From contig NZ_JALVTW010000007.1 in the NCBI RefSeq assembly GCF_027023985.1, positions 1 through 54,201 of the forward strand: a stretch of DNA of 54,201 nt, written 5' to 3'. The number at the start of each line of letters is the position of its first letter. Position 1 is the stretch's first letter. Both the position numbers and the translations under genes were made by a program. The notes beneath the pieces were generated by a model. It was given only the letters and a program-made list of their open reading frames with translations, ran no database searches and was not told where the DNA came from. Origin of the DNA: Persephonella sp. (lineage in GTDB: Bacteria > Aquificota > Aquificia > Aquificales > Hydrogenothermaceae). Positions 1-54,201 of this stretch are shown here, one piece after another.

Positions 1-2
1 TA

Positions 3-116
3 GAAGAACTGGTAAATAAAATAGTAGAAGAAGCAAAAATGGAATATGAAATGTCAAAACAAAAGAAAGAAAAAAAGGGTTTTTTAGACAAAATTGAGAA
101 CTTATTCATTAAATAA
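3..116 (+). CDS. 3' end of an unidentified gene (partial)
   Basis: The reading frame is open from the window edge and closes with TAA at 114-116, giving a 37-residue C-terminal tail. The tail is highly charged, with a lysine-rich stretch followed by an amphipathic end (GFLDKIENLFIK). The N-terminal part lies outside the window, so no family can be named. It is followed by about 90 nt without genes before the hemerythrin. Confidence 0.5.
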   Translation, partial: EELVNKIVEEAKMEYEMSKQKKEKKGFLDKIENLFIK

Positions 117-207
117 GCACAAATTAATCCTTGATTTAAGTCATTGATAAAAATCTAAAATTGTCTTTTTATTAAAAATAATTATTATTTAAGCTTTGGA
201 GGAAAAT

Positions 208-630
208 ATGCTTATTCCAATAGAACAGCTACCAAGGGTAGCACTTGAAAGAATGAATAAAGTTCATGAAAAAGAGATAGAAATTATGAATGAACTTTAT
301 CAACTTCTTCAGGAGTATGAAAAAGGTGAGGTATCTATTGAAGATATAGATAGGGCTTTTAATGAATTTCTGGAAGACGTAAAGTATCATTTTTCTTCTG
401 AGCAAGAGATGATGGAACAGTATAACTTCTTTGCTTATCCAATGCATAGAGGCGAGCATGATATGGTTTTAGGACAACTTCAAAACTTGCAGAAAAACTG
501 GGAGAAAAACAAAAATCCAGAAATCATAAAAAGCTACCTTGAAAATCAGTTTCTCCCGTGGCTTATAAACCATATTCAGACCATGGATACTGTTACAGCA
601 CACTTTTTATCCCATTTTATAAGGGAATAG
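208..630 (+). CDS. Bacteriohemerythrin-like oxygen-binding protein
   Basis: A 140-residue single-domain hemerythrin, expected to be a soluble four-helix bundle with a di-iron site that binds O2. All seven canonical ligands are visible with family spacing: His20, His61 and Glu65 (HxxxE), His80 and His84 (HxxxH), His122 and Asp127 (HxxxxD). I chose the ATG at 208 because GGAGG at 198-202 sits at proper distance; a longer frame from a TTG at 196 would place the ribosome binding site inside the gene. The upstream gap has a weak TTGATT-17-TCTAAA promoter-like pair at 131-159, and TTGAT-N4-GTCAT there loosely resembles a CRP/FNR box. Bacterial hemerythrins are linked to O2 sensing, storage or delivery, which fits a microaerophile; the exact role is inference. 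Confidence 0.9.
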   Translation: MLIPIEQLPRVALERMNKVHEKEIEIMNELYQLLQEYEKGEVSIEDIDRAFNEFLEDVKYHFSSEQEMMEQYNFFAYPMHRGEHDMVLGQLQNLQKNWEKNKNPEIIKSYLENQFLPWLINHIQTMDTVTAHFLSHFIRE

Positions 631-803
631 CCAGATAAAATTTTTGTTTTTAATTTAACGGATTTCTAAAAGTTATAAGATTTTATGATTTGGAATTTTA
701 GAAATGAATTAATTATAAATTCTTTTGTAAATTTCTCGCTTTATAGTTCATAAATTTTTAGAAATAGCAAGTTTATAAACATTTTTAAGATTTAGAAGGA
801 ATT

Positions 804-1406
804 TTAGAACTTTATTCCTTCCTCCTTTAGAAGATTTTCAATATTAAGTTTTAAATTATCTATAACATCAATTGTGTCGTCCCAGTCTGTTATAATCCAT
901 CTTTTGCCTCTTTCTGCAACCCAGACTTTCTTATCCTGTGTAAAAATCCATATCACCTTTTCAACTCCGCTATCGAGTAAATCCTGAGTTTTCCTATGGA
1001 AGTAATCCTGTGGATTTTCAAATTTTCTAAGGTCTGCCTTAGTATCAATTTCTATAATAACCTTTGGAGGAATGGTTAGATATTTATCTGATATTTTTTT
1101 GAGTTTTTCTTTTTCTATTATTGCTATATCAAGGTTATACCAGCTACGTGGAGCAAATTTGTAGCCAATTTCATGACCAAAAACAAAATATTTTTTCTTC
1201 AGAGAATTGTAAATATAATTAGAAATAATCATTACTAAAAGTGCCTGTAATTCACTACTCCCCATAATTTCCTCCGTTGTTTTCTCCCCTGATATTACTT
1301 TGTCATAATCCCGGTAATAAATAGGTGAGCCTTTTCTCATCTCGTATATGAGATACTTAGGAATTCTTTTTCTTGTCTTTGTTTTTTTGTTCATTACAGC
1401 TTCCAT
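804..1406 (-). CDS. Uma2-family (DUF820) PD-(D/E)XK-like protein
   Basis: A 200-residue protein of the Uma2/DUF820 family, whose fold is that of PD-(D/E)XK restriction-type nucleases. The core is visible as YNLDIAIIE followed by PPKVIIEID and a later 'GVEKVIWIF' strand, matching the Asp...Glu-x-Asp/Lys arrangement of the family. The start at 1406 is chosen for GAGGTG 7-8 nt upstream; an ORF extending 20 codons further has no supporting site. Uma2 genes are abundant in cyanobacteria and thermophiles and their physiological role is unclear. It stands alone between hemerythrin and uvrC and no partner suggests a defence system. Nuclease activity is untested inference from the fold. Confidence 0.75.
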   Translation of the reverse strand: MEAVMNKKTKTRKRIPKYLIYEMRKGSPIYYRDYDKVISGEKTTEEIMGSSELQALLVMIISNYIYNSLKKKYFVFGHEIGYKFAPRSWYNLDIAIIEKEKLKKISDKYLTIPPKVIIEIDTKADLRKFENPQDYFHRKTQDLLDSGVEKVIWIFTQDKKVWVAERGKRWIITDWDDTIDVIDNLKLNIENLLKEEGIKF

Positions 1407-1473
1407 AAAATTCACCTCTGTAAAAGGTTCTATAGTTAATTCTAATCTTTTGTTCAGATAATACAAGGATAAC

Positions 1474-3216
1474 TTATTTTGATAAATAATCTTTAATATT
1501 CCGGGCTACTTTTCTGGGGATGCCTAATTTTTCCAGTTCTTCAACTTTTGCCATGGCAATTCTGTCTATGGTTTTATAGGTTCTGTATAAAATTTCTTTT
1601 CTTTTTTTGCCTATTCCTTTTATATTGTCCAAAACTTCTTTAAGTCCTTCTTTTTCCCGAAGTTTCCTATTATAAGAAATTGCAAATCTATGGGCTTCAT
1701 CTCTTATAGTTGTAAATAATTTAAGCAGTTCCTTATGGTCAAACAGACGAACTTCCTTACCGTCATCTGTATAGATAATCTCTTCTTTTTTGGCTATTGA
1801 AAACACACGGAGATTTTCCAGCCCCAGAGCATCTTTTACGATTAGCCCTTGTTTAAGCTGTCCTTTTCCTCCGTCAATAAGCACAAGAGGAAGTTTTTCA
1901 AACTCTTTGTATCTTTTAAATCTTCTATATAAAACTTCCCTTAAAGATGCATAATCATCAACACCTTTGACGGTCTTTACCCTGAATCTTCTGTATTCTT
2001 TTTTATTCATCTCTCCATTTTCCCAGACTACGCAAGAACCGACTGTAAACTCTCCCTGCAAGGTTGATATATCAAATCCTTCAATCCTTTCAGGGAGTTG
2101 GAAGCCAAAAACTTCAGCAAATTTTTTCTTAATATCTGTTAAATCAATAAATGAAAAATTCCTTTCTATAAAACTTATTATCTGCTCCGGAATCTGATAC
2201 TCAATCTGGACTTGTTTGCCTTTCTTGTTAGATAGCCATTTTTGTATATTTTCCTTTTCTGATAAAGGCTGGTTTGAGATTACTATTTCCGGAATAAAAT
2301 TTCCCCGTGAGTAGTAGCCTGTAATAACTGCATCGTAAAAGCTATCTTCTAAGCCTTGTCGGGTGATATCTATAAAATTTTTTCCTACTATTCTGTGTCC
2401 CCTGATTATTACCAGCAAAACTTTATTTCCTGCAAAATAAAAAAGGTCTGCCTCTTCAAAAGGAAGTCCTAAAACTTCCTGTTTTTGCACCAGATTTTCC
2501 ATTGCTGTAATCTGGTCACGAACAATCGCAGCTTTTTCAAACATCATTTTTGATGTATATTCCTCAATCCTGTCATAAAGCTGGTAGATAACTTTTTTCA
2601 CATTTCCGGATAAAAATGCTTTAGCAGCTTTTACATCAAAGTTGTAATCCTTTTTTGAGATTTTATTTACACAAGGAGCAGAACAAAGCCCAAGATGATA
2701 ATCAAAACAGACAATATTCCTTTTTGGTAAAGGGTCACAGGTTCTAAGTTTAAATAATTTATGAATTAAATCCTTCATAGCCCGTGCAGTTCTGGCAGGT
2801 AAGAAGGGCCCAAAATATTCCCCTTTAATCTCGCCGTATTTTCTGCTGATTAATACCGTTGGATACTCATCATCGGTAATGACCAGCATAGGATAACCGG
2901 AGCCGGATTTAAGACGGACATTGTATTTAGGTTTATACTGTTTTATAAGTTCATTTTCAAGGACGAAAGCTTCATAATCGGATTTTGTGATAATCCATTC
3001 TATTCTTGAGCTTTCCTCAAAAATCCTTTTTTCTTTCGGGTCTAATTTTAAATTCTGCCAGTGTCCTTTTAGACGGGATTTTAGATTTTTTGCCTTGCCT
3101 ATATAGATATGCTTTCCTGAATTATCTTTAAACAGATAAACCCCCGGTTCCTCAGGGGCTTTATCTATGTATTTTTTTAGTATTTGAAAGTTATCAGAGG
3201 GCACAGCATCCTTCAT
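1474..3216 (-). CDS. uvrC: Excinuclease ABC subunit C
   Basis: About 580 residues, typical UvrC length. It makes the dual incisions in nucleotide excision repair after UvrA/UvrB damage recognition. N-terminal GIY-YIG nuclease (PGVYLF...IYIGKAKNL, residues ~25-55), a zinc-type cysteine cluster (CDPL...CFDYHLGLCSAPC), a UVR domain around residues 210-240, a C-terminal RNase H-like nuclease (GFDIS, VLIDGGKGQ, RDEAHRFA) and terminal helix-hairpin-helix repeats (IKGIGKKRKE). The 5' end overlaps the upstream small gene by about 23 nt. The start is uncertain: ATG at 3216, a TTG three codons earlier, or GTG at codon 5, which has GAAGGA just ahead. The overlap suggests co-transcription with the thioredoxin-fold gene. 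Confidence 0.95.
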   Translation of the reverse strand: MKDAVPSDNFQILKKYIDKAPEEPGVYLFKDNSGKHIYIGKAKNLKSRLKGHWQNLKLDPKEKRIFEESSRIEWIITKSDYEAFVLENELIKQYKPKYNVRLKSGSGYPMLVITDDEYPTVLISRKYGEIKGEYFGPFLPARTARAMKDLIHKLFKLRTCDPLPKRNIVCFDYHLGLCSAPCVNKISKKDYNFDVKAAKAFLSGNVKKVIYQLYDRIEEYTSKMMFEKAAIVRDQITAMENLVQKQEVLGLPFEEADLFYFAGNKVLLVIIRGHRIVGKNFIDITRQGLEDSFYDAVITGYYSRGNFIPEIVISNQPLSEKENIQKWLSNKKGKQVQIEYQIPEQIISFIERNFSFIDLTDIKKKFAEVFGFQLPERIEGFDISTLQGEFTVGSCVVWENGEMNKKEYRRFRVKTVKGVDDYASLREVLYRRFKRYKEFEKLPLVLIDGGKGQLKQGLIVKDALGLENLRVFSIAKKEEIIYTDDGKEVRLFDHKELLKLFTTIRDEAHRFAISYNRKLREKEGLKEVLDNIKGIGKKRKEILYRTYKTIDRIAMAKVEELEKLGIPRKVARNIKDYLSK

Positions 3217-3547
3217 CTTCTGCAAAGGATATAAGGTTCATTATTTCCTCAAATGAAGGGACTTTATCGCTTACATATTGAACCACGCCATATTGGTCAA
3301 TTAGAATAAAGAAATCCTTATTTTCATCAAGGCCAAAATGTTTTGCAAAATCTTTTGTGGTTATCTGGACATAATCAATTAGCTTTACATTTGCTTTTTC
3401 AAACTCATCTTCATACTGTTCAAGCTTGTCATCATCAGCTTTATATATAACAATATGATATTTTTGTTTCAGGTCGTATAGATTTTTGCCCTTTATTCCG
3501 TCTAAAAACTCAAAGTAAGGAGCTTGACTACCAATTTTTGTTATCAT
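3194..3547 (-). CDS. Thioredoxin/peroxiredoxin-fold protein without peroxidatic cysteine
   Basis: 117 residues from an ATG with a perfect GGGAGGT ribosome binding site. The sequence follows the AhpC/TSA pattern: 'IGSQAPYFEF' start, a strand 'YHIVIYKAD', a helix, 'KDFAKHFGLDENKDFFILIDQYGVVQYV'. Where peroxiredoxins have the peroxidatic Cys (TxxC) this protein has YKADDDK with no cysteine. Its only cysteines are a vicinal pair three residues from the C-terminus (EGCCAL). It is therefore unlikely to be a classical peroxidase; a redox-sensing, metal-binding or structural role is possible. It overlaps uvrC and is divergent from typA. Confidence 0.7.
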   Translation of the reverse strand: MITKIGSQAPYFEFLDGIKGKNLYDLKQKYHIVIYKADDDKLEQYEDEFEKANVKLIDYVQITTKDFAKHFGLDENKDFFILIDQYGVVQYVSDKVPSFEEIMNLISFAEDEGCCAL

Positions 3548-3628
3548 ATTACCTCCCTTTGCATATTTTGCCAAAGTTTATAATATATATTGGTTTTTAC
3601 TTTATATCAAATTTTGAAGGAGAGATAA

Positions 3629-5434
3629 TTGAAACAGACACAAAAAGCAGTTAGAAATGATGTTCGGAATATTGCTATCATTGCCCATGTTGACCATGGG
3701 AAGACTACCCTTGTTGATGCCCTTCTAAAGCAAAGCGGAACATTCAGGGAAAATGAGGAAGTAGAAGAAAGAATAATGGATAATATTGATCTGGAAAGGG
3801 AAAGGGGCATCACAATAATGGCCAAAAATACGGCTATTTACTACAAGGGTATCAAAATAAATATCGTTGACACACCGGGACACGCTGATTTTGGTGGCGA
3901 GGTTGAAAGAACATTAAAAATGGTTGACGGGGTTATTCTTCTCGTTGATGCAGCAGAAGGTCCAATGCCCCAAACAAGATTTGTTCTGCAAAAAGCCCTT
4001 GAAGCAGGATTAACACCACTTGTTGTGATAAACAAGATTGACAGACCTGACAGCCGTATAAATCAGGTTATTGATGAGATATACGACCTGTTCATAGATC
4101 TTGATGCCACAGAAGAACAATTGGATTTCCCAATTATTTATGCGATAGGAAAAGACGGAATTGCTAAAAAAGAGCTTGATGATGACAGTAAAGATTTAAG
4201 ACCTTTATTTGAGGAAATAATAAACTATATGCCCCCTCCAGAATACGACCCTGATAAAGGTTTTCAGTTTTTAATTACATCTCTTGATTATGATAACTAC
4301 GTCGGAAGACTGGCAATAGGCAGAGTATTTAATGGTAGTGTAAAAGTTAATCAGCAAGTTTCGGTAGTTAAACCTGACGGCAGAATAGTAAAGGGAATAG
4401 TCCGTAATATATATACCTATGAAGGTTTAAAAAGGGTGGAAACAAGAGAAGCAAAAGCAGGAGATATTATTGCTATTGCCGGAATTGATGATATCCAGAT
4501 AGGAGATACAATAGCCGATGCTGAAAATCCAGAGGCATTACCACCTATCACAGTAGAAGAACCTACAATATCTATGGTTTTTTCTGTAAATGACTCTCCA
4601 TTTGCAGGTAGAAGCGGGAAATTCTTAACCTCAAGACATTTAAGGGAAAGGTTATACAAAGAAACCCTTACAAATGTTGCCCTTAGAGTTGAAGATACAG
4701 ATAATCCGGAGGCATTTCTGGTCAAAGGCAGAGGCGAACTTCAGCTGGCAATTCTTGCTGAAATGATGCGTAGAGAAGGATATGAGTTTCAGGTATCAAA
4801 ACCGGAAGTAATCATAAAAGAGGAAAACGGGGTTAAACTTGAGCCGGTAGAAAGGGTTTTAATTGATATTCCTGAAGAGTTTATCGGAACAGTTACGGAA
4901 AAGTTAGGCGCAAGAAAAGGAAAAATGATAAATATGATAAACCACGGCAGTGGCAGAGTTAGACTGGAGTTTCTTATTCCTTCAAGAGGATTAATCGGTT
5001 ATAGGTCAGAGTTCAAAACAGATACAAAAGGGGAAGGAATAATAAACACTATATTTGACAGCTGGCAACCCTGGTCTGGTGATATAAGAATTAGACAAAA
5101 TGGTGCCCTTGTTGCTGATAGAAAAGGAGTTGCTACCCCATATGCTATATATTCATTGCAGGATAGGGGAATATTTTTTATTCCACCGGGAACAGAAGTT
5201 TATGAAGGAATGGTAATAGGAGAGCATAACAGGGATAATGACCTTTGGGTAAATATCACAAGGGAGAAAAAACTTACAAATGTCCGTGCAGCTGCAAATG
5301 ATGAAAATATAAAAGTTGTGCCCCATAAAGTAATGGACTTTGAAAAGGCTATGGAATGGATAACAGATGATGAACTTATAGAAGTTACTCCGGATGCAAT
5401 AAGAATTAGAAAAAAACAGCTTAGAAAACCATAA
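3629..5434 (+). CDS. typA: Ribosome-associated GTPase TypA/BipA
   Basis: 601 residues, normal TypA length. A translational GTPase of the EF-G family that binds the ribosome and supports 50S assembly and stress adaptation. G motifs are clear near the N-terminus: AHVDHGKTT (P-loop), RERGITI (switch I), DTPGHADFG (switch II), NKID. These are followed by an EF-Tu-like domain 2, EF-G III/V-like domains and the BipA-specific C-terminal domain. Translation starts at TTG 3629: AAGGAGA lies just upstream and no ATG is available before the P-loop. The stop overlaps the next ATG by one base (TAATG), so the DUF445 gene is probably translationally coupled. Confidence 0.96.
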
Positions 5435-6120
5435 TGGGCGAAATAGTTCAGTTTTTAATACCCTCGGTTTTGGGAGCTTTCATAGGATATATAACAAACT
5501 ATCTTGCTATAAAAATGTTATTCCGTCCTTTTGAGGAAAAGAGAATATTCGGGGTAAAAATCCCTTTCACCCCGGGACTTATTCCCAAAAGAAGAAAAGA
5601 GATAGCTATATCCCTTGCAAAAACAATAGAAGAGCATCTTTTTACCACAGAAAAACTCCATAAACTTTTTGAAGAAAGTGGTTATAAAGAAAGATTACAA
5701 AAAAGAGTAGAAATTGTCCTTGACCAGCTAATAGATGAGATATTGGAGGACTTAGTAAAATCAGTTAAAAGCGGTATATCCATTGGAAAATTTAATATTA
5801 AAACAACTATTGTAGCCACAGCCCTTGAAAAAGCTATTGAAAAACTTTCAGAGAATCTAAAGGAAAAACTCAAAGATAAACTCCTTGAAAAAGCCTCTGA
5901 TAACATAGAGAAAAATATAGAGGAAGAATTGCCACAAATTCTATCCCAACTTAATATTGAAAAAATGGTTGTTGATACACTCATGGAGATGGATATTCAA
6001 ACTTTGGAAGAAATTGTCATAGGATTTTCTGAGAAACAATTAAAACATATCACCTATACAGGAGCCGTTCTGGGATTTTTAATTGGATTGTTGCAGAGTA
6101 TTTTATACTTGTTACACTAA
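5434..6120 (+). CDS. DUF445 membrane protein
   Basis: 228 residues, DUF445 family (YheB/YjiN-like). An N-terminal hydrophobic hairpin (IPSVLGAFIGYITNYLAIKML) is followed by the family signature 'FTPGLIPKRRKEIA'. A long amphipathic, probably coiled-coil region (residues ~50-190) rich in Glu/Lys comes next, then a C-terminal transmembrane helix. This suggests a membrane-anchored coiled coil. Its start overlaps the typA stop by one nucleotide. Function is not established for the family. It is the last gene before the CRISPR leader and no obvious terminator separates them. Confidence 0.85.
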   Translation: MGEIVQFLIPSVLGAFIGYITNYLAIKMLFRPFEEKRIFGVKIPFTPGLIPKRRKEIAISLAKTIEEHLFTTEKLHKLFEESGYKERLQKRVEIVLDQLIDEILEDLVKSVKSGISIGKFNIKTTIVATALEKAIEKLSENLKEKLKDKLLEKASDNIEKNIEEELPQILSQLNIEKMVVDTLMEMDIQTLEEIVIGFSEKQLKHITYTGAVLGFLIGLLQSILYLLH

Positions 6121-6242
6121 CCTTTAAGAAAAAATTTAAAAATTTGAGTCTGTCGATCGCAGATTTTTGACCTTTAATTGAGACAAAATCTCACAGGAAA
6201 TTTAGCTAAAATTTAAATCTCGGCTTTGTATACCAAAGGTTT

Positions 6243-6280
6243 GTCGATCCCCAGGGATTTTTACGGGATTGGAGGTCGAC
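6243..6280. repeat. Imperfect inverted repeat in the CRISPR leader
   Basis: The arms GTCGATCCCC (6243-6252) and GGAGGTCGAC (6271-6280) pair over ten positions with one G-T wobble and one mismatch, enclosing an 18-nt centre. It ends 17 nt before the promoter -35 box, so as DNA it could be an operator or integration-factor site. A partial direct copy of the left half occurs at 6152-6171. Function is inference. Confidence 0.6.
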
Positions 6281-6296
6281 TGAAAATTAAATCAAT

Positions 6297-6325
6297 TTGA
6301 CAAGGACTATAATTTTTCGTATATT
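6297..6325 (+). promoter_or_regulatory. Sigma-70 promoter of the CRISPR array
   Basis: A perfect -35 box TTGACA (6297-6302), exactly 17 nt of spacer, then -10 box TATATT (6320-6325). Transcription would begin near 6332 and run through the array, about 55 nt before the first repeat. Confidence 0.75.
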
Positions 6326-6386
6326 TAATCTCAATAAGATATATCAACGGCTATTTGACAACAGAATATGAAACCAATTTCAAGGG

Positions 6387-6755
6387 GTTTTTAGCGTGCC
6401 TATAAGGAATTGAAACATCATCACTGGGCAACACATAAGCTAAAGGATTATTGTTTTTAGCGTGCCTATAAGGAATTGAAACGGCTTCTCTTTATATTCA
6501 TCATAAAAAGAATCATAATGGTTTTTAGCGTGCCTATAAGGAATTGAAACTCTACCTCTCATTTTTTCCCAGGTTGTTGTGTCTTGAAAAGTTTTTAGCG
6601 TGCCTATAAGGAATTGAAACTTGCGTCCTCATCATACCCTTCTGCTCTTGCCACCTCTTGTTTTTAGCGTGCCTATAAGGAATTGAAACTATCTTTGGTA
6701 TATTCAGGCAATATTTCTTCTATCTGTTTTTAGAATTCCTGTAAGAAATTGAATT
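6387..6755 (+). CRISPR. CRISPR array, 5 identical repeats plus a decayed terminal repeat
   Basis: Repeats of 30 nt, beginning GTTTTTAGCG and ending GAATTGAAAC, at 6387-6416, 6453-6482, 6521-6550, 6591-6620 and 6660-6689, all identical. A sixth copy at 6726-6755 has seven substitutions, including loss of the terminal AC, and marks the trailer end. The five spacers are 36, 38, 40, 39 and 36 nt. The ATTGAAAC 3' end is the usual 8-nt crRNA handle of Cas6-processed type I and III systems. No cas genes flank it; the only cas gene in the window is a cas6 near 40 kb. It is convergent with the permease gene at 6822. Confidence 0.97.
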
Positions 6756-6821
6756 TTTGGTAGCCAAGCTATTACTTTTATGGTTTTAGAAAAACATAGA
6801 ATTATTTGTTTATCTAAACCT

Positions 6822-7880
6822 TTATAAATTTTTTCTCAATTTAGGGTCTAATGCATCTCTCAAAGCATCTCCCAGCAGGTTAAAAGCCAGAATTGTAATG
6901 AATATTGCTATTCCCGGAGCAAGTATCCATGGATAGTTTGATATGGCTGATATACTCCGTGCAGCTGCAAGCATATTTCCCCAGCTTGCATAAGGTTCCT
7001 GAATACCAAGACCAAGCAACGAAAGGGCACTTTCACCAAGAATATATCCGGGAATTGACAAAGTGGCAGCAATTAACAGGTAAGAAAAAGTATTAGGAAT
7101 TATATGGCGGGTTATTATTCTGAGTGAAGATGCACCATAACTTTTGGCAGCAAGGACAAACTCTTGTTCTCTTATAGATAAAACCATTCCTCTGATTACC
7201 CGTGCCAGACCAGCCCAACCAATAAATGAAAGGATAACAACAATCAAGAAATATACCTGCACAGAAGACAGAGTAATAGGGAAAATTGCCCTTAAAGCCA
7301 GCATTAGATAAAATCCCGGGAAAGACATTATAATTTCAGATAATCTCATCAGAATATTATCAACTCTACCCCCAAAATAACCGGAAATACCTCCTACAAT
7401 TGCACCTATAGAAAAGGAAAGTAGAACCCCCACGATCCCAATAGATAGAGAAATTCTGGCGCCGTATAAAAGCCGTGAAAATATATCTCTGCCTAAATTG
7501 TCAGCTCCGAGAAGAAATATTTTTCCCTGCTTTACACCAAACAAGTGAATATTTGTAGGAATAAATCCAAGTAAATAATGCTTTTCACCTTCTACAAAAA
7601 AGTAAATCGGGTATTTTTTGGAATAATCAATTTTGTATTTTTTAAATACCGGGTCAACCAATTTATATTTATAAACAAACGGTCTTAAATGAAAATTTCC
7701 ATCTTTATCAAAGAAATGTATCTGCGTAGGTGGATGGTAAGGTGTATCCCGATGCTGTATATCATAAGGATATGGAGCTATAAAATCAGCAAATATTGCC
7801 AGAAAATATAGTATTCCCAGCACATATAGGGAAACATAAGCCAGTTTATTTTTCTTTATGTAGTATAGAATTTCTCTCAT
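6822..7880 (-). CDS. ABC transporter permease, Opp/Dpp C type
   Basis: 352 residues; inner-membrane permease of a peptide/nickel-type ABC importer. One N-terminal membrane helix (residues ~12-32) precedes a ~90-residue extracytoplasmic insertion, then the family block 'LGADNLGRDIFSRLLYGARIS' (abridged here by position, residues ~125-145) and about five transmembrane helices. The EAA loop lies around 'VLAAKSYGASSLRIITRHIIPN'-like residues 243-263. It starts inside the stop of the preceding small gene (ATGA-type 4-nt overlap). Substrate-binding and ATPase subunits are not in the window, so the substrate cannot be inferred. Confidence 0.9.
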   Translation of the reverse strand: MREILYYIKKNKLAYVSLYVLGILYFLAIFADFIAPYPYDIQHRDTPYHPPTQIHFFDKDGNFHLRPFVYKYKLVDPVFKKYKIDYSKKYPIYFFVEGEKHYLLGFIPTNIHLFGVKQGKIFLLGADNLGRDIFSRLLYGARISLSIGIVGVLLSFSIGAIVGGISGYFGGRVDNILMRLSEIIMSFPGFYLMLALRAIFPITLSSVQVYFLIVVILSFIGWAGLARVIRGMVLSIREQEFVLAAKSYGASSLRIITRHIIPNTFSYLLIAATLSIPGYILGESALSLLGLGIQEPYASWGNMLAAARSISAISNYPWILAPGIAIFITILAFNLLGDALRDALDPKLRKNL

Positions 7881-8278
7881 TTTCTAAAATACTTACCTAT
7901 TAAAAATCCGTATTTATTTTCAACTGCTGTTTCAAGATTTTTAAGCAGCTCTTCTACCGATTTTCCATCCTCTGGAAAATCTATATAAACCTCAACAACA
8001 CTTTTATTAAAAAACTCATATATCGCTTTGCTAATAAAATCAGCCCCTTTTTTATCTGTTCCTGTAAGAATTACAAACAGATTATTGTCTATTTCAGCAA
8101 AAATATCAGTATTCCTTAAAGCTTCTTTGACAACTTCTTTTAATTTTTCATATTCTTCCTTAAACTCAGGTCTGATAAATGCAATGGCAAAATTCTCCGG
8201 GCAGCTAAATCTGTGATTACAGCCAATCATAAATTCAACAAATTTTTGAAAATCCTTAAACTCAATTTCAATAGCCAT
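7877..8278 (-). CDS. Small degenerate GGDEF-like protein
   Basis: 133 residues, no membrane segment or signal peptide. The middle resembles the diguanylate cyclase fold: 'AIAFIRPEF', then a helix 'LKEVVKEALRNTDIFAEIDNNLFVILTG', then 'DKKGADFISKAIYEFF'. In active enzymes the region aligned to 'AEIDNNLFVIL' would read R-x-GGDEF. The GGDEF signature is absent, so no cyclase activity is expected; a c-di-GMP/nucleotide-independent scaffold or regulator is possible. It sits between the two permease genes, 15 nt after the first and overlapping the second by 4 nt, so it is made together with the transporter. The family assignment is by pattern and moderate. Confidence 0.55.
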   Translation of the reverse strand: MAIEIEFKDFQKFVEFMIGCNHRFSCPENFAIAFIRPEFKEEYEKLKEVVKEALRNTDIFAEIDNNLFVILTGTDKKGADFISKAIYEFFNKSVVEVYIDFPEDGKSVEELLKNLETAVENKYGFLIGKYFRK

Positions 8279-8293
8279 AATAAAACCCCCAAG

Positions 8294-9280
8294 TTATTTC
8301 AAAACACCTTCAATTTCCCTTTGTCTTACCCTTGGGTCAAGTTTGGCAAGTAGTATATCAGCTATCAGATTACCAATAATCAACATAATAGCACCAATAT
8401 ACAATCCACCCATAACTAGATATAAATCCTGTGATAAAACTGCATCAAGCATAAGCATTCCCATTCCCGGCCAATTAACAATAATCTCAATAAGTGCTGC
8501 CCCAGATAGCAAATTAGCAATTTCAAAACCAAGAAGAGTAATAAATGGATTTAATGCATTTCTAAGGGCGTGCCTGAATATTACTTGTTTTTCCGGCAAT
8601 CCCTTTGCTCTGGCAAACATAACATATTCAGAATGTAAAGCCTCAATCATAGCACTTCTAACAAGTCTAACTATTCCTGCCAGAGAGCCAACTGCCAGAA
8701 CAAAGGCAGGCAGAGATACATGCCATAATCGGTCTATGATTTTTCCTGTCAGGCTTAGTTGATCATAATCCGGTGAGGTTGCCCCACCTGTCGGAAACAA
8801 TCCGGTTTTAACCGCAACAAACAAAAGTAAAAATGCCAGAAAAAAGTTAGGAATAGACATAAATGTAAATGAAAACAGTTGTATAAACTTATCAATCCAT
8901 CTGTTTGGATTTAATGCAGCCCATATTCCCATCGGCACAGCAAGTAGCCACGCCATTAAAGCTGATGTTATAGATAAAAATAGAGTATTTCCTACCCGTT
9001 CTTTAATAAGCTCAATAACAGGCAGATGATATGAAAATGAATACCCTAAATCAAATTTTAAAGCATTAATAAGCCATTTAAAATATTGCACTAAAATAGG
9101 CTGGTCTAAACCGTATGCCCTCTCAAGCTCTCTTAAAGTTTCCTTTGAAATCTGGGGGTTCATCCTGAGCTGGTCTAAATAATCACCGGGAGCCATCTGG
9201 ATAATAATAAATGAGATAAATGTAATCCCTATAACGAGGGGTATCATCTGAATAAGTCTTTTAACTATATATAAAAACAA
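8294..9280 (-). CDS. ABC transporter permease, Opp/Dpp B type
   Basis: 328 residues, standard DppB/OppB length. N-terminal signature 'KRLIQMIPLVIGITFISF', an extracytoplasmic loop with 'ETLRELERAYGLDQPILVQYF'-type residues (~48-68), about six membrane helices, and the EAA loop 'MFARAKGLPEKQVIFRHALRN'-type region near residue 222. It starts with TTG preceded by GGGGGA. It is the first gene of a three-gene operon with the GGDEF-like protein and the C-type permease, divergent from the citryl-CoA lyase gene. Family membership is clear; substrate is unknown. Confidence 0.9.
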   Translation of the reverse strand: MFLYIVKRLIQMIPLVIGITFISFIIIQMAPGDYLDQLRMNPQISKETLRELERAYGLDQPILVQYFKWLINALKFDLGYSFSYHLPVIELIKERVGNTLFLSITSALMAWLLAVPMGIWAALNPNRWIDKFIQLFSFTFMSIPNFFLAFLLLFVAVKTGLFPTGGATSPDYDQLSLTGKIIDRLWHVSLPAFVLAVGSLAGIVRLVRSAMIEALHSEYVMFARAKGLPEKQVIFRHALRNALNPFITLLGFEIANLLSGAALIEIIVNWPGMGMLMLDAVLSQDLYLVMGGLYIGAIMLIIGNLIADILLAKLDPRVRQREIEGVLK

Positions 9281-9348
9281 GCTTCCCCCGATAAAAAATT
9301 GTTATTTAATATAATTTAACAGAAATTGTATGTATAAAGGAGGAGAAA

Positions 9349-10122
9349 TTGGAAAAGAAAAAATGGAGAACGGCAATAAGCTGGCATTTTGATAAAGAGG
9401 CTTATGTAAGGGGATATAATCTGAGGGAACTGGTAAAAAATCTAACCTTTACAGAAGCTATATATCTTGTTCTTAAAGGAGAACTTCCTGATGAAAAAGA
9501 AAAAAGAATGTTAGATGCCATATTTGTTGCAACAATTGAACATTCAATCGCTCCCCCTTCTATTATTGCAGCCCGTGCTGTTATAAGCGGAGGAAATTCT
9601 TTGCATGTTGGGGTTGGTGCCGGTATTCTTGCCTTTGGGGAAGCCCATGGTGGTGCACTGGAAGGTGCTATGAGATTTTTACAGGAAAATATAGACAAAG
9701 ACCCTGAAGAAACTGTAAAAGAATATTTTTCGCAGGGAAAAAGAATTCCCGGATATGGTCATAGATACTACAAAGAAGCAGACCCAAGAACACAGACATT
9801 ATTTGAAATAGCAAAGGAAACAGGATTTTACGGAAAATACTGTCAGTTTGCAGAGGAAGTAGAAAAAGCCATAGAAAAAATCAAAGGTAAAAAATTGGTA
9901 ATGAATGTTGACGGAGCAATAGCAGCAATAGTATCAGAGATGGGATTTGACTGGAGACTGGGGAAGGGATTTTTTATTATAGGTAGAGTTCCGGGAATAG
10001 TTGCCCATGTTTATGAAGAGCTAACAATGGAAAAACCATTTTCAAAAAGACTTGATGAAGAAAAAGAGGTTGAATATTTAGGAGAAAAACCAAGAGAACT
10101 TCCGGATAAATATAAAAGATGA
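9349..10122 (+). CDS. Citryl-CoA lyase / short citrate-synthase family protein
   Basis: 257 residues, much shorter than citrate synthase (about 370-430) and matching citryl-CoA lyase or the C-terminal domain of ATP-citrate lyase. Family motifs are visible: 'EHSIAPPS' and 'GEAHGGALEGAM' (active-site His region), 'GYGHRYYKEADPRT' (second His and catalytic Asp). The expected reaction is cleavage of citryl-CoA to acetyl-CoA and oxaloacetate in the reductive TCA cycle, as known in Hydrogenobacter. Without a citryl-CoA synthetase gene nearby, citrate-synthase direction cannot be excluded. TTG start with a strong AAGGAGGAG site. It overlaps the next kinase gene by 4 nt (ATGA). Confidence 0.75.
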   Translation: MEKKKWRTAISWHFDKEAYVRGYNLRELVKNLTFTEAIYLVLKGELPDEKEKRMLDAIFVATIEHSIAPPSIIAARAVISGGNSLHVGVGAGILAFGEAHGGALEGAMRFLQENIDKDPEETVKEYFSQGKRIPGYGHRYYKEADPRTQTLFEIAKETGFYGKYCQFAEEVEKAIEKIKGKKLVMNVDGAIAAIVSEMGFDWRLGKGFFIIGRVPGIVAHVYEELTMEKPFSKRLDEEKEVEYLGEKPRELPDKYKR

Positions 10123-12131
10123 CAGATTTTGACAAAACTTACTCAGACTTTCAAAGAAGACGCCGTAATATTTTTATAATCTCTGTTACAGTTTTTGTTT
10201 TTATTGTTGGAAACCTTTATATCTTTAAAGAGATTTCCAAAGTAAAGGATGTCTTTAACCCGTATATTTTCCTAATCATAATAAATATTGATGTTGTATT
10301 TTTCCTCGCTATTCTGGCTATATCCCTCAGGCATCTGATAAAACTATTTTTTGAAAAGAGGGAAACAACAGGCAAGCTCAGGCGGAAACTCTCATTTATT
10401 TTAATCTCAATGGTCATCATCCCTGCAATGATACTTTCGGTTGCATCTATAAGCCTTATATCAAATGCAACAAACCTGTGGTTTAGTGGTAAAGTAGAAA
10501 AAGCATTAGACCTTACCCAAAAAATAATAGATGAAGATATCAAAACATATTCCCAGCTACTTGATGAAGTTGTCTATATGATAGACACAAAAAAAATAAC
10601 CCCTTACGAAGCATTTAAAAAATTCAAGATAAACTCAATGATAATCCTTGATAAAAACAAGAAACCTATAATGATTTATGGCAAACCTAAAAAACTGGTT
10701 GAAGATTTTGATTTTAAGCTGAAGAAATACATCTTTGAAGAAAATGGCCAGTATTTTCTCAGGTATATAAGAAAATATCAAAAAGATAAATACATAATAA
10801 TTGAGTATCGTCTGCCACCTTTATTGTCCAGATATAAACAGGAAATAAACTACATATCAGACATTTATTCAAAATTCAGGTATTACAAAAACCCTATCAG
10901 AGTTAGCTATATCGTAACTATGCTCACCATTACCATGTTTGTTATCTTTGCTGCCCTGTGGTTTGCCCAGTATGTTGTTAGAAATCTGACTTATCCCCTT
11001 GAAAGGCTTGTTGATGCTTCCAAAAAACTGGCACAGGGAAACCTCAATGTAAAGGTTGATATTAAAGCTCCTGATGAAATAGGTATCCTGATAGACGAAT
11101 TCAATCATATGGTAAAAGAATTAAAAGCTCTCTACCTCCAGCTTGAAAGAAGTAATAAAGAACTGAAGGAAAATAAAGAATACCTTGAAGCTATACTGGA
11201 AAACGCCAGAACAGGTGTTATTTATTCTGACAAATACGGCAGGATAGAAAAAATAAACAAAGCAGCAGCAGAGATATTAGGCATAGATCCTTCACAGATA
11301 AAAGGAAAGGACATAGAAGAGTTTATGAAAAGTATAGGCTTAGATATAAAAAATATTGAAAAGGAACAGACCATAAATGTTGATGGAAAGATAATAATAG
11401 CCAGAATAACAAAATTATCAAACAAGGGATACGTCCTTGTCTTTGACGATATAACAGATGTTGTAGCTGCAGAAAAAGTCCTTGCGTGGAAGGAGATAGC
11501 CCAGAGAATAGCCCATGAAATAAAAAATCCACTTACACCTATTAGACTTTCTGCAGAAAGGATAAAAAGACAGTATCATAACGGCAACCCAAAATTCCCA
11601 GAAATTTTGGAAAAAGCTGTTAATGTTATATTCACAGAAGTTGACCATTTATCAAAGCTGGTTAAAGAGTTTGGTCAGTTCGCGGCCTCAGGGAGACAGA
11701 TAACTAAAAACGAAATTAATCTAAAACAGCTAATCAAAGAAATAGCAGATAGTTATCAATCGGAAAAATTCAAAATAGAAGTAGATATTTCTGATGATAT
11801 ATCCTTAAAAGCGGATAAAAAACTGCTTAGACAGGCATTTTTAAATCTGGTTCAAAATAGCTATGAAAGTATAGATAAAGAAATTGGAGTCTTAAAAATT
11901 AAAGCAGAGAAAGAAGACGGCAAGATTATTATTACCTTTAAGGATAACGGAAAAGGAATTCCCCAGTCAGAGCTTGAAAAGATTTTTATTCCTTATTATT
12001 CCAAGAAATCAAAAGGTTCAGGCCTTGGCCTTGCCATAACAAAGGAAATCATAGAAAACCATGGTGGAAATATAAAAGCCCTTCCTTCAGAGGAAGGGGC
12101 TGTTTTTAGAGTAGAACTACCTTTATCCTGA
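10119..12131 (+). CDS. NtrY-like membrane sensor histidine kinase
   Basis: 670 residues. Two N-terminal transmembrane helices (~17-35, 48-68), a third at ~90-110, an extracytoplasmic sensor region (~115-260), a fourth helix (~268-290), a HAMP domain (~292-345), a PAS domain (~352-455), then HisKA with H-box 'AHEIKNPLTPIRLSAER' and HATPase_c with N box 'NLVQNSYESID' and G boxes 'DNGKGIP', 'GSGLGLAI'. This order and H-box are those of NtrY. No NtrX-type receiver gene follows directly; the nearest NtrC-family regulator is at 18.9 kb, so pairing is unknown. Coupled to the citryl-CoA lyase by a 4-nt overlap. Its 3' end overlaps the opposite-strand hydrolase by 9 nt. Confidence 0.88.
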   Translation: MTDFDKTYSDFQRRRRNIFIISVTVFVFIVGNLYIFKEISKVKDVFNPYIFLIIINIDVVFFLAILAISLRHLIKLFFEKRETTGKLRRKLSFILISMVIIPAMILSVASISLISNATNLWFSGKVEKALDLTQKIIDEDIKTYSQLLDEVVYMIDTKKITPYEAFKKFKINSMIILDKNKKPIMIYGKPKKLVEDFDFKLKKYIFEENGQYFLRYIRKYQKDKYIIIEYRLPPLLSRYKQEINYISDIYSKFRYYKNPIRVSYIVTMLTITMFVIFAALWFAQYVVRNLTYPLERLVDASKKLAQGNLNVKVDIKAPDEIGILIDEFNHMVKELKALYLQLERSNKELKENKEYLEAILENARTGVIYSDKYGRIEKINKAAAEILGIDPSQIKGKDIEEFMKSIGLDIKNIEKEQTINVDGKIIIARITKLSNKGYVLVFDDITDVVAAEKVLAWKEIAQRIAHEIKNPLTPIRLSAERIKRQYHNGNPKFPEILEKAVNVIFTEVDHLSKLVKEFGQFAASGRQITKNEINLKQLIKEIADSYQSEKFKIEVDISDDISLKADKKLLRQAFLNLVQNSYESIDKEIGVLKIKAEKEDGKIIITFKDNGKGIPQSELEKIFIPYYSKKSKGSGLGLAITKEIIENHGGNIKALPSEEGAVFRVELPLS

Positions 12132-12884
12132 TATTTCCTTAACAAAAGATACAAGAAGTTTATTGAACTCTTCAGGATTTTCAAATGGTGGCAGATGTGC
12201 ACTATTAGCAAGTTCATAAAATTTTGCATTAGGAATGCCATCTGCAATCTTTTTTACTATTTCAGGGGGAGTAACTTTTTCATCATCTTTTCCTGCCACA
12301 ACAATTGTTGGAACATTTATGCTTGATAGCAATCCTGTATTATCCGGTCTTATGGCAAGGGCTTTAAGAGCCTTTATAATTCCCTCTTCTGTAGCCTGAT
12401 TCATTATGCATTTTAGTTCTTCCATTTTGTTTTTATCTGCCTTAGTAGCTGGTGATGTTTGGGTATCAAGCATAAACTCTATAAGAAAATCCTTTCCTTC
12501 TTTTTCCACTTTTTCTACGGTTGCATATCTTGCCTTTTTGGCTTCTTCTGTATCGGCTTCAGCTCTTGTGGAGACAAAAACAAATCCCTTAACAATATCC
12601 GGATATCTTCTCCATAGGTCAAACATAATATATCCACCCATGCTATCTCCCACAGGAATAACCTTTTTAACCCCTAAATCTTTTACTTTTGACAGAATGG
12701 CATCTGTAAGGGTTTCTACTGTGTATTCGGCAGGAAAATTCCTTTCTTCCCCAAAACCTGGATAATCAACGGCAATATAAGGAATTCCCTCTTTTTCAAG
12801 TGCTTCAAACTGGTATTTATACATATTTTTATTTAATGGAAATGCATGTAAAAAAAGAACTGCCTCAGGTATAAAAGCTCTCAT
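12123..12884 (-). CDS. Alpha/beta hydrolase
   Basis: 253 residues, canonical alpha/beta hydrolase. The oxyanion-hole segment 'LFLHAFPLN' lies near the N-terminus, the nucleophile elbow is 'GDSMGG' (Ser in GxSxG, residue ~82), the acid is likely the Asp in 'VVAGKDDEKVTP', and the catalytic His is in 'ELANSAHLPPFENP'. No signal peptide, so cytoplasmic. Similar to esterases and 3-oxoadipate enol-lactonase-like enzymes; the substrate cannot be told from sequence. It is convergent with the NtrY-like gene and divergent from the response regulator gene at 12964. Confidence 0.85.
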   Translation of the reverse strand: MRAFIPEAVLFLHAFPLNKNMYKYQFEALEKEGIPYIAVDYPGFGEERNFPAEYTVETLTDAILSKVKDLGVKKVIPVGDSMGGYIMFDLWRRYPDIVKGFVFVSTRAEADTEEAKKARYATVEKVEKEGKDFLIEFMLDTQTSPATKADKNKMEELKCIMNQATEEGIIKALKALAIRPDNTGLLSSINVPTIVVAGKDDEKVTPPEIVKKIADGIPNAKFYELANSAHLPPFENPEEFNKLLVSFVKEISG

Positions 12885-12963
12885 TTTAACCCTCCTTGTA
12901 GTTTTTTATTTATTATATGTTTTTTCACTTCCTTTTCACTATTTAAGGAATAAATTTTTTAGT

Positions 12964-13620
12964 ATGAAAATACTGGTGGTTGAAGATAATCAGGAACTTA
13001 ACAATACGCTTAAAGAGATATTGGAATTAAATGATTATATTGTAGATTCTGTTTTAGATGGTGAACAAGCTTTAGAGTTTGCCAATCTATACGAGTATGA
13101 TCTTATAATTCTAGACATAATGCTACCTAAAATTGATGGATATAAGGTTTGTCAAATTTTAAGGGAGAAAGGTAATAATACCCCTGTTCTGATGTTAACT
13201 GCAAAAGACACATTACAGGACAAAGTGAAAGGCCTTGATATAGGTGCAGATGATTATCTGGTAAAACCATTTGAGATAGAGGAGCTTCTTGCAAGGGTAA
13301 GGGCATTAATAAGAAGAGTATCCACTGAGAAAAATAAGATAGTCCAGCTGGGTGATATAAAGATAGACCTTGAAAAAAGAGAAGTTTACAGGGATGGAAA
13401 AAGCCTTGTTATAACCCCTAAGCTTTTCTGTATTCTTGAACAACTGATTAGAAATAGAGGAAAAATCGTTACTTATGAAAGTCTTATGAATAAATGCTGG
13501 GATATAACAGATTATCCGTCTAAAGAAACTGTCAGGGCAAACATAAAACTCCTGAGAAAAATACTTCAGGACAAAGATATCATCCAGAACATTTCCGGTG
13601 TAGGATATAAAATAGAATGA
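12964..13620 (+). CDS. OmpR/PhoB-family response regulator
   Basis: 218 residues. N-terminal receiver with acidic pair (VVEDN), phospho-acceptor Asp51 (LIILDIMLP), Thr/Ser switch in 'MLTAKD' and Lys in 'LVKPFE'. The C-terminal OmpR-type winged helix (residues ~125-218) ends 'NISGVGYKIE', the usual family ending. Its stop overlaps the start of the histidine kinase by 4 nt, so the two form a cognate pair. The stimulus is unknown. AAGGA lies rather far upstream of the ATG, so initiation may be weak. Confidence 0.93.
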   Translation: MKILVVEDNQELNNTLKEILELNDYIVDSVLDGEQALEFANLYEYDLIILDIMLPKIDGYKVCQILREKGNNTPVLMLTAKDTLQDKVKGLDIGADDYLVKPFEIEELLARVRALIRRVSTEKNKIVQLGDIKIDLEKREVYRDGKSLVITPKLFCILEQLIRNRGKIVTYESLMNKCWDITDYPSKETVRANIKLLRKILQDKDIIQNISGVGYKIE

Positions 13621-14777
13621 AACTTGACCAGTTTCTTAAAGCAAGATTAAAAATAACCCTTCTTATTTCAGCAATATCAACCTTTATTCTCGCAGCCTTC
13701 GCAGGTAGTATCTACTACTTTTATAAAGAACAAATCCTGTATGAAATATCAGATGAGCTCAAAAGCACTGCCTTTGAAGTATCTAAAGTAGTTGAAAATC
13801 CTCTCAGGGATTTCTCTATAGTAAAAAATGTTAATATTCCGGAAGACACATATTTGTGCGTTTATAACTATGATGCAAAAATGGTTTTTTACAAACATAA
13901 ATTATGCGAGATAAAAAATTTCTTTTCAGGTTTTCGGGTTATAGGCTATGACGTTGTTTTTGGAACTTCCATAAAGAAAAACGGAAATCTTTATTATATC
14001 TATGTCGGAAAAAATCTAAGTAGAATATTGGCAAGTATAGACAAGCTCAAACTCATATTAATTTATGTAACTTTTGTTTTATCAACTGTTATTCTCGTTT
14101 TTTCCTTTTTAATATCCAAAAAAATATTGTCTCCAATCAAAGAAACAGTAGAAAAACAGGAAAGATTCACACAAAACGTATCCCACGACCTTAGAACACC
14201 GCTGACAGTAATTTCATCTAATCTATATTTAATAAAACAAAAAAACTTTAAAAATGTTGAAAAAAACATTGAAAATATAGCAAAAACAGTTGAATATATG
14301 AAAAGTATTGTATCTGACCTGCTATTTATAAGCCAGATAGGAGAGAAAGAAAAAAAGCCTGTAAATATAAATGAACTCATTAAAAAGCAGCTTCACCTTC
14401 TTTCTCCAAAAATAGAAGAAAAAAATATAGGTGTGATATTCAAGGAAGAAGACCAGATTACAATAGAAGCAAATCAAGCAGATATGGAAAAATTGTTTTC
14501 TAATCTTCTTGAAAATGCCATTAAATATAATTGTGAAAACGGAGAAATAATAATAACAATAAAGAAAAAACAGGTTTCAATAAAAAATACCGGTAAATTA
14601 ATCAAAAAAGAGAATTTAGACAAAATATTTGAGAGATTTTACAGGGAAGATGAAGCCAGAACATCTGAGGGTTCTGGACTTGGTCTTGCAATAGTAAAAG
14701 AAATTGCAGACTTTTATAAACTGAAAATAAAAGTTAAAGTAGAAGGTGTTCACAACGAATTTATAGTAAGGTTCTAA
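13617..14777 (+). CDS. Two-component sensor histidine kinase
   Basis: 386 residues. Transmembrane helices at ~12-34 and ~142-165 bracket a periplasmic sensor of about 105 residues containing two cysteines (YLCVYNY, KLCEIKN). Cytoplasmic part: HisKA with 'NVSHDLRTPLTVIS', then HATPase_c with 'LLENAIKYN', a shortened D/F region and 'GSGLGLAIVKE'. No clear HAMP domain. Overlaps the response regulator by 4 nt. The two periplasmic cysteines could form a disulfide or metal site, which is only a suggestion. Confidence 0.92.
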   Translation: MKLDQFLKARLKITLLISAISTFILAAFAGSIYYFYKEQILYEISDELKSTAFEVSKVVENPLRDFSIVKNVNIPEDTYLCVYNYDAKMVFYKHKLCEIKNFFSGFRVIGYDVVFGTSIKKNGNLYYIYVGKNLSRILASIDKLKLILIYVTFVLSTVILVFSFLISKKILSPIKETVEKQERFTQNVSHDLRTPLTVISSNLYLIKQKNFKNVEKNIENIAKTVEYMKSIVSDLLFISQIGEKEKKPVNINELIKKQLHLLSPKIEEKNIGVIFKEEDQITIEANQADMEKLFSNLLENAIKYNCENGEIIITIKKKQVSIKNTGKLIKKENLDKIFERFYREDEARTSEGSGLGLAIVKEIADFYKLKIKVKVEGVHNEFIVRF

Positions 14778-14838
14778 AAAAATTTTATACAGAGCCAAAA
14801 ATGTTTATAATTATTAGAAATTTATACAGGAGGGGATT

Positions 14839-15885
14839 ATGAAAATAGCCGTTGTTAGTTTTGATAGTGAGCTTGTGGCAAAAGTGGCTGCAGAGCTATC
14901 AGGAGCAGAAGTAAAGGGATATATGGACTCTCTTAGCTTGGTGAACGAATTAAAAGAAGGAAGAGCAGAAAACCCGGATATTGTCATATATGATGCTTCT
15001 GGAGGAGAAATAGCACTAAATGCCCTTGAATTTTTTATATCCAGACCACAGGTAAAAGGAATTGATATAAGAGCTCTTATAGAAAAAGGTTCAGTAAATG
15101 ATGAAAGTCTTAAAAAGTTTGAAGGTATTAAATTTTATGACAAAGAGACAGAATTAGGCACCCTTATAGAAGAGTTAAAATCAAAAACTCCAAAAGAACC
15201 CTTTACAAAACCAGAGACCGAACAAACCACACCTGTTCAAGAAAAACAACCTGAAATTACAGAAGAAAAAGAAGAATCATATGTTCCACCCCAAGACCTT
15301 GAAGCCCTTTTAGGTGAAACCGTTTCTGCTTCAGAAGATACAGGAGAAGAATTTGAGCTTGAGCTTGAAGAAGAAGTTTCTGATATGGATTCTTTACTTG
15401 AAGAGCTTACACCACAAGGAGAAACAGAAGAAACTTCACCCCTTGAAGCTGCCGTTCCATCCATAGAAGAAGCAATTACAGGTAATGGAAACAAAGCTCC
15501 TGAAGAAGCAATTGTTAGCTCCAATCAGCCTAAGGCTTCAAATGTAAATCAAAATAATATAAAAATGACCATTGAATTATCCCCTGAAGAAGTAAAGAAA
15601 ATTGTTTTGGAAACAGCCGTTGAAAAATTTATTGATGAAATCAGGTCAGAACTTGATTTAGACAAGATTAAAGAAGAAATTCAAAAGGACTTCTTTGATA
15701 GGCTTGAAAAAGAAATGACCCAGTCCATTGACCAGATGAAAGAGGAAATAAAAGCAAAACTTTTTGAAAGTATTGAAGCAGATCTTAAGGAAAAAATAAA
15801 AGAAAGTATAAAAGAAGATGTTGCAAGAATAACAACAGAGCTTGTAAAAGAGAAGCTCAATCAGGCATTTGGTGGAGGAAAATAA
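14839..15885 (+). CDS. Receiver-like protein with acidic linker and coiled-coil C-terminus
   Basis: 348 residues, function not recognised. Residues 1-115 look like a response-regulator receiver fold (KIAVVSFDSE, then IVIYDAS, with an Asp in the phospho-acceptor strand, then repeated beta/alpha units), but the N-terminal acidic pair is reduced. Residues ~120-235 form a low-complexity Glu/Pro/Thr-rich acidic linker. Residues ~245-348 are a strongly charged helical/coiled-coil segment ending GGGK. There is a good GGAGG site before the ATG. It follows the two-component pair after 61 nt and ends in a strong terminator. It may be an adaptor or polar scaffold; that is inference. Confidence 0.6.
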   Translation: MKIAVVSFDSELVAKVAAELSGAEVKGYMDSLSLVNELKEGRAENPDIVIYDASGGEIALNALEFFISRPQVKGIDIRALIEKGSVNDESLKKFEGIKFYDKETELGTLIEELKSKTPKEPFTKPETEQTTPVQEKQPEITEEKEESYVPPQDLEALLGETVSASEDTGEEFELELEEEVSDMDSLLEELTPQGETEETSPLEAAVPSIEEAITGNGNKAPEEAIVSSNQPKASNVNQNNIKMTIELSPEEVKKIVLETAVEKFIDEIRSELDLDKIKEEIQKDFFDRLEKEMTQSIDQMKEEIKAKLFESIEADLKEKIKESIKEDVARITTELVKEKLNQAFGGGK

Positions 15886-15890
15886 ACCTG

Positions 15891-15914
15891 AAAGCCCTCA
15901 TAAAGAGGGCTTTT
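15891..15914. terminator. Bidirectional rho-independent terminator
   Basis: Stem AAAGCCCTC / GAGGGCTTT with a 5-nt loop, flanked by T-run on one side and A-run on the other. It serves both the gene ending at 15885 (+) and the membrane protein gene ending at 15913 (-). Confidence 0.85.
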
Positions 15915-16782
15915 AATCCCTCAAAAATAAATAACAAAATGCAGCAACTACTGCCGCACCCATCAGCATAAATAGATGGACAAACACAGAAGACAGTAAA
16001 GCTGTTTCTTTATCTATACCAAACAATATTAAAAGCCCTGCATAACCCCCTTCGTAAGTTCCTATTCCTGCTATTCCATGAATTGGAAGTATAGTTGTCA
16101 AATCCCCTGCAGAAGCTGCAAAAAATGCCTCAACAAAGGACAAATCTACCCCTGAAGGTAAAACAAGATAGAAGGCTGTAAATTTAAGAATAAATGTTAG
16201 AACAGAAAGAACATATAGCACTATTATATTTTTTGGAGTTAGTTTCGTGTCATGAAATGCTTTTATTTTTTCATGTTTTATAAATGAAACGAAATACTTA
16301 AGCACAAATGCAGCTAAGGGCATCGATACAATCGTAAGAATTGCAAGCAAAGGCATTCCCTTAAAAAGAAAAAAGGACATCCCGAATACAGCAAAAAGAG
16401 AAAGTGCATCAAATATCCTTATAGAAACGAAACTAACAGCACTCTCAGATATAGGAATATTTTCTTTTTTAAGCATATAAAAAAATGATAATTCACCTGT
16501 CCTGAATGGCATAAAGATATTAAATACCGTGTTAAAAGCAGTAATCTTAAAGAGTTTTTTAAACTGGTTTATTGAGAGTGTAAGCTTCCATCTAAATGTC
16601 CTTGTCAAATATGAACCAACATAAAGAGCAAAGGCGATGATAATATTTACAGGATTTATCTCTTTAAAAAACTGCACAAACTTATCAAAACCTATTACCC
16701 TGTAAAACAGGTATATAAAACCTGCAGATATGGCTATAGAAACAAATAGTTCGAATATCTTAATGGCTTTTTTCTTCAACAA
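15913..16782 (-). CDS. Lysylphosphatidylglycerol synthase-type (UPF0104/YbhN) membrane protein
   Basis: 289 residues with about seven to eight hydrophobic helices, matching the LPG_synthase_TM (UPF0104) family. Signature-like segments are 'YLTRTFRWKLTL', 'FMPFRTGELSFF' and 'LPIHGIAGIGTYEGGYAGLL'. Such proteins are flippase-like or modify lipids, commonly beside glycosyltransferases. The gene starts at one of two adjacent TTG codons and overlaps the upstream glycosyltransferase gene by about 23 nt, so the two act as a unit, probably in building or moving a glycosylated lipid. Confidence 0.85.
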   Translation of the reverse strand: MLKKKAIKIFELFVSIAISAGFIYLFYRVIGFDKFVQFFKEINPVNIIIAFALYVGSYLTRTFRWKLTLSINQFKKLFKITAFNTVFNIFMPFRTGELSFFYMLKKENIPISESAVSFVSIRIFDALSLFAVFGMSFFLFKGMPLLAILTIVSMPLAAFVLKYFVSFIKHEKIKAFHDTKLTPKNIIVLYVLSVLTFILKFTAFYLVLPSGVDLSFVEAFFAASAGDLTTILPIHGIAGIGTYEGGYAGLLILFGIDKETALLSSVFVHLFMLMGAAVVAAFCYLFLRD

Positions 16783-17758
16783 GCCCTCTGTTTACCACTT
16801 CAAGCTTTTTATCTCGGATTATTTCCTTGATTATATAAGGCCGTTTGCCTTGTGATTCGTAGTATGTTCTTGTAATAAGCTCAGCGACTATACCTGTTGA
16901 GATAAGCTGTATTCCGGAAAGGAAAAACAACGTTCCAAATATAAGGAGTGGTCTATTCCCAATATCTGCACCTGTAAACAGCTTTAGTCCTACAAGATAA
17001 AGCAGAATAACAGCACCAATTAGAAGTAGAACAGCACCCCATCCACCTAAGATTCTTAATGGTTTTGTTCTGTAATCCAGCAAAAATTTAACAAGTATAA
17101 GGTCTAATAAAACCTTAAATGTTCTGGATATACCATACTTTGATTTTCCGTATATTCTCGGGTGGTGTTTAACAGGTATTTCTGTTACCTTTGCACCGAT
17201 AGCTTTTGATAAGGCTGGCAGAAATCTGTGCATTTCCCCATAAAAGTCCAGATTTTTGGCAACCTCAGCTCTATAAGCCTTAAGGGAACAGCCATAGTCG
17301 TGGAGATGAACACCTGTGACTTTGGATATGAGCCAGTTTGCTATCCTTGAGGGGAGAGTTCTACTAATAAATGCATCTTTTCTGTCTTTTCTCCAGCCAC
17401 TTACAATATCATATCCCTGATCAAGCACCTCTAAAAGTTTTGGAATATCCTCAGGGTCGTTTTGAAGATCACCATCCATTGTGATGATAATATCTCCGCG
17501 GGCTGTTTCAAAACCTGCAGACATCGCTGCAGTCTGACCAAAGTTTCTCCTGAAATTAACCCCTACAACATGAGGATCTTTTTCTGATAACTCTTTTATA
17601 ATTTCCCATGACCTGTCTGTAGAACCGTCATTTACAAAAATGATCTCGTAGCTTTTGCCAAGACTATCAAGAACTTTTTTTAATTTGTCATATAAAATAG
17701 GAAGGTTTTCTTCTTCATTATAAATCGGAATAACAACTGATAACTCTACCTTTTCCAT
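16760..17758 (-). CDS. Family 2 glycosyltransferase (DPM1/ArnC-like)
   Basis: 332 residues. GT2 catalytic domain: 'LSVVIPIYNEEENLP' start, 'IIFVNDGSTDRSWE', the metal-binding DxD in 'ITMDGDLQNDPEDI', and 'VSGWRKDRKD'. Two C-terminal membrane helices (~235-258, 268-290) anchor it, as in ArnC/GtrB-like polyprenyl-phosphate glycosyltransferases. The likely reaction is sugar transfer from a nucleotide sugar to undecaprenyl phosphate. Co-transcribed with the UPF0104 membrane protein downstream and only 8 nt after the TPR-SPOR lipoprotein gene. Confidence 0.9.
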   Translation of the reverse strand: MEKVELSVVIPIYNEEENLPILYDKLKKVLDSLGKSYEIIFVNDGSTDRSWEIIKELSEKDPHVVGVNFRRNFGQTAAMSAGFETARGDIIITMDGDLQNDPEDIPKLLEVLDQGYDIVSGWRKDRKDAFISRTLPSRIANWLISKVTGVHLHDYGCSLKAYRAEVAKNLDFYGEMHRFLPALSKAIGAKVTEIPVKHHPRIYGKSKYGISRTFKVLLDLILVKFLLDYRTKPLRILGGWGAVLLLIGAVILLYLVGLKLFTGADIGNRPLLIFGTLFFLSGIQLISTGIVAELITRTYYESQGKRPYIIKEIIRDKKLEVVNRGLVEEKSH

Positions 17759-17766
17759 TTCACTCC

Positions 17767-18939
17767 TTATTTCCTTGTAAATTTAACAATTCCTCTTATC
17801 CCAAGAGGTCTTAAGTTTTTTCTGTAAAATCTTGAGGCTTCTCTATACTCTTTGAAGTATCCTATTATAACAGAATAAATAGCTTTACCATCTATTATAT
17901 CCCTTTTTATCTCCGGATTGTAACCTTTTGCTTTAAGTCTTTCTGCAATGGATATAGCTGCTTTTTTGTTTGAGTATCTACCGACAAGAACATAAAATCT
18001 GATTTTTGGTTTTACTATTTGAGGCTTTTCTTGAGTTTCAGGAGTGTATTTCGCTATGGTTTGTCTTTCTGTATATGGATTTGTATTCTCTGTATTTGGG
18101 TGTGCTTCGACTGAAGGGGTTATATTACCCTCTTGGTTGATATTAAATATATTTCTTCTTTTAACCGTTTTTTGGTCTATAAGGTTCAGGTATTTATCTA
18201 TTTCCAGTTTGAGAAGCTCATTATTTTCAGCAAGTTTTTTAGCTTTGATTAAATAAATCCTTGCTTTTTCCGGATAATTTAAGTAATAGTAAGCCTTCCC
18301 AAGTCCAAGATATATTTGGGCATCAGATGCTCCTTTATTTACTGCTGCTAAAAATACGTTTAGTGCATCTTTGTATCTTTTCTCCTGTATATATAAATTT
18401 CCAAGGGCGATATATGCAGGTAATATATATGCATTATAGGCAATGGCTTTTTTTAGATTTTCTTCCTCTTTTTTCTTATCCCCTATTTCTTTATAAATCA
18501 TTGCTATGTTGTAGTAAGCAAGGTCTTTTTTCATGTAGTTTGGATTTTCTATAGCTTTGTGGAAGTAGCTGATTGCCTCGTTATATTTCTTTTCCCTTGC
18601 AAGAATAGTTCCCAGATTTGTATATGTTTCTGCTCTATCAGGTGCTACTTCCAGTGCCTTTTTTAGAAATTGCTCTGCTTTTTGAAACTCCCCTACGTTG
18701 CTGTAAGCAATACCCAGTGCGTTGAGTATGTCAGGGTCATTAGGAGAAATCTGGTAAGCTTTTCTTAAATAGTAAATAGCCTGTGCATTATTTCCTGCTT
18801 CCAGATATGAAATTCCAAGTTTATAGTAATATGTGGCATTTTTAATCTGAGGTGTTTCTGAAACTGTTGAAGTTTTAGGGGCACAGGAAAATAAAGCAAA
18901 TCCTGATACTAAAACTAATAAAAATAATATTTTTCTCAT
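17767..18939 (-). CDS. TPR-SPOR outer-envelope lipoprotein
   Basis: 390 residues. Lipoprotein signal with lipobox ending FSC (Cys19). At least five to six tetratricopeptide repeats follow from residue ~35 to 250 (for example 'YKLGISYLEAGNNAQAIYYL', 'LNALGIAYSNVGEFQKAEQF'). After a Thr/Asn-rich linker comes a C-terminal SPOR domain (~310-390, 'FYVLVGRYSNKKAAISIAERL'), which in other proteins binds denuded septal peptidoglycan. A periplasmic scaffold at the cell wall or septum is likely. Its start overlaps the NtrC-type regulator by 4 nt. Confidence 0.9.
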   Translation of the reverse strand: MRKILFLLVLVSGFALFSCAPKTSTVSETPQIKNATYYYKLGISYLEAGNNAQAIYYLRKAYQISPNDPDILNALGIAYSNVGEFQKAEQFLKKALEVAPDRAETYTNLGTILAREKKYNEAISYFHKAIENPNYMKKDLAYYNIAMIYKEIGDKKKEEENLKKAIAYNAYILPAYIALGNLYIQEKRYKDALNVFLAAVNKGASDAQIYLGLGKAYYYLNYPEKARIYLIKAKKLAENNELLKLEIDKYLNLIDQKTVKRRNIFNINQEGNITPSVEAHPNTENTNPYTERQTIAKYTPETQEKPQIVKPKIRFYVLVGRYSNKKAAISIAERLKAKGYNPEIKRDIIDGKAIYSVIIGYFKEYREASRFYRKNLRPLGIRGIVKFTRK

Positions 18940-20318
18940 TTTCTCACCTTCCCCTTGTTTATGTTTAATTCTTCAATTTTTTTGTGAATTGTATTTCTGT
19001 GAATTCCAAGATATTTTGCAGCTTCTGAGATATTTCCATTAGTATATTTTAAAACTTCCTCAATTATTATAGTTTCTGCCTTTTCTATTAATTTAATGTA
19101 GATATTTTTTTTCTCATTCTCCAACATCTGTTTTACTTCTTTTCGTATTCCTTCCTGCCAGTCTGTAGTAGTTGTTTCCTGTGGATATATATATTTTCTG
19201 ACTATATCAGCAGTAATAGGCCTTTCCCTGTAAATAACTATCAGTTTATTAACCAGATTTTTTAATTCTCTTATATTTCCGGGAAAATCATAGCTCATAA
19301 GCGTTTCAATAGCATCTTCTGTAAAGCCACCTTTTTTAAGTTTATGGGTTTTTAGTGCCTGTTTTGTAAATAATTCAACAAGTTCAGGAATGTCCTCTTT
19401 CCTTTCCCTTAAAGGTGGAAGGTTTATTTCTATAACAGACAGCCTGTAGAACAGGTCTTCCCTAAATTTTCCGGAAGCAACCATTTTTACAAGGTCTTTA
19501 TTGGTTGCAGCTATTACCCTTACATCAACCTTTATATTTTTGTTTGAGCCTACCGGAGTTATTTCCATTTCTTGCAGTGCTCTAAGCAATTTCCCCTGTG
19601 CTTCAAGGGGCAATTCGCTAATCTCATCTAAAAATAGCGTTCCTCCATTGGCCGCTTCAAATTTTCCTGTTTTTTTTCTGTCTGCTCCTGTAAATGCTCC
19701 TTTTTCGTATCCAAAAAGCTCGCTTTCTATAAGCCCTGCAGGTATTGCTGCACAGTTAATCGCTATAAAAGGTGCTTCTGCCCTGCCACTGTGTCTGTGT
19801 ATAAGCTGTGCTACAACTTCTTTACCTGTTCCGCTTTCCCCTGTTATTAAAACAGGCTGATTACTTGCACTTGCTCTTCCTATTAGCTTAAAGACTTCCT
19901 GCATTTGTGGACTTTTACCGACTATATCTATTTCAGGCTGTTGTGTGGCAGTTTCTTTGGGAGTAATCTTTTTTATCTCTTGAACTACTTTTCTTATTTT
20001 TTCTATATCAAATGGCTTTGGTATATAGTCATAGGCACCAAGTTTCATTGCCTCAATTAGATAGTTATACTCATCATGACCGGAAATCATTACAACATAT
20101 GGTCTATTTTCAAGGGAAACAATTGATTTGAGAATATCTATACCATTTGCATCTGGAAGAGAAATATCAAGGAAAACAATATCAGGGTTTTCCTCCTGAA
20201 TAAACTGGATTGCCTTTCCGCCTGTTTCGAATGCTTTTGTTTCAATTCCTTCTTTTTGTAGAACCTTCTTCAGAACATTTCTTATTGTCCTTTCATCATC
20301 AAAAATAAAAGCCTTCAT
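18936..20318 (-). CDS. NtrC-family sigma-54 response regulator
   Basis: 460 residues. Receiver domain with phospho-acceptor Asp51 (VFLDISLP). AAA+ sigma-54 activation domain with Walker A 'GESGTGKE', the sigma-54 contact loop 'GAFTGA', Walker B 'GTLFLDEI' and arginine-finger region. C-terminal Fis-type helix-turn-helix (NISEAAKYLGIHRNTIHKKI). It activates sigma-54 promoters by ATP hydrolysis. Overlaps by 4 nt with both the upstream kinase and the downstream TPR-SPOR lipoprotein, so a signalling pair is made together with an envelope protein. Confidence 0.95.
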   Translation of the reverse strand: MKAFIFDDERTIRNVLKKVLQKEGIETKAFETGGKAIQFIQEENPDIVFLDISLPDANGIDILKSIVSLENRPYVVMISGHDEYNYLIEAMKLGAYDYIPKPFDIEKIRKVVQEIKKITPKETATQQPEIDIVGKSPQMQEVFKLIGRASASNQPVLITGESGTGKEVVAQLIHRHSGRAEAPFIAINCAAIPAGLIESELFGYEKGAFTGADRKKTGKFEAANGGTLFLDEISELPLEAQGKLLRALQEMEITPVGSNKNIKVDVRVIAATNKDLVKMVASGKFREDLFYRLSVIEINLPPLRERKEDIPELVELFTKQALKTHKLKKGGFTEDAIETLMSYDFPGNIRELKNLVNKLIVIYRERPITADIVRKYIYPQETTTTDWQEGIRKEVKQMLENEKKNIYIKLIEKAETIIIEEVLKYTNGNISEAAKYLGIHRNTIHKKIEELNINKGKVRK

Positions 20319-21298
20319 TTTTTACCTCTATCTGAAATAGGAAGCAGTATTTCAAATGTTGAATCACCTATATATCTTAAAACACCTCCATGGTCTTTTA
20401 CTATTTTGTAAGAGGATGATAATCCGATACCCATTCCTGTTTTTTTGGTTGAGACAAACGGTAAAAAGAGTTTATCTATCATATCTTCTGGGACACCAGA
20501 ACCACTATCTTTTATTCTGATAAAAATTTTGTTTCCTGCAGGTGAGTAAACCTTGTCCCAAGATATTCCTGTTGATATTCTGATTGTTCCTTTTTTATCT
20601 GTAGCTTCAATACCATTTTTTATTATGTTTATAAACACCCTAAGCATATAATCAGGGTCAACATAAAGGTCAGGGATACTTGGGTCATACAGCCTTTCAA
20701 ATTGAACTTCCGGATATTGTTTTTCCAGAGATTTTATAGCCTCATCAATTACTTTGTGAATATTTATCTCCCTTTTTCTAAGGGGGATAGGTTTGGTTAT
20801 ATTTGTGATTTCATTAATCAGGCTTTCTATTCTTTTGACTTCGTATAGTATGTCCTCTACCAGTTCTTTATCGTTTATGTCCTCTTTAAGCAGCTGGGCA
20901 GCACCTTTTATTCCTCCAACGGGACCTTTCATATCATGGAATATAGAAGAAAGAAGTTTTGAAATGGTTATTATCAGTCCTTCTTTTCTAGCTACTTCTT
21001 CAAGTTCAACAAATCTTGTTATATCCCTTACAAGCAGTGTTATTCCTTTGTCTTCAAAAGGAAAGACATCTATCAAAAATTTGTTATTGTTAATCTCTTT
21101 AAAAATTCCTTTTACGGAACGGCCTGTTTTAATTGCTTCCATAGATAGCAGTTCAGCGAATAATTGATTGAGCTTAGATTTTCCTATCTGGGATTTTAGA
21201 AAATGACCTGCCTGGTTTGCGTAGATGATATCTCCTTCTTTAGAAACAACAATTAATGGGTCTTCTATACTCTCTAATATCTTTTCAAAATATTCCAT
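20315..21298 (-). CDS. NtrB-like soluble sensor histidine kinase
   Basis: 327 residues without membrane helices. N-terminal PAS domain (~1-100, 'ILESIEDPLIVVSKEGDIIYAN'-like), dimerisation/phosphoacceptor domain with 'IFHDMKGPVGGIKGAAQLL', and HATPase_c with 'IIKNGIEATD', 'DSGSGVP' and 'GMGIGLSSSYKI'. The domain set matches NtrB (GlnL). Overlaps the NtrC-type regulator by 4 nt, a cognate pair. The signal may be nitrogen status, but no nitrogen genes lie in the same unit, so the stimulus is open. Confidence 0.92.
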   Translation of the reverse strand: MEYFEKILESIEDPLIVVSKEGDIIYANQAGHFLKSQIGKSKLNQLFAELLSMEAIKTGRSVKGIFKEINNNKFLIDVFPFEDKGITLLVRDITRFVELEEVARKEGLIITISKLLSSIFHDMKGPVGGIKGAAQLLKEDINDKELVEDILYEVKRIESLINEITNITKPIPLRKREINIHKVIDEAIKSLEKQYPEVQFERLYDPSIPDLYVDPDYMLRVFINIIKNGIEATDKKGTIRISTGISWDKVYSPAGNKIFIRIKDSGSGVPEDMIDKLFLPFVSTKKTGMGIGLSSSYKIVKDHGGVLRYIGDSTFEILLPISDRGKK

Positions 21299-21332
21299 TT
21301 TTTCAAAAAGGGGGAAAGCTCCCCCTGAGGTT

Positions 21333-22736
<1,404 letters not shown>

Positions 22737-22795
22737 TCAAAAGATAGTCTAAAAAATGAAAATGGTCATATAGAGGGTGCTTTTGAGAAAAAAAT

Positions 22796-22873
22796 CACCA
22801 CTCCCTACGACGGTATCAACCGTATCAGGTTCAAAGGGTATTTTCTCAGACCTTTATAGTCACCCCTGTGGCC
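22796..22873 (-). promoter_or_regulatory. TPP riboswitch (THI element)
   Basis: On the minus strand the conserved aptamer pieces appear in order: ACAGGGGTG, CTGAGA, ATACCC, GAACCTGAT, then GTAGGGA. The closing helix P1 pairs GGCCAC (22868-22873) with GTGGTG (22796-22801). It sits in the 5' leader of thiC. I see no clear intrinsic terminator between it and the ribosome binding site, so control may act on translation. Confidence 0.95.
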
Positions 22874-22910
22874 TTATTCAGTTTCTATTAATATATACTT
22901 TTGGTCTAAT

Positions 22911-23444
22911 TTAATCCAGTTTTTTATAAATGGCGCCTTCAGGTGTTAGAATACTCTCAATAATATTTACTTCAATATAAGCCTGACTGCCAAAATCTAT
23001 ATCAGAATACCTTTTTATTGCGTTTAAAAACTGCTGTTTTTTAACATGCTTTATTCTTTTTAAAGTAATATGCGGCACAAAATTTTTATCTGATTTATAT
23101 CCCAAAACTGCAAGCTTTCCAGAAATAAATGAGTTTAGGCGAGATAATTCTCCATTTGTATCTTTTATTTTTACAAAGAAAACCCGTGGATTATATATGT
23201 TTGGGAACGCCCCAAGACCTGAAAACTGAATATCAACCTCTATCTCTTTATTCAAAACCGGAGATAAGACCTGCTTGATATTACTGATTTCTTTATCTGA
23301 GGAGTTTCCGATAAATGTGTATGTAATATGGAAGTTTTTTTCTGGAACCCATCTTCCTGCGATTATTCCGCCGAAGTCCTTTTTTATTTTTTCATATTTC
23401 AAATCAGGTATTTTTACAAATGAGCCAATAAATATTCTTTTCAA
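22911..23444 (-). CDS. thpR: RNA 2',3'-cyclic phosphodiesterase (LigT/ThpR family)
   Basis: 177 residues, 2H phosphoesterase family. The two catalytic HxTx motifs are 'FHITYTFIG' (His ~39) and 'PHITLKRIK'. These enzymes hydrolyse 2',3'-cyclic phosphate ends of RNA and can ligate tRNA halves in vitro. Starts at ATG with 'KRIFIGSFVK', the usual family start. Transcribed upstream of, and in the same direction as, the thiC leader; divergent from the DUF501 gene. Confidence 0.9.
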   Translation of the reverse strand: MKRIFIGSFVKIPDLKYEKIKKDFGGIIAGRWVPEKNFHITYTFIGNSSDKEISNIKQVLSPVLNKEIEVDIQFSGLGAFPNIYNPRVFFVKIKDTNGELSRLNSFISGKLAVLGYKSDKNFVPHITLKRIKHVKKQQFLNAIKRYSDIDFGSQAYIEVNIIESILTPEGAIYKKLD

Positions 23445-23493
23445 AAATCCACCTGCATTGAATTTCTATTTAATTACTTATAATTTTAAAGAT

Positions 23494-23904
23494 ATGAAAG
23501 TAGCAAAACAATTTCCAGTTGTTTTTGATGAAGAAAAAGGAATTTATATACCTCAGCCTACAAGATTCTGGATTTTAGACAAAAAACTACATTCGGCCAT
23601 CTCCAGACTAGAAGAAAAGGGATTTATACAATTTTGGGAAAATAAAGTCTCTCAGGATGAGGAGTTATTTAACTTTTTTGTAAAACTTCACCTTAAAGAA
23701 ATTCACGAAAGGGAAAGGCTTATCTCAAATAAAAATTATCCTGAATATGTAGTTCACAAGTTACTTTCAACAGGTATAGGTGGTATTCAGGATTACAATA
23801 AAAAGCCATTTAAGGTTAAATGTCTGCATCTTTGGACGGCATATCATCTTGGGGATGAAAAATTCAGAAATCCTATAGGTGAATTTGTGATAGAAAGGTT
23901 GTAA
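23494..23904 (+). CDS. DUF501-family protein
   Basis: 136 residues. The pattern fits DUF501: 'PQPTRFWILDKKLHSAISRLEEKG', then 'HLKEIHERERLIS', 'GIGGIQDY' and 'KVKCLHLWTAYHLG...NPIGEFV'. Conserved His, Arg and the KCLH cysteine could form a metal or catalytic site, but no function is established. I use the ATG at 23494; the same frame is open further upstream but that part lies opposite thpR and has no initiation signal. About 56 nt ahead of mnmG. Confidence 0.7.
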   Translation: MKVAKQFPVVFDEEKGIYIPQPTRFWILDKKLHSAISRLEEKGFIQFWENKVSQDEELFNFFVKLHLKEIHERERLISNKNYPEYVVHKLLSTGIGGIQDYNKKPFKVKCLHLWTAYHLGDEKFRNPIGEFVIERL

Positions 23905-23960
23905 TCAGTCGTTGTATTCTTATATTATTTAAGCTTTAAATAAAAATCTGAGGGAAATGA

Positions 23961-25817
23961 ATGGTTTACGACACAGAATTTGATGTTGTTGTTATAGGTG
24001 GAGGACATGCAGGTATAGAAGCTGCTTTGGCAGCTGCAAAATTAGGGGTGAAAACAGCCCTTATAACACTGGACAAAGAAAAAATAGGCCTTATGCCTTG
24101 TAATCCGGCAATAGGTGGAATAGCAAAAGGTATCGTTGTCCGTGAGATAGATGCCTTCGGCGGTGAGATGGGAAAGGCCATAGATGCAACAGGCCTTCAG
24201 TATAAAACCCTAAACACAAGAAAAGGTCCTGCAGTCCGTTCACCAAGGGCACAGGCAGATAAAGAAGAATACAGAAAGTATATGGTAAATAAAACCCAGA
24301 ACACTGAAAATCTAACTGTTATAGAAGGTGAAGCAACAGATATATTCCTAAAACCCCATTCAAATGAGGTGGAAGGGGTTGAGGTAGATGGAAAATTCAG
24401 GATAAGAACAAAATCCGTTGTTGTAACAACAGGAACATTCTTAGACGGTGTTATTCATATTGGAGATAAACAGATACCTGCTGGTAGAATGGGAGAAAAA
24501 CCTGCAACAAAACTGCCTGAGTTTTACAGAAGGGCAGGATTTCCACTCCAAAGGTTTAAAACAGGAACTCCAGCAAGGCTTGATAAAAGGACAATTGATT
24601 TTTCAGGGCTTGAGGAAGCTCCAGGAGATGAGCCGCCACCAAAGTTTTCATTCTGGACAGAGCCTTATGGCTCATACTGGTTCAGAGAAGGTCAAAAAGA
24701 CCAGGTTCCCTGCTACATAACACATACAACCCCAGAAACCCACAGAATAATAAGGGAAAATCTCCACAGAACAGCCCTTTACGGTGGTGCAATAACAGGG
24801 ATTGGACCAAGATACTGCCCTTCCATAGAAGACAAAATTGTGAAGTTCGCCAACAAAGAAAGACATACAGTATGGCTTGAGCCTGAAACAAGAGACGGCA
24901 TAAGCATTTATCCAAATGGACTTTCGACATCTTTGCCAGAGGAAATTCAATGGGAGATGTATTGTTCAATCCCGGGACTTGAAAATGTAGTTCTTCTAAA
25001 ACCTGCTTATGCCATTGAATACGACATTGTCCCTCCAACAGAACTTTATCCAACCCTTGAAACAAAAAGAATACAAGGCCTCTACCATGCAGGAAACTTC
25101 AACGGAACCACTGGATACGAAGAAGCTGCAGGACAGGGACTTGTTGCCGGAATAAACGCAGCTTTAAGGGCTTTAGGAAAAGAACCATTTTACATAAGAA
25201 GAGATGAAGCTTATATCGGTGTTATGATAGATGACCTTACAACAAAAGGGGTTATAGAACCTTACAGACTGTTTACATCCCGTTCAGAATACAGACTTCA
25301 TCTTAGACAGGATAACCCTATTCTCAGGCTTTATGAAAAAGCTTATAACCTTGGAATGCTAACAGAGGAGCAATATAGATATGTAAAAGAAACAGAAGAG
25401 GAAATAAAACAGTGGCTTGATAGATACAAGGAAGAAAAAACAAAAATCGGAGATAAAACAGTAACGGCCTTTGAACTTTTAAAAAGACCGGAAATGGACG
25501 TTGATAAGCTAAAAGAGTATGGAATTCCAACTCCAGAGAGGGATTACATAAAGGAAGAGATAGACATAAACGTTAAATACTCAGGCTACTTTGAAAGGGA
25601 AAAAAGAATGAATGAAAAGATGAGACATCTGGAAAATATAAAAATTCCAGAAGATATAAACTATGAGGAAATTCCAGGGCTAAGAAAAGAAATTATTCAA
25701 AAACTATCTAAAGCAAAACCAATGACCCTTGGCCATGCTGCAAGACTTGAGGGAATAACTCCTGCTGCGATAACAGCAATTATGATACATCTTGAAAAAA
25801 TAAAAAAGGGGCATTAA
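23961..25817 (+). CDS. mnmG: tRNA uridine-5-carboxymethylaminomethyl synthase MnmG (GidA)
   Basis: 618 residues, normal length. FAD protein that, with MnmE, installs cmnm5 at wobble U34 of several tRNAs. N-terminal dinucleotide-binding motif '[19 protein letters not shown]'. Family signatures '[14 protein letters not shown]'-like (here [15 protein letters not shown]), '[15 protein letters not shown]' and '[15 protein letters not shown]'. The C-terminal helical MnmE-binding domain ends '[20 protein letters not shown]'. ATG at 23961 with GAGGGA-type site upstream. Its stop codon lies in the loop of a terminator hairpin shared with the convergent HU gene. Confidence 0.97.
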
Positions 25818-25826
25818 GCCCCTTTT
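25804..25826. terminator. Bidirectional terminator with stop codons in the loop
   Basis: Stem AAAAGGGGC / GCCCCTTTT (25804-25812, 25818-25826) around a 5-nt ATTAA loop. The loop holds parts of the mnmG stop (TAA, 25815-25817) and of the HU stop on the other strand (25814-25816). Confidence 0.85.
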
Positions 25827-26101
25827 CCATTGAGTCTGCTTTTTAGCAGTTTTCCTGTTTTAAAATGAACTGTTCTTCTGGCAGGGACAAGAATCCTTTC
25901 ACCTGTTCTTGGGTTTCTTGCCATTTTTTCAGGCCTTTCTTTAACTTTAAATGTTCCAAGACCTCTGATTTCTATTTTTTCTCCATTTTGAAGGCCTTCA
26001 ATCATAGCCTCAAAAATCCCATTTACAATCTGGAATACATCCTTTCTGTCAAGATGTGGAAATTCCTCTGCAATAATCTCTATCAGGTCTGACTTTTTCA
26101 T
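25814..26101 (-). CDS. HU/IHF-family DNA-binding protein
   Basis: 95 residues, HU/IHF fold. N-terminal helices '[14 protein letters not shown]...[15 protein letters not shown]', then the beta-saddle '[42 protein letters not shown]'-like region with the DNA-intercalating Pro in 'ARNPRTGE'. Nucleoid architecture and DNA bending. Whether it is closer to HU or to IHF subunits cannot be decided by eye. It begins inside the ileS stop (ATGA, 4-nt overlap), an unusual partner, so its level is tied to ileS transcription unless an internal promoter exists. Confidence 0.93.
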
Positions 26102-28941
26102 TTATCCTCCTCTATCTGATTAATATCAATTTTCATTATTTGCAGCTGCTGGAGACATCTATCACACACAGGTTGTCCATTTTTTCCTACGGAAACGTCA
26201 TAAATCCAGCATCTTGGACATTTTTCTCCTTCAGCCTGTTTAACAGCTACAACAGCATCTTTAACACTTTCCCCTTCAATTACAACATTACCTTCCGGTT
26301 TTTCTGATAACTCAACTTGAGACACAGTAAAGAAAAATTTAATCCAGTCTATTCTTTCTTCAATTAGTTTTTTGTAATGTTCAGGAAGTTTGAGAATTAC
26401 CTTGGCCTCATAAGGATGTCTGATAATATCTTGCTTACGGGCTTCTTCAAGGGCTTTCAGCACATCATCCCTGATTTTTAACAGGTCTGTATAGATATTT
26501 TCAAGCTCCTGATTTATTAAGCTTTCGTTGACAAGAGGCATTTCCTCAAGATGAATACTTTCTTTTGCTGTTTTATCAAACTCTCTAACATGGTTCCAGA
26601 CTTCTTCCATAGTAAATGAAAGGATTGGCGCAAGCAGTTTAGCAAGTGATGTAAGCATTATATAAAGTGTTGTCTGTGCAGATTTTCTCTCAATGGTATC
26701 CGGTGCATATACATATAGCCTGTCCTTTAGAATATCCAGATATATAGCTGACAGGTCTACAATCATAAATTTCTTTATCTCATGGTATATTCTGTGAAAT
26801 CTGTGGTTTTGGTAAGAGCTATGGGCTATATCAATTAATCTCTGGAGTTTAGACAGCATCCATCTGTCTATCTCAAGCATGTCTTCGTATTTGACCGTAT
26901 CCGTTTCAGGATTAAAATCATAAAGGTTTCCAAGGAAGTATCTGAATGTATTTCTGATTTTTCTGTAGTCGTCTGCTATAGCCTTAAGAAGGTTCATTCC
27001 GATTTTTATATCTTCTGTATAATCCTCAGAAACAACCCACAGCCTTATAATATCAGCCCCGTACATTTTTATAACTTTTTCAGGGGCAATTACGTTTCCA
27101 AGGGATTTTGACATCTTGCGGCCTTTTTCATCAAGGATAAATCCATGGGTTAGGACACTGTCATAAGGGGCTCTGTCGTAAGATGCCACACCTTCAAGGA
27201 GCGAAGACTGGAACCAGCCTCTATGCTGGTCTGAACCTTCAAGATACATATCAGCAGGCCATCTAAGCTCTTCCCAGAAACCTGTTTTCAGAACAGATGC
27301 ATGGGATACCCCTGAGTCAAACCACACATCAAGGATGTCTTCTTCCTTTCTAAACTCTGTGCCTCCACATTTTGGACATTTATAACCTTCTGGGAGCAGC
27401 TCCTTTGCATCTTTTTCAAACCATATATCAGCACCGTATTCGTAGTTTTCAACAAGCTTTGCCACATGCTCAAAAACTTCTTCTTCTTCCACTATATAAT
27501 CACAATTTTCACAGTAGAAAACAGCTATTGGCACTCCCCAGCTTCTCTGTCTTGAGATACACCAGTCTGGTCTGTTTTCTACCATTGATTTAATTCTGTT
27601 TTCTCCCCAGTGAGGTATCCATTTAACCCTTTCTATCTCTTTAATAGCCTCTCCTCTAAGAGTGTTTCCATTCTCTAAAACGGCATCCATAGCGATAAAC
27701 CACTGGGGTGTAGCTCTGAAAATAACAGGATTTTTACATCTCCAGCAGTGTGGATATGAGTGTTTTATTGTTTCATGATGGAGTAGTGCTCCAACCTCTT
27801 TGAGCTTTTCTATGATAGGCTCATTGGCATCAAAAACCCTTAATCCCTGAATAAACTCAGGGGCTTCCTTTGTAAATCTTCCTTCATCATCAACAGGAGC
27901 AAAAGGCTCAACTCCGTATCTCTGTCCTATCACATAGTCTTCCTGACCATGCCCAGGAGCCATGTGAACAAGGCCTGTTCCTGTCCCAAGCTCGACAAAC
28001 TCAGAAAGGTATATCTTAGAAACCCTATCTATAAATGGATGTTTATACTCTAAAAACTCAAGTTCTCTACCTTTTACCTCTTTTATAACATTTCCTTCTA
28101 TTCCTGTTTTTTCCTTAAAGCTTTCCAGTAGCTCCTTTGCCACTATGAAAACCTTTTCTCCTGCATCAAGGAAAACATAATCAAATTCAGGATTAACCAT
28201 AACCCCAAGGTTAGCAGGAAGTGTCCATGGAGTTGTTGTCCATATTACAGCGTAAGTTTTTTTCTGAATATCAAACGGAGGTTCCACAAGCTCAAAGGCA
28301 ACATAAACAGAAGGGTCCTTTTTATCTGCATATTCAACCTCAGCCTCAGCCTCAGCTGTTTTGTCATATATACACCAGTAAACAGGCTTTTTCCCTCTAT
28401 ATGCTATTCCCCTTTTGAATATCTTTCCAAGCTCTCTAATTTCCTGAGCCTGATAGGAAGGTCTCATTGTAAGATATGGCTTTTCCCAGTTTCCGATTAT
28501 CCCAAGTCTTTTGAACTCTTCTTTCTGTATCTCAACATATTTTGCTGCGTATTCCCTGCATAACCTTCTAAATTCTGCTTTTGAAAGGTCTTCCTTCCTT
28601 TTTTTCTCTTTTTTCAGCTGTTTTTCAACCTGCTGTTCAATAGGAAGACCATGGCAGTCCCATCCTGGAACAAAAGGAGCATCTTTACCAAGCATTGATT
28701 GATATTTAACAAGAATATCTTTTAAAACCTTGTTAAGTGCATGCCCGAGATGGATATTACCATTAGCATAAGGTGGTCCATCATGGAGAATATATTTATC
28801 TCTACCTTTTCTTTCTTCCCTAAGCTTTTTATATAAATTAATCTCATCCCATTTTTTAATAAATTCAGGTTCTCTATTTGGTAAATTTCCTTTCATAGGA
28901 AATGAAGTTTTTGGTAAGTTAAGGGTGTTCTTCCAGTCCAA
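26098..28941 (-). CDS. ileS: Isoleucyl-tRNA synthetase
   Basis: 947 residues, class I aminoacyl-tRNA synthetase. HIGH-type motif in 'PYANGNIHLGHALNK', KMSKS in 'GRKMSKSLGN', the CP1 editing domain between them ('WTTTPWTLPANLG'), the anticodon-binding helical domain, and a C-terminal zinc finger with two CxxC pairs (CPRCW...CDRCL), which marks the bacterial-type (mupirocin-sensitive) class. Another internal Cys4 cluster, 'CENCDY...CPKCGG', is also visible in the CP region. Followed with 4-nt overlap by the HU-family gene. Confidence 0.97.
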   Translation of the reverse strand: MDWKNTLNLPKTSFPMKGNLPNREPEFIKKWDEINLYKKLREERKGRDKYILHDGPPYANGNIHLGHALNKVLKDILVKYQSMLGKDAPFVPGWDCHGLPIEQQVEKQLKKEKKRKEDLSKAEFRRLCREYAAKYVEIQKEEFKRLGIIGNWEKPYLTMRPSYQAQEIRELGKIFKRGIAYRGKKPVYWCIYDKTAEAEAEVEYADKKDPSVYVAFELVEPPFDIQKKTYAVIWTTTPWTLPANLGVMVNPEFDYVFLDAGEKVFIVAKELLESFKEKTGIEGNVIKEVKGRELEFLEYKHPFIDRVSKIYLSEFVELGTGTGLVHMAPGHGQEDYVIGQRYGVEPFAPVDDEGRFTKEAPEFIQGLRVFDANEPIIEKLKEVGALLHHETIKHSYPHCWRCKNPVIFRATPQWFIAMDAVLENGNTLRGEAIKEIERVKWIPHWGENRIKSMVENRPDWCISRQRSWGVPIAVFYCENCDYIVEEEEVFEHVAKLVENYEYGADIWFEKDAKELLPEGYKCPKCGGTEFRKEEDILDVWFDSGVSHASVLKTGFWEELRWPADMYLEGSDQHRGWFQSSLLEGVASYDRAPYDSVLTHGFILDEKGRKMSKSLGNVIAPEKVIKMYGADIIRLWVVSEDYTEDIKIGMNLLKAIADDYRKIRNTFRYFLGNLYDFNPETDTVKYEDMLEIDRWMLSKLQRLIDIAHSSYQNHRFHRIYHEIKKFMIVDLSAIYLDILKDRLYVYAPDTIERKSAQTTLYIMLTSLAKLLAPILSFTMEEVWNHVREFDKTAKESIHLEEMPLVNESLINQELENIYTDLLKIRDDVLKALEEARKQDIIRHPYEAKVILKLPEHYKKLIEERIDWIKFFFTVSQVELSEKPEGNVVIEGESVKDAVVAVKQAEGEKCPRCWIYDVSVGKNGQPVCDRCLQQLQIMKIDINQIEEDK

Positions 28942-29063
28942 GACTTAAACCTCCAGCAAAAGTATTCAAGAATAATTATTTTATCATGTTAAGGGAATTA
29001 CGAATAAGCCAAATTAATGAAGTATAATTTAATAATTAAATCCTTTGAAAAAGAGGTGAAAAA

Positions 29064-29537
29064 TTGAAAAAACTGCTTTTTATACTTCCTGCAATTTTAT
29101 TTTTTTCGGTGGCTTACTCTCAGCCACAGGCAGAATCCACAGAAAACTCTTTAATAATTGATGAAATAAATGATGACAGCTGGATGGACAAATATTTTCT
29201 TATAAAAAGATTTAATTTCCTACCTGTAATCCGTGACTATAGAGATGAGCTGGGGCTTACAGATGAGCAGCTTAAAATCATAAACCAGTTTTATAAAAAG
29301 TATTACAAAAAAATGGTAGATATAGCAAAAAAAATTCAAAAAGAGGAACAGCAGCTTGAAAATATGATTCTAAATGGCGGAAGTCCTGAAAAAATAAAAA
29401 AACTGGTTATTGATATAGCAAAACTAAAAGCCGAGCTTACCGTTTATAATATCAAAGAAATTAGAACACTCCAGAGTGCAATGACAAAAGAGCAATTTAA
29501 AAAACTACTTGACTTATCAGGACAGGATATTATGTAA
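29064..29537 (+). CDS. Spy/CpxP-like periplasmic protein
   Basis: 157 residues. Cleavable signal peptide (about 18 residues, ending VAYS). Two LTxxQ-type motifs, 'LGLTDEQLKII' and 'MTKEQFKKLL', bracket an amphipathic helical region, as in Spy, CpxP and zinc-resistance ZraP proteins, which chaperone periplasmic proteins or sense metals. TTG start with GAGGTG upstream. It is the first gene of the efflux operon, two nucleotides ahead of the TolC-like gene, suggesting an envelope-stress or metal link. Confidence 0.75.
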   Translation: MKKLLFILPAILFFSVAYSQPQAESTENSLIIDEINDDSWMDKYFLIKRFNFLPVIRDYRDELGLTDEQLKIINQFYKKYYKKMVDIAKKIQKEEQQLENMILNGGSPEKIKKLVIDIAKLKAELTVYNIKEIRTLQSAMTKEQFKKLLDLSGQDIM

Positions 29538-29539
29538 CC

Positions 29540-30802
29540 ATGAGATACCTGTATCTTCTGTTTTTATTTTTGTATTCAACAGTTTTTGGTCTGACCCTTG
29601 ATGATGCAATAAAACTGGCACTCAATAATCATCCCTATTTAAAGGAACAGTATCACTATCTAAAAGCTTCAGAATTTGATTACAAATACAGCTGGGGAAA
29701 TTTTTTCCCTACGGTAAATCTTAATTTCAGTTATACAAAATTTAGAGATGGTTCAGGAGGGGATAGTTTCAGCAGAAACCGTTCTATAAAATTTTCTTGG
29801 ACACTTTATAACTCAGGAACAAATATATTAGAACTTTTAAAAAGCAAAGAATCTTTACTATCAAAGCAAAAAAGCTACAGCGAAGACCTGCTGGACATTA
29901 TCTACGACGTTAAAAAAGCGTATTACGAAGCCGTTGCAAAAAATCAGATATACAAAATTCGCCAGATTCAGCTAAAGGCGGCACAAAAAGACCTTGAACT
30001 TGCACAGAAAAAACTGGAACTGGGACTTGTAACAAAGGCAGATTATCTTCAGGCAAAAGTAAGACTTGAAGATATTAGATACTCCCTAATCAGTGCAGAA
30101 TTTGAATACAAAAAAGCCCTTGCCAGCCTTAACAGCTTAATCGGCTACCCTCTGGATACAAAACTCAAACTTGATTACTCAATACTAAAAAGATTTGAAA
30201 TTTATGATGTTCCCGATTTTGAGTTTATCAAAAAACTTGCCTTTAAGAAAAGACCTGTCTTTAAGCAATACTATCATGATATCAAAAGGGCAAAATATTC
30301 CACAAAAGAAGAAATCCTCAGCTTTACACCTACAGTTTCAGTATCCTATTCATTGAACAAAGACCACTCATCCTCATCAGGAACAGATTACTACAACGTT
30401 TTTAACTTTGGTCTTAGCTGGACTATATTTGAAGGATTAAAAAGATACCATGCTTATCTTTCAGCAAAGGAAAATGAGCTTGCTGCAAAGGAAAAACTCA
30501 GGGAACTAAAAAGAATAATAACCCTGAAGCTATATCAGTATTATATGGACTTAAAGTCTGCATACAGAAATATTGATGTAGCCAGAACGCTTCTTGAAGA
30601 AGCCGACCATAACTACAAACAGGCAATCGGTGAATACAAGGCAGGAAAAGGAGATATTATATCCCTGCTTACAGCTGAAAGTTCTCTGGCCAGTGCCCAC
30701 GAAAAATTCGTAAACTCACTACTTGATATTGCACGGACAAAAGCAACACTGGAGCGGGAGATAGGGGTTGTTGACTTGTCCAAGGAGGAACAATCCCAAT
30801 GA
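29540..30802 (+). CDS. TolC-family outer-membrane efflux protein
   Basis: 420 residues. Signal peptide (MRYLYLLFLFLYSTVFG), then two OEP repeats: 'LTLDDAIKLALNNHPYLKEQ' and 'ITLKLYQYYMDLKSAYRNIDVA', with long alpha-hairpins and beta-strand segments (INLNFSY-like, 'NFGLSWTIFEG'). Expected to form the trimeric outer-membrane channel of a tripartite exporter. The stop overlaps the adaptor gene start by 4 nt. Confidence 0.92.
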   Translation: MRYLYLLFLFLYSTVFGLTLDDAIKLALNNHPYLKEQYHYLKASEFDYKYSWGNFFPTVNLNFSYTKFRDGSGGDSFSRNRSIKFSWTLYNSGTNILELLKSKESLLSKQKSYSEDLLDIIYDVKKAYYEAVAKNQIYKIRQIQLKAAQKDLELAQKKLELGLVTKADYLQAKVRLEDIRYSLISAEFEYKKALASLNSLIGYPLDTKLKLDYSILKRFEIYDVPDFEFIKKLAFKKRPVFKQYYHDIKRAKYSTKEEILSFTPTVSVSYSLNKDHSSSSGTDYYNVFNFGLSWTIFEGLKRYHAYLSAKENELAAKEKLRELKRIITLKLYQYYMDLKSAYRNIDVARTLLEEADHNYKQAIGEYKAGKGDIISLLTAESSLASAHEKFVNSLLDIARTKATLEREIGVVDLSKEEQSQ

Positions 30803-32031
30803 AAAAATTCCTAATTATTGCCCTGATAGTTCTTATTCCTGTTATTGCAGGTGTTTATTATTACAATAAGCAAAAAGAACAACAACAGCAGATAAAAGTC
30901 TATGAAACAGCAAAGGTAAAAAGAGGCAAAATACAGAACATAATTAATGCCACAGCAATTGTAAAAACCAGAGTCAACGCATACCTGAAAATAGGCACCC
31001 GTGCAACAGGTGAAATTCAAAAGATGTTTGTTGATGTAGGAGATTATGTAAAAAAAGGCCAGTTAATTGCCATCATAGACCAGCGGGAATATAAAAAAGA
31101 TGTTGAAAGGCTAACTTATCAGCTTGAAGAGGCTAAGAAAAATCTTCAAAAAATACTTCAGGTATATCCTGCCAGAATAAAAGAGGCAGAGAAAAAGCTA
31201 TCTGTCGCTCAGGCTGAATATGATTATGCAAAATGGAACTTCTTAAGGGAAAAACAGCTTTTAAAACAGGGATTTACCACACAGGAAAGCTATGAAAAAG
31301 CCCAGAAAGAACTAAAAGCAAAAAAAGCCCAGCTTGAGCTGGCAAAAGCCACACTGGAAAAGCTCAAACTTGAATATAAAAACGAGAAGGAAATAGCACA
31401 GGAAAATATAAAAGTTACTCAAAAGCAGCTGGAAAAGGCAAAAATCAGATTATCCTATACAGAAATATATTCTCCAATAGATGGAATAGTCTCAAAAGTT
31501 GTAGCCCGTGAAGGAGAAACCCTTGTTGCAGGTTTGCAGGCAGGGGAACTGGTTACGATACTCAAACCAGATAAACTGGAAATACAGATTTTTGTAGATG
31601 AAACAGATATAGGAAAGGTTCAACCTGGTCAGAAAGTCATTTATTATGTTGATGCTTACCCAGATAAATTTTTCCATGGGAAGATAACACAGATTTATCC
31701 TGAGCCAATTGTAAAACAGAATATCGTTTATTACCTTGCAATAGTTCCTGTAAAAAAAGAGTATGCAATTTATCTAAGACCTGAAATGACAGTTTATACA
31801 AAAATAATAGCCGGAGAAAAAGACAACGCCTTAATTATCCCTAACTCAGCTATAAGATACGAAAAAGGCAGGCAGTATGTCTATGTAATACAAAATGGAA
31901 AACCTGTAAAAAGATACGTAAAAACAGGTTGGATAGGAGAAAACTATACAGAAGTAATAGAAGGATTAAAAGAAGGCGAAGAAATAGCTGTCAAATTCTC
32001 AGCACCTGTTAAAACAAAGGTCTTCAAATGA
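30799..32031 (+). CDS. Periplasmic adaptor (MacA/HlyD-type membrane fusion protein)
   Basis: 410 residues. One N-terminal membrane anchor (~5-22), lipoyl-type halves (residues ~55-95 and ~225-255, 'TEIYSPIDGIVSKVVAREGE'), a long alpha-hairpin coiled coil (~100-210), a beta-barrel and a membrane-proximal domain (~320-405). MacA-like architecture linking inner-membrane transporter to TolC. Overlaps neighbours by 4 nt on both sides. Confidence 0.92.
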   Translation: MKKFLIIALIVLIPVIAGVYYYNKQKEQQQQIKVYETAKVKRGKIQNIINATAIVKTRVNAYLKIGTRATGEIQKMFVDVGDYVKKGQLIAIIDQREYKKDVERLTYQLEEAKKNLQKILQVYPARIKEAEKKLSVAQAEYDYAKWNFLREKQLLKQGFTTQESYEKAQKELKAKKAQLELAKATLEKLKLEYKNEKEIAQENIKVTQKQLEKAKIRLSYTEIYSPIDGIVSKVVAREGETLVAGLQAGELVTILKPDKLEIQIFVDETDIGKVQPGQKVIYYVDAYPDKFFHGKITQIYPEPIVKQNIVYYLAIVPVKKEYAIYLRPEMTVYTKIIAGEKDNALIIPNSAIRYEKGRQYVYVIQNGKPVKRYVKTGWIGENYTEVIEGLKEGEEIAVKFSAPVKTKVFK

Positions 32032-32699
32032 AAGAAGTAATTAGACTGGAAAACGTAAACAAAATATACGAGACAGCAGGCATAAAAACCCATGCCTTGA
32101 AGGATATAAATCTAACAATATACGAAGGTGAATTTGTTGCTATAATGGGTGCATCAGGTTCAGGAAAAACAACCCTTATGAACATAATGGGATGCCTTGA
32201 CACCCCAACCTCTGGCAAATACTATCTGATGGGAAAAGATGTATCAACCCTTGACGATGACCATCTATCTGAGATTAGAAACAGATACATTGGATTTGTA
32301 TTCCAGCAGTTTTTTCTCATACCATACCTGACCGCCTATGAAAACATACTGGTTCCGGTTATATACTCAAAATACAACTTCAAAGAAAAAGAAAAGGAAG
32401 CTGAAAAAATACTGGAAAAAATAGGACTAAAAGACAAAAAAAACCACAAACCAAACCAGCTATCAGGAGGACAACAACAAAGGGTGGCCATCGGTAGAGC
32501 ATTGATAAACAATCCAGAGCTGATACTTGCGGATGAACCAACAGGGGCACTGGACAGCAAAACCGCCAAGGAAATAATGAAAATTTTTGTTGAGTTAAAC
32601 AATTCAGGAAAAACGATAGTCCTGATAACCCACGACCCTAATGTTGCCTCTTATGCCCGGAGAATAGTCAGAATTTCTGATGGTAAAATAATTAGCTGA
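32028..32699 (+). CDS. MacB/LolD-type ABC transporter ATP-binding protein
   Basis: 223 residues, a stand-alone nucleotide-binding domain. Walker A 'GASGSGKTT', Q-loop 'FVFQQFFLIPYLTAYEN', signature 'LSGGQQQRVAIGRAL', Walker B 'LILADEPTGALDS', H-loop 'LITHD'. Closest to the MacB/LolD/FtsE branch, in which the ATPase either carries or is followed by a four-helix permease. Here the protein ends right after the ATPase domain and the next gene is a chaperone, so the permease is missing from this operon. Confidence 0.93.
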   Translation: MKEVIRLENVNKIYETAGIKTHALKDINLTIYEGEFVAIMGASGSGKTTLMNIMGCLDTPTSGKYYLMGKDVSTLDDDHLSEIRNRYIGFVFQQFFLIPYLTAYENILVPVIYSKYNFKEKEKEAEKILEKIGLKDKKNHKPNQLSGGQQQRVAIGRALINNPELILADEPTGALDSKTAKEIMKIFVELNNSGKTIVLITHDPNVASYARRIVRISDGKIIS

Positions 32700-32721
32700 A
32701 AAATTTTTAAAGGGGAGATGA

Positions 32722-34101
32722 ATGTTTACAAACATAGGAAAATCAAAATTTATGAAAATAGTTCTTTTCATAACAACATTTGCATTTGTAGGAACTGCCT
32801 TCGTTGCACTGATAGTTTATAAATTGTCAGGAAATATTCAGGGAGTTGCTGAAATTAACGGGAAAACCATTTCCGTTGCTGAGTATTACTATTACCTTAA
32901 TTTTCTTACAAGACAGGCTGAAGCACAAGGAATAGAGCCGGATAAAAAAGCCCTTAGAATAGAAGCTCTGAAAAATGCCATTGACCAGGAACTTCTCTAT
33001 CAGGAAGCCCAGAAAGAAGGTATTGAAGCAACAGACGAAGAGGTAAAGCAGTATCTACTTGATATCCCAGCTTTTCAGGAAAAAGGAAAATTCTCAAAAG
33101 AAAAATATTTTGCATTTTTGTCAAATATAAATCTTTCTCCCCAAATGTTCGAACAAATCCTGAAAAAAGAACTTTCTATTAGACATCTTCTTGCTATTCA
33201 TAGAGTTGGTTTTTATATATCAGAGGACGAACTAAACACATTTGTAAAAAAACAACTATCCAGAATTTCAGGAAAAGTAGCCATAATAACACCCAAAATA
33301 GCAAACCCTACCCAACAGGAAATAGAAGAATACTACAAACAAAACCTGAAAGAATTTGCCGGTAAAAAAGGAAAATTAATATCAGTTTATAAAATTGACA
33401 AAACTATCAAAGATGCAGATAAAAAAGCCCAAAAATTATTTCTAAGTCTGAAAAATAACCAGCAACCATTCCAGGAAGAAGGAATTCAAAAAATCTTTTC
33501 AGGAGAAATTTATAACAAAAATGTGAACCTTCCTGAAAAAGTAAAAGAAGAGCTTGACAAACTTTCTAAGCAAAAACCAATACTACTTGTATCAACCGAC
33601 AAGGCTTACTATCTAATCAAACTTGAAAAAGAAGTTTCAAAACCAATTCCACTTGAAAAAGTTAAGGAAAAAGTCATCACAAGCATAAAAAATAAAAAGC
33701 TTGCAAAAAAAACAGAAGAACTATATAAAGCTGTTTCTAAAGAGATAAAGAATATCAAAGACCTGAAAACACTAACAAAAAAATATCAAGCAGAAATTAA
33801 AGAAATCAAAAACCAGCCTGCCCAGAGCATAGCAATGGAATACGGAATTCCATTAAATAAGATTTCTCTTTTAACAAAAGCCAAACCCGGCCAGATTTTA
33901 GAACCATTTAAAACCTCTAAGGGAATTGTTGTAATAAAAGTTGAAAAGATTTCTCAGCCTGAAGATAAAGCAAAAGAAGATATGCTTAAACTGATGAAAC
34001 CAATCTTAACCAATACCAAATATCAAACAATTGTCAGAATGTTCATAGACAAGCTGCAAGAAGAGTCAATAATAAAAATCAATAAAAGGATAATTCAATA
34101 A
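32722..34101 (+). CDS. PpiD/SurA-like membrane-anchored periplasmic chaperone
   Basis: 459 residues. One N-terminal transmembrane helix (~12-35) and a SurA_N-type helical domain ('INGKTISVAEYYYYLNF', 'IDQELLYQEAQKEGIEATDEEV'), as in PpiD. The middle region (~195-330) where a parvulin domain would sit is short and lacks the usual 'ARHIL...GDLG' signatures, so peptidyl-prolyl isomerase activity is doubtful. A C-terminal helical part follows with 'LEPFKTSKGIVVIKVEKI', resembling the end of a parvulin domain. Likely assists outer-membrane or exported proteins; 22 nt after the ABC ATPase gene. Confidence 0.8.
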   Translation: MFTNIGKSKFMKIVLFITTFAFVGTAFVALIVYKLSGNIQGVAEINGKTISVAEYYYYLNFLTRQAEAQGIEPDKKALRIEALKNAIDQELLYQEAQKEGIEATDEEVKQYLLDIPAFQEKGKFSKEKYFAFLSNINLSPQMFEQILKKELSIRHLLAIHRVGFYISEDELNTFVKKQLSRISGKVAIITPKIANPTQQEIEEYYKQNLKEFAGKKGKLISVYKIDKTIKDADKKAQKLFLSLKNNQQPFQEEGIQKIFSGEIYNKNVNLPEKVKEELDKLSKQKPILLVSTDKAYYLIKLEKEVSKPIPLEKVKEKVITSIKNKKLAKKTEELYKAVSKEIKNIKDLKTLTKKYQAEIKEIKNQPAQSIAMEYGIPLNKISLLTKAKPGQILEPFKTSKGIVVIKVEKISQPEDKAKEDMLKLMKPILTNTKYQTIVRMFIDKLQEESIIKINKRIIQ

Positions 34102-34578
34102 ATGCAGCAAACTCCGTATGCTTACGATTTTTTATGGAATCAAATAGAACTAGGCTTCCGTGAGATAAGGAAGCCTGCTTATCGCAAGCTTGTGGAGCAG
34201 TTTTTATTTGACTCTGAAATCCGCAAAAAAGTAGAAAAACTCCCTGACAAGACAGGAAGAAAATATCAGGGAGGTCTCCTTGAAAAAACTGCTTCTGTTT
34301 TATCTCTATCTTTATGTATGTATGATAACTACCCTGAAATTAATATAGACCTTATATTAACTGGTATAATATTATCATTGTTGTGTAAGGCTTTTACTAA
34401 AAGGGAATGTTTTGAGAAATTAAAATCATATCCGGAAATAGTTCCATTTATTTTTAAGAAAAGCAGACGAAAGCCTTCCGTGGAACTGACTATTTTTGAT
34501 GGTATCCATAAGCTTGATAATAAAATAATCCTAAAACTGATGGCACAGCGGGAGCGGACTGGCGGGGAAAAAAAGTAG
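34102..34578 (+). CDS. Pseudo-HD-domain protein (YhaM-like fold without metal ligands)
   Basis: 158 residues, immediately after the PpiD-like stop. Residues 50-100 follow the HD phosphohydrolase/YhaM pattern: a 'YQGGLLEKTASVLSL' segment, then 'NYPEINIDLILTGIILSLLCK'. In YhaM-type enzymes these read GGLLEHT and LLHDIGK. Here the first His is Lys62 and the HD doublet is Ser92-Leu93, so the metal site is gone. Positively charged C-terminus. Most likely a non-catalytic RNA- or nucleotide-binding relative or partner; inference. No other domain seen. Confidence 0.6.
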   Translation: MQQTPYAYDFLWNQIELGFREIRKPAYRKLVEQFLFDSEIRKKVEKLPDKTGRKYQGGLLEKTASVLSLSLCMYDNYPEINIDLILTGIILSLLCKAFTKRECFEKLKSYPEIVPFIFKKSRRKPSVELTIFDGIHKLDNKIILKLMAQRERTGGEKK

Positions 34579-34590
34579 CGAGGTGAGGTT

Positions 34591-35367
34591 ATGGTTCCAG
34601 AAGAGAGGAAGTTGTTTGATAACGGTTCACACCAGAATATTCTTCTTGAAGACTATGGTCATGGTGAAATGGTTCAGGCAAATGTTCATTTTATAGTTGA
34701 TAGTGGTCAGGGCATTGTTTTAGACCCCGGTGGACACAAAGTTTTCAAACATCTTTTATCAGAAATAGGAGGTCTTATAGGTGTTGATAACCTTAAATAT
34801 ATATTTCTTTCACATCAAGACCCTGACATAGTTGCAGCTATAAATGGATGGCTTATGACAACCAAAGCAACTGCACTTTGCCCAAACCTCTGGACAAGAT
34901 TTATTCCACACTTTGGAGTAGACAGGCTTGTCATTCACAGAATAAAAGGTATTGGGGACAGAGGAACCATAATAAAACTTGGAAATTCAGAACTTTATAT
35001 ACTCCCTGCCCACTTTATGCATGCACCTGGAAACCTTCAGATATATGATCCAACTTCTAAAATCTTATATTCCGGAGACCTTGGAGCATCACTTGGACAG
35101 GATTATATTTATGCACCAAGTTTTGAGGAACATGTTAAATATATGGAAGGCTTCCATAAAAGGTATATTCCAACATCAAAAGTTCTTAAAACATGGGTAA
35201 AAATGGCAAGACAGCTTGATATTGAGATAATAGCACCCCAGCATGGTGCAATAATGAAAGGCAAAGATATGGTAAATAAGTTTTTTGACTGGCTTGAAAA
35301 TCTTGAATGCGGTATAGATATTATGGAAGATGTTTACCAAATTCCACAGGAACATTTTGAAGGATAA
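34591..35367 (+). CDS. ODP-type metallo-beta-lactamase-fold protein (flavodiiron-like)
   Basis: 258 residues, the diiron beta-lactamase domain of flavodiiron proteins without the flavodoxin part (ODP family). Metal ligands are placed as in flavodiiron proteins: His75-x-Asp77-x-Asp79 (Asp instead of the usual Glu), His144, Asp163 (YSGDLGAS) and His218 (APQHGAI). It should bind a di-iron centre and O2 or NO; ODPs act as oxygen sensors in some bacteria. Strong GAGGTGAGG site before ATG; followed two nucleotides later by rsmH. Confidence 0.85.
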   Translation: MVPEERKLFDNGSHQNILLEDYGHGEMVQANVHFIVDSGQGIVLDPGGHKVFKHLLSEIGGLIGVDNLKYIFLSHQDPDIVAAINGWLMTTKATALCPNLWTRFIPHFGVDRLVIHRIKGIGDRGTIIKLGNSELYILPAHFMHAPGNLQIYDPTSKILYSGDLGASLGQDYIYAPSFEEHVKYMEGFHKRYIPTSKVLKTWVKMARQLDIEIIAPQHGAIMKGKDMVNKFFDWLENLECGIDIMEDVYQIPQEHFEG

Positions 35368-35369
35368 AA

Positions 35370-36251
35370 TTGGTTGAACATTATCCGGTTTTACATAGAG
35401 AAATATTAAATTTTTTTAAAGATATAAAAGGAAAATATATAGTTGACGCAACAGTAGGAGGAGGGGGTCATTCCTTTTTACTCCTAAAATCTCTTCCGGA
35501 TATTCATATAATCGGTCTGGACAAAGATGAGTATGCCTTAAAAAAAGCAGATGAAAAATTATCCCAATTCAAAGGTAGATACACCCTTATTAAAAGTTCA
35601 TTTAAAGATTTGGACAAAGTCCTTGACCAGCTTGGTATTCCTGAAGTCAGTGGTTTTTTATTTGACCTTGGAGTCTCTATGTTCCAATTAAAAACTGAAA
35701 GAGGTTTTTCTTTTCAGAGAGAAGAACCCCTTGATATGAGAATGGATACATCCCAGCATCTCACAGCTTATCAGGTTATTAATCAATACCCAAAGGATTT
35801 ACTTGAAAAGATAATTTTTGAGTATGGAGAGGAAAAATTTGCCAGAAAAATTGCAAAAAATATAGTTGAATACAGAAAGAAAAAACCAATAGAAACCACA
35901 AAAGAACTGGCAGATATCATATACAAAACATATCCTCCTCCCCTTCGTAGAAAAAGAATACATCCTGCCACAAAAACATTTCAGGCAATCAGGATAGAAG
36001 TAAACAACGAGCTAAACGAAATCAAAGAAGGAGTTACAAAAGCAATAGACAGAACTCAAAAAGGCGGAATAATTGCAGTAATATCATTTCATTCTCTTGA
36101 GGATAGAATTGTAAAAAATATTTTTAGAGAAGCCAAAAAGTTAAAGAAAGTAGAAATACTGACGAAAAAACCTATTACACCGGGAGAGGAGGAACTCAAA
36201 GAAAATCCTCCCTCACGTAGTGCAAAACTAAGGGTTGCAAAAAGGGTCTAA
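35370..36251 (+). CDS. rsmH: 16S rRNA (cytosine1402-N4)-methyltransferase RsmH (MraW)
   Basis: 293 residues. SAM-dependent methyltransferase of 16S rRNA C1402. Signatures: 'HYPVLHREIL' start, 'IVDATVGGGGHSFLLL', 'GFLFDLGVSMFQLKTERGFSF', 'PLDMRMD' and 'VISFHSLEDRIVKNIF', ending 'NPPSRSAKLRVAKRV'. TTG start with AAGGATA ahead; no earlier ATG fits. First gene of a short division/cell-wall run (rsmH-ftsL-ftsI), the usual dcw beginning minus mraZ. Confidence 0.97.
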   Translation: MVEHYPVLHREILNFFKDIKGKYIVDATVGGGGHSFLLLKSLPDIHIIGLDKDEYALKKADEKLSQFKGRYTLIKSSFKDLDKVLDQLGIPEVSGFLFDLGVSMFQLKTERGFSFQREEPLDMRMDTSQHLTAYQVINQYPKDLLEKIIFEYGEEKFARKIAKNIVEYRKKKPIETTKELADIIYKTYPPPLRRKRIHPATKTFQAIRIEVNNELNEIKEGVTKAIDRTQKGGIIAVISFHSLEDRIVKNIFREAKKLKKVEILTKKPITPGEEELKENPPSRSAKLRVAKRV

Positions 36252-36253
36252 TT

Positions 36254-36556
36254 ATGAGGGAGTTAGTAATAGAGCTAAAAAAAGATTTAAGTTATGTAAA
36301 AAAATATACATATTTCTGGGGATTTATATTGCTAATAGCCGGTGCTATGGTTCTTTATAACCAGTATTACTTCAGTATTGATAAACAAATTGTTGAACTT
36401 ACAAAAATGAAAAACCAGCTTGCAGCAGATAAGTTAATGCTTCAAAAAACAATAAGTAAACTTTCTTCACCTGAAAGAATCAGCAAAATTGCAAAACAAA
36501 AACTCAAAATGGATACTGTAGATTATTCAAAAGTGCATTTTATAGATACAAAATAG
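36254..36556 (+). CDS. ftsL: FtsL-like division protein
   Basis: 100 residues, bitopic: a short basic cytoplasmic part, one transmembrane helix (~20-38), then a leucine-zipper-like coiled coil ('IVELTKMKNQLAADKLMLQKTI') and a C-terminal 'SSPERISKIAKQKLKM' typical of FtsL. Sequence identity in this family is low; the identification rests on topology and position between rsmH and ftsI. It would form the FtsQLB-type complex of the divisome. Confidence 0.85.
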   Translation: MRELVIELKKDLSYVKKYTYFWGFILLIAGAMVLYNQYYFSIDKQIVELTKMKNQLAADKLMLQKTISKLSSPERISKIAKQKLKMDTVDYSKVHFIDTK

Positions 36557-36564
36557 AGATATGA

Positions 36565-38283
36565 ATGAACAAAAATAAGGTTTATATAGCTGCCTTTCTT
36601 ATAACCTTAGGTTTTTTTGCAGTCATCGGAAGGTTATTCTACTTTCAGGTTCTAAAACAACAGGAATTTCTGGAATATATCAAAAAGCAATACTATGCCG
36701 AAGAGAAAATTATTCTTCCAAGGGGAACAATTTACGACCAGAATGGAAGAATTCTTGGTATTAGTGTTCCAACCATTGATGTATTCGCAATAAAAAAATA
36801 CATAAAAAACAAAGAAAAGGTTGCAAAAGAACTTTCTAAAATCCTGAGAATTCCTTATCAACAAATCCTGAGAAAATTAAACGGCAAAAAAAATTATGTG
36901 GTTTTAGCCAGAAATATAGACAGTTTATATAAGGACAGAATTCTTGCTTTAAGAAAATCTCTACAAGAATGGAATCTTGGAGTTGTTGAAAGTTCAAAAA
37001 GATACTATCCCTTAGGTAGCATAGCAGGTTCAAGTATAGGGTTCGTAAACAGATACACTGGTCAAGGGACAGCCGGACTTGAGCTTAAATACGACAGCAT
37101 ACTGGGAGGAGGTTTTGCAAGTATAGTTCTTATGAAAGATGCCCTTGGAAATCCAATAACTATAGAAAAGGAAAAGAATGATAAAAATATAAAAGATATA
37201 AAACTAACTATAGACAGTAATATTCAGTATATCGCAGAAGAAGCTTTAAAAAAACTTGTAAAGGAAAGAAAACCTAAAGAAGCAGCAATACTAATTATGG
37301 ACTCTAACACTGGTGAGATTATAGCCAATGCAACGTATCCAAATTACAATCCGAATAAATACTGGAAATATAAAAACCATAAAAATATATCATTCCAAAA
37401 TGCCTATGAGGTCGGTTCATTGGCAAAGCCATTTGTCCTCGCAGAAGCTATAGATGAAAACAAGATAGATTTTTCAAAAAAATATTATTGTGGAGAAGGA
37501 AAAGTTATTGTTGACGGGGTTAGAATTAGAGACCACAAGTCCTATAAAAATCTTACTCCTGAAGATATAATAGTCCATTCATCAAACGGAGGTATTATAA
37601 ATATCGCACTCCGTCTTGACCCTGATAAACTTTACGAACGGTTTAGAAAACTTGGTTTTGGAAAATCAACAAAAACATTTCCCGGGGAAGCATCCGGTTT
37701 AATCAGACCTTTTAAAAGGAAAGTAGATGTGGCTTATGCGTCGATAGGCCAGAACTGGACAGCTACTCTCGTTCAGATAGCAGTAGCTTACTCAGCAATA
37801 GCAAACGGAGGATATCTTGTAAAACCACATTTTGTTAAAGAAATAATTGATTCTTCCTCCGGTAAATCTGAAAAAATTAACCCTGAAAAAATGGGAAAAG
37901 TTTTATCAGATGAGACAGTCCAGAAACTCCAAAAAATACTTGTTCAAGTAGTAGAAAGGGGAACAGCTAAAAGGGGAAAATCCAAATATTTTACAATTGC
38001 AGGAAAAACCGGAACAGCTCAGAAATACGACCCTGCAATAAAAGCCCTTTCAAATAAAAAATTTTATACATGGTTTGCAGGTTATTTCCCTGCAGAAAAC
38101 CCAAAATTCACTGTGGTTATATTCGCAAACGAACCGAAAAAAATAAAAAAATGGGAGTTCATAGGCGGTGGTAGCGTTTCAGCTCCTGTTTTAAAATTTT
38201 TAGTTGATAGAATAATGTTTTATTACAAACAAAAACCTGATAAAGAGGTGGAGCATGGAAATAAGAACCCACAGGGAAATTAA
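36565..38283 (+). CDS. ftsI: Septal peptidoglycan transpeptidase FtsI (PBP2/3 class B)
   Basis: 572 residues. One N-terminal membrane helix, PBP dimerisation domain ('LPRGTIYDQNGRILGISVP'), and transpeptidase domain with SxxK 'GSLAKPF', SxN 'SSNGG' and KTG 'AGKTGTAQ'. It cross-links septal cell wall with FtsW. The C-terminus is lysine-rich. The last 29 nt overlap the thioesterase gene, whose ribosome binding site (GAGGTGGAG) lies within ftsI. Confidence 0.95.
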   Translation: MNKNKVYIAAFLITLGFFAVIGRLFYFQVLKQQEFLEYIKKQYYAEEKIILPRGTIYDQNGRILGISVPTIDVFAIKKYIKNKEKVAKELSKILRIPYQQILRKLNGKKNYVVLARNIDSLYKDRILALRKSLQEWNLGVVESSKRYYPLGSIAGSSIGFVNRYTGQGTAGLELKYDSILGGGFASIVLMKDALGNPITIEKEKNDKNIKDIKLTIDSNIQYIAEEALKKLVKERKPKEAAILIMDSNTGEIIANATYPNYNPNKYWKYKNHKNISFQNAYEVGSLAKPFVLAEAIDENKIDFSKKYYCGEGKVIVDGVRIRDHKSYKNLTPEDIIVHSSNGGIINIALRLDPDKLYERFRKLGFGKSTKTFPGEASGLIRPFKRKVDVAYASIGQNWTATLVQIAVAYSAIANGGYLVKPHFVKEIIDSSSGKSEKINPEKMGKVLSDETVQKLQKILVQVVERGTAKRGKSKYFTIAGKTGTAQKYDPAIKALSNKKFYTWFAGYFPAENPKFTVVIFANEPKKIKKWEFIGGGSVSAPVLKFLVDRIMFYYKQKPDKEVEHGNKNPQGN

Positions 38284-38644
38284 TCCTAAATATTCAGGAG
38301 TGCCATTAGCTGTTGAGACTGACAAGTTTGCCTCTGTGATTTTAGAACTTACCGAAGAGATGAAAGCCGATGAAAAAGGTCTTGTCCATGGAGGTTTTAT
38401 TTTTTCTGCTGCCGATTACTGCTCAATGCTTGCTGTAAATCATCCAAATGTTGTTCTTGCAAAGGCAGAGGTAAAATTTTTAAAACCTGCTGTTGTAGGA
38501 GAACATATCGTATTTGAAGGAATAGTTGTTGAAAAAAATGAAAATAAAAGAACAGTAGAAGTTCAAGGAAAAAACGAAGAAAACGAAATCATCTTCACAG
38601 GCAAGTTTTATTGCGTAATAACCCCAAAACATGTGCTTGATTAG
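38255..38644 (+). CDS. Hot-dog fold thioesterase (PaaI/4HBT family)
   Basis: 129 residues, single hot-dog domain: 'GLVHGGFIFSAADYCSMLAV' carries the HGG motif of PaaI-type acyl-CoA thioesterases, followed by 'VVLAKAEVKFLKPAVVGEHI' and 'VQGKNEENEIIFTGKFYCV'. The start at 38255 has a strong ribosome binding site and overlaps ftsI. Substrate unknown. tRNA-Cys follows on the same strand. Confidence 0.88.
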   Translation: MEIRTHREINPKYSGVPLAVETDKFASVILELTEEMKADEKGLVHGGFIFSAADYCSMLAVNHPNVVLAKAEVKFLKPAVVGEHIVFEGIVVEKNENKRTVEVQGKNEENEIIFTGKFYCVITPKHVLD

Positions 38645-38668
38645 ACCTCTGGCAGAAAAAACAAACTG

Positions 38669-38677
38669 TGCTATAAT
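38669..38677 (+). promoter_or_regulatory. Extended -10 promoter of tRNA-Cys
   Basis: TGCTATAAT: a perfect -10 hexamer with the TG extension, 15 nt before the mature tRNA. No good -35 is visible, which fits an extended -10 promoter. Confidence 0.6.
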
Positions 38678-38692
38678 ATATTCTCCTCACAA

Positions 38693-38767
38693 GGCGGAGT
38701 AGCCAAGTGGTAAGGCAGGGGACTGCAAATCCCTTATGCGCGGGTTCGATTCCCGCCTCCGCCTCCA
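38693..38767 (+). tRNA. tRNA-Cys (GCA)
   Basis: Complete cloverleaf of 75 nt with encoded CCA. Acceptor stem GGCGGAG (38693-38699) pairs with CTCCGCC (38757-38763); anticodon GCA in 'GACTGCAAATC'; T-arm GCGGGTTCGATTCCCGC. The discriminator base is U73, the main identity element for cysteine tRNA, which confirms the call. Confidence 0.98.
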
Positions 38768-38885
38768 AATTATACAATCATCTATTATCACTCAATTTTT
38801 AAATCTTTATTTGCCAGTTTTTGTTATATTACTTGTCAAAAGGAAAAGGCATTGCCATATTTATTACAGCTAAGCAAAATTTAAG

Positions 38886-39095
38886 ATGTTAATAATGGAT
38901 ATAAAGGAAAGTCTAAAAGAATATGGTAAGCATTTGTTAAATATAGGAGTTGCGATTATAGTTTTTGCTATACCTCAACCTATAATTAGAGGGGAATTTA
39001 AAACCAGCATAGCAATGTATTTTATATTTGCTTATATACTTGTCTCTGTTATTGGTAACATTTTTATTGCCATTGGAGGCCAAAAGTATGAATGA
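38886..39095 (+). CDS. Small membrane protein, unknown
   Basis: 69 residues (65 if it starts at the second ATG, 38895). Short charged N-terminus, then two hydrophobic helices ('IGVAIIVFAIPQPII' and 'YFIFAYILVSVIGNIFIAIGG'). It overlaps the next tiny gene by 8 nt and carries that gene's GGAGG site. No family recognised. The tandem layout suggests a two-component small membrane complex. Confidence 0.55.
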   Translation: MLIMDIKESLKEYGKHLLNIGVAIIVFAIPQPIIRGEFKTSIAMYFIFAYILVSVIGNIFIAIGGQKYE

Positions 39096-39210
39096 AGAAT
39101 TAACTTATTATTTAATTATTTTTTTGGGAATTATTTTAGGAGCTGGAATAAATGTTATAGTCCTAACCATTTTAAATAAAACATTTGGTCATAAAGAAAA
39201 AGAGGGATAA
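39088..39210 (+). CDS. Tiny single-pass membrane protein, unknown
   Basis: 40 residues from ATG 39088, with GGAGG about 10 nt upstream inside the preceding gene. One transmembrane helix ('YLIIFLGIILGAGINVIVLTIL') followed by a basic tail (KTFGHKEKEG). Reading in the same frame from further upstream has no initiation signal. Ends 3 nt from the convergent HIT gene. Unrecognised, but the overlap and ribosome binding site support it being real. Confidence 0.55.
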   Translation: MNEELTYYLIIFLGIILGAGINVIVLTILNKTFGHKEKEG

Positions 39211-39213
39211 CTC

Positions 39214-39594
39214 TTAAAAACGATACTTTTGCTTATCCGGAATTACCCCTCTAACACCACCTACAGGATTTTCAGTATCTCCCTTGTATCTTGGAATTAG
39301 ATGAATATGAACATGAAAAATTGTCTGACCGGCAGTTTTACCTATATTTACTCCGATATTATATCCATCAGGGCTAAATTTCTGGTCTAAAAGCTCCTTT
39401 GCTTTGTCTATTAAATCAACAAAAGCAATTTTCTCTTCTTTTGTTCCATCAAAATAATTATCAAAATGCCTATAAGGAATAATTAACATATGCCCTTTTG
39501 TTACAGGGTATTTGTCGTATATTGCATAACACAAGTCATTTTTTAGAATTATATTTTCCTCAGGTATATTGCAAAAGGGACATTTAGTATTCAT
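39214..39594 (-). CDS. HIT-family nucleotide hydrolase/transferase
   Basis: 126 residues. The histidine triad is 'FHVHIHLIPR' near residue 98, and the N-terminal 'CPFC' pair is a zinc site of many bacterial HIT proteins. Members hydrolyse adenosine 5'-phosphoramidates, aminoacyl-adenylates or dinucleoside polyphosphates. It forms a two-gene minus-strand unit with the GGCT-like gene 15 nt upstream. Confidence 0.92.
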   Translation of the reverse strand: MNTKCPFCNIPEENIILKNDLCYAIYDKYPVTKGHMLIIPYRHFDNYFDGTKEEKIAFVDLIDKAKELLDQKFSPDGYNIGVNIGKTAGQTIFHVHIHLIPRYKGDTENPVGGVRGVIPDKQKYRF

Positions 39595-39609
39595 TTTCCA
39601 TCTCTCCTT

Positions 39610-39975
39610 TTATATTTTTCCATAATCTTTGTAATCCCCAGATGGTATAAATTCTCCTTCAGGATAAGGATAAAAATAAATCCATGCTTTGATAGGTTTA
39701 CCATTTAATAGCACTTCTATCTCTTCCCGATAATAAACATCCGGATGTTCTTCAAGCTGGTCTAAGCATCTTAGAGTTTCTTCATCTACTTCATAAACCT
39801 CCCCTTTTATATGTGTTCTTGGAATTTTAACCACATAAGGTATCCCGTCTGCGTAAAGACTATATTTTTCTTTTGTCCTTGCCTCTCCTAAGAATTTACT
39901 ATTTTCCAATAATCTATGATTCCAATAGCCCTTTCTCAAAGTGCCATAAACAAAAACGTAAAATTTTTTACCCAA
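39610..39975 (-). CDS. Gamma-glutamylcyclotransferase-like (GGCT/AIG2) protein
   Basis: 121 residues. The N-terminal 'FVYGTLRKGYWNHRLL' is the substrate-binding YGSL-type loop. The middle block 'GEVYEVDEETLRCLDQLEEHP' contains the acidic residue expected to act as catalyst. Such proteins cyclise gamma-glutamyl amines to 5-oxoproline or repair isopeptide adducts; the true substrate is unknown. Directly upstream of the HIT gene. Confidence 0.85.
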   Translation of the reverse strand: MGKKFYVFVYGTLRKGYWNHRLLENSKFLGEARTKEKYSLYADGIPYVVKIPRTHIKGEVYEVDEETLRCLDQLEEHPDVYYREEIEVLLNGKPIKAWIYFYPYPEGEFIPSGDYKDYGKI

Positions 39976-40041
39976 TTTTCATCGCCTCTACTAATGTAAT
40001 AAACTAAATTCTATTAAAATTTTGTTTTTTAGGAAATTTTA

Positions 40042-40908
40042 ATGGTAGAGTTTGAATTTTCACGGATAAGACTTGAATATACTGCCCTTACAGATTTTAA
40101 ACAGCCCTATTTTTTAGGTTCTTCAATTAGGGGAGTTTTGGGGAAAAGATTAAAGAAAATAGTATGTATAAAACCCCGGGAAGATTGCAAAGTATGCGAG
40201 TTTAACAAAACCTGCCCTTATACCGTAATTTTTGAAACAGAGTTTTACCTAAATATGCCATCAAAATATGTTCTTCAACCTGAATATAATTCCAAACAAT
40301 TAAAGGAAGGAGATAAGCTAAACATTGATATAACACTTCTTGGATTTGCTTCAAATTATTGGGAATTTATTATCCAGTCTTTGAATACGGTAATAAATTT
40401 GGGAAAAGAAAGATTTATCAAACAAACAGGGGTATATTATTACCATCCGTTTGCAGGCAGCTATGAACCTTTAAAATCTGTTGTTCCCAGATTTAACGCC
40501 CGTGATTTTTTTGATATAAGAACGGGGAAAGAAGAGATAAATATAAGGCTTTTTCCTACCTCTCTAAAATTCGGTGGCAAATATATAAAAGCCAATGAGT
40601 TTAGCAAGGATTATTTAATAAAAGCTGTTGTCAGCCGAGTTTCAAATGTAGCCCAGAATTACGGCAGCAAAACTGACAAAATATTTATAAACAAATCCAA
40701 ACTTGAAATCTCAGACCAAAATATGAAGCCTTCTCCCCTGAAAAGATGGTCAAACAGAAAAAAGAAAAAGATGATTGTTCCGGCCTTTGAAGGAAGTTTC
40801 AAGCTAAAAGGTGATATTAATGAGATATATCCATACTTGCTAATGCTGGAAAATATAAATCTGGGAAAATCAACAAGTTTTGGTCTTGGTGTAGTTAGAA
40901 CAGAGTAA
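40042..40908 (+). CDS. cas6: CRISPR pre-crRNA endoribonuclease Cas6
   Basis: 288 residues, RAMP fold. N-terminal ferredoxin-like part with 'LGSSIRGVLGKRLKKIVC' and a cysteine cluster C42-x6-C49-x2-C52-x5-C58, followed by 'YTVIFETEFYL', as in the Cas6 group with a Cys-rich insertion. The C-terminal glycine-rich loop 'GKSTSFGLG' ends the second RAMP domain and should contact the repeat RNA. It cleaves CRISPR transcripts 8 nt upstream of each spacer, leaving the ATTGAAAC handle seen in the array at 6.4 kb. No other cas gene is near. The following 716 nt hold decayed CRISPR-like repeats. Confidence 0.85.
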   Translation: MVEFEFSRIRLEYTALTDFKQPYFLGSSIRGVLGKRLKKIVCIKPREDCKVCEFNKTCPYTVIFETEFYLNMPSKYVLQPEYNSKQLKEGDKLNIDITLLGFASNYWEFIIQSLNTVINLGKERFIKQTGVYYYHPFAGSYEPLKSVVPRFNARDFFDIRTGKEEINIRLFPTSLKFGGKYIKANEFSKDYLIKAVVSRVSNVAQNYGSKTDKIFINKSKLEISDQNMKPSPLKRWSNRKKKKMIVPAFEGSFKLKGDINEIYPYLLMLENINLGKSTSFGLGVVRTE

Positions 40909-41077
40909 TAAAGTTGCACATAGATTTATAATCATGGTAAGTTATAAGTAAGTATCTGGCTACATTACAGGAGAATATGATCTAAATCATATAAAAATCT
41001 CTACAAAATCAGGGTGTAAATTTTAGCAAGATGGACTCAAATTTTAGATAATAATTGGAACTCAATGATTAGCGAAC

Positions 41078-41094
41078 TGCATAAATTTTATGCA
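41078..41094. repeat. Perfect palindrome
   Basis: Arms TGCATAAA and TTTATGCA around one central T. Could be a protein-binding site or a relic hairpin. No gene starts close by. Confidence 0.5.
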
Positions 41095-41225
41095 ACTGAA
41101 AATCTGTAGAAATTTCACAATTTGGGGAAAACATTGATAATAAAAGCTAATAAGTAAATTTTAAGGGGAAATTTAGACTCATTTGAAAATATAAAATTAA
41201 CAGCTTAATCGCAAAAATCTAAGCT

Positions 41226-41330
41226 CTGGAACTGACCCGCTGATTTGAGGGTATTGCGACGGTTTAGTAACCTTTTCAATAGCTTCAAAGATTTCCTGGA
41301 ACTGATCTGCCGGTTTAAGGGTATTGTGGT
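41226..41330 (+). repeat. Two-copy CRISPR-like repeat remnant
   Basis: Two 35-nt copies with a 70-nt period: 41226-41260 and 41296-41330, both beginning CTGGAACTGA and containing GGGTATTG. The 27 matches of 35 are interrupted by eight differences, all transitions. The 35-nt interval between them is unrelated, as a spacer would be. The sequence is unlike the 30-nt repeat at 6.4 kb. Confidence 0.55.
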
Positions 41331-41624
41331 AGTCAAATAGTTAAATGGCTTGGTATTTTTAAAACTGAATATTGATTTAGATATTTAACCCTCAGAATAT
41401 TTCCAACCTTAGAACTTTCTTCGCCAGATTCTATTTTCTAAGCCCTAATTTATTGGAAAATTTTATAATCCAAATTTCTATCTTATCTTCTTCCCTTTAA
41501 TCTTGAAATCGTCTATAAAAAATCCCAACTTATCTAAAGAAGCCGTTATGATGGTTATCATAGCTTAAAATAATAAGGATTTTATTCTATACTTGAATAA
41601 AATTTTGTTAATCAGGAGGACTAA

Positions 41625-42692
41625 ATGGCACTTCAGGGAGTAATGGACACCCTCAAAAATGCAAATCTTGAGGAAATTGGCGTTAGCTTTTCACTGGCAG
41701 ACCTTTTAAGAGATATAAGAATAGATGGAAATAATGTTTACATAAAACTTTTTTCACCAAGTGAAAAATATCACGAGTATCTCAGAGAAAAAGCAGAAAC
41801 AGTATTAAAATCTATAGGAGCAGAGCAAGTAGAAGTTGAATTTACTTCAGAACCACCAAAACCACAGCAGCAACAACCGCCACAACCACCTCCACAGGAA
41901 AATCCATTTGAAAATAGGAGAAGAATCCCCGGAGTCAAAAAAGTTATAGCTGTTGCTTCAGGTAAAGGTGGAGTAGGAAAATCTACTGTAGCAGTTAACC
42001 TTGCAGCAGCACTTAAGAAAATGGGTTATGAAGTAGGATATCTTGATGCTGATATGTATGGTCCTTCAGGACCAACAATGCTTGGAGCTAAAGATAAACA
42101 GGTGACAGCAACACCTGATAACAAACTTATTCCTCCAGAAGCCCATGGGATAAAAATGATGTCAATAGGTCTTCTGTTACCTTCAGAAGACACTCCTGTA
42201 ATATGGAGAGGCCCTGTTCTTTTTAAAGCATTATCCCAATTCCTATTTGATATAAACTGGGGAGAAGGTCTTGATTTCCTCATTATAGATTTACCTCCAG
42301 GAACCGGTGATGTTCAAATTACACTTGGGCAAACCGCAGAAATAGATGGAGCAGTTATAGTAACAACCCCTCAAGATGTAGCCCTCATAGACGTCAAAAA
42401 AGGAATACAGATGTTCAACGAAGTTCAAATACCGGTTCTGGGGATAGTTGAAAATATGAGCTATTTTGTTTGCCCGGATAGTGGAAAAGCTTATGAAATA
42501 TTTGGAAAATCAAAAACAGAAGAAATAGCAAAACAATATAATACGGAGCTACTTGGAAAAATTCCTATAGAACCAAAAGTAGCTGAGTTTGCAGACCTTG
42601 GAATACCTATTGTTTTAGCAAAGGAAGACAGCGACTCAGCAAAAGCATTTATGGAAATAGCACAAAATGTAATAAGAAAACTAAGTGAGTAA
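41625..42692 (+). CDS. mrp: Mrp/ApbC-type iron-sulfur carrier ATPase
   Basis: 355 residues. N-terminal MIP18/DUF59-like domain (~1-80), a Pro/Gln-rich linker (~83-100), then the Mrp P-loop ATPase: deviant Walker A 'GKGGVGKST', 'YLDADMYGPS', Walker B-like 'LDFLIIDLPPGTGD'. It binds and transfers [4Fe-4S] clusters. The C-terminal CxxC that bridges the cluster in ApbC-type dimers reads CPDS ('YFVCPDSGKAYEIFG'), so the second Cys is Ser. AGGAGG ahead of the ATG. 19 nt before the cysteine desulfurase homologue, so co-transcribed. Confidence 0.93.
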   Translation: MALQGVMDTLKNANLEEIGVSFSLADLLRDIRIDGNNVYIKLFSPSEKYHEYLREKAETVLKSIGAEQVEVEFTSEPPKPQQQQPPQPPPQENPFENRRRIPGVKKVIAVASGKGGVGKSTVAVNLAAALKKMGYEVGYLDADMYGPSGPTMLGAKDKQVTATPDNKLIPPEAHGIKMMSIGLLLPSEDTPVIWRGPVLFKALSQFLFDINWGEGLDFLIIDLPPGTGDVQITLGQTAEIDGAVIVTTPQDVALIDVKKGIQMFNEVQIPVLGIVENMSYFVCPDSGKAYEIFGKSKTEEIAKQYNTELLGKIPIEPKVAEFADLGIPIVLAKEDSDSAKAFMEIAQNVIRKLSE

Positions 42693-42711
42693 TAAAAAGG
42701 AGGATTTAGAT

Positions 42712-43947
42712 ATGATAGAAAAAAGAGGCATCGTTTACGCTGACCATCTGGCAACAACACCTGTGCCGGAAGAAATAGTAGAGGCTATGAAGCCTTACTT
42801 TACAGAGCATTTTGGAAACCCAACATCTCTGCATAAATTAGGAGTTCAAGCTAAAAAGGCTATAAATAGAGCCAGAGAACAGGTTGCAGAACTTTTAAAT
42901 GTGGGAAATCCTGAAGAAATTGTTTATACATCCGGAGCAATAGAGGCAAATAACCTTGCTATAAAAGGATTTGCAAAAGCTCCAGGTATTACAAGAAGAG
43001 GAAAACATATTGTTGTTTCTGCAATAGAACACCACTCTATCCTTCACTCATGCAAAACTCTGGAAAAAGAAGGATACGAAGTTACATACATAATGCCAGA
43101 CGAATACGGTATTATAACCCCTGAGAAAGTTGCTGAAGCAGTTAGAGAAGATACAATTCTTGTTTCTATTGGTTATGCAAACAGGGAAATAGGAACAATC
43201 CAAGATATGCCTGCACTGGTTGCAGCAGCAAAAGAGAAAAACCCAAGAGTTGTTTTCCACTCTGATATTGCTGCAGCTGTAGGTCATACACCTGTTAATG
43301 TAGAGGAATGGGGACTTGATATGGCCTCATTTACAGGACACTATTTCTACGCACCAAAAGGTGTAGGTGGTCTTTATGTTAAAAAAGGAGTTCGTCTAAA
43401 ACCTTTAATTGAAGGCGGTATTCAAGAAGGTGGAAGAAGAGCAGGAACAGAACCGGTGCCATTGATTGTTGGAATGGGTGCAGCAGCAGAACTGGCCATC
43501 AAAGAAATGGATGACAGGGTAAATAGACTCAAAGCATTAAGAGATAAACTCAAAAAAGGAATTGAAGAAAAAATACCTTACATCCAGTTCACAGGGCATC
43601 CGGAAAAAAGACTTCCTAACCATCTTTCATTAATTGTTATGTATATTGAAGGTGAAGCTATGCTTCTTATGCTTGATTACCATAAAATTTATACAGCTTC
43701 CGGTTCTGCATGTGTTTCCTATGCACTTAAACAATCACATGTTCTTGCTGCAATAGGTGTTGATAAAGAGATGTCCAACGGTTCAATTGTTTTCTCTCTT
43801 GGTAGGGAAAATACAGAGGAAGACATTGATTACATACTTGATAAATATCCTGCAGCAGTTCAAAGACTTAGAGAAATATCACCATTTGGACCTGAAAACT
43901 GGGATGAATTTGCCAAAAAAGCAGACAAATTTAAAAACGTAAAATAA
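42712..43947 (+). CDS. NifS/IscS-family protein lacking the PLP lysine
   Basis: 411 residues, class V aminotransferase fold of NifS/IscS length. Overall alignment to IscS is easy to follow, including His107 ('AIEHHSIL', PLP stacking), Asp185 ('FHSDIAAAVG') and the flexible catalytic loop with Cys334 ('SGSACVSYAL'). At the Schiff-base position, where IscS reads 'SGHKIYGPKG', this protein reads 'TGHYFYAPKG': Tyr211 (codon 43342-43344, TAT) replaces the lysine. The PLP-contacting Gln after the Asp is Ala188. Cysteine desulfurase activity is therefore unlikely, but the persulfide/cluster-ligand Cys is kept. Start chosen for AGGAGG 8 nt upstream. It ends in a strong terminator. Confidence 0.9.
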   Translation: MIEKRGIVYADHLATTPVPEEIVEAMKPYFTEHFGNPTSLHKLGVQAKKAINRAREQVAELLNVGNPEEIVYTSGAIEANNLAIKGFAKAPGITRRGKHIVVSAIEHHSILHSCKTLEKEGYEVTYIMPDEYGIITPEKVAEAVREDTILVSIGYANREIGTIQDMPALVAAAKEKNPRVVFHSDIAAAVGHTPVNVEEWGLDMASFTGHYFYAPKGVGGLYVKKGVRLKPLIEGGIQEGGRRAGTEPVPLIVGMGAAAELAIKEMDDRVNRLKALRDKLKKGIEEKIPYIQFTGHPEKRLPNHLSLIVMYIEGEAMLLMLDYHKIYTASGSACVSYALKQSHVLAAIGVDKEMSNGSIVFSLGRENTEEDIDYILDKYPAAVQRLREISPFGPENWDEFAKKADKFKNVK

Positions 43948-43954
43948 ATTATTG

Positions 43955-43976
43955 GCTCCCTTTTGGGAGCTTTTTT
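43955..43976 (+). terminator. Rho-independent terminator of mrp-nifS-like operon
   Basis: Stem GCTCCC / GGGAGC with a TTTT loop, followed by six T residues (43971-43976). It overlaps the 3' end of the convergent ClC channel gene. Confidence 0.9.
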
Positions 43977-45726
43977 ATTTACCTGTAAGGACTTTACCTA
44001 TATCATAATCAGAAATAATACCTATCAAAATCTTTTCTTCTGAGTTGTTAACTACCGGAGCAACACTAATATTATTTTCAACAAATATACTCAAGGTTTC
44101 AAATAATGTTAACTCATCTGTTATACATATAGGATTATCATTCATTATTTCATAGATAAGGGTTTGTTCCTGCTTTATATTACAGGCTTTAATCAGGTCA
44201 TTACTTGTTACTAAGCCAATAACTTTTCCCTCTTTATCCACAACAGGAAGAGCAGAAATTCTATATTCCTGCATAAATTTACTGGCATATAAAACCGTGC
44301 TTTCAGGGCTTATAGTGATAACCTCTTTTTTCATAATATCTTTAACAAGATATCTGTTTAAGATTAGATATTTAATCTCATCTTGATGGGCGGCTGAATC
44401 CAGTTTGGTGTCAACCTGACTTTTGAAAATACTCTTTTCCCCTGATAAAAAGTGAGATATGGCAACAGCCACAGTTGCAGGAACAAGTAGTTGATATCCA
44501 CCTGTTATCTCGGCAACCAGGATAATAGTAGATAAAGGGGCTTTAGCAGCCGCTGCAAATGTAGAAACCATACCAACAACAGTCATAGCTGTTATATTAA
44601 AAGATGAGCTATCGGGAACTCCTAATGAATGCAAAATATTATAAACAGAAGCTCCTGTTAAACCACCTATAACAAGGGAGGGACCAAACACACCTCCGGA
44701 ACCACCTGAACCTAATGTAAAAGCAAAGGCAATAATAACAAGAAATATTCCTATAAAAATCTTCCATTCCGGAAGATACTCAAGCCTATCCAGCATAATA
44801 AGCTGAAGCCAGCCATATCCTGTTCCAATAGCAACAGGGATTGTCATTCCTATAATCCCAACCATAAATCCGCCTATTCCAGGTTTCAACGCAGGATGAA
44901 CCTCAAGTCTATCAAAAAAACGCTTAGCCTCATCCAGTGCAAAAATCATTATTCTGGCTATAATTGCAGTAGAAATTCCTAAAATCAGATAAGATAAAAA
45001 GTCAAATATGCTAAAACCATCAAACTCCGGCAGTCTAACAAGAAATAAAGGAGAAAATCCAAAAATAGAACCAACAACAATAAAAGCAACAAATGAAGCG
45101 ATAAAACTGGGAATTAAAGCATCAACCTCAAAATCTTTTTTATAAAATACTTCAGAACTAATAATTGCACCTGCGAAAGGAGCTTTAAAAACACCTGCAA
45201 TTCCGGCACCAAGTCCGACAGCAAGGGCAATATTTCTTTCCCTGTCTGATAGTTTGAACAATCTACCTACAAAAGAGCCAATACCAGCACCAATAAGAGC
45301 AATAGGACCTTCTTTCCCAGATACCATACCACTACCAATTGTTATTGCAGAAGTAATGAGCTTCCAGATAGACGTTTTTAGCCCGAGAGGAATTCTTTTA
45401 TGAAATGCCCTTATAGCTGCATCTGTTCCAACTCCGGCAGATTCGGGAGAAAACAAATGAACCAGAATACCAACAATAATACCACCAATAGCTGTGGAAA
45501 TAGGTAATAAATAAGGATGTTTCATTATAAATGTGTAATTTTCTTCTCCCCCTTCCCCCAGAGGTAAAGGAGGTATATAACCTACAAATTTAACTAAAAA
45601 TGTATCTGTGAAAAAATAGATAGCTTTAAGGAATAAGATTGCAAAAATACCAGCGAGGAGTCCTATAATGACGGGAATCATTAAGTTTAGATAATTGAAT
45701 CTATATCCCAGAATAGTCTTTAACAA
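43975..45726 (-). CDS. ClC-family chloride channel/antiporter with two CBS domains
   Basis: 583 residues. About ten or more membrane helices with ClC selectivity motifs: 'GSGMVSGKEGP' (gating Glu in GKEGP) and 'GSGGSGGVFGPS' (GxFxP). The cytoplasmic C-terminus (~455-583) holds a CBS pair, usually an adenine-nucleotide sensor. Presence of the gating Glu fits either channel or H+/Cl- exchange. Apparent start is TTG 45726; a start some codons later is possible. It follows the small winged-helix gene by 70 nt on the same strand. Confidence 0.9.
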   Translation of the reverse strand: MLKTILGYRFNYLNLMIPVIIGLLAGIFAILFLKAIYFFTDTFLVKFVGYIPPLPLGEGGEENYTFIMKHPYLLPISTAIGGIIVGILVHLFSPESAGVGTDAAIRAFHKRIPLGLKTSIWKLITSAITIGSGMVSGKEGPIALIGAGIGSFVGRLFKLSDRERNIALAVGLGAGIAGVFKAPFAGAIISSEVFYKKDFEVDALIPSFIASFVAFIVVGSIFGFSPLFLVRLPEFDGFSIFDFLSYLILGISTAIIARIMIFALDEAKRFFDRLEVHPALKPGIGGFMVGIIGMTIPVAIGTGYGWLQLIMLDRLEYLPEWKIFIGIFLVIIAFAFTLGSGGSGGVFGPSLVIGGLTGASVYNILHSLGVPDSSSFNITAMTVVGMVSTFAAAAKAPLSTIILVAEITGGYQLLVPATVAVAISHFLSGEKSIFKSQVDTKLDSAAHQDEIKYLILNRYLVKDIMKKEVITISPESTVLYASKFMQEYRISALPVVDKEGKVIGLVTSNDLIKACNIKQEQTLIYEIMNDNPICITDELTLFETLSIFVENNISVAPVVNNSEEKILIGIISDYDIGKVLTGK

Positions 45727-45796
45727 AACACCTGCCCCGCTGCCTTTATACAGAAATAATTATAAAACTATGGAAAAGCATTTACAAATAAAAACT

Positions 45797-45976
45797 TTAG
45801 ACAGCAGGGGCATAATAACATCTTTTTGGAGATTGAATTTTACCTTCCTTTTTTAATTTCTTAATAACTTTGTCGACTTCCTTCTTATCTAAACCGGTAA
45901 TTTCTGCTATTTCCCCACTTTTCAATGGTTTACCGGCTTTTTCTAAGGCCTCTAAAACTTTTTCTTCCATAGACAT
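45797..45976 (-). CDS. Small winged-helix DNA-binding protein
   Basis: 59 residues, starting ATG with a strong GAGGAGG site. Translation reads as a compact winged helix: 'VLEALEKAGKPLKSGEIAEI', recognition helix 'TGLDKKEVDKVIKKLKKEG', wing 'KIQSPKRCYYAPAV' with one Cys. It resembles archaeal/bacterial MarR- or ArsR-like minimal regulators. It is divergent from iscU across 123 nt, so it may control that iron-sulfur operon, itself, or the ClC gene downstream. Confidence 0.7.
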   Translation of the reverse strand: MSMEEKVLEALEKAGKPLKSGEIAEITGLDKKEVDKVIKKLKKEGKIQSPKRCYYAPAV

Positions 45977-46099
45977 TTCAAACCTCCTCTAAAAAGCTTT
46001 ATAATTAATTTTCGTAAAGGAAGATATATGATTTAACTCATTGAGGGTATACATTATAAATAATAAATTGAAAGCAGAATAAAAATCGGAGGTATAACG

Positions 46100-46558
46100 A
46101 TGTTTGAATATACAGAAAAGGTAATGGATCACTTCATGAATCCAAGGAACTTGGGAGAAATACCTAATCCTGATGGATATGGACAGTGTGGTAACCCATC
46201 TTGTGGAGATGCAATGCTTTTTACAATAAAAGTAAACAAAGAAAATGATGTTATAGAAGATGTTAAATTCAAAACATTTGGATGTGGTTCTGCTATAGCA
46301 GTTTCTTCTGTTCTTACAGAAATGGTAAAAGGTAAGCCTATAGACTATGCACTTAACCTGACTTACAAAGAAATTTTTGAAGAGCTTGGGGGACTTCCTT
46401 CACAAAAAATACACTGCACAAACCTCGGACTTGAAACACTCCACGTTGCTATCAAGGACTACCTTCTGAAACAAGGTAGAGTTGAAGAAGCTAACAAAAT
46501 TCCTGATTGTATAGAAGAAGAGGAAGAAGAAGGTATTGACTTAGAACATATAGGGTAA
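46100..46558 (+). CDS. iscU: IscU/NifU N-terminal domain iron-sulfur scaffold
   Basis: 152 residues. All three cluster-ligand cysteines are present: 'GNPSCGDAM' (with the conserved Asp), 'FGCGSAIAVSS' and 'KIHCTNLGL'. The usual Hsc/Hsp70-binding LPPVK is replaced by 'LPSQK', as in NifU-type scaffolds. The C-terminus has an acidic extension. GGAGGT site before the ATG. The stop overlaps the next gene's start by one base. It heads a seven-gene operon of iron-sulfur and sulfur transfer genes. Confidence 0.95.
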   Translation: MFEYTEKVMDHFMNPRNLGEIPNPDGYGQCGNPSCGDAMLFTIKVNKENDVIEDVKFKTFGCGSAIAVSSVLTEMVKGKPIDYALNLTYKEIFEELGGLPSQKIHCTNLGLETLHVAIKDYLLKQGRVEEANKIPDCIEEEEEEGIDLEHIG

Positions 46559-46812
46559 TGGCCATGGAGAAAGACATTTTCTCAATGGATAAAGATACAA
46601 CAATATGCTTCTGCAATGATGTCTCTTTAGGGGAAATACTGCAGGCTATCCAGAATGGAGCCTGCACCCTTGATGATATTATGGATGCTACAGATGCAGG
46701 CACTGCCTGTGGTCTGTGTAAATCCCCTGAAGATGACCCAGATGGAGAAAGAGAAGTTCATTTAACAGAGATATTACAACAAGCTAAAGAAAAAGGTATA
46801 TGTCCAGAATAA
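46558..46812 (+). CDS. BFD-like [2Fe-2S] protein (NifU middle domain)
   Basis: 84 residues. Cysteines CxC ('ICFCNDVS') and CxxC ('TACGLCKS') match the BFD-like [2Fe-2S] domain, the permanent cluster domain at the centre of classical NifU. Here it is a separate protein, directly behind iscU. The C-terminus extends with 'HLTEILQQAKEKGI' and a fifth Cys in 'GICPE'. Probably an electron donor or permanent-cluster partner for scaffold loading. Confidence 0.88.
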   Translation: MAMEKDIFSMDKDTTICFCNDVSLGEILQAIQNGACTLDDIMDATDAGTACGLCKSPEDDPDGEREVHLTEILQQAKEKGICPE

Positions 46813-47858
46813 TGAAGGAAAAAAGAAGAGCAATAGCTTTATATTCAGGAGGTCTTGATAGCACATTAGCTATAAAACTAATTCAAAATCAAGGGATAGA
46901 TGTAGTTGCAGTTCATTTCTATACAGGCTTTTGTATCACGGAAACAAAAAGAAGAAGAGGCGAGAAAAAGCCAGACGGCTCACATTATATGAATCCGGCC
47001 TTAAAATATGCTGCAAAATACGGCTTCAAGCTGGAAATTGTTGATATTTCAGAAGAATATTTTGATATTGTTACTAATCCAAAATACGGATATGGGGCAA
47101 ATGTAAACCCTTGCATAGACTGTAGAGCCTTTATGTATAAAAAAGCAAAGGAATTAATGGATGAGTTTGATGCTGATTTTATAATCTCAGGGGAAGTTCT
47201 AAATCAAAGACCAATGAGCCAGCACCTTAAAGCTATGAAAATCATAGAAAGGGAAGCTGGAGTAGAAGGTCTTGTCCTGAAGCCTCTTTCTGCAAAAGTT
47301 CTACCTCCTACAATACCTGAAATAAAAGGCTGGGTTGATAGGGAAAAACTGGAAGGAATTGTAGGAAGAAGCAGAAAAAGGCAGTTTCAACTGGCAAAAG
47401 AACTTGGAATAGATGAATTTGAACAGCCTGCAGGTGGTTGCTGTTACTTAACAGATGAAAACTTTGCCAGAAAATATATGGAAACTTTATCAGTAGAAAA
47501 TAAAATAACAAGAGAAGACCTGTATCTGCTTACCATTGGAAGACATTTCAGACTTCCTACAGGAACAAAAGTTGTAGTTTCCCGTAATGAAGGAGAAGGT
47601 AATTTCATAAGAGGATTGAAGAAAAATTACTGGTTCTTTGAGCCAATTGGAAAAGGTGCAGTTGCCATAGCAAAAACAATAGAAAATAGGGATTTAACTC
47701 AGGAAGAAATTAAAGATATAGCAAATTTGGTAGCAAGATACTCTAAAACAGATGAAAATGGTAAAATAAATATAAAATGGACATCCCCTACAGGGGTAGA
47801 GGGCATTACCGAAGGTCAAAGACTACAAGAAGAAATATTAGAAAGCTGGAGGATATAA
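46812..47858 (+). CDS. PP-loop ATPase, tRNA-thiolation-like (ThiI/MnmA-related with DUF814-type tail)
   Basis: 348 residues. N-terminal PP-loop 'LYSGGLDSTLA' for adenylation, then 'NPCIDCRAFMYKKAKE' (CxxC) and 'AGGCCYLTD'. These cysteines are arranged like the catalytic or cluster cysteines of tRNA thiolases. The C-terminal ~120 residues ('REDLYLLTIGRHFRLPTGTKVVV') look like the NFACT-R/DUF814-type domain. The role is probably tRNA uridine thiolation fed by neighbouring TusA. Start: ATG 46812 gives a TAATG overlap with the previous gene; ATG 46800, four codons earlier, is also possible. Confidence 0.8.
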   Translation: MKEKRRAIALYSGGLDSTLAIKLIQNQGIDVVAVHFYTGFCITETKRRRGEKKPDGSHYMNPALKYAAKYGFKLEIVDISEEYFDIVTNPKYGYGANVNPCIDCRAFMYKKAKELMDEFDADFIISGEVLNQRPMSQHLKAMKIIEREAGVEGLVLKPLSAKVLPPTIPEIKGWVDREKLEGIVGRSRKRQFQLAKELGIDEFEQPAGGCCYLTDENFARKYMETLSVENKITREDLYLLTIGRHFRLPTGTKVVVSRNEGEGNFIRGLKKNYWFFEPIGKGAVAIAKTIENRDLTQEEIKDIANLVARYSKTDENGKINIKWTSPTGVEGITEGQRLQEEILESWRI

Positions 47859-48106
47859 TGGATTTAGAAAATATAAAACCTGATATTACCCATGATGCAA
47901 CAGGGACTTTTTGCCCAATCCCTATAACAGAACTTGCAAAAGTGATGAAACAGGCTAAAAAAGGACAGATTGTTGAACTTCTTGCAGATGATGAAGGAGC
48001 TATTCAGGACGTTCCTGCATGGTGTGAAACAACAGGAAATGAGTTTTTAGGATATAAAGAAGAAGATGGCGTATATGTATTTTATGTAAAGAAAACTCAG
48101 GACTGA
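47858..48106 (+). CDS. tusA: TusA-family sulfur carrier
   Basis: 82 residues. 'ATGTFCPIPITELAKVM' carries the CPxP motif whose Cys accepts persulfide. A beta/alpha sandwich follows ('GQIVELLADDEGAIQDVPAWCETTGNEF') with a second Cys common in the family. It starts inside the preceding stop (TAATG) and its stop overlaps the following start, so translation is coupled. Likely relays sulfur to the PP-loop protein or to respiratory sulfur metabolism. Confidence 0.93.
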   Translation: MDLENIKPDITHDATGTFCPIPITELAKVMKQAKKGQIVELLADDEGAIQDVPAWCETTGNEFLGYKEEDGVYVFYVKKTQD

Positions 48107-48360
48107 TGAACATGAAAATAACAGAAGATATGAAAGTTTTCCATCTGCTTGAAGAATTTCCTGAGAGCGAAGAAATAGTTAAAAAATATTTCGGGTATTT
48201 TTACGAAAAAAAATTAGAAGATATAGCACTAAAAAGATTGAGCATAAAAGGTGCTTTCAATGTTTTAAACATACCCGAAGAAGACAGACAAAAATTTTTT
48301 CAGGAACTTCAAGAAAAATTAGGTGTTGAAGTTCCTAAAATCAGTATGGAGAAAGAGTGA
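48106..48360 (+). CDS. DUF1858-like small protein
   Basis: 84 residues (or 82 from the second ATG). The 'ITEDMKVFHLLEEFPESEEIVKKYFG' start matches DUF1858, the small helical domain found in ScdA-type iron-sulfur repair proteins and hybrid-cluster-associated proteins, in which a cysteine is often present; none is visible here. Embedded in the sulfur operon with overlapping start and stop codons. Function unknown, probably an accessory to scaffold proteins. Confidence 0.7.
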   Translation: MNMKITEDMKVFHLLEEFPESEEIVKKYFGYFYEKKLEDIALKRLSIKGAFNVLNIPEEDRQKFFQELQEKLGVEVPKISMEKE

Positions 48361-48614
48361 TGGTTAAAACAAGAGAGCAAGAAGTAGAAAATGTTTTAGA
48401 AATGATTAGACCTGCTTTAGCATTGGATATGGGGGATATTAAACTTGTAAAAGTAGAAGATGATACTGTTTATCTTGAACTTCTTGGAGCCTGCTCTACA
48501 TGTCCGGTGCCTGATATAACAATGAAGGATGTTATTATAGTAGCGATTAAGAACTTCTTACCATGGGTTAAAAAGGTTCATATTGGACAACATAAATTTG
48601 AAATACAAACATGA
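48360..48614 (+). CDS. NifU C-terminal-domain iron-sulfur scaffold (Nfu type)
   Basis: 84 residues. 'LLGACSTCPVPDITMKDVI' contains the CxxC that holds a [4Fe-4S] cluster between two Nfu monomers. This is the third NifU domain, again a separate gene. ATG 48360 overlaps the previous TGA; a GTG one codon earlier is the alternative. Its stop overlaps aroE by 4 nt. Confidence 0.92.
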   Translation: MVKTREQEVENVLEMIRPALALDMGDIKLVKVEDDTVYLELLGACSTCPVPDITMKDVIIVAIKNFLPWVKKVHIGQHKFEIQT

Positions 48615-49459
48615 GTAATGTTTTAGTAGACGGGGAAACAGAAGTTTACGGGATAATAGGTTATCCTGTCCGACATTCAAAGTCCCCCCAATTCCAAACC
48701 GCCGCATTCCAAGCCCTCGGTATAAATGCGGTCTATCTTCCTTTTCAAGTTAGACCTGAAGACCTTCAAAAAGCAATAAATGGCATAAAAGCCCTATCAA
48801 TCAAAGGAATCAATGTTACCGTTCCACACAAAGAAGAAGTCATAAAATATCTGGATGAAATATCAGAAGAAGTTGAATATATAGGTGCCTGCAATACGAT
48901 TAAAAATATAGATGGATATTTGCAGGGATTTAACACAGATGCCTATGGATTTATAGAAGGTCTTAAGGAGCTTACCCCTGATTTTGCAGATAAAGAATTT
49001 CTTGTGATTGGCGCAGGAGGAGCTTCAAGAGCTGTTGTTTACGGACTTATAAAATCTGGAGTTCAAAAAATAATACTTGCCAATAGAACCGTTAAAAAAG
49101 CAGAAGAAATTGTATCTGATTTTAAAAAATTAAATAGATTTATTGAAGAAATCATAGAAGTTATTCCTCTTAATCAGATAGAGAATCATCTAAAAGAAGT
49201 AGATATTATCGTAAATACAACCTCAATTGGTCTAAAAGATGAAGACCCACCATTATTTGATTACTCCAAAATAGAAAAAAGACATATTATTGTAGATATT
49301 ATTTACAAAAAAACAAAACTGCTTCAGGCAGCAGAAGAGAAAGGTTGCCTTTATCAAGATGGACTTCCTATGCTTCTTTATCAGGGGGCAAAGGCATTTG
49401 AGATATGGACAGGCCAAAGAGCCCCAATCGAAGTAATGAGGGAAATTTTATCCAAATAA
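48611..49459 (+). CDS. aroE: Shikimate dehydrogenase
   Basis: 282 residues. NADP-dependent reduction of 3-dehydroshikimate. 'GYPVRHSKSPQFQTAAF' (shikimate-binding SxS), 'GINVTVPHKEEV' (catalytic Lys in NVTxPxK), 'GCNTIKN'-like, 'DAYGF', Rossmann 'IGAGGASRAVVYGL', 'ANRTVKKAEE', and 'DGLPMLLYQGAKAFEIWTG' are visible. It closes the sulfur operon with a 4-nt overlap, metabolically unrelated to it. Confidence 0.96.
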   Translation: MSNVLVDGETEVYGIIGYPVRHSKSPQFQTAAFQALGINAVYLPFQVRPEDLQKAINGIKALSIKGINVTVPHKEEVIKYLDEISEEVEYIGACNTIKNIDGYLQGFNTDAYGFIEGLKELTPDFADKEFLVIGAGGASRAVVYGLIKSGVQKIILANRTVKKAEEIVSDFKKLNRFIEEIIEVIPLNQIENHLKEVDIIVNTTSIGLKDEDPPLFDYSKIEKRHIIVDIIYKKTKLLQAAEEKGCLYQDGLPMLLYQGAKAFEIWTGQRAPIEVMREILSK

Positions 49460-49461
49460 AC

Positions 49462-49483
49462 CTAAGACAGTGTATTGTCTTAG
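49462..49483. terminator. Convergent terminator hairpin
   Basis: Perfect 8-bp stem CTAAGACA / TGTCTTAG with a 6-nt loop between aroE (+) and the NuoB-like gene (-). The latter's stop codon lies in the right arm. A short T-rich tail follows on the plus side. Confidence 0.7.
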
Positions 49484-50004
49484 TCTTTATCAGGAAATTT
49501 TTCTTCCAGTAGCTTTAAAACTCCAGAAATAATATCTATAGGCTCAGGAGGACAGCCTTTTATCCATACATCAACAGGAAGTTTATCCTGAATACCGTCC
49601 ATTGTGGCATAACTTCCTTTAAAAACTCCGCCATCTAAAACACAATCTCCAACTGCTATAACAAATTTAGGCTCTGGCACATTTTCATAAGCTCTTAAGA
49701 CTGCTTTATACATATTTCTTGTCATACAACCTGTTATCATAATTGCATCTGCATGCTTAGGAGAGGCAACAAATTTTATCCCAAATCTTTCCACATCATA
49801 ATAGGGATTTGATAAGGCGGAAATTTCATACTCACAGGCATTACAGGAACCGCTGTCAACCTCTCTTATCGCAAAACTCCTTTGAAAATATTTATCAATC
49901 TTTTCCTTTAGCTTTTTACCTAAAATCTCAACATTTTCATCTCTTACCTGTATATCCTCCGACTTTATTCCTTCTTTAAGCCTTATTTTTAGTATATTAA
50001 ACAT
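49480..50004 (-). CDS. Small subunit of group 4 hydrogenase-like complex (NuoB/HyfI type)
   Basis: 174 residues. The N2-type [4Fe-4S] ligands of the NuoB family are present: CxxC in 'SGSCNACEYE', then Cys in 'ITGCMTRN' and in 'KGCPPEPIDI'. An extra N-terminal ~50 residues precede the domain, as in HyfI/EchC. It would connect ferredoxin electrons to the large subunit. Good GGAGGAG site. It is separated from the large subunit gene by a toxin-antitoxin-like pair on the other strand. Confidence 0.9.
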   Translation of the reverse strand: MFNILKIRLKEGIKSEDIQVRDENVEILGKKLKEKIDKYFQRSFAIREVDSGSCNACEYEISALSNPYYDVERFGIKFVASPKHADAIMITGCMTRNMYKAVLRAYENVPEPKFVIAVGDCVLDGGVFKGSYATMDGIQDKLPVDVWIKGCPPEPIDIISGVLKLLEEKFPDKD

Positions 50005-50086
50005 CTCTCCTCCTGATTTTTTACATTGTAAATATATAGTTTTGCTTCTATTTTATTATTATAATTTAAAAAATTGTTAACTGAAA

Positions 50087-50290
50087 ATGGTAAGCGTGAT
50101 GAAAACATTAAATTTGAAAATTAGCGATAAACTTTATCGGGAAATTGAAATTTTAAGTAAAGAAAAAGGAAAAAATCCTGACGAAGTAGCAGTAGAGTTA
50201 TTATCACAGGCTATAGAAGAAGATATTTTTTTGAAAAAAGCTAAAAAGATTATAGAAGAAGAAAAAAATTTACTAAAGAAACTTGCTTAA
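50087..50290 (+). CDS. Ribbon-helix-helix-type antitoxin candidate
   Basis: 67 residues, or 63 from ATG 50099, which gives a more typical start 'MKTLNLKISDKLYREIEILS'. The pattern beta strand, then 'ISDKLYREIEILSKEKGKNPDEVAVELLSQAI' fits a MetJ/Arc/CopG ribbon-helix-helix. A charged helical tail (EEEKNLLKKLA) could neutralise the toxin. The stop is immediately followed by the Fic/Doc ATG with no gap, typical for toxin-antitoxin pairs. Antitoxin role is inferred from position. Confidence 0.7.
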   Translation: MVSVMKTLNLKISDKLYREIEILSKEKGKNPDEVAVELLSQAIEEDIFLKKAKKIIEEEKNLLKKLA

Positions 50291-50674
50291 ATGTTTTCTC
50301 CTAAACTGATAGAAGAAATTCATAAGGAAATAATCCGTTCTACAGGTGGAAGCTTTGGTATTAGGGATGAAAATCTTCTTGAAAGTTCTTTAAAAGTTCC
50401 TTTTCAAACCTTTGGTAAAGAAGATTTATATAAAACTCCTATAGAGAAAGCTGCAAAATTACTGGAAACCATTATAAAAAACTATCCCTTTGTTGATGGA
50501 AACAAAAGAGTTGCCTATGTCCTCTTTAGATTATTTTTAGAAGAAAATGGATATGTTTTAACTGCCACAGAAGAAGAAAAATATAACCTGATTATGAGTA
50601 TAGCCTCACATAAAATTTCTTACAAACAGATCATTGAATGGACAAGAAAGCATTCCAGTAAAGTTCAATCTTAA
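50291..50674 (+). CDS. Fic/Doc-family toxin-like protein
   Basis: 127 residues, Doc length. 'GSFGIRDENLLESSLKVPFQT' and the Fic motif 'NYPFVDGNKRVAY' are clear. In Doc and Fic enzymes the motif begins with a catalytic His (HxFxDGNKR); here it is Tyr65, while the nucleotide-binding Asp69, Gly70, Asn71, Lys72 and Arg73 remain. It may have lost or altered kinase/AMPylation activity. It follows the antitoxin without gap and is convergent with the hydrogenase-like large subunit gene. Confidence 0.85.
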   Translation: MFSPKLIEEIHKEIIRSTGGSFGIRDENLLESSLKVPFQTFGKEDLYKTPIEKAAKLLETIIKNYPFVDGNKRVAYVLFRLFLEENGYVLTATEEEKYNLIMSIASHKISYKQIIEWTRKHSSKVQS

Positions 50675-50765
50675 AATTTTTAGCTTTAAATCTTTTGTTA
50701 AACTCACAAAAAGGAGTTACCAAAATATCTGCTATAGTTAAAAATATATATGCTAAAAGTTTTTC

Positions 50766-52343
50766 TTAAAGGTCGTTTCCTGCGTAAGATAAATTAAGGC
50801 TTTTGTTAACCAATGGGAAGTCTGCAATAATATTTCCTAAAACTGCAAACTGGATTGTTTGCCAGTTGTGGAAAGAAGGGTCTCTTACTTTCCATCTAAA
50901 GATTTTCCCTTCTTCATCTGTCTGAACATAATGGATAATATCTCCTCTTTGTCCCTCTGCATATCCAAGAGTCCAGCTATTTTTCTTAATTTCTCCTAAA
51001 TCTGTTTTAATCTCTCCATCCGGTAAGTTTGCCAAACACTGACGGACTATTGAAATACTGTTTTCTAAATCAGATAGTCTTACTCTAAGCCTTGCATAAA
51101 CATCTCCTTCTTTAAGGACAATACTATCAAACTTTAACCTGTCATATACAAGATAAGGATGTTCTTTTCTAATATCTGAGGACAATCCTGAAGCTCTTGC
51201 AGTGTATCCAACAGCGGATAAATCCTTAACAGTTTCATATTTTATCCTTCCTGTTGTTTCAAGTCTTTCAAGGATACTTGCATTATTGTGGAGTATATTT
51301 GCATACTCTTTGTATTTTTCTTCTATCTCATTTAGTTTGTGTTTTAGCATTGCGATTTTTTCATTGTCTAAGTCTATATTTACTCCGCCAAGGGTAAGAA
51401 CACCTTTATTAAATCTGCTTCCAGATAAAGCTTTATTGAGCCTCATCAGGTCTTCTTTTAAAATGAATACTCCCTGAGCTCCAAATGTATAACCAACATC
51501 CTGAAACAGCCATGCAAAATCATTTAGATTACACATTATTCTTTCAAGCTCAGCAAAGATAACTCTGAGATGTTTTGCCCTTTCTGGAATTTCGGTGTTT
51601 GATAGTTTTTCAATAGCCTGAACGTATGCAAGGGTATGGGCAAAACTGTGGTCTCCTGAAATTTTATCTGTGTATTGTAGAACCTCTTCTGGCGTTTTCC
51701 CTTCTGCAAGTTTTTCTATTCCTCTATGTTTCCAGAAATGCCTTATTTCAAGTTGTAGTATAGGCTCTCCTGCAAGATGAAATCTAAAATGTCCCGGCTC
51801 AATAATTCCTGCGTGGATTGGCCCTACAAGTATGTTAAATACGCCTTCTCCTTTTACTTTTTTATACTCATACTCTCCGTATTTCATAAACTTTGGCCTT
51901 TTGTCCCATGGATAATCTTTTCTAAGTGGATACTCATCCTGAGGAAAATTTTCAGGATATTTCATCAAAGGTCTTAAATCTGGGTGATTAAGTGGAACAA
52001 GCCCAAACATATCGTGGATTTCCCTTTCATACCAGTTTAGAGCAGGAATGTTGTTTGACAGGGAAACAAATCTTTCTTTAACTTCTATTTGGAGAACGAA
52101 AAATATATTTTTTTTGTGGTATGAATAAACATACTTTATCTTGAATGTGTCATCTTTTTCTCTTTCATCTGTGCATACGACGGTAGCAAGCTCACAGTCT
52201 AAATCTCTGAAAATATAAATTGAGATAGGAGCAAGGTTATGGGGTTTAAAAGAAATTACAACTTCGTTGTCGCTGTTCATGTATATATCATCAATTTTGT
52301 CTTTTATAGGTTCTAAAAGCTCCCATACTTCTTCCTTTGTCAT
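50766..52343 (-). CDS. Fused NuoC-NuoD-like large subunit without NiFe ligands
   Basis: 525 residues. N-terminal NuoC-type domain (~1-145, 'NWYEREIHDMFGLVPLNHPDLRPL'-like) fused to a NuoD/[NiFe]-hydrogenase large-subunit domain, as in HyfG/HycE. The [NiFe] ligand motifs are lost: in the proximal motif, where hydrogenases read CGIC before 'GFAHS', residues 229-232 are SGDH before 'SFAHT'; the distal DPCxxC aligns with residues 517-522, NLSYAG. It cannot hold a NiFe centre. It belongs with energy-converting-hydrogenase-related (Ehr) complexes. 3 nt after the HyfF-type gene. Confidence 0.9.
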   Translation of the reverse strand: MTKEEVWELLEPIKDKIDDIYMNSDNEVVISFKPHNLAPISIYIFRDLDCELATVVCTDEREKDDTFKIKYVYSYHKKNIFFVLQIEVKERFVSLSNNIPALNWYEREIHDMFGLVPLNHPDLRPLMKYPENFPQDEYPLRKDYPWDKRPKFMKYGEYEYKKVKGEGVFNILVGPIHAGIIEPGHFRFHLAGEPILQLEIRHFWKHRGIEKLAEGKTPEEVLQYTDKISGDHSFAHTLAYVQAIEKLSNTEIPERAKHLRVIFAELERIMCNLNDFAWLFQDVGYTFGAQGVFILKEDLMRLNKALSGSRFNKGVLTLGGVNIDLDNEKIAMLKHKLNEIEEKYKEYANILHNNASILERLETTGRIKYETVKDLSAVGYTARASGLSSDIRKEHPYLVYDRLKFDSIVLKEGDVYARLRVRLSDLENSISIVRQCLANLPDGEIKTDLGEIKKNSWTLGYAEGQRGDIIHYVQTDEEGKIFRWKVRDPSFHNWQTIQFAVLGNIIADFPLVNKSLNLSYAGNDL

Positions 52344-52346
52344 TTT

Positions 52347-53789
52347 CTACCTCACTATCTGGTCAATATTTTTAAATAAAATGTTTATCTTCTCTGGAAT
52401 ATAAAAAGTAAGAACAACGCAGATAATAACCAGTATCAGCATTGGAATAATCATCCATGGGTTTTCTGATTTTTTCTCCTTATTTGGCTCTCCCATTAAC
52501 ATCTGTGAAAAGTGGTAAACGAAACCGCCAAATATCAGGATTAATAGGGCTATAAGAATAATAGCCTGCCATACATAGCCTTCTTTAAAAGCTGACATAA
52601 AGACTAAAAACTCGCTGGCAAAGATATTAAAAGGTGGAGTACCTGTTATTGCCAGCACACCTAAAAGCATTAGTCCAGCAGTAATAGGTAATGTTTTAAA
52701 AAGTCCTTTTATCTCAAAAAAGTTTTTTGTATGGAAATTTGTTAAAACAGAACCTACAGAGAAAAACATAAGTCCTTTTACAAAAGCGTGATTTAAAAGG
52801 TGGAAAATACCTGCAAAAATTGCAAGCTTTGTGTTTATTCCGAAGGCAAAGGCAATAATTCCCATATGCTCCATTGTTGAATAAGCAAGAAGCCTTTTGT
52901 AATCAATCTGTTTGATTATGAATATGGAAGCCACAAAAACGGTGAATATTCCAAATATTACCAAAAGCTGGGCTCCAAAATCCCCAACTCCTGCTTTGTT
53001 TAAAATCGCTTCTACTCTGATTATTGAGTAAAAAGCACAGTTTAGTAAAACTCCAGACATTAAAGCACTAATAGGTGTAGGAGCTTGCGAGTGTGCATCA
53101 GGAAGCCAGAAATGAAGTGGAGCAAGTCCCATTTTTGTTCCAAAGCCAACTAAAACAAATATAAATGCAAGTTTTAAAAGAAATGGATTTATGAAAGATG
53201 CAATATTTATAATTTCTGTCCAGTTTAAAGCATCAAGCTCATATCCAAGCTTACCTGAAACGCTAAAATACAGAATTATTATTCCAAAAAGAGCAAGGGC
53301 AATTCCTACAGAACAAAGGATGATATACTTCCAGCCTGCCTCTACAGCCTCCCTGTTTCTGTAAAAACTGATAAGGAGAGCCGTTGCAAGGGTTGTTCCT
53401 TCTATGGCAATCCATAAAATACCAAAGTTGTTTGACAATGAAACCAGAAGCATTGCAAAAATAAAGGCATTCATCCAAAAGTAAAATTCCCGAACCTTTT
53501 TCTCAGGAAGACCATGCTCAACTTCCTTTTTCATATAGCCAATTGAATAAATAGAAGTCAAAAATGAAAGGCCTGTTATAACAAGCAGTAAAACTCCGTT
53601 TAAAGCATCTAAAAAAAGCAGATTATTAAGTTCAAAAATCTGCTTGTCTTGAATTACTTTACCAATTAAAAACCATGATATTGTTAAATTTACAAAAGAA
53701 ACCAAAATCTGCAGGTAATAAGTAAACCTTAGCGGCAAAAAATATGAAAAAACAGCCCAGATAAGCTGAAGTAGCAGAATTATTTTCAT
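52347..53789 (-). CDS. HyfF/NuoL-N-type proton-translocating membrane subunit
   Basis: 480 residues with about 13-14 membrane helices. Family signatures: 'GFGTKMGLAPLHFWLPDAHSQAPTPISALMSG' region (residues ~215-250; key Lys and His), 'QIDYKRLLAYSTMEHMGIIAFA' and a later 'HLLNHAFVKGLMFFSVG'. Homologous to antiporter-like subunits of complex I and Hyf hydrogenases, expected to pump H+ or Na+. Starts within the stop of the preceding 55-residue gene (ATGA). Confidence 0.93.
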   Translation of the reverse strand: MKIILLLQLIWAVFSYFLPLRFTYYLQILVSFVNLTISWFLIGKVIQDKQIFELNNLLFLDALNGVLLLVITGLSFLTSIYSIGYMKKEVEHGLPEKKVREFYFWMNAFIFAMLLVSLSNNFGILWIAIEGTTLATALLISFYRNREAVEAGWKYIILCSVGIALALFGIIILYFSVSGKLGYELDALNWTEIINIASFINPFLLKLAFIFVLVGFGTKMGLAPLHFWLPDAHSQAPTPISALMSGVLLNCAFYSIIRVEAILNKAGVGDFGAQLLVIFGIFTVFVASIFIIKQIDYKRLLAYSTMEHMGIIAFAFGINTKLAIFAGIFHLLNHAFVKGLMFFSVGSVLTNFHTKNFFEIKGLFKTLPITAGLMLLGVLAITGTPPFNIFASEFLVFMSAFKEGYVWQAIILIALLILIFGGFVYHFSQMLMGEPNKEKKSENPWMIIPMLILVIICVVLTFYIPEKINILFKNIDQIVR

Positions 53790-53953
53790 TCTGCCTCACC
53801 TTTTTCTTTATTCTGTTTATCCTGATACCACTTTTTATCTCTTTCATCTACAATTGTTCCCTTCTTAGACCAGTAAATCATAAGAAAAATGATAAGGCCA
53901 AACATCAAACCAAATACAACTACTGCAAGCCAGAGTTCTGTTGTTTCGCTCAT
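53786..53953 (-). CDS. Small single-pass membrane subunit of the hydrogenase-like complex
   Basis: 55 residues. One membrane helix near the N-terminus ('LWLAVVVFGLMFGLIIFLMI'), followed by a highly charged cytoplasmic tail (KKGTIVDERDKKWYQDKQNK). AAGGAG lies 6 nt before the second of two adjacent ATGs, which I use. It is wedged between the HyfE-type stop and the HyfF-type start with 4-nt overlap, so it is surely part of the operon. Unrecognised family, likely an accessory subunit. Confidence 0.75.
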   Translation of the reverse strand: MSETTELWLAVVVFGLMFGLIIFLMIYWSKKGTIVDERDKKWYQDKQNKEKGEAE

Positions 53954-53956
53954 CAT

Positions 53957-54201
53957 CTACTCCTTTAAACTGCTTAGTTTATCTGTATCAATATCCTGAA
54001 AACTTGTTCTTATCTGGTAAATCATTATTCCTGCCATTAAAGCTCCAACAAAAACATCAAAGAAAATTCCTATCTCAACGATAAAAGGCATACCTTTTGT
54101 TATAGAAGTTCCTGCAAGCATTATTCCATTTTCAAGGGTTAAAAATCCTAAGATCTGAGTGATCGCCTTCTTCCTTGAAATCATTATGAAAATTCCTATA
54201 A
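53957..54201 (-). CDS. HyfE/NuoK-like membrane subunit (partial, N-terminus outside window)
   Basis: The frame runs from the window edge without a stop through 'IGIFIMISRKKAITQILGFLTLENGIML', giving about 80 C-terminal residues. The 'KKAITQILGFLTLENGI' block is the HyfE signature. Membrane helices and the C-terminal amphipathic tail (SFQDIDTDKL) follow. An ATG at 54184 is internal and not the start. First gene, within the window, of the HyfE-small subunit-HyfF-large subunit run. Confidence 0.85.
   Translation of the reverse strand, partial: IGIFIMISRKKAITQILGFLTLENGIMLAGTSITKGMPFIVEIGIFFDVFVGALMAGIMIYQIRTSFQDIDTDKLSSLKE

Follow-up and report, generated by a model that had tools for sequence, protein, structure and literature searches.

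A lysine-less IscS homologue encoded near IscU in Persephonella, probably a helper in iron–sulfur cluster assembly

Enzymes of the IscS type take sulfur from cysteine for iron–sulfur clusters, and to our knowledge cysteine desulfurases are held to be the universal point at which sulfur enters the ISC pathway. In the archaeon Archaeoglobus fulgidus, IscS is inactive as a desulfurase because the lysine is replaced by aspartate, and one of its cysteines serves as a ligand of the IscU-bound cluster (PMC7585200 and works cited there), as the original prediction for the gene described here had stated. Structures of this protein (PDB 4eb5, 4eb7 and 4hvk) and of its D199K mutant (4r5f) are available. 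The essential lysine is likewise missing from Methanosarcina acetivorans IscS1, which perhaps acts in the same way (PMC7585200). In E. coli, clusters can be assembled on IscU with H2S when IscS is missing (PMC13015791).

A bacterial counterpart is known at the level of PDB entries. The closest PDB sequences to the protein studied here are 9wep to 9wfy, and over 396 amino acids chain A of 9wfy has the same sequence as the orthologue of one genome in our set (G001), which we take, from this identity, to be that of Aquifex aeolicus VF5. The same entry has an IscU chain with a score nearly equal to that of the A. aeolicus IscU of 2z7e; the wild-type Aquifex orthologue and IscU are thus present in one entry, which was compared by sequence only. 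Six further entries (9wep, 9wer, 9wew, 9wf8, 9wfb and 9wfe) are back-mutants with graded reversion to the canonical Asn, Lys, Arg, Gln, Thr, Ala, Met, Val and Ser, from which we infer that the depositors were restoring the PLP site; such a stepwise series implies that they regard the native pocket as non-functional. We found no paper describing these entries in the literature searched, and no biochemical data on the Persephonella protein or the Aquifex wild type in the open literature searched. The idea of a lysine-less IscS is partly known, and the Aquificota version is already under structural study.

The cofactor pocket and its conservation

The gene lies at 42712..43947 on the plus strand of the window, by which we mean the whole analysed stretch of 54,201 nucleotides from a Persephonella contig. 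It encodes 411 amino acids without internal stops, and translation, a Pfam match (Aminotran_5, E 8.6e-75) and comparison by alignment with E. coli IscS and with 134 orthologue records place it in a lysine-less class of iscS-like genes. In a gap-free alignment to E. coli IscS, Tyr211 (codon TAT, 43342..43344, plus strand; local sequence SFTGHYFYAPKG) stands at the position of Lys206, which forms the Schiff base with PLP, and Ala188 at that of Gln183, a PLP contact. His107, Asp185 and the catalytic-loop Cys334 (codon TGT, 43711..43713, plus strand) correspond to His104, Asp180 and Cys328 and are retained. The original prediction had described a full-length protein with precisely these two replacements and three retained residues, and that observation is correct. 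The PLP and substrate sites have lost more than that account lists: Thr76 has become Ile77, Asn155 has become Arg158 and Arg354 has become Val360. The residues expected of NifS/IscS enzymes at the Schiff-base lysine and at the Thr76, Asn155, Gln183 and Arg354 positions are all missing, replaced by Tyr or Leu across the orthologues in the first case and by Ile, Arg, Ala or Pro, and Val in the others, and the loop cysteine and the two residues equivalent to His104 and Asp180 persist in 134 of 134 records. The best NCBIfam model for the protein is NifS, and the equivalog cut-offs are missed both for TIGR03402 (465.3 bits against 530.75) and for TIGR02006 (387.6 bits against 643.2).

The class-V aminotransferase fold itself appears to be intact. 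An AlphaFold model built from a 25-row alignment (pLDDT 89.5), which replaced an earlier one built from 10 close relatives (pLDDT 61), predicts the IscS fold; residues 234–241 and the cysteine loop (333–338) are modelled with low confidence. It superposes on solved IscS and NFS1 chains with Z scores of 50–52. Among the best matches is 4eb5_A, A. fulgidus IscS from its complex with IscU (Z 52.5, rmsd 1.4 Å over 375 residues), which ties with the E. coli and human IscS/NFS1 chains.

In a genome search, orthologues turned up in just two families of the Aquificota, where most genomes have one; 99 of 136 genomes were matched, a few of them through a canonical paralogue alone. Named records identify the family of the window (82–100% identity) as the Hydrogenothermaceae (Persephonella, Sulfurihydrogenibium, Hydrogenothermus) and the second (61–69% identity) as the Aquificaceae (Aquifex, Thermocrinis, Hydrogenobacter, Hydrogenobaculum). 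The lysine position is always tyrosine in the Hydrogenothermaceae orthologues read (37 distinct nucleotide sequences among 62 records; 26 use TAC and 11 TAT) and always leucine in the Aquificaceae orthologues read (51 distinct nucleotide sequences among 72 records), where five codons are used (CTC, CTT, CTG, CTA and TTG). Genes recur among the 134 records, since genomes were retrieved twice, and the counts of distinct sequences are the ones to use. The Asn155 position is arginine and the Thr76 position isoleucine throughout the 134 records, the Gln183 position is proline or alanine, and the Arg354 position is valine in 133, the remaining record being a truncated contig. The positions of Cys328, His104, Asp180 and His205 are invariant, that of Thr243 is kept and that of Ser203 is threonine.

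Pairwise dN/dS among the orthologues is 0.01–0.07, values that are approximate since several dS estimates are near saturation, and on this evidence the replaced residues of the pocket are under selection and not decaying. The occurrence of tyrosine or leucine in all orthologues, written with synonymous codons, excludes chance or a sequencing error at 43342–43344, and none of the orthologues read carries lysine at position 211. A decaying pseudogene or an assembly error would have the substitution itself to recommend it and nothing else; almost every near-complete genome of both families has an uninterrupted copy, and this explanation was rejected and carries almost no weight. The claim that the gene is maintained thus stands, whilst the notion of a bacterial lysine-to-tyrosine counterpart needs to be widened: the loss of the lysine is real and conserved, but tyrosine is one state of a clade that also has leucine, arginine and glutamine. 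Two orthologues, 93% and 63% identical, occur on metagenome-assembled contigs labelled Flavobacteriales and Acidobacteria respectively, in an Aquificota-like mrp–iscS order, and these records are probably misassigned or contaminated.

Gene neighbourhood, distribution and ancestry

The surroundings of the gene had been read correctly from the window. It sits behind a gene for an Mrp/ApbC-type iron–sulfur carrier ATPase (41625..42692, plus strand; Pfam ParA (NUBPL), E 2.5e-102, and neighbourhood scan), whose 3′ end lies 19 nt upstream; among the Aquificota loci read with enough flank, mrp almost always directly precedes iscS. The proposed terminator corresponds to a terminator-like stem-loop with a T-run at 43954..43971 on the plus strand, the most G+C-rich of those found in the stem-loop search. 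The iscU gene, said to be 2.2 kb away, occupies 46100..46558 on the plus strand (Pfam NifU_N, E 7.4e-51, alignment and neighbourhood) and starts 2153 nt downstream. Its product has an intact ligand set by alignment (Cys35, Asp37, a downstream ligand cysteine and a His-Cys motif), so that a cognate scaffold with its ligands is encoded alongside, as would be expected for a partner of the A. fulgidus type. All six Aquificota IscU sequences checked have one cysteine more (motif GQCGNPxCGD, in which it is Cys30 of the window's IscU), which precedes Cys35 by five residues, at a site that is valine in IscU of E. coli, Nitrospirota and Bacillota. No Rfam elements were found near the iscS-like gene, and a Cas6-like gene (40042–40908; Pfam CRISPR_Cas6, E 8e-9) lies a few hundred bases upstream of mrp.

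Downstream of iscU, and likewise on the plus strand, are genes for a BFD-like [2Fe-2S] protein (46558..46812; Pfam Fer2_BFD, E 1.1e-11), a PP-loop thiolation protein of the ThiI/MnmA-like kind fused to an NFACT-R_2 domain (46800..47858; domain search), a TusA-type sulfur carrier (47855..48106; Pfam TusA, E 9.2e-23), a small DUF1858-like protein (48106..48360; a match under the curated cut-off) and an Nfu-type carrier with the NifU C-terminal domain (48357..48614; Pfam NifU, E 1.2e-20); the BFD-like, PP-loop and DUF1858-like genes belong to the iscU operon. Many Hydrogenothermaceae have the order mrp, iscS, iscU, (bfd), thiI-like, tusA, DUF1858, nifU-C, aroE, and iscU is directly 3′ of iscS in several of them; in Persephonella-type genomes, the window included, an inverted ClC channel gene intervenes. 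In Aquificaceae iscU is found elsewhere and not beside iscS.

Across the phylum, IscU was found in 98 genomes, all of them Hydrogenothermaceae or Aquificaceae, and SufB/D in 29, all from other Aquificota families; a search for SufB/D in the genome of the window found none. The lysine-less IscS and IscU therefore share two families of Aquificota and occur nowhere else in the phylum, and SufB is confined to the remaining families. Lysine-containing desulfurases follow a patchier pattern. This genome has one, on another contig (C10:20503-21639; motif SGHKINAPKG), with the Lys, Gln, Asn, Arg and Cys all retained, so that a second, canonical desulfurase, for which the original prediction had advised looking, is present, and the idea that there is none was rejected. 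Such paralogues, with fragments and broken copies counted, occur in 8 of 64 Aquificaceae and in about three quarters of Hydrogenothermaceae. At least nine near-complete genomes (G030, G033, G037, G039, G053, G058, G099, G101 and G104) have no lysine-type desulfurase recognisable by sequence similarity, which cannot prove that the activity is absent; their other class-V matches are only serine-glyoxylate-type aminotransferases (48–78% identical to the one of the Persephonella genome) and weak fold-type-I matches. IscU is present in these nine genomes and SufB is absent. The canonical paralogue of a close relative (G083 C1:1692834-1693966) has a 1-bp deletion, but as this adjoins an A-run it may be a sequencing error, and the frameshift was left out of the argument.

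A scan of genome contigs found lysine-less relatives beyond the Aquificota. Two contigs, one with a Nitrospirota label, encode proteins with arginine at the lysine position, and an Actinomycetota metagenome-assembled genome encodes one with glutamine; each also lacks the equivalents of Asn155, Gln183 and Arg354. The Nitrospirota gene order is Rrf2-type regulator, iscS, iscU, tusA and a DsrE-like gene, and that of the Actinomycetota contig is Rrf2, iscS, DsrE2 and tusA with no adjoining iscU. The next relatives, from Desulfotomaculum-type Bacillota, are canonical and have the lysine. In a maximum-likelihood tree built without the trait columns, the sequences with tyrosine, leucine, arginine or glutamine form a single clade (support 100/96) beside the lysine-bearing Bacillota, and A. 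fulgidus IscS, with aspartate, falls outside it. The simplest reading of this tree is a single loss of the lysine in the bacterial clade, with a separate loss probable in the archaeal line; a constraint uniting all lysine-less sequences, A. fulgidus included, is not rejected (AU p 0.14), although descent from an A. fulgidus-type IscS has no support in the tree. Some Aquificaceae have in addition a more divergent lysine-less class-V paralogue (L061, at 991-2151, and L067, L068 and L131), with tyrosine, serine or phenylalanine at the lysine position, which in L067, L068 and L131 sits between genes resembling homocitrate synthase and aldehyde:ferredoxin oxidoreductase. It was considered as an orthologue and assigned to a separate group, and it is possibly a sulfur or cofactor partner of a tungsten enzyme.

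A PLP-free partner of IscU

With the cofactor pocket dismantled and a reactive cysteine and the scaffold gene kept in this thermophile and its relatives, the protein is probably a helper in building iron–sulfur clusters and not itself a producer of sulfur. On balance we favour, with modest confidence, the explanation that it is a PLP-free descendant of IscS, no longer a cysteine desulfurase, which has been retained as a partner of IscU and whose Cys334 would be an outside ligand of the nascent [2Fe-2S] cluster. The protein would dock on IscU in the manner of IscS, presenting Cys334 on a flexible loop to the IscU active site, where it would hold the nascent cluster in the way described for A. 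fulgidus IscS. Inorganic sulfur would have another source, presumably the free sulfide of sulfur-rich habitats, or in this genome possibly the canonical desulfurase. What is seen is the loss of residues, the retained cysteine, purifying selection, the gene context, the matched occurrence of IscU and the lack of SUF; that the product is free of PLP and inactive as a desulfurase is suggested by its sequence, and ligation of the cluster by Cys334 and the use of sulfide are proposed. Counting against this explanation, iscU stands apart from iscS in Aquificaceae, and the canonical desulfurase means that cysteine could still supply sulfur in this genome. The original prediction had suggested a cluster-loading or persulfide-accepting partner of IscU, an interpretation that is partly supported and was largely reasonable: the conserved loss of the lysine, the wider loss of the pocket, the invariant loop cysteine, the neighbouring iscU of many Hydrogenothermaceae and the presence of the Aquifex orthologue and IscU in one PDB entry all speak for an IscU partner. 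Between its two forms, the ligand is favoured over the persulfide acceptor.

The latter deserves consideration nonetheless. Instead of ligating a cluster, Cys334 might receive sulfane sulfur, with TusA, a rhodanese, a DsrE-type protein or the canonical desulfurase as donor, and pass it to IscU; the former enzyme would then have become a relay point for sulfur that enters at the acceptor side. The invariance of Cys334 and the presence of tusA in the same gene cluster agree with this, TusA and IscU are both binding partners of E. coli IscS (PMC11302665), and the TusA and DsrE-type neighbours in Nitrospirota and Actinomycetota, in the latter with no iscU adjoining, fit a role as ligand alone no better than a persulfide relay. 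However, the persulfide donor is only hypothetical, TusA is linked to tRNA thiolation too and a ThiI/MnmA-like gene adjoins it here, and the Aquifex and A. fulgidus homologues are found with IscU, the latter as a ligand; a relay seems to us unlikely, though it is the rival that we take most seriously. Distinctly less probable is a purely structural role, in which the dimer would stabilise IscU or recruit Mrp and other proteins and act neither as ligand nor as sulfur carrier. The adjoining mrp and the retained IscS fold would fit, but such a role alone does not explain why the loop cysteine and the residues matching His104 and Asp180 are invariant.

A residual or unusual desulfurase, holding PLP without a Schiff base or through another lysine and still able to cleave cysteine at a slow rate, perhaps only in complex with IscU, is in our view very improbable. 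The residues kept at the Asp180, His104, His205 and Thr243 positions and the threonine at that of Ser203 are compatible with a pocket, and E. coli IscS K206A retains some PLP binding (PMC9978102). Against this, K206A and Q183E have both lost desulfurase activity (PMC9978102), the Asn155, Gln183, Thr76 and Arg354 positions are gone here as well, and the PDB series reverts several residues and not one. The label of cysteine desulfurase on these genes, even on the PDB entries, is probably wrong.

Several elements of this picture are new: a lysine-less IscS that accompanies IscU in two Aquificota families lacking SufB, the near-complete genomes without a recognisable lysine-containing desulfurase, the Nitrospirota and Actinomycetota relatives in the same clade, and the tyrosine variant together with the extent of the pocket loss. 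We tentatively raise the wider possibility that Hydrogenothermaceae and Aquificaceae run a desulfurase-free ISC pathway, in which IscU and a PLP-dead IscS would be the only recognisable machinery for de novo cluster assembly, sulfur would be drawn from sulfide or sulfane sulfur and not from cysteine, canonical desulfurases would be optional and absent from many genomes, and the class would reach into Nitrospirota and Actinomycetota. A conserved bacterial clade that has kept IscU, has dismantled the PLP site of IscS, and has no SUF and often no other recognisable desulfurase makes the question of cysteine-independent ISC directly testable, and bears on how iron–sulfur clusters are assembled under sulfide-rich conditions.

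Comparison with known systems

The closest described protein is that of Aquifex aeolicus, an orthologue of about 68% identity with mrp adjacent, the same losses at the equivalents of Thr76, Asn155, Gln183, Lys206 and Arg354, and the same cysteine, histidine and aspartate kept; it differs in having leucine where Persephonella has tyrosine and proline where Persephonella has alanine, and in that iscU is not a neighbour of its gene. A. fulgidus IscS shares the fold, the lost lysine, the lost Gln183 and Arg354 positions and the loop cysteine, but is archaeal and 45% identical, has aspartate in place of the lysine, retains the counterparts of Thr76 and Asn155 and lies outside the Aquificota clade in the tree, where a single clade is nevertheless not rejected. 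M. acetivorans IscS1 is likewise archaeal, is uncharacterised (it was found in inclusion bodies) and coexists with an active IscS2. E. coli IscS and the NifS-type enzymes have in common with the Persephonella protein the fold, the loop cysteine, the IscU partner and the Aminotran_5 domain, whereas Lys206, Asn155, Gln183, Thr76 and Arg354 are all replaced in the Persephonella protein, which falls short of the equivalog thresholds of that group.
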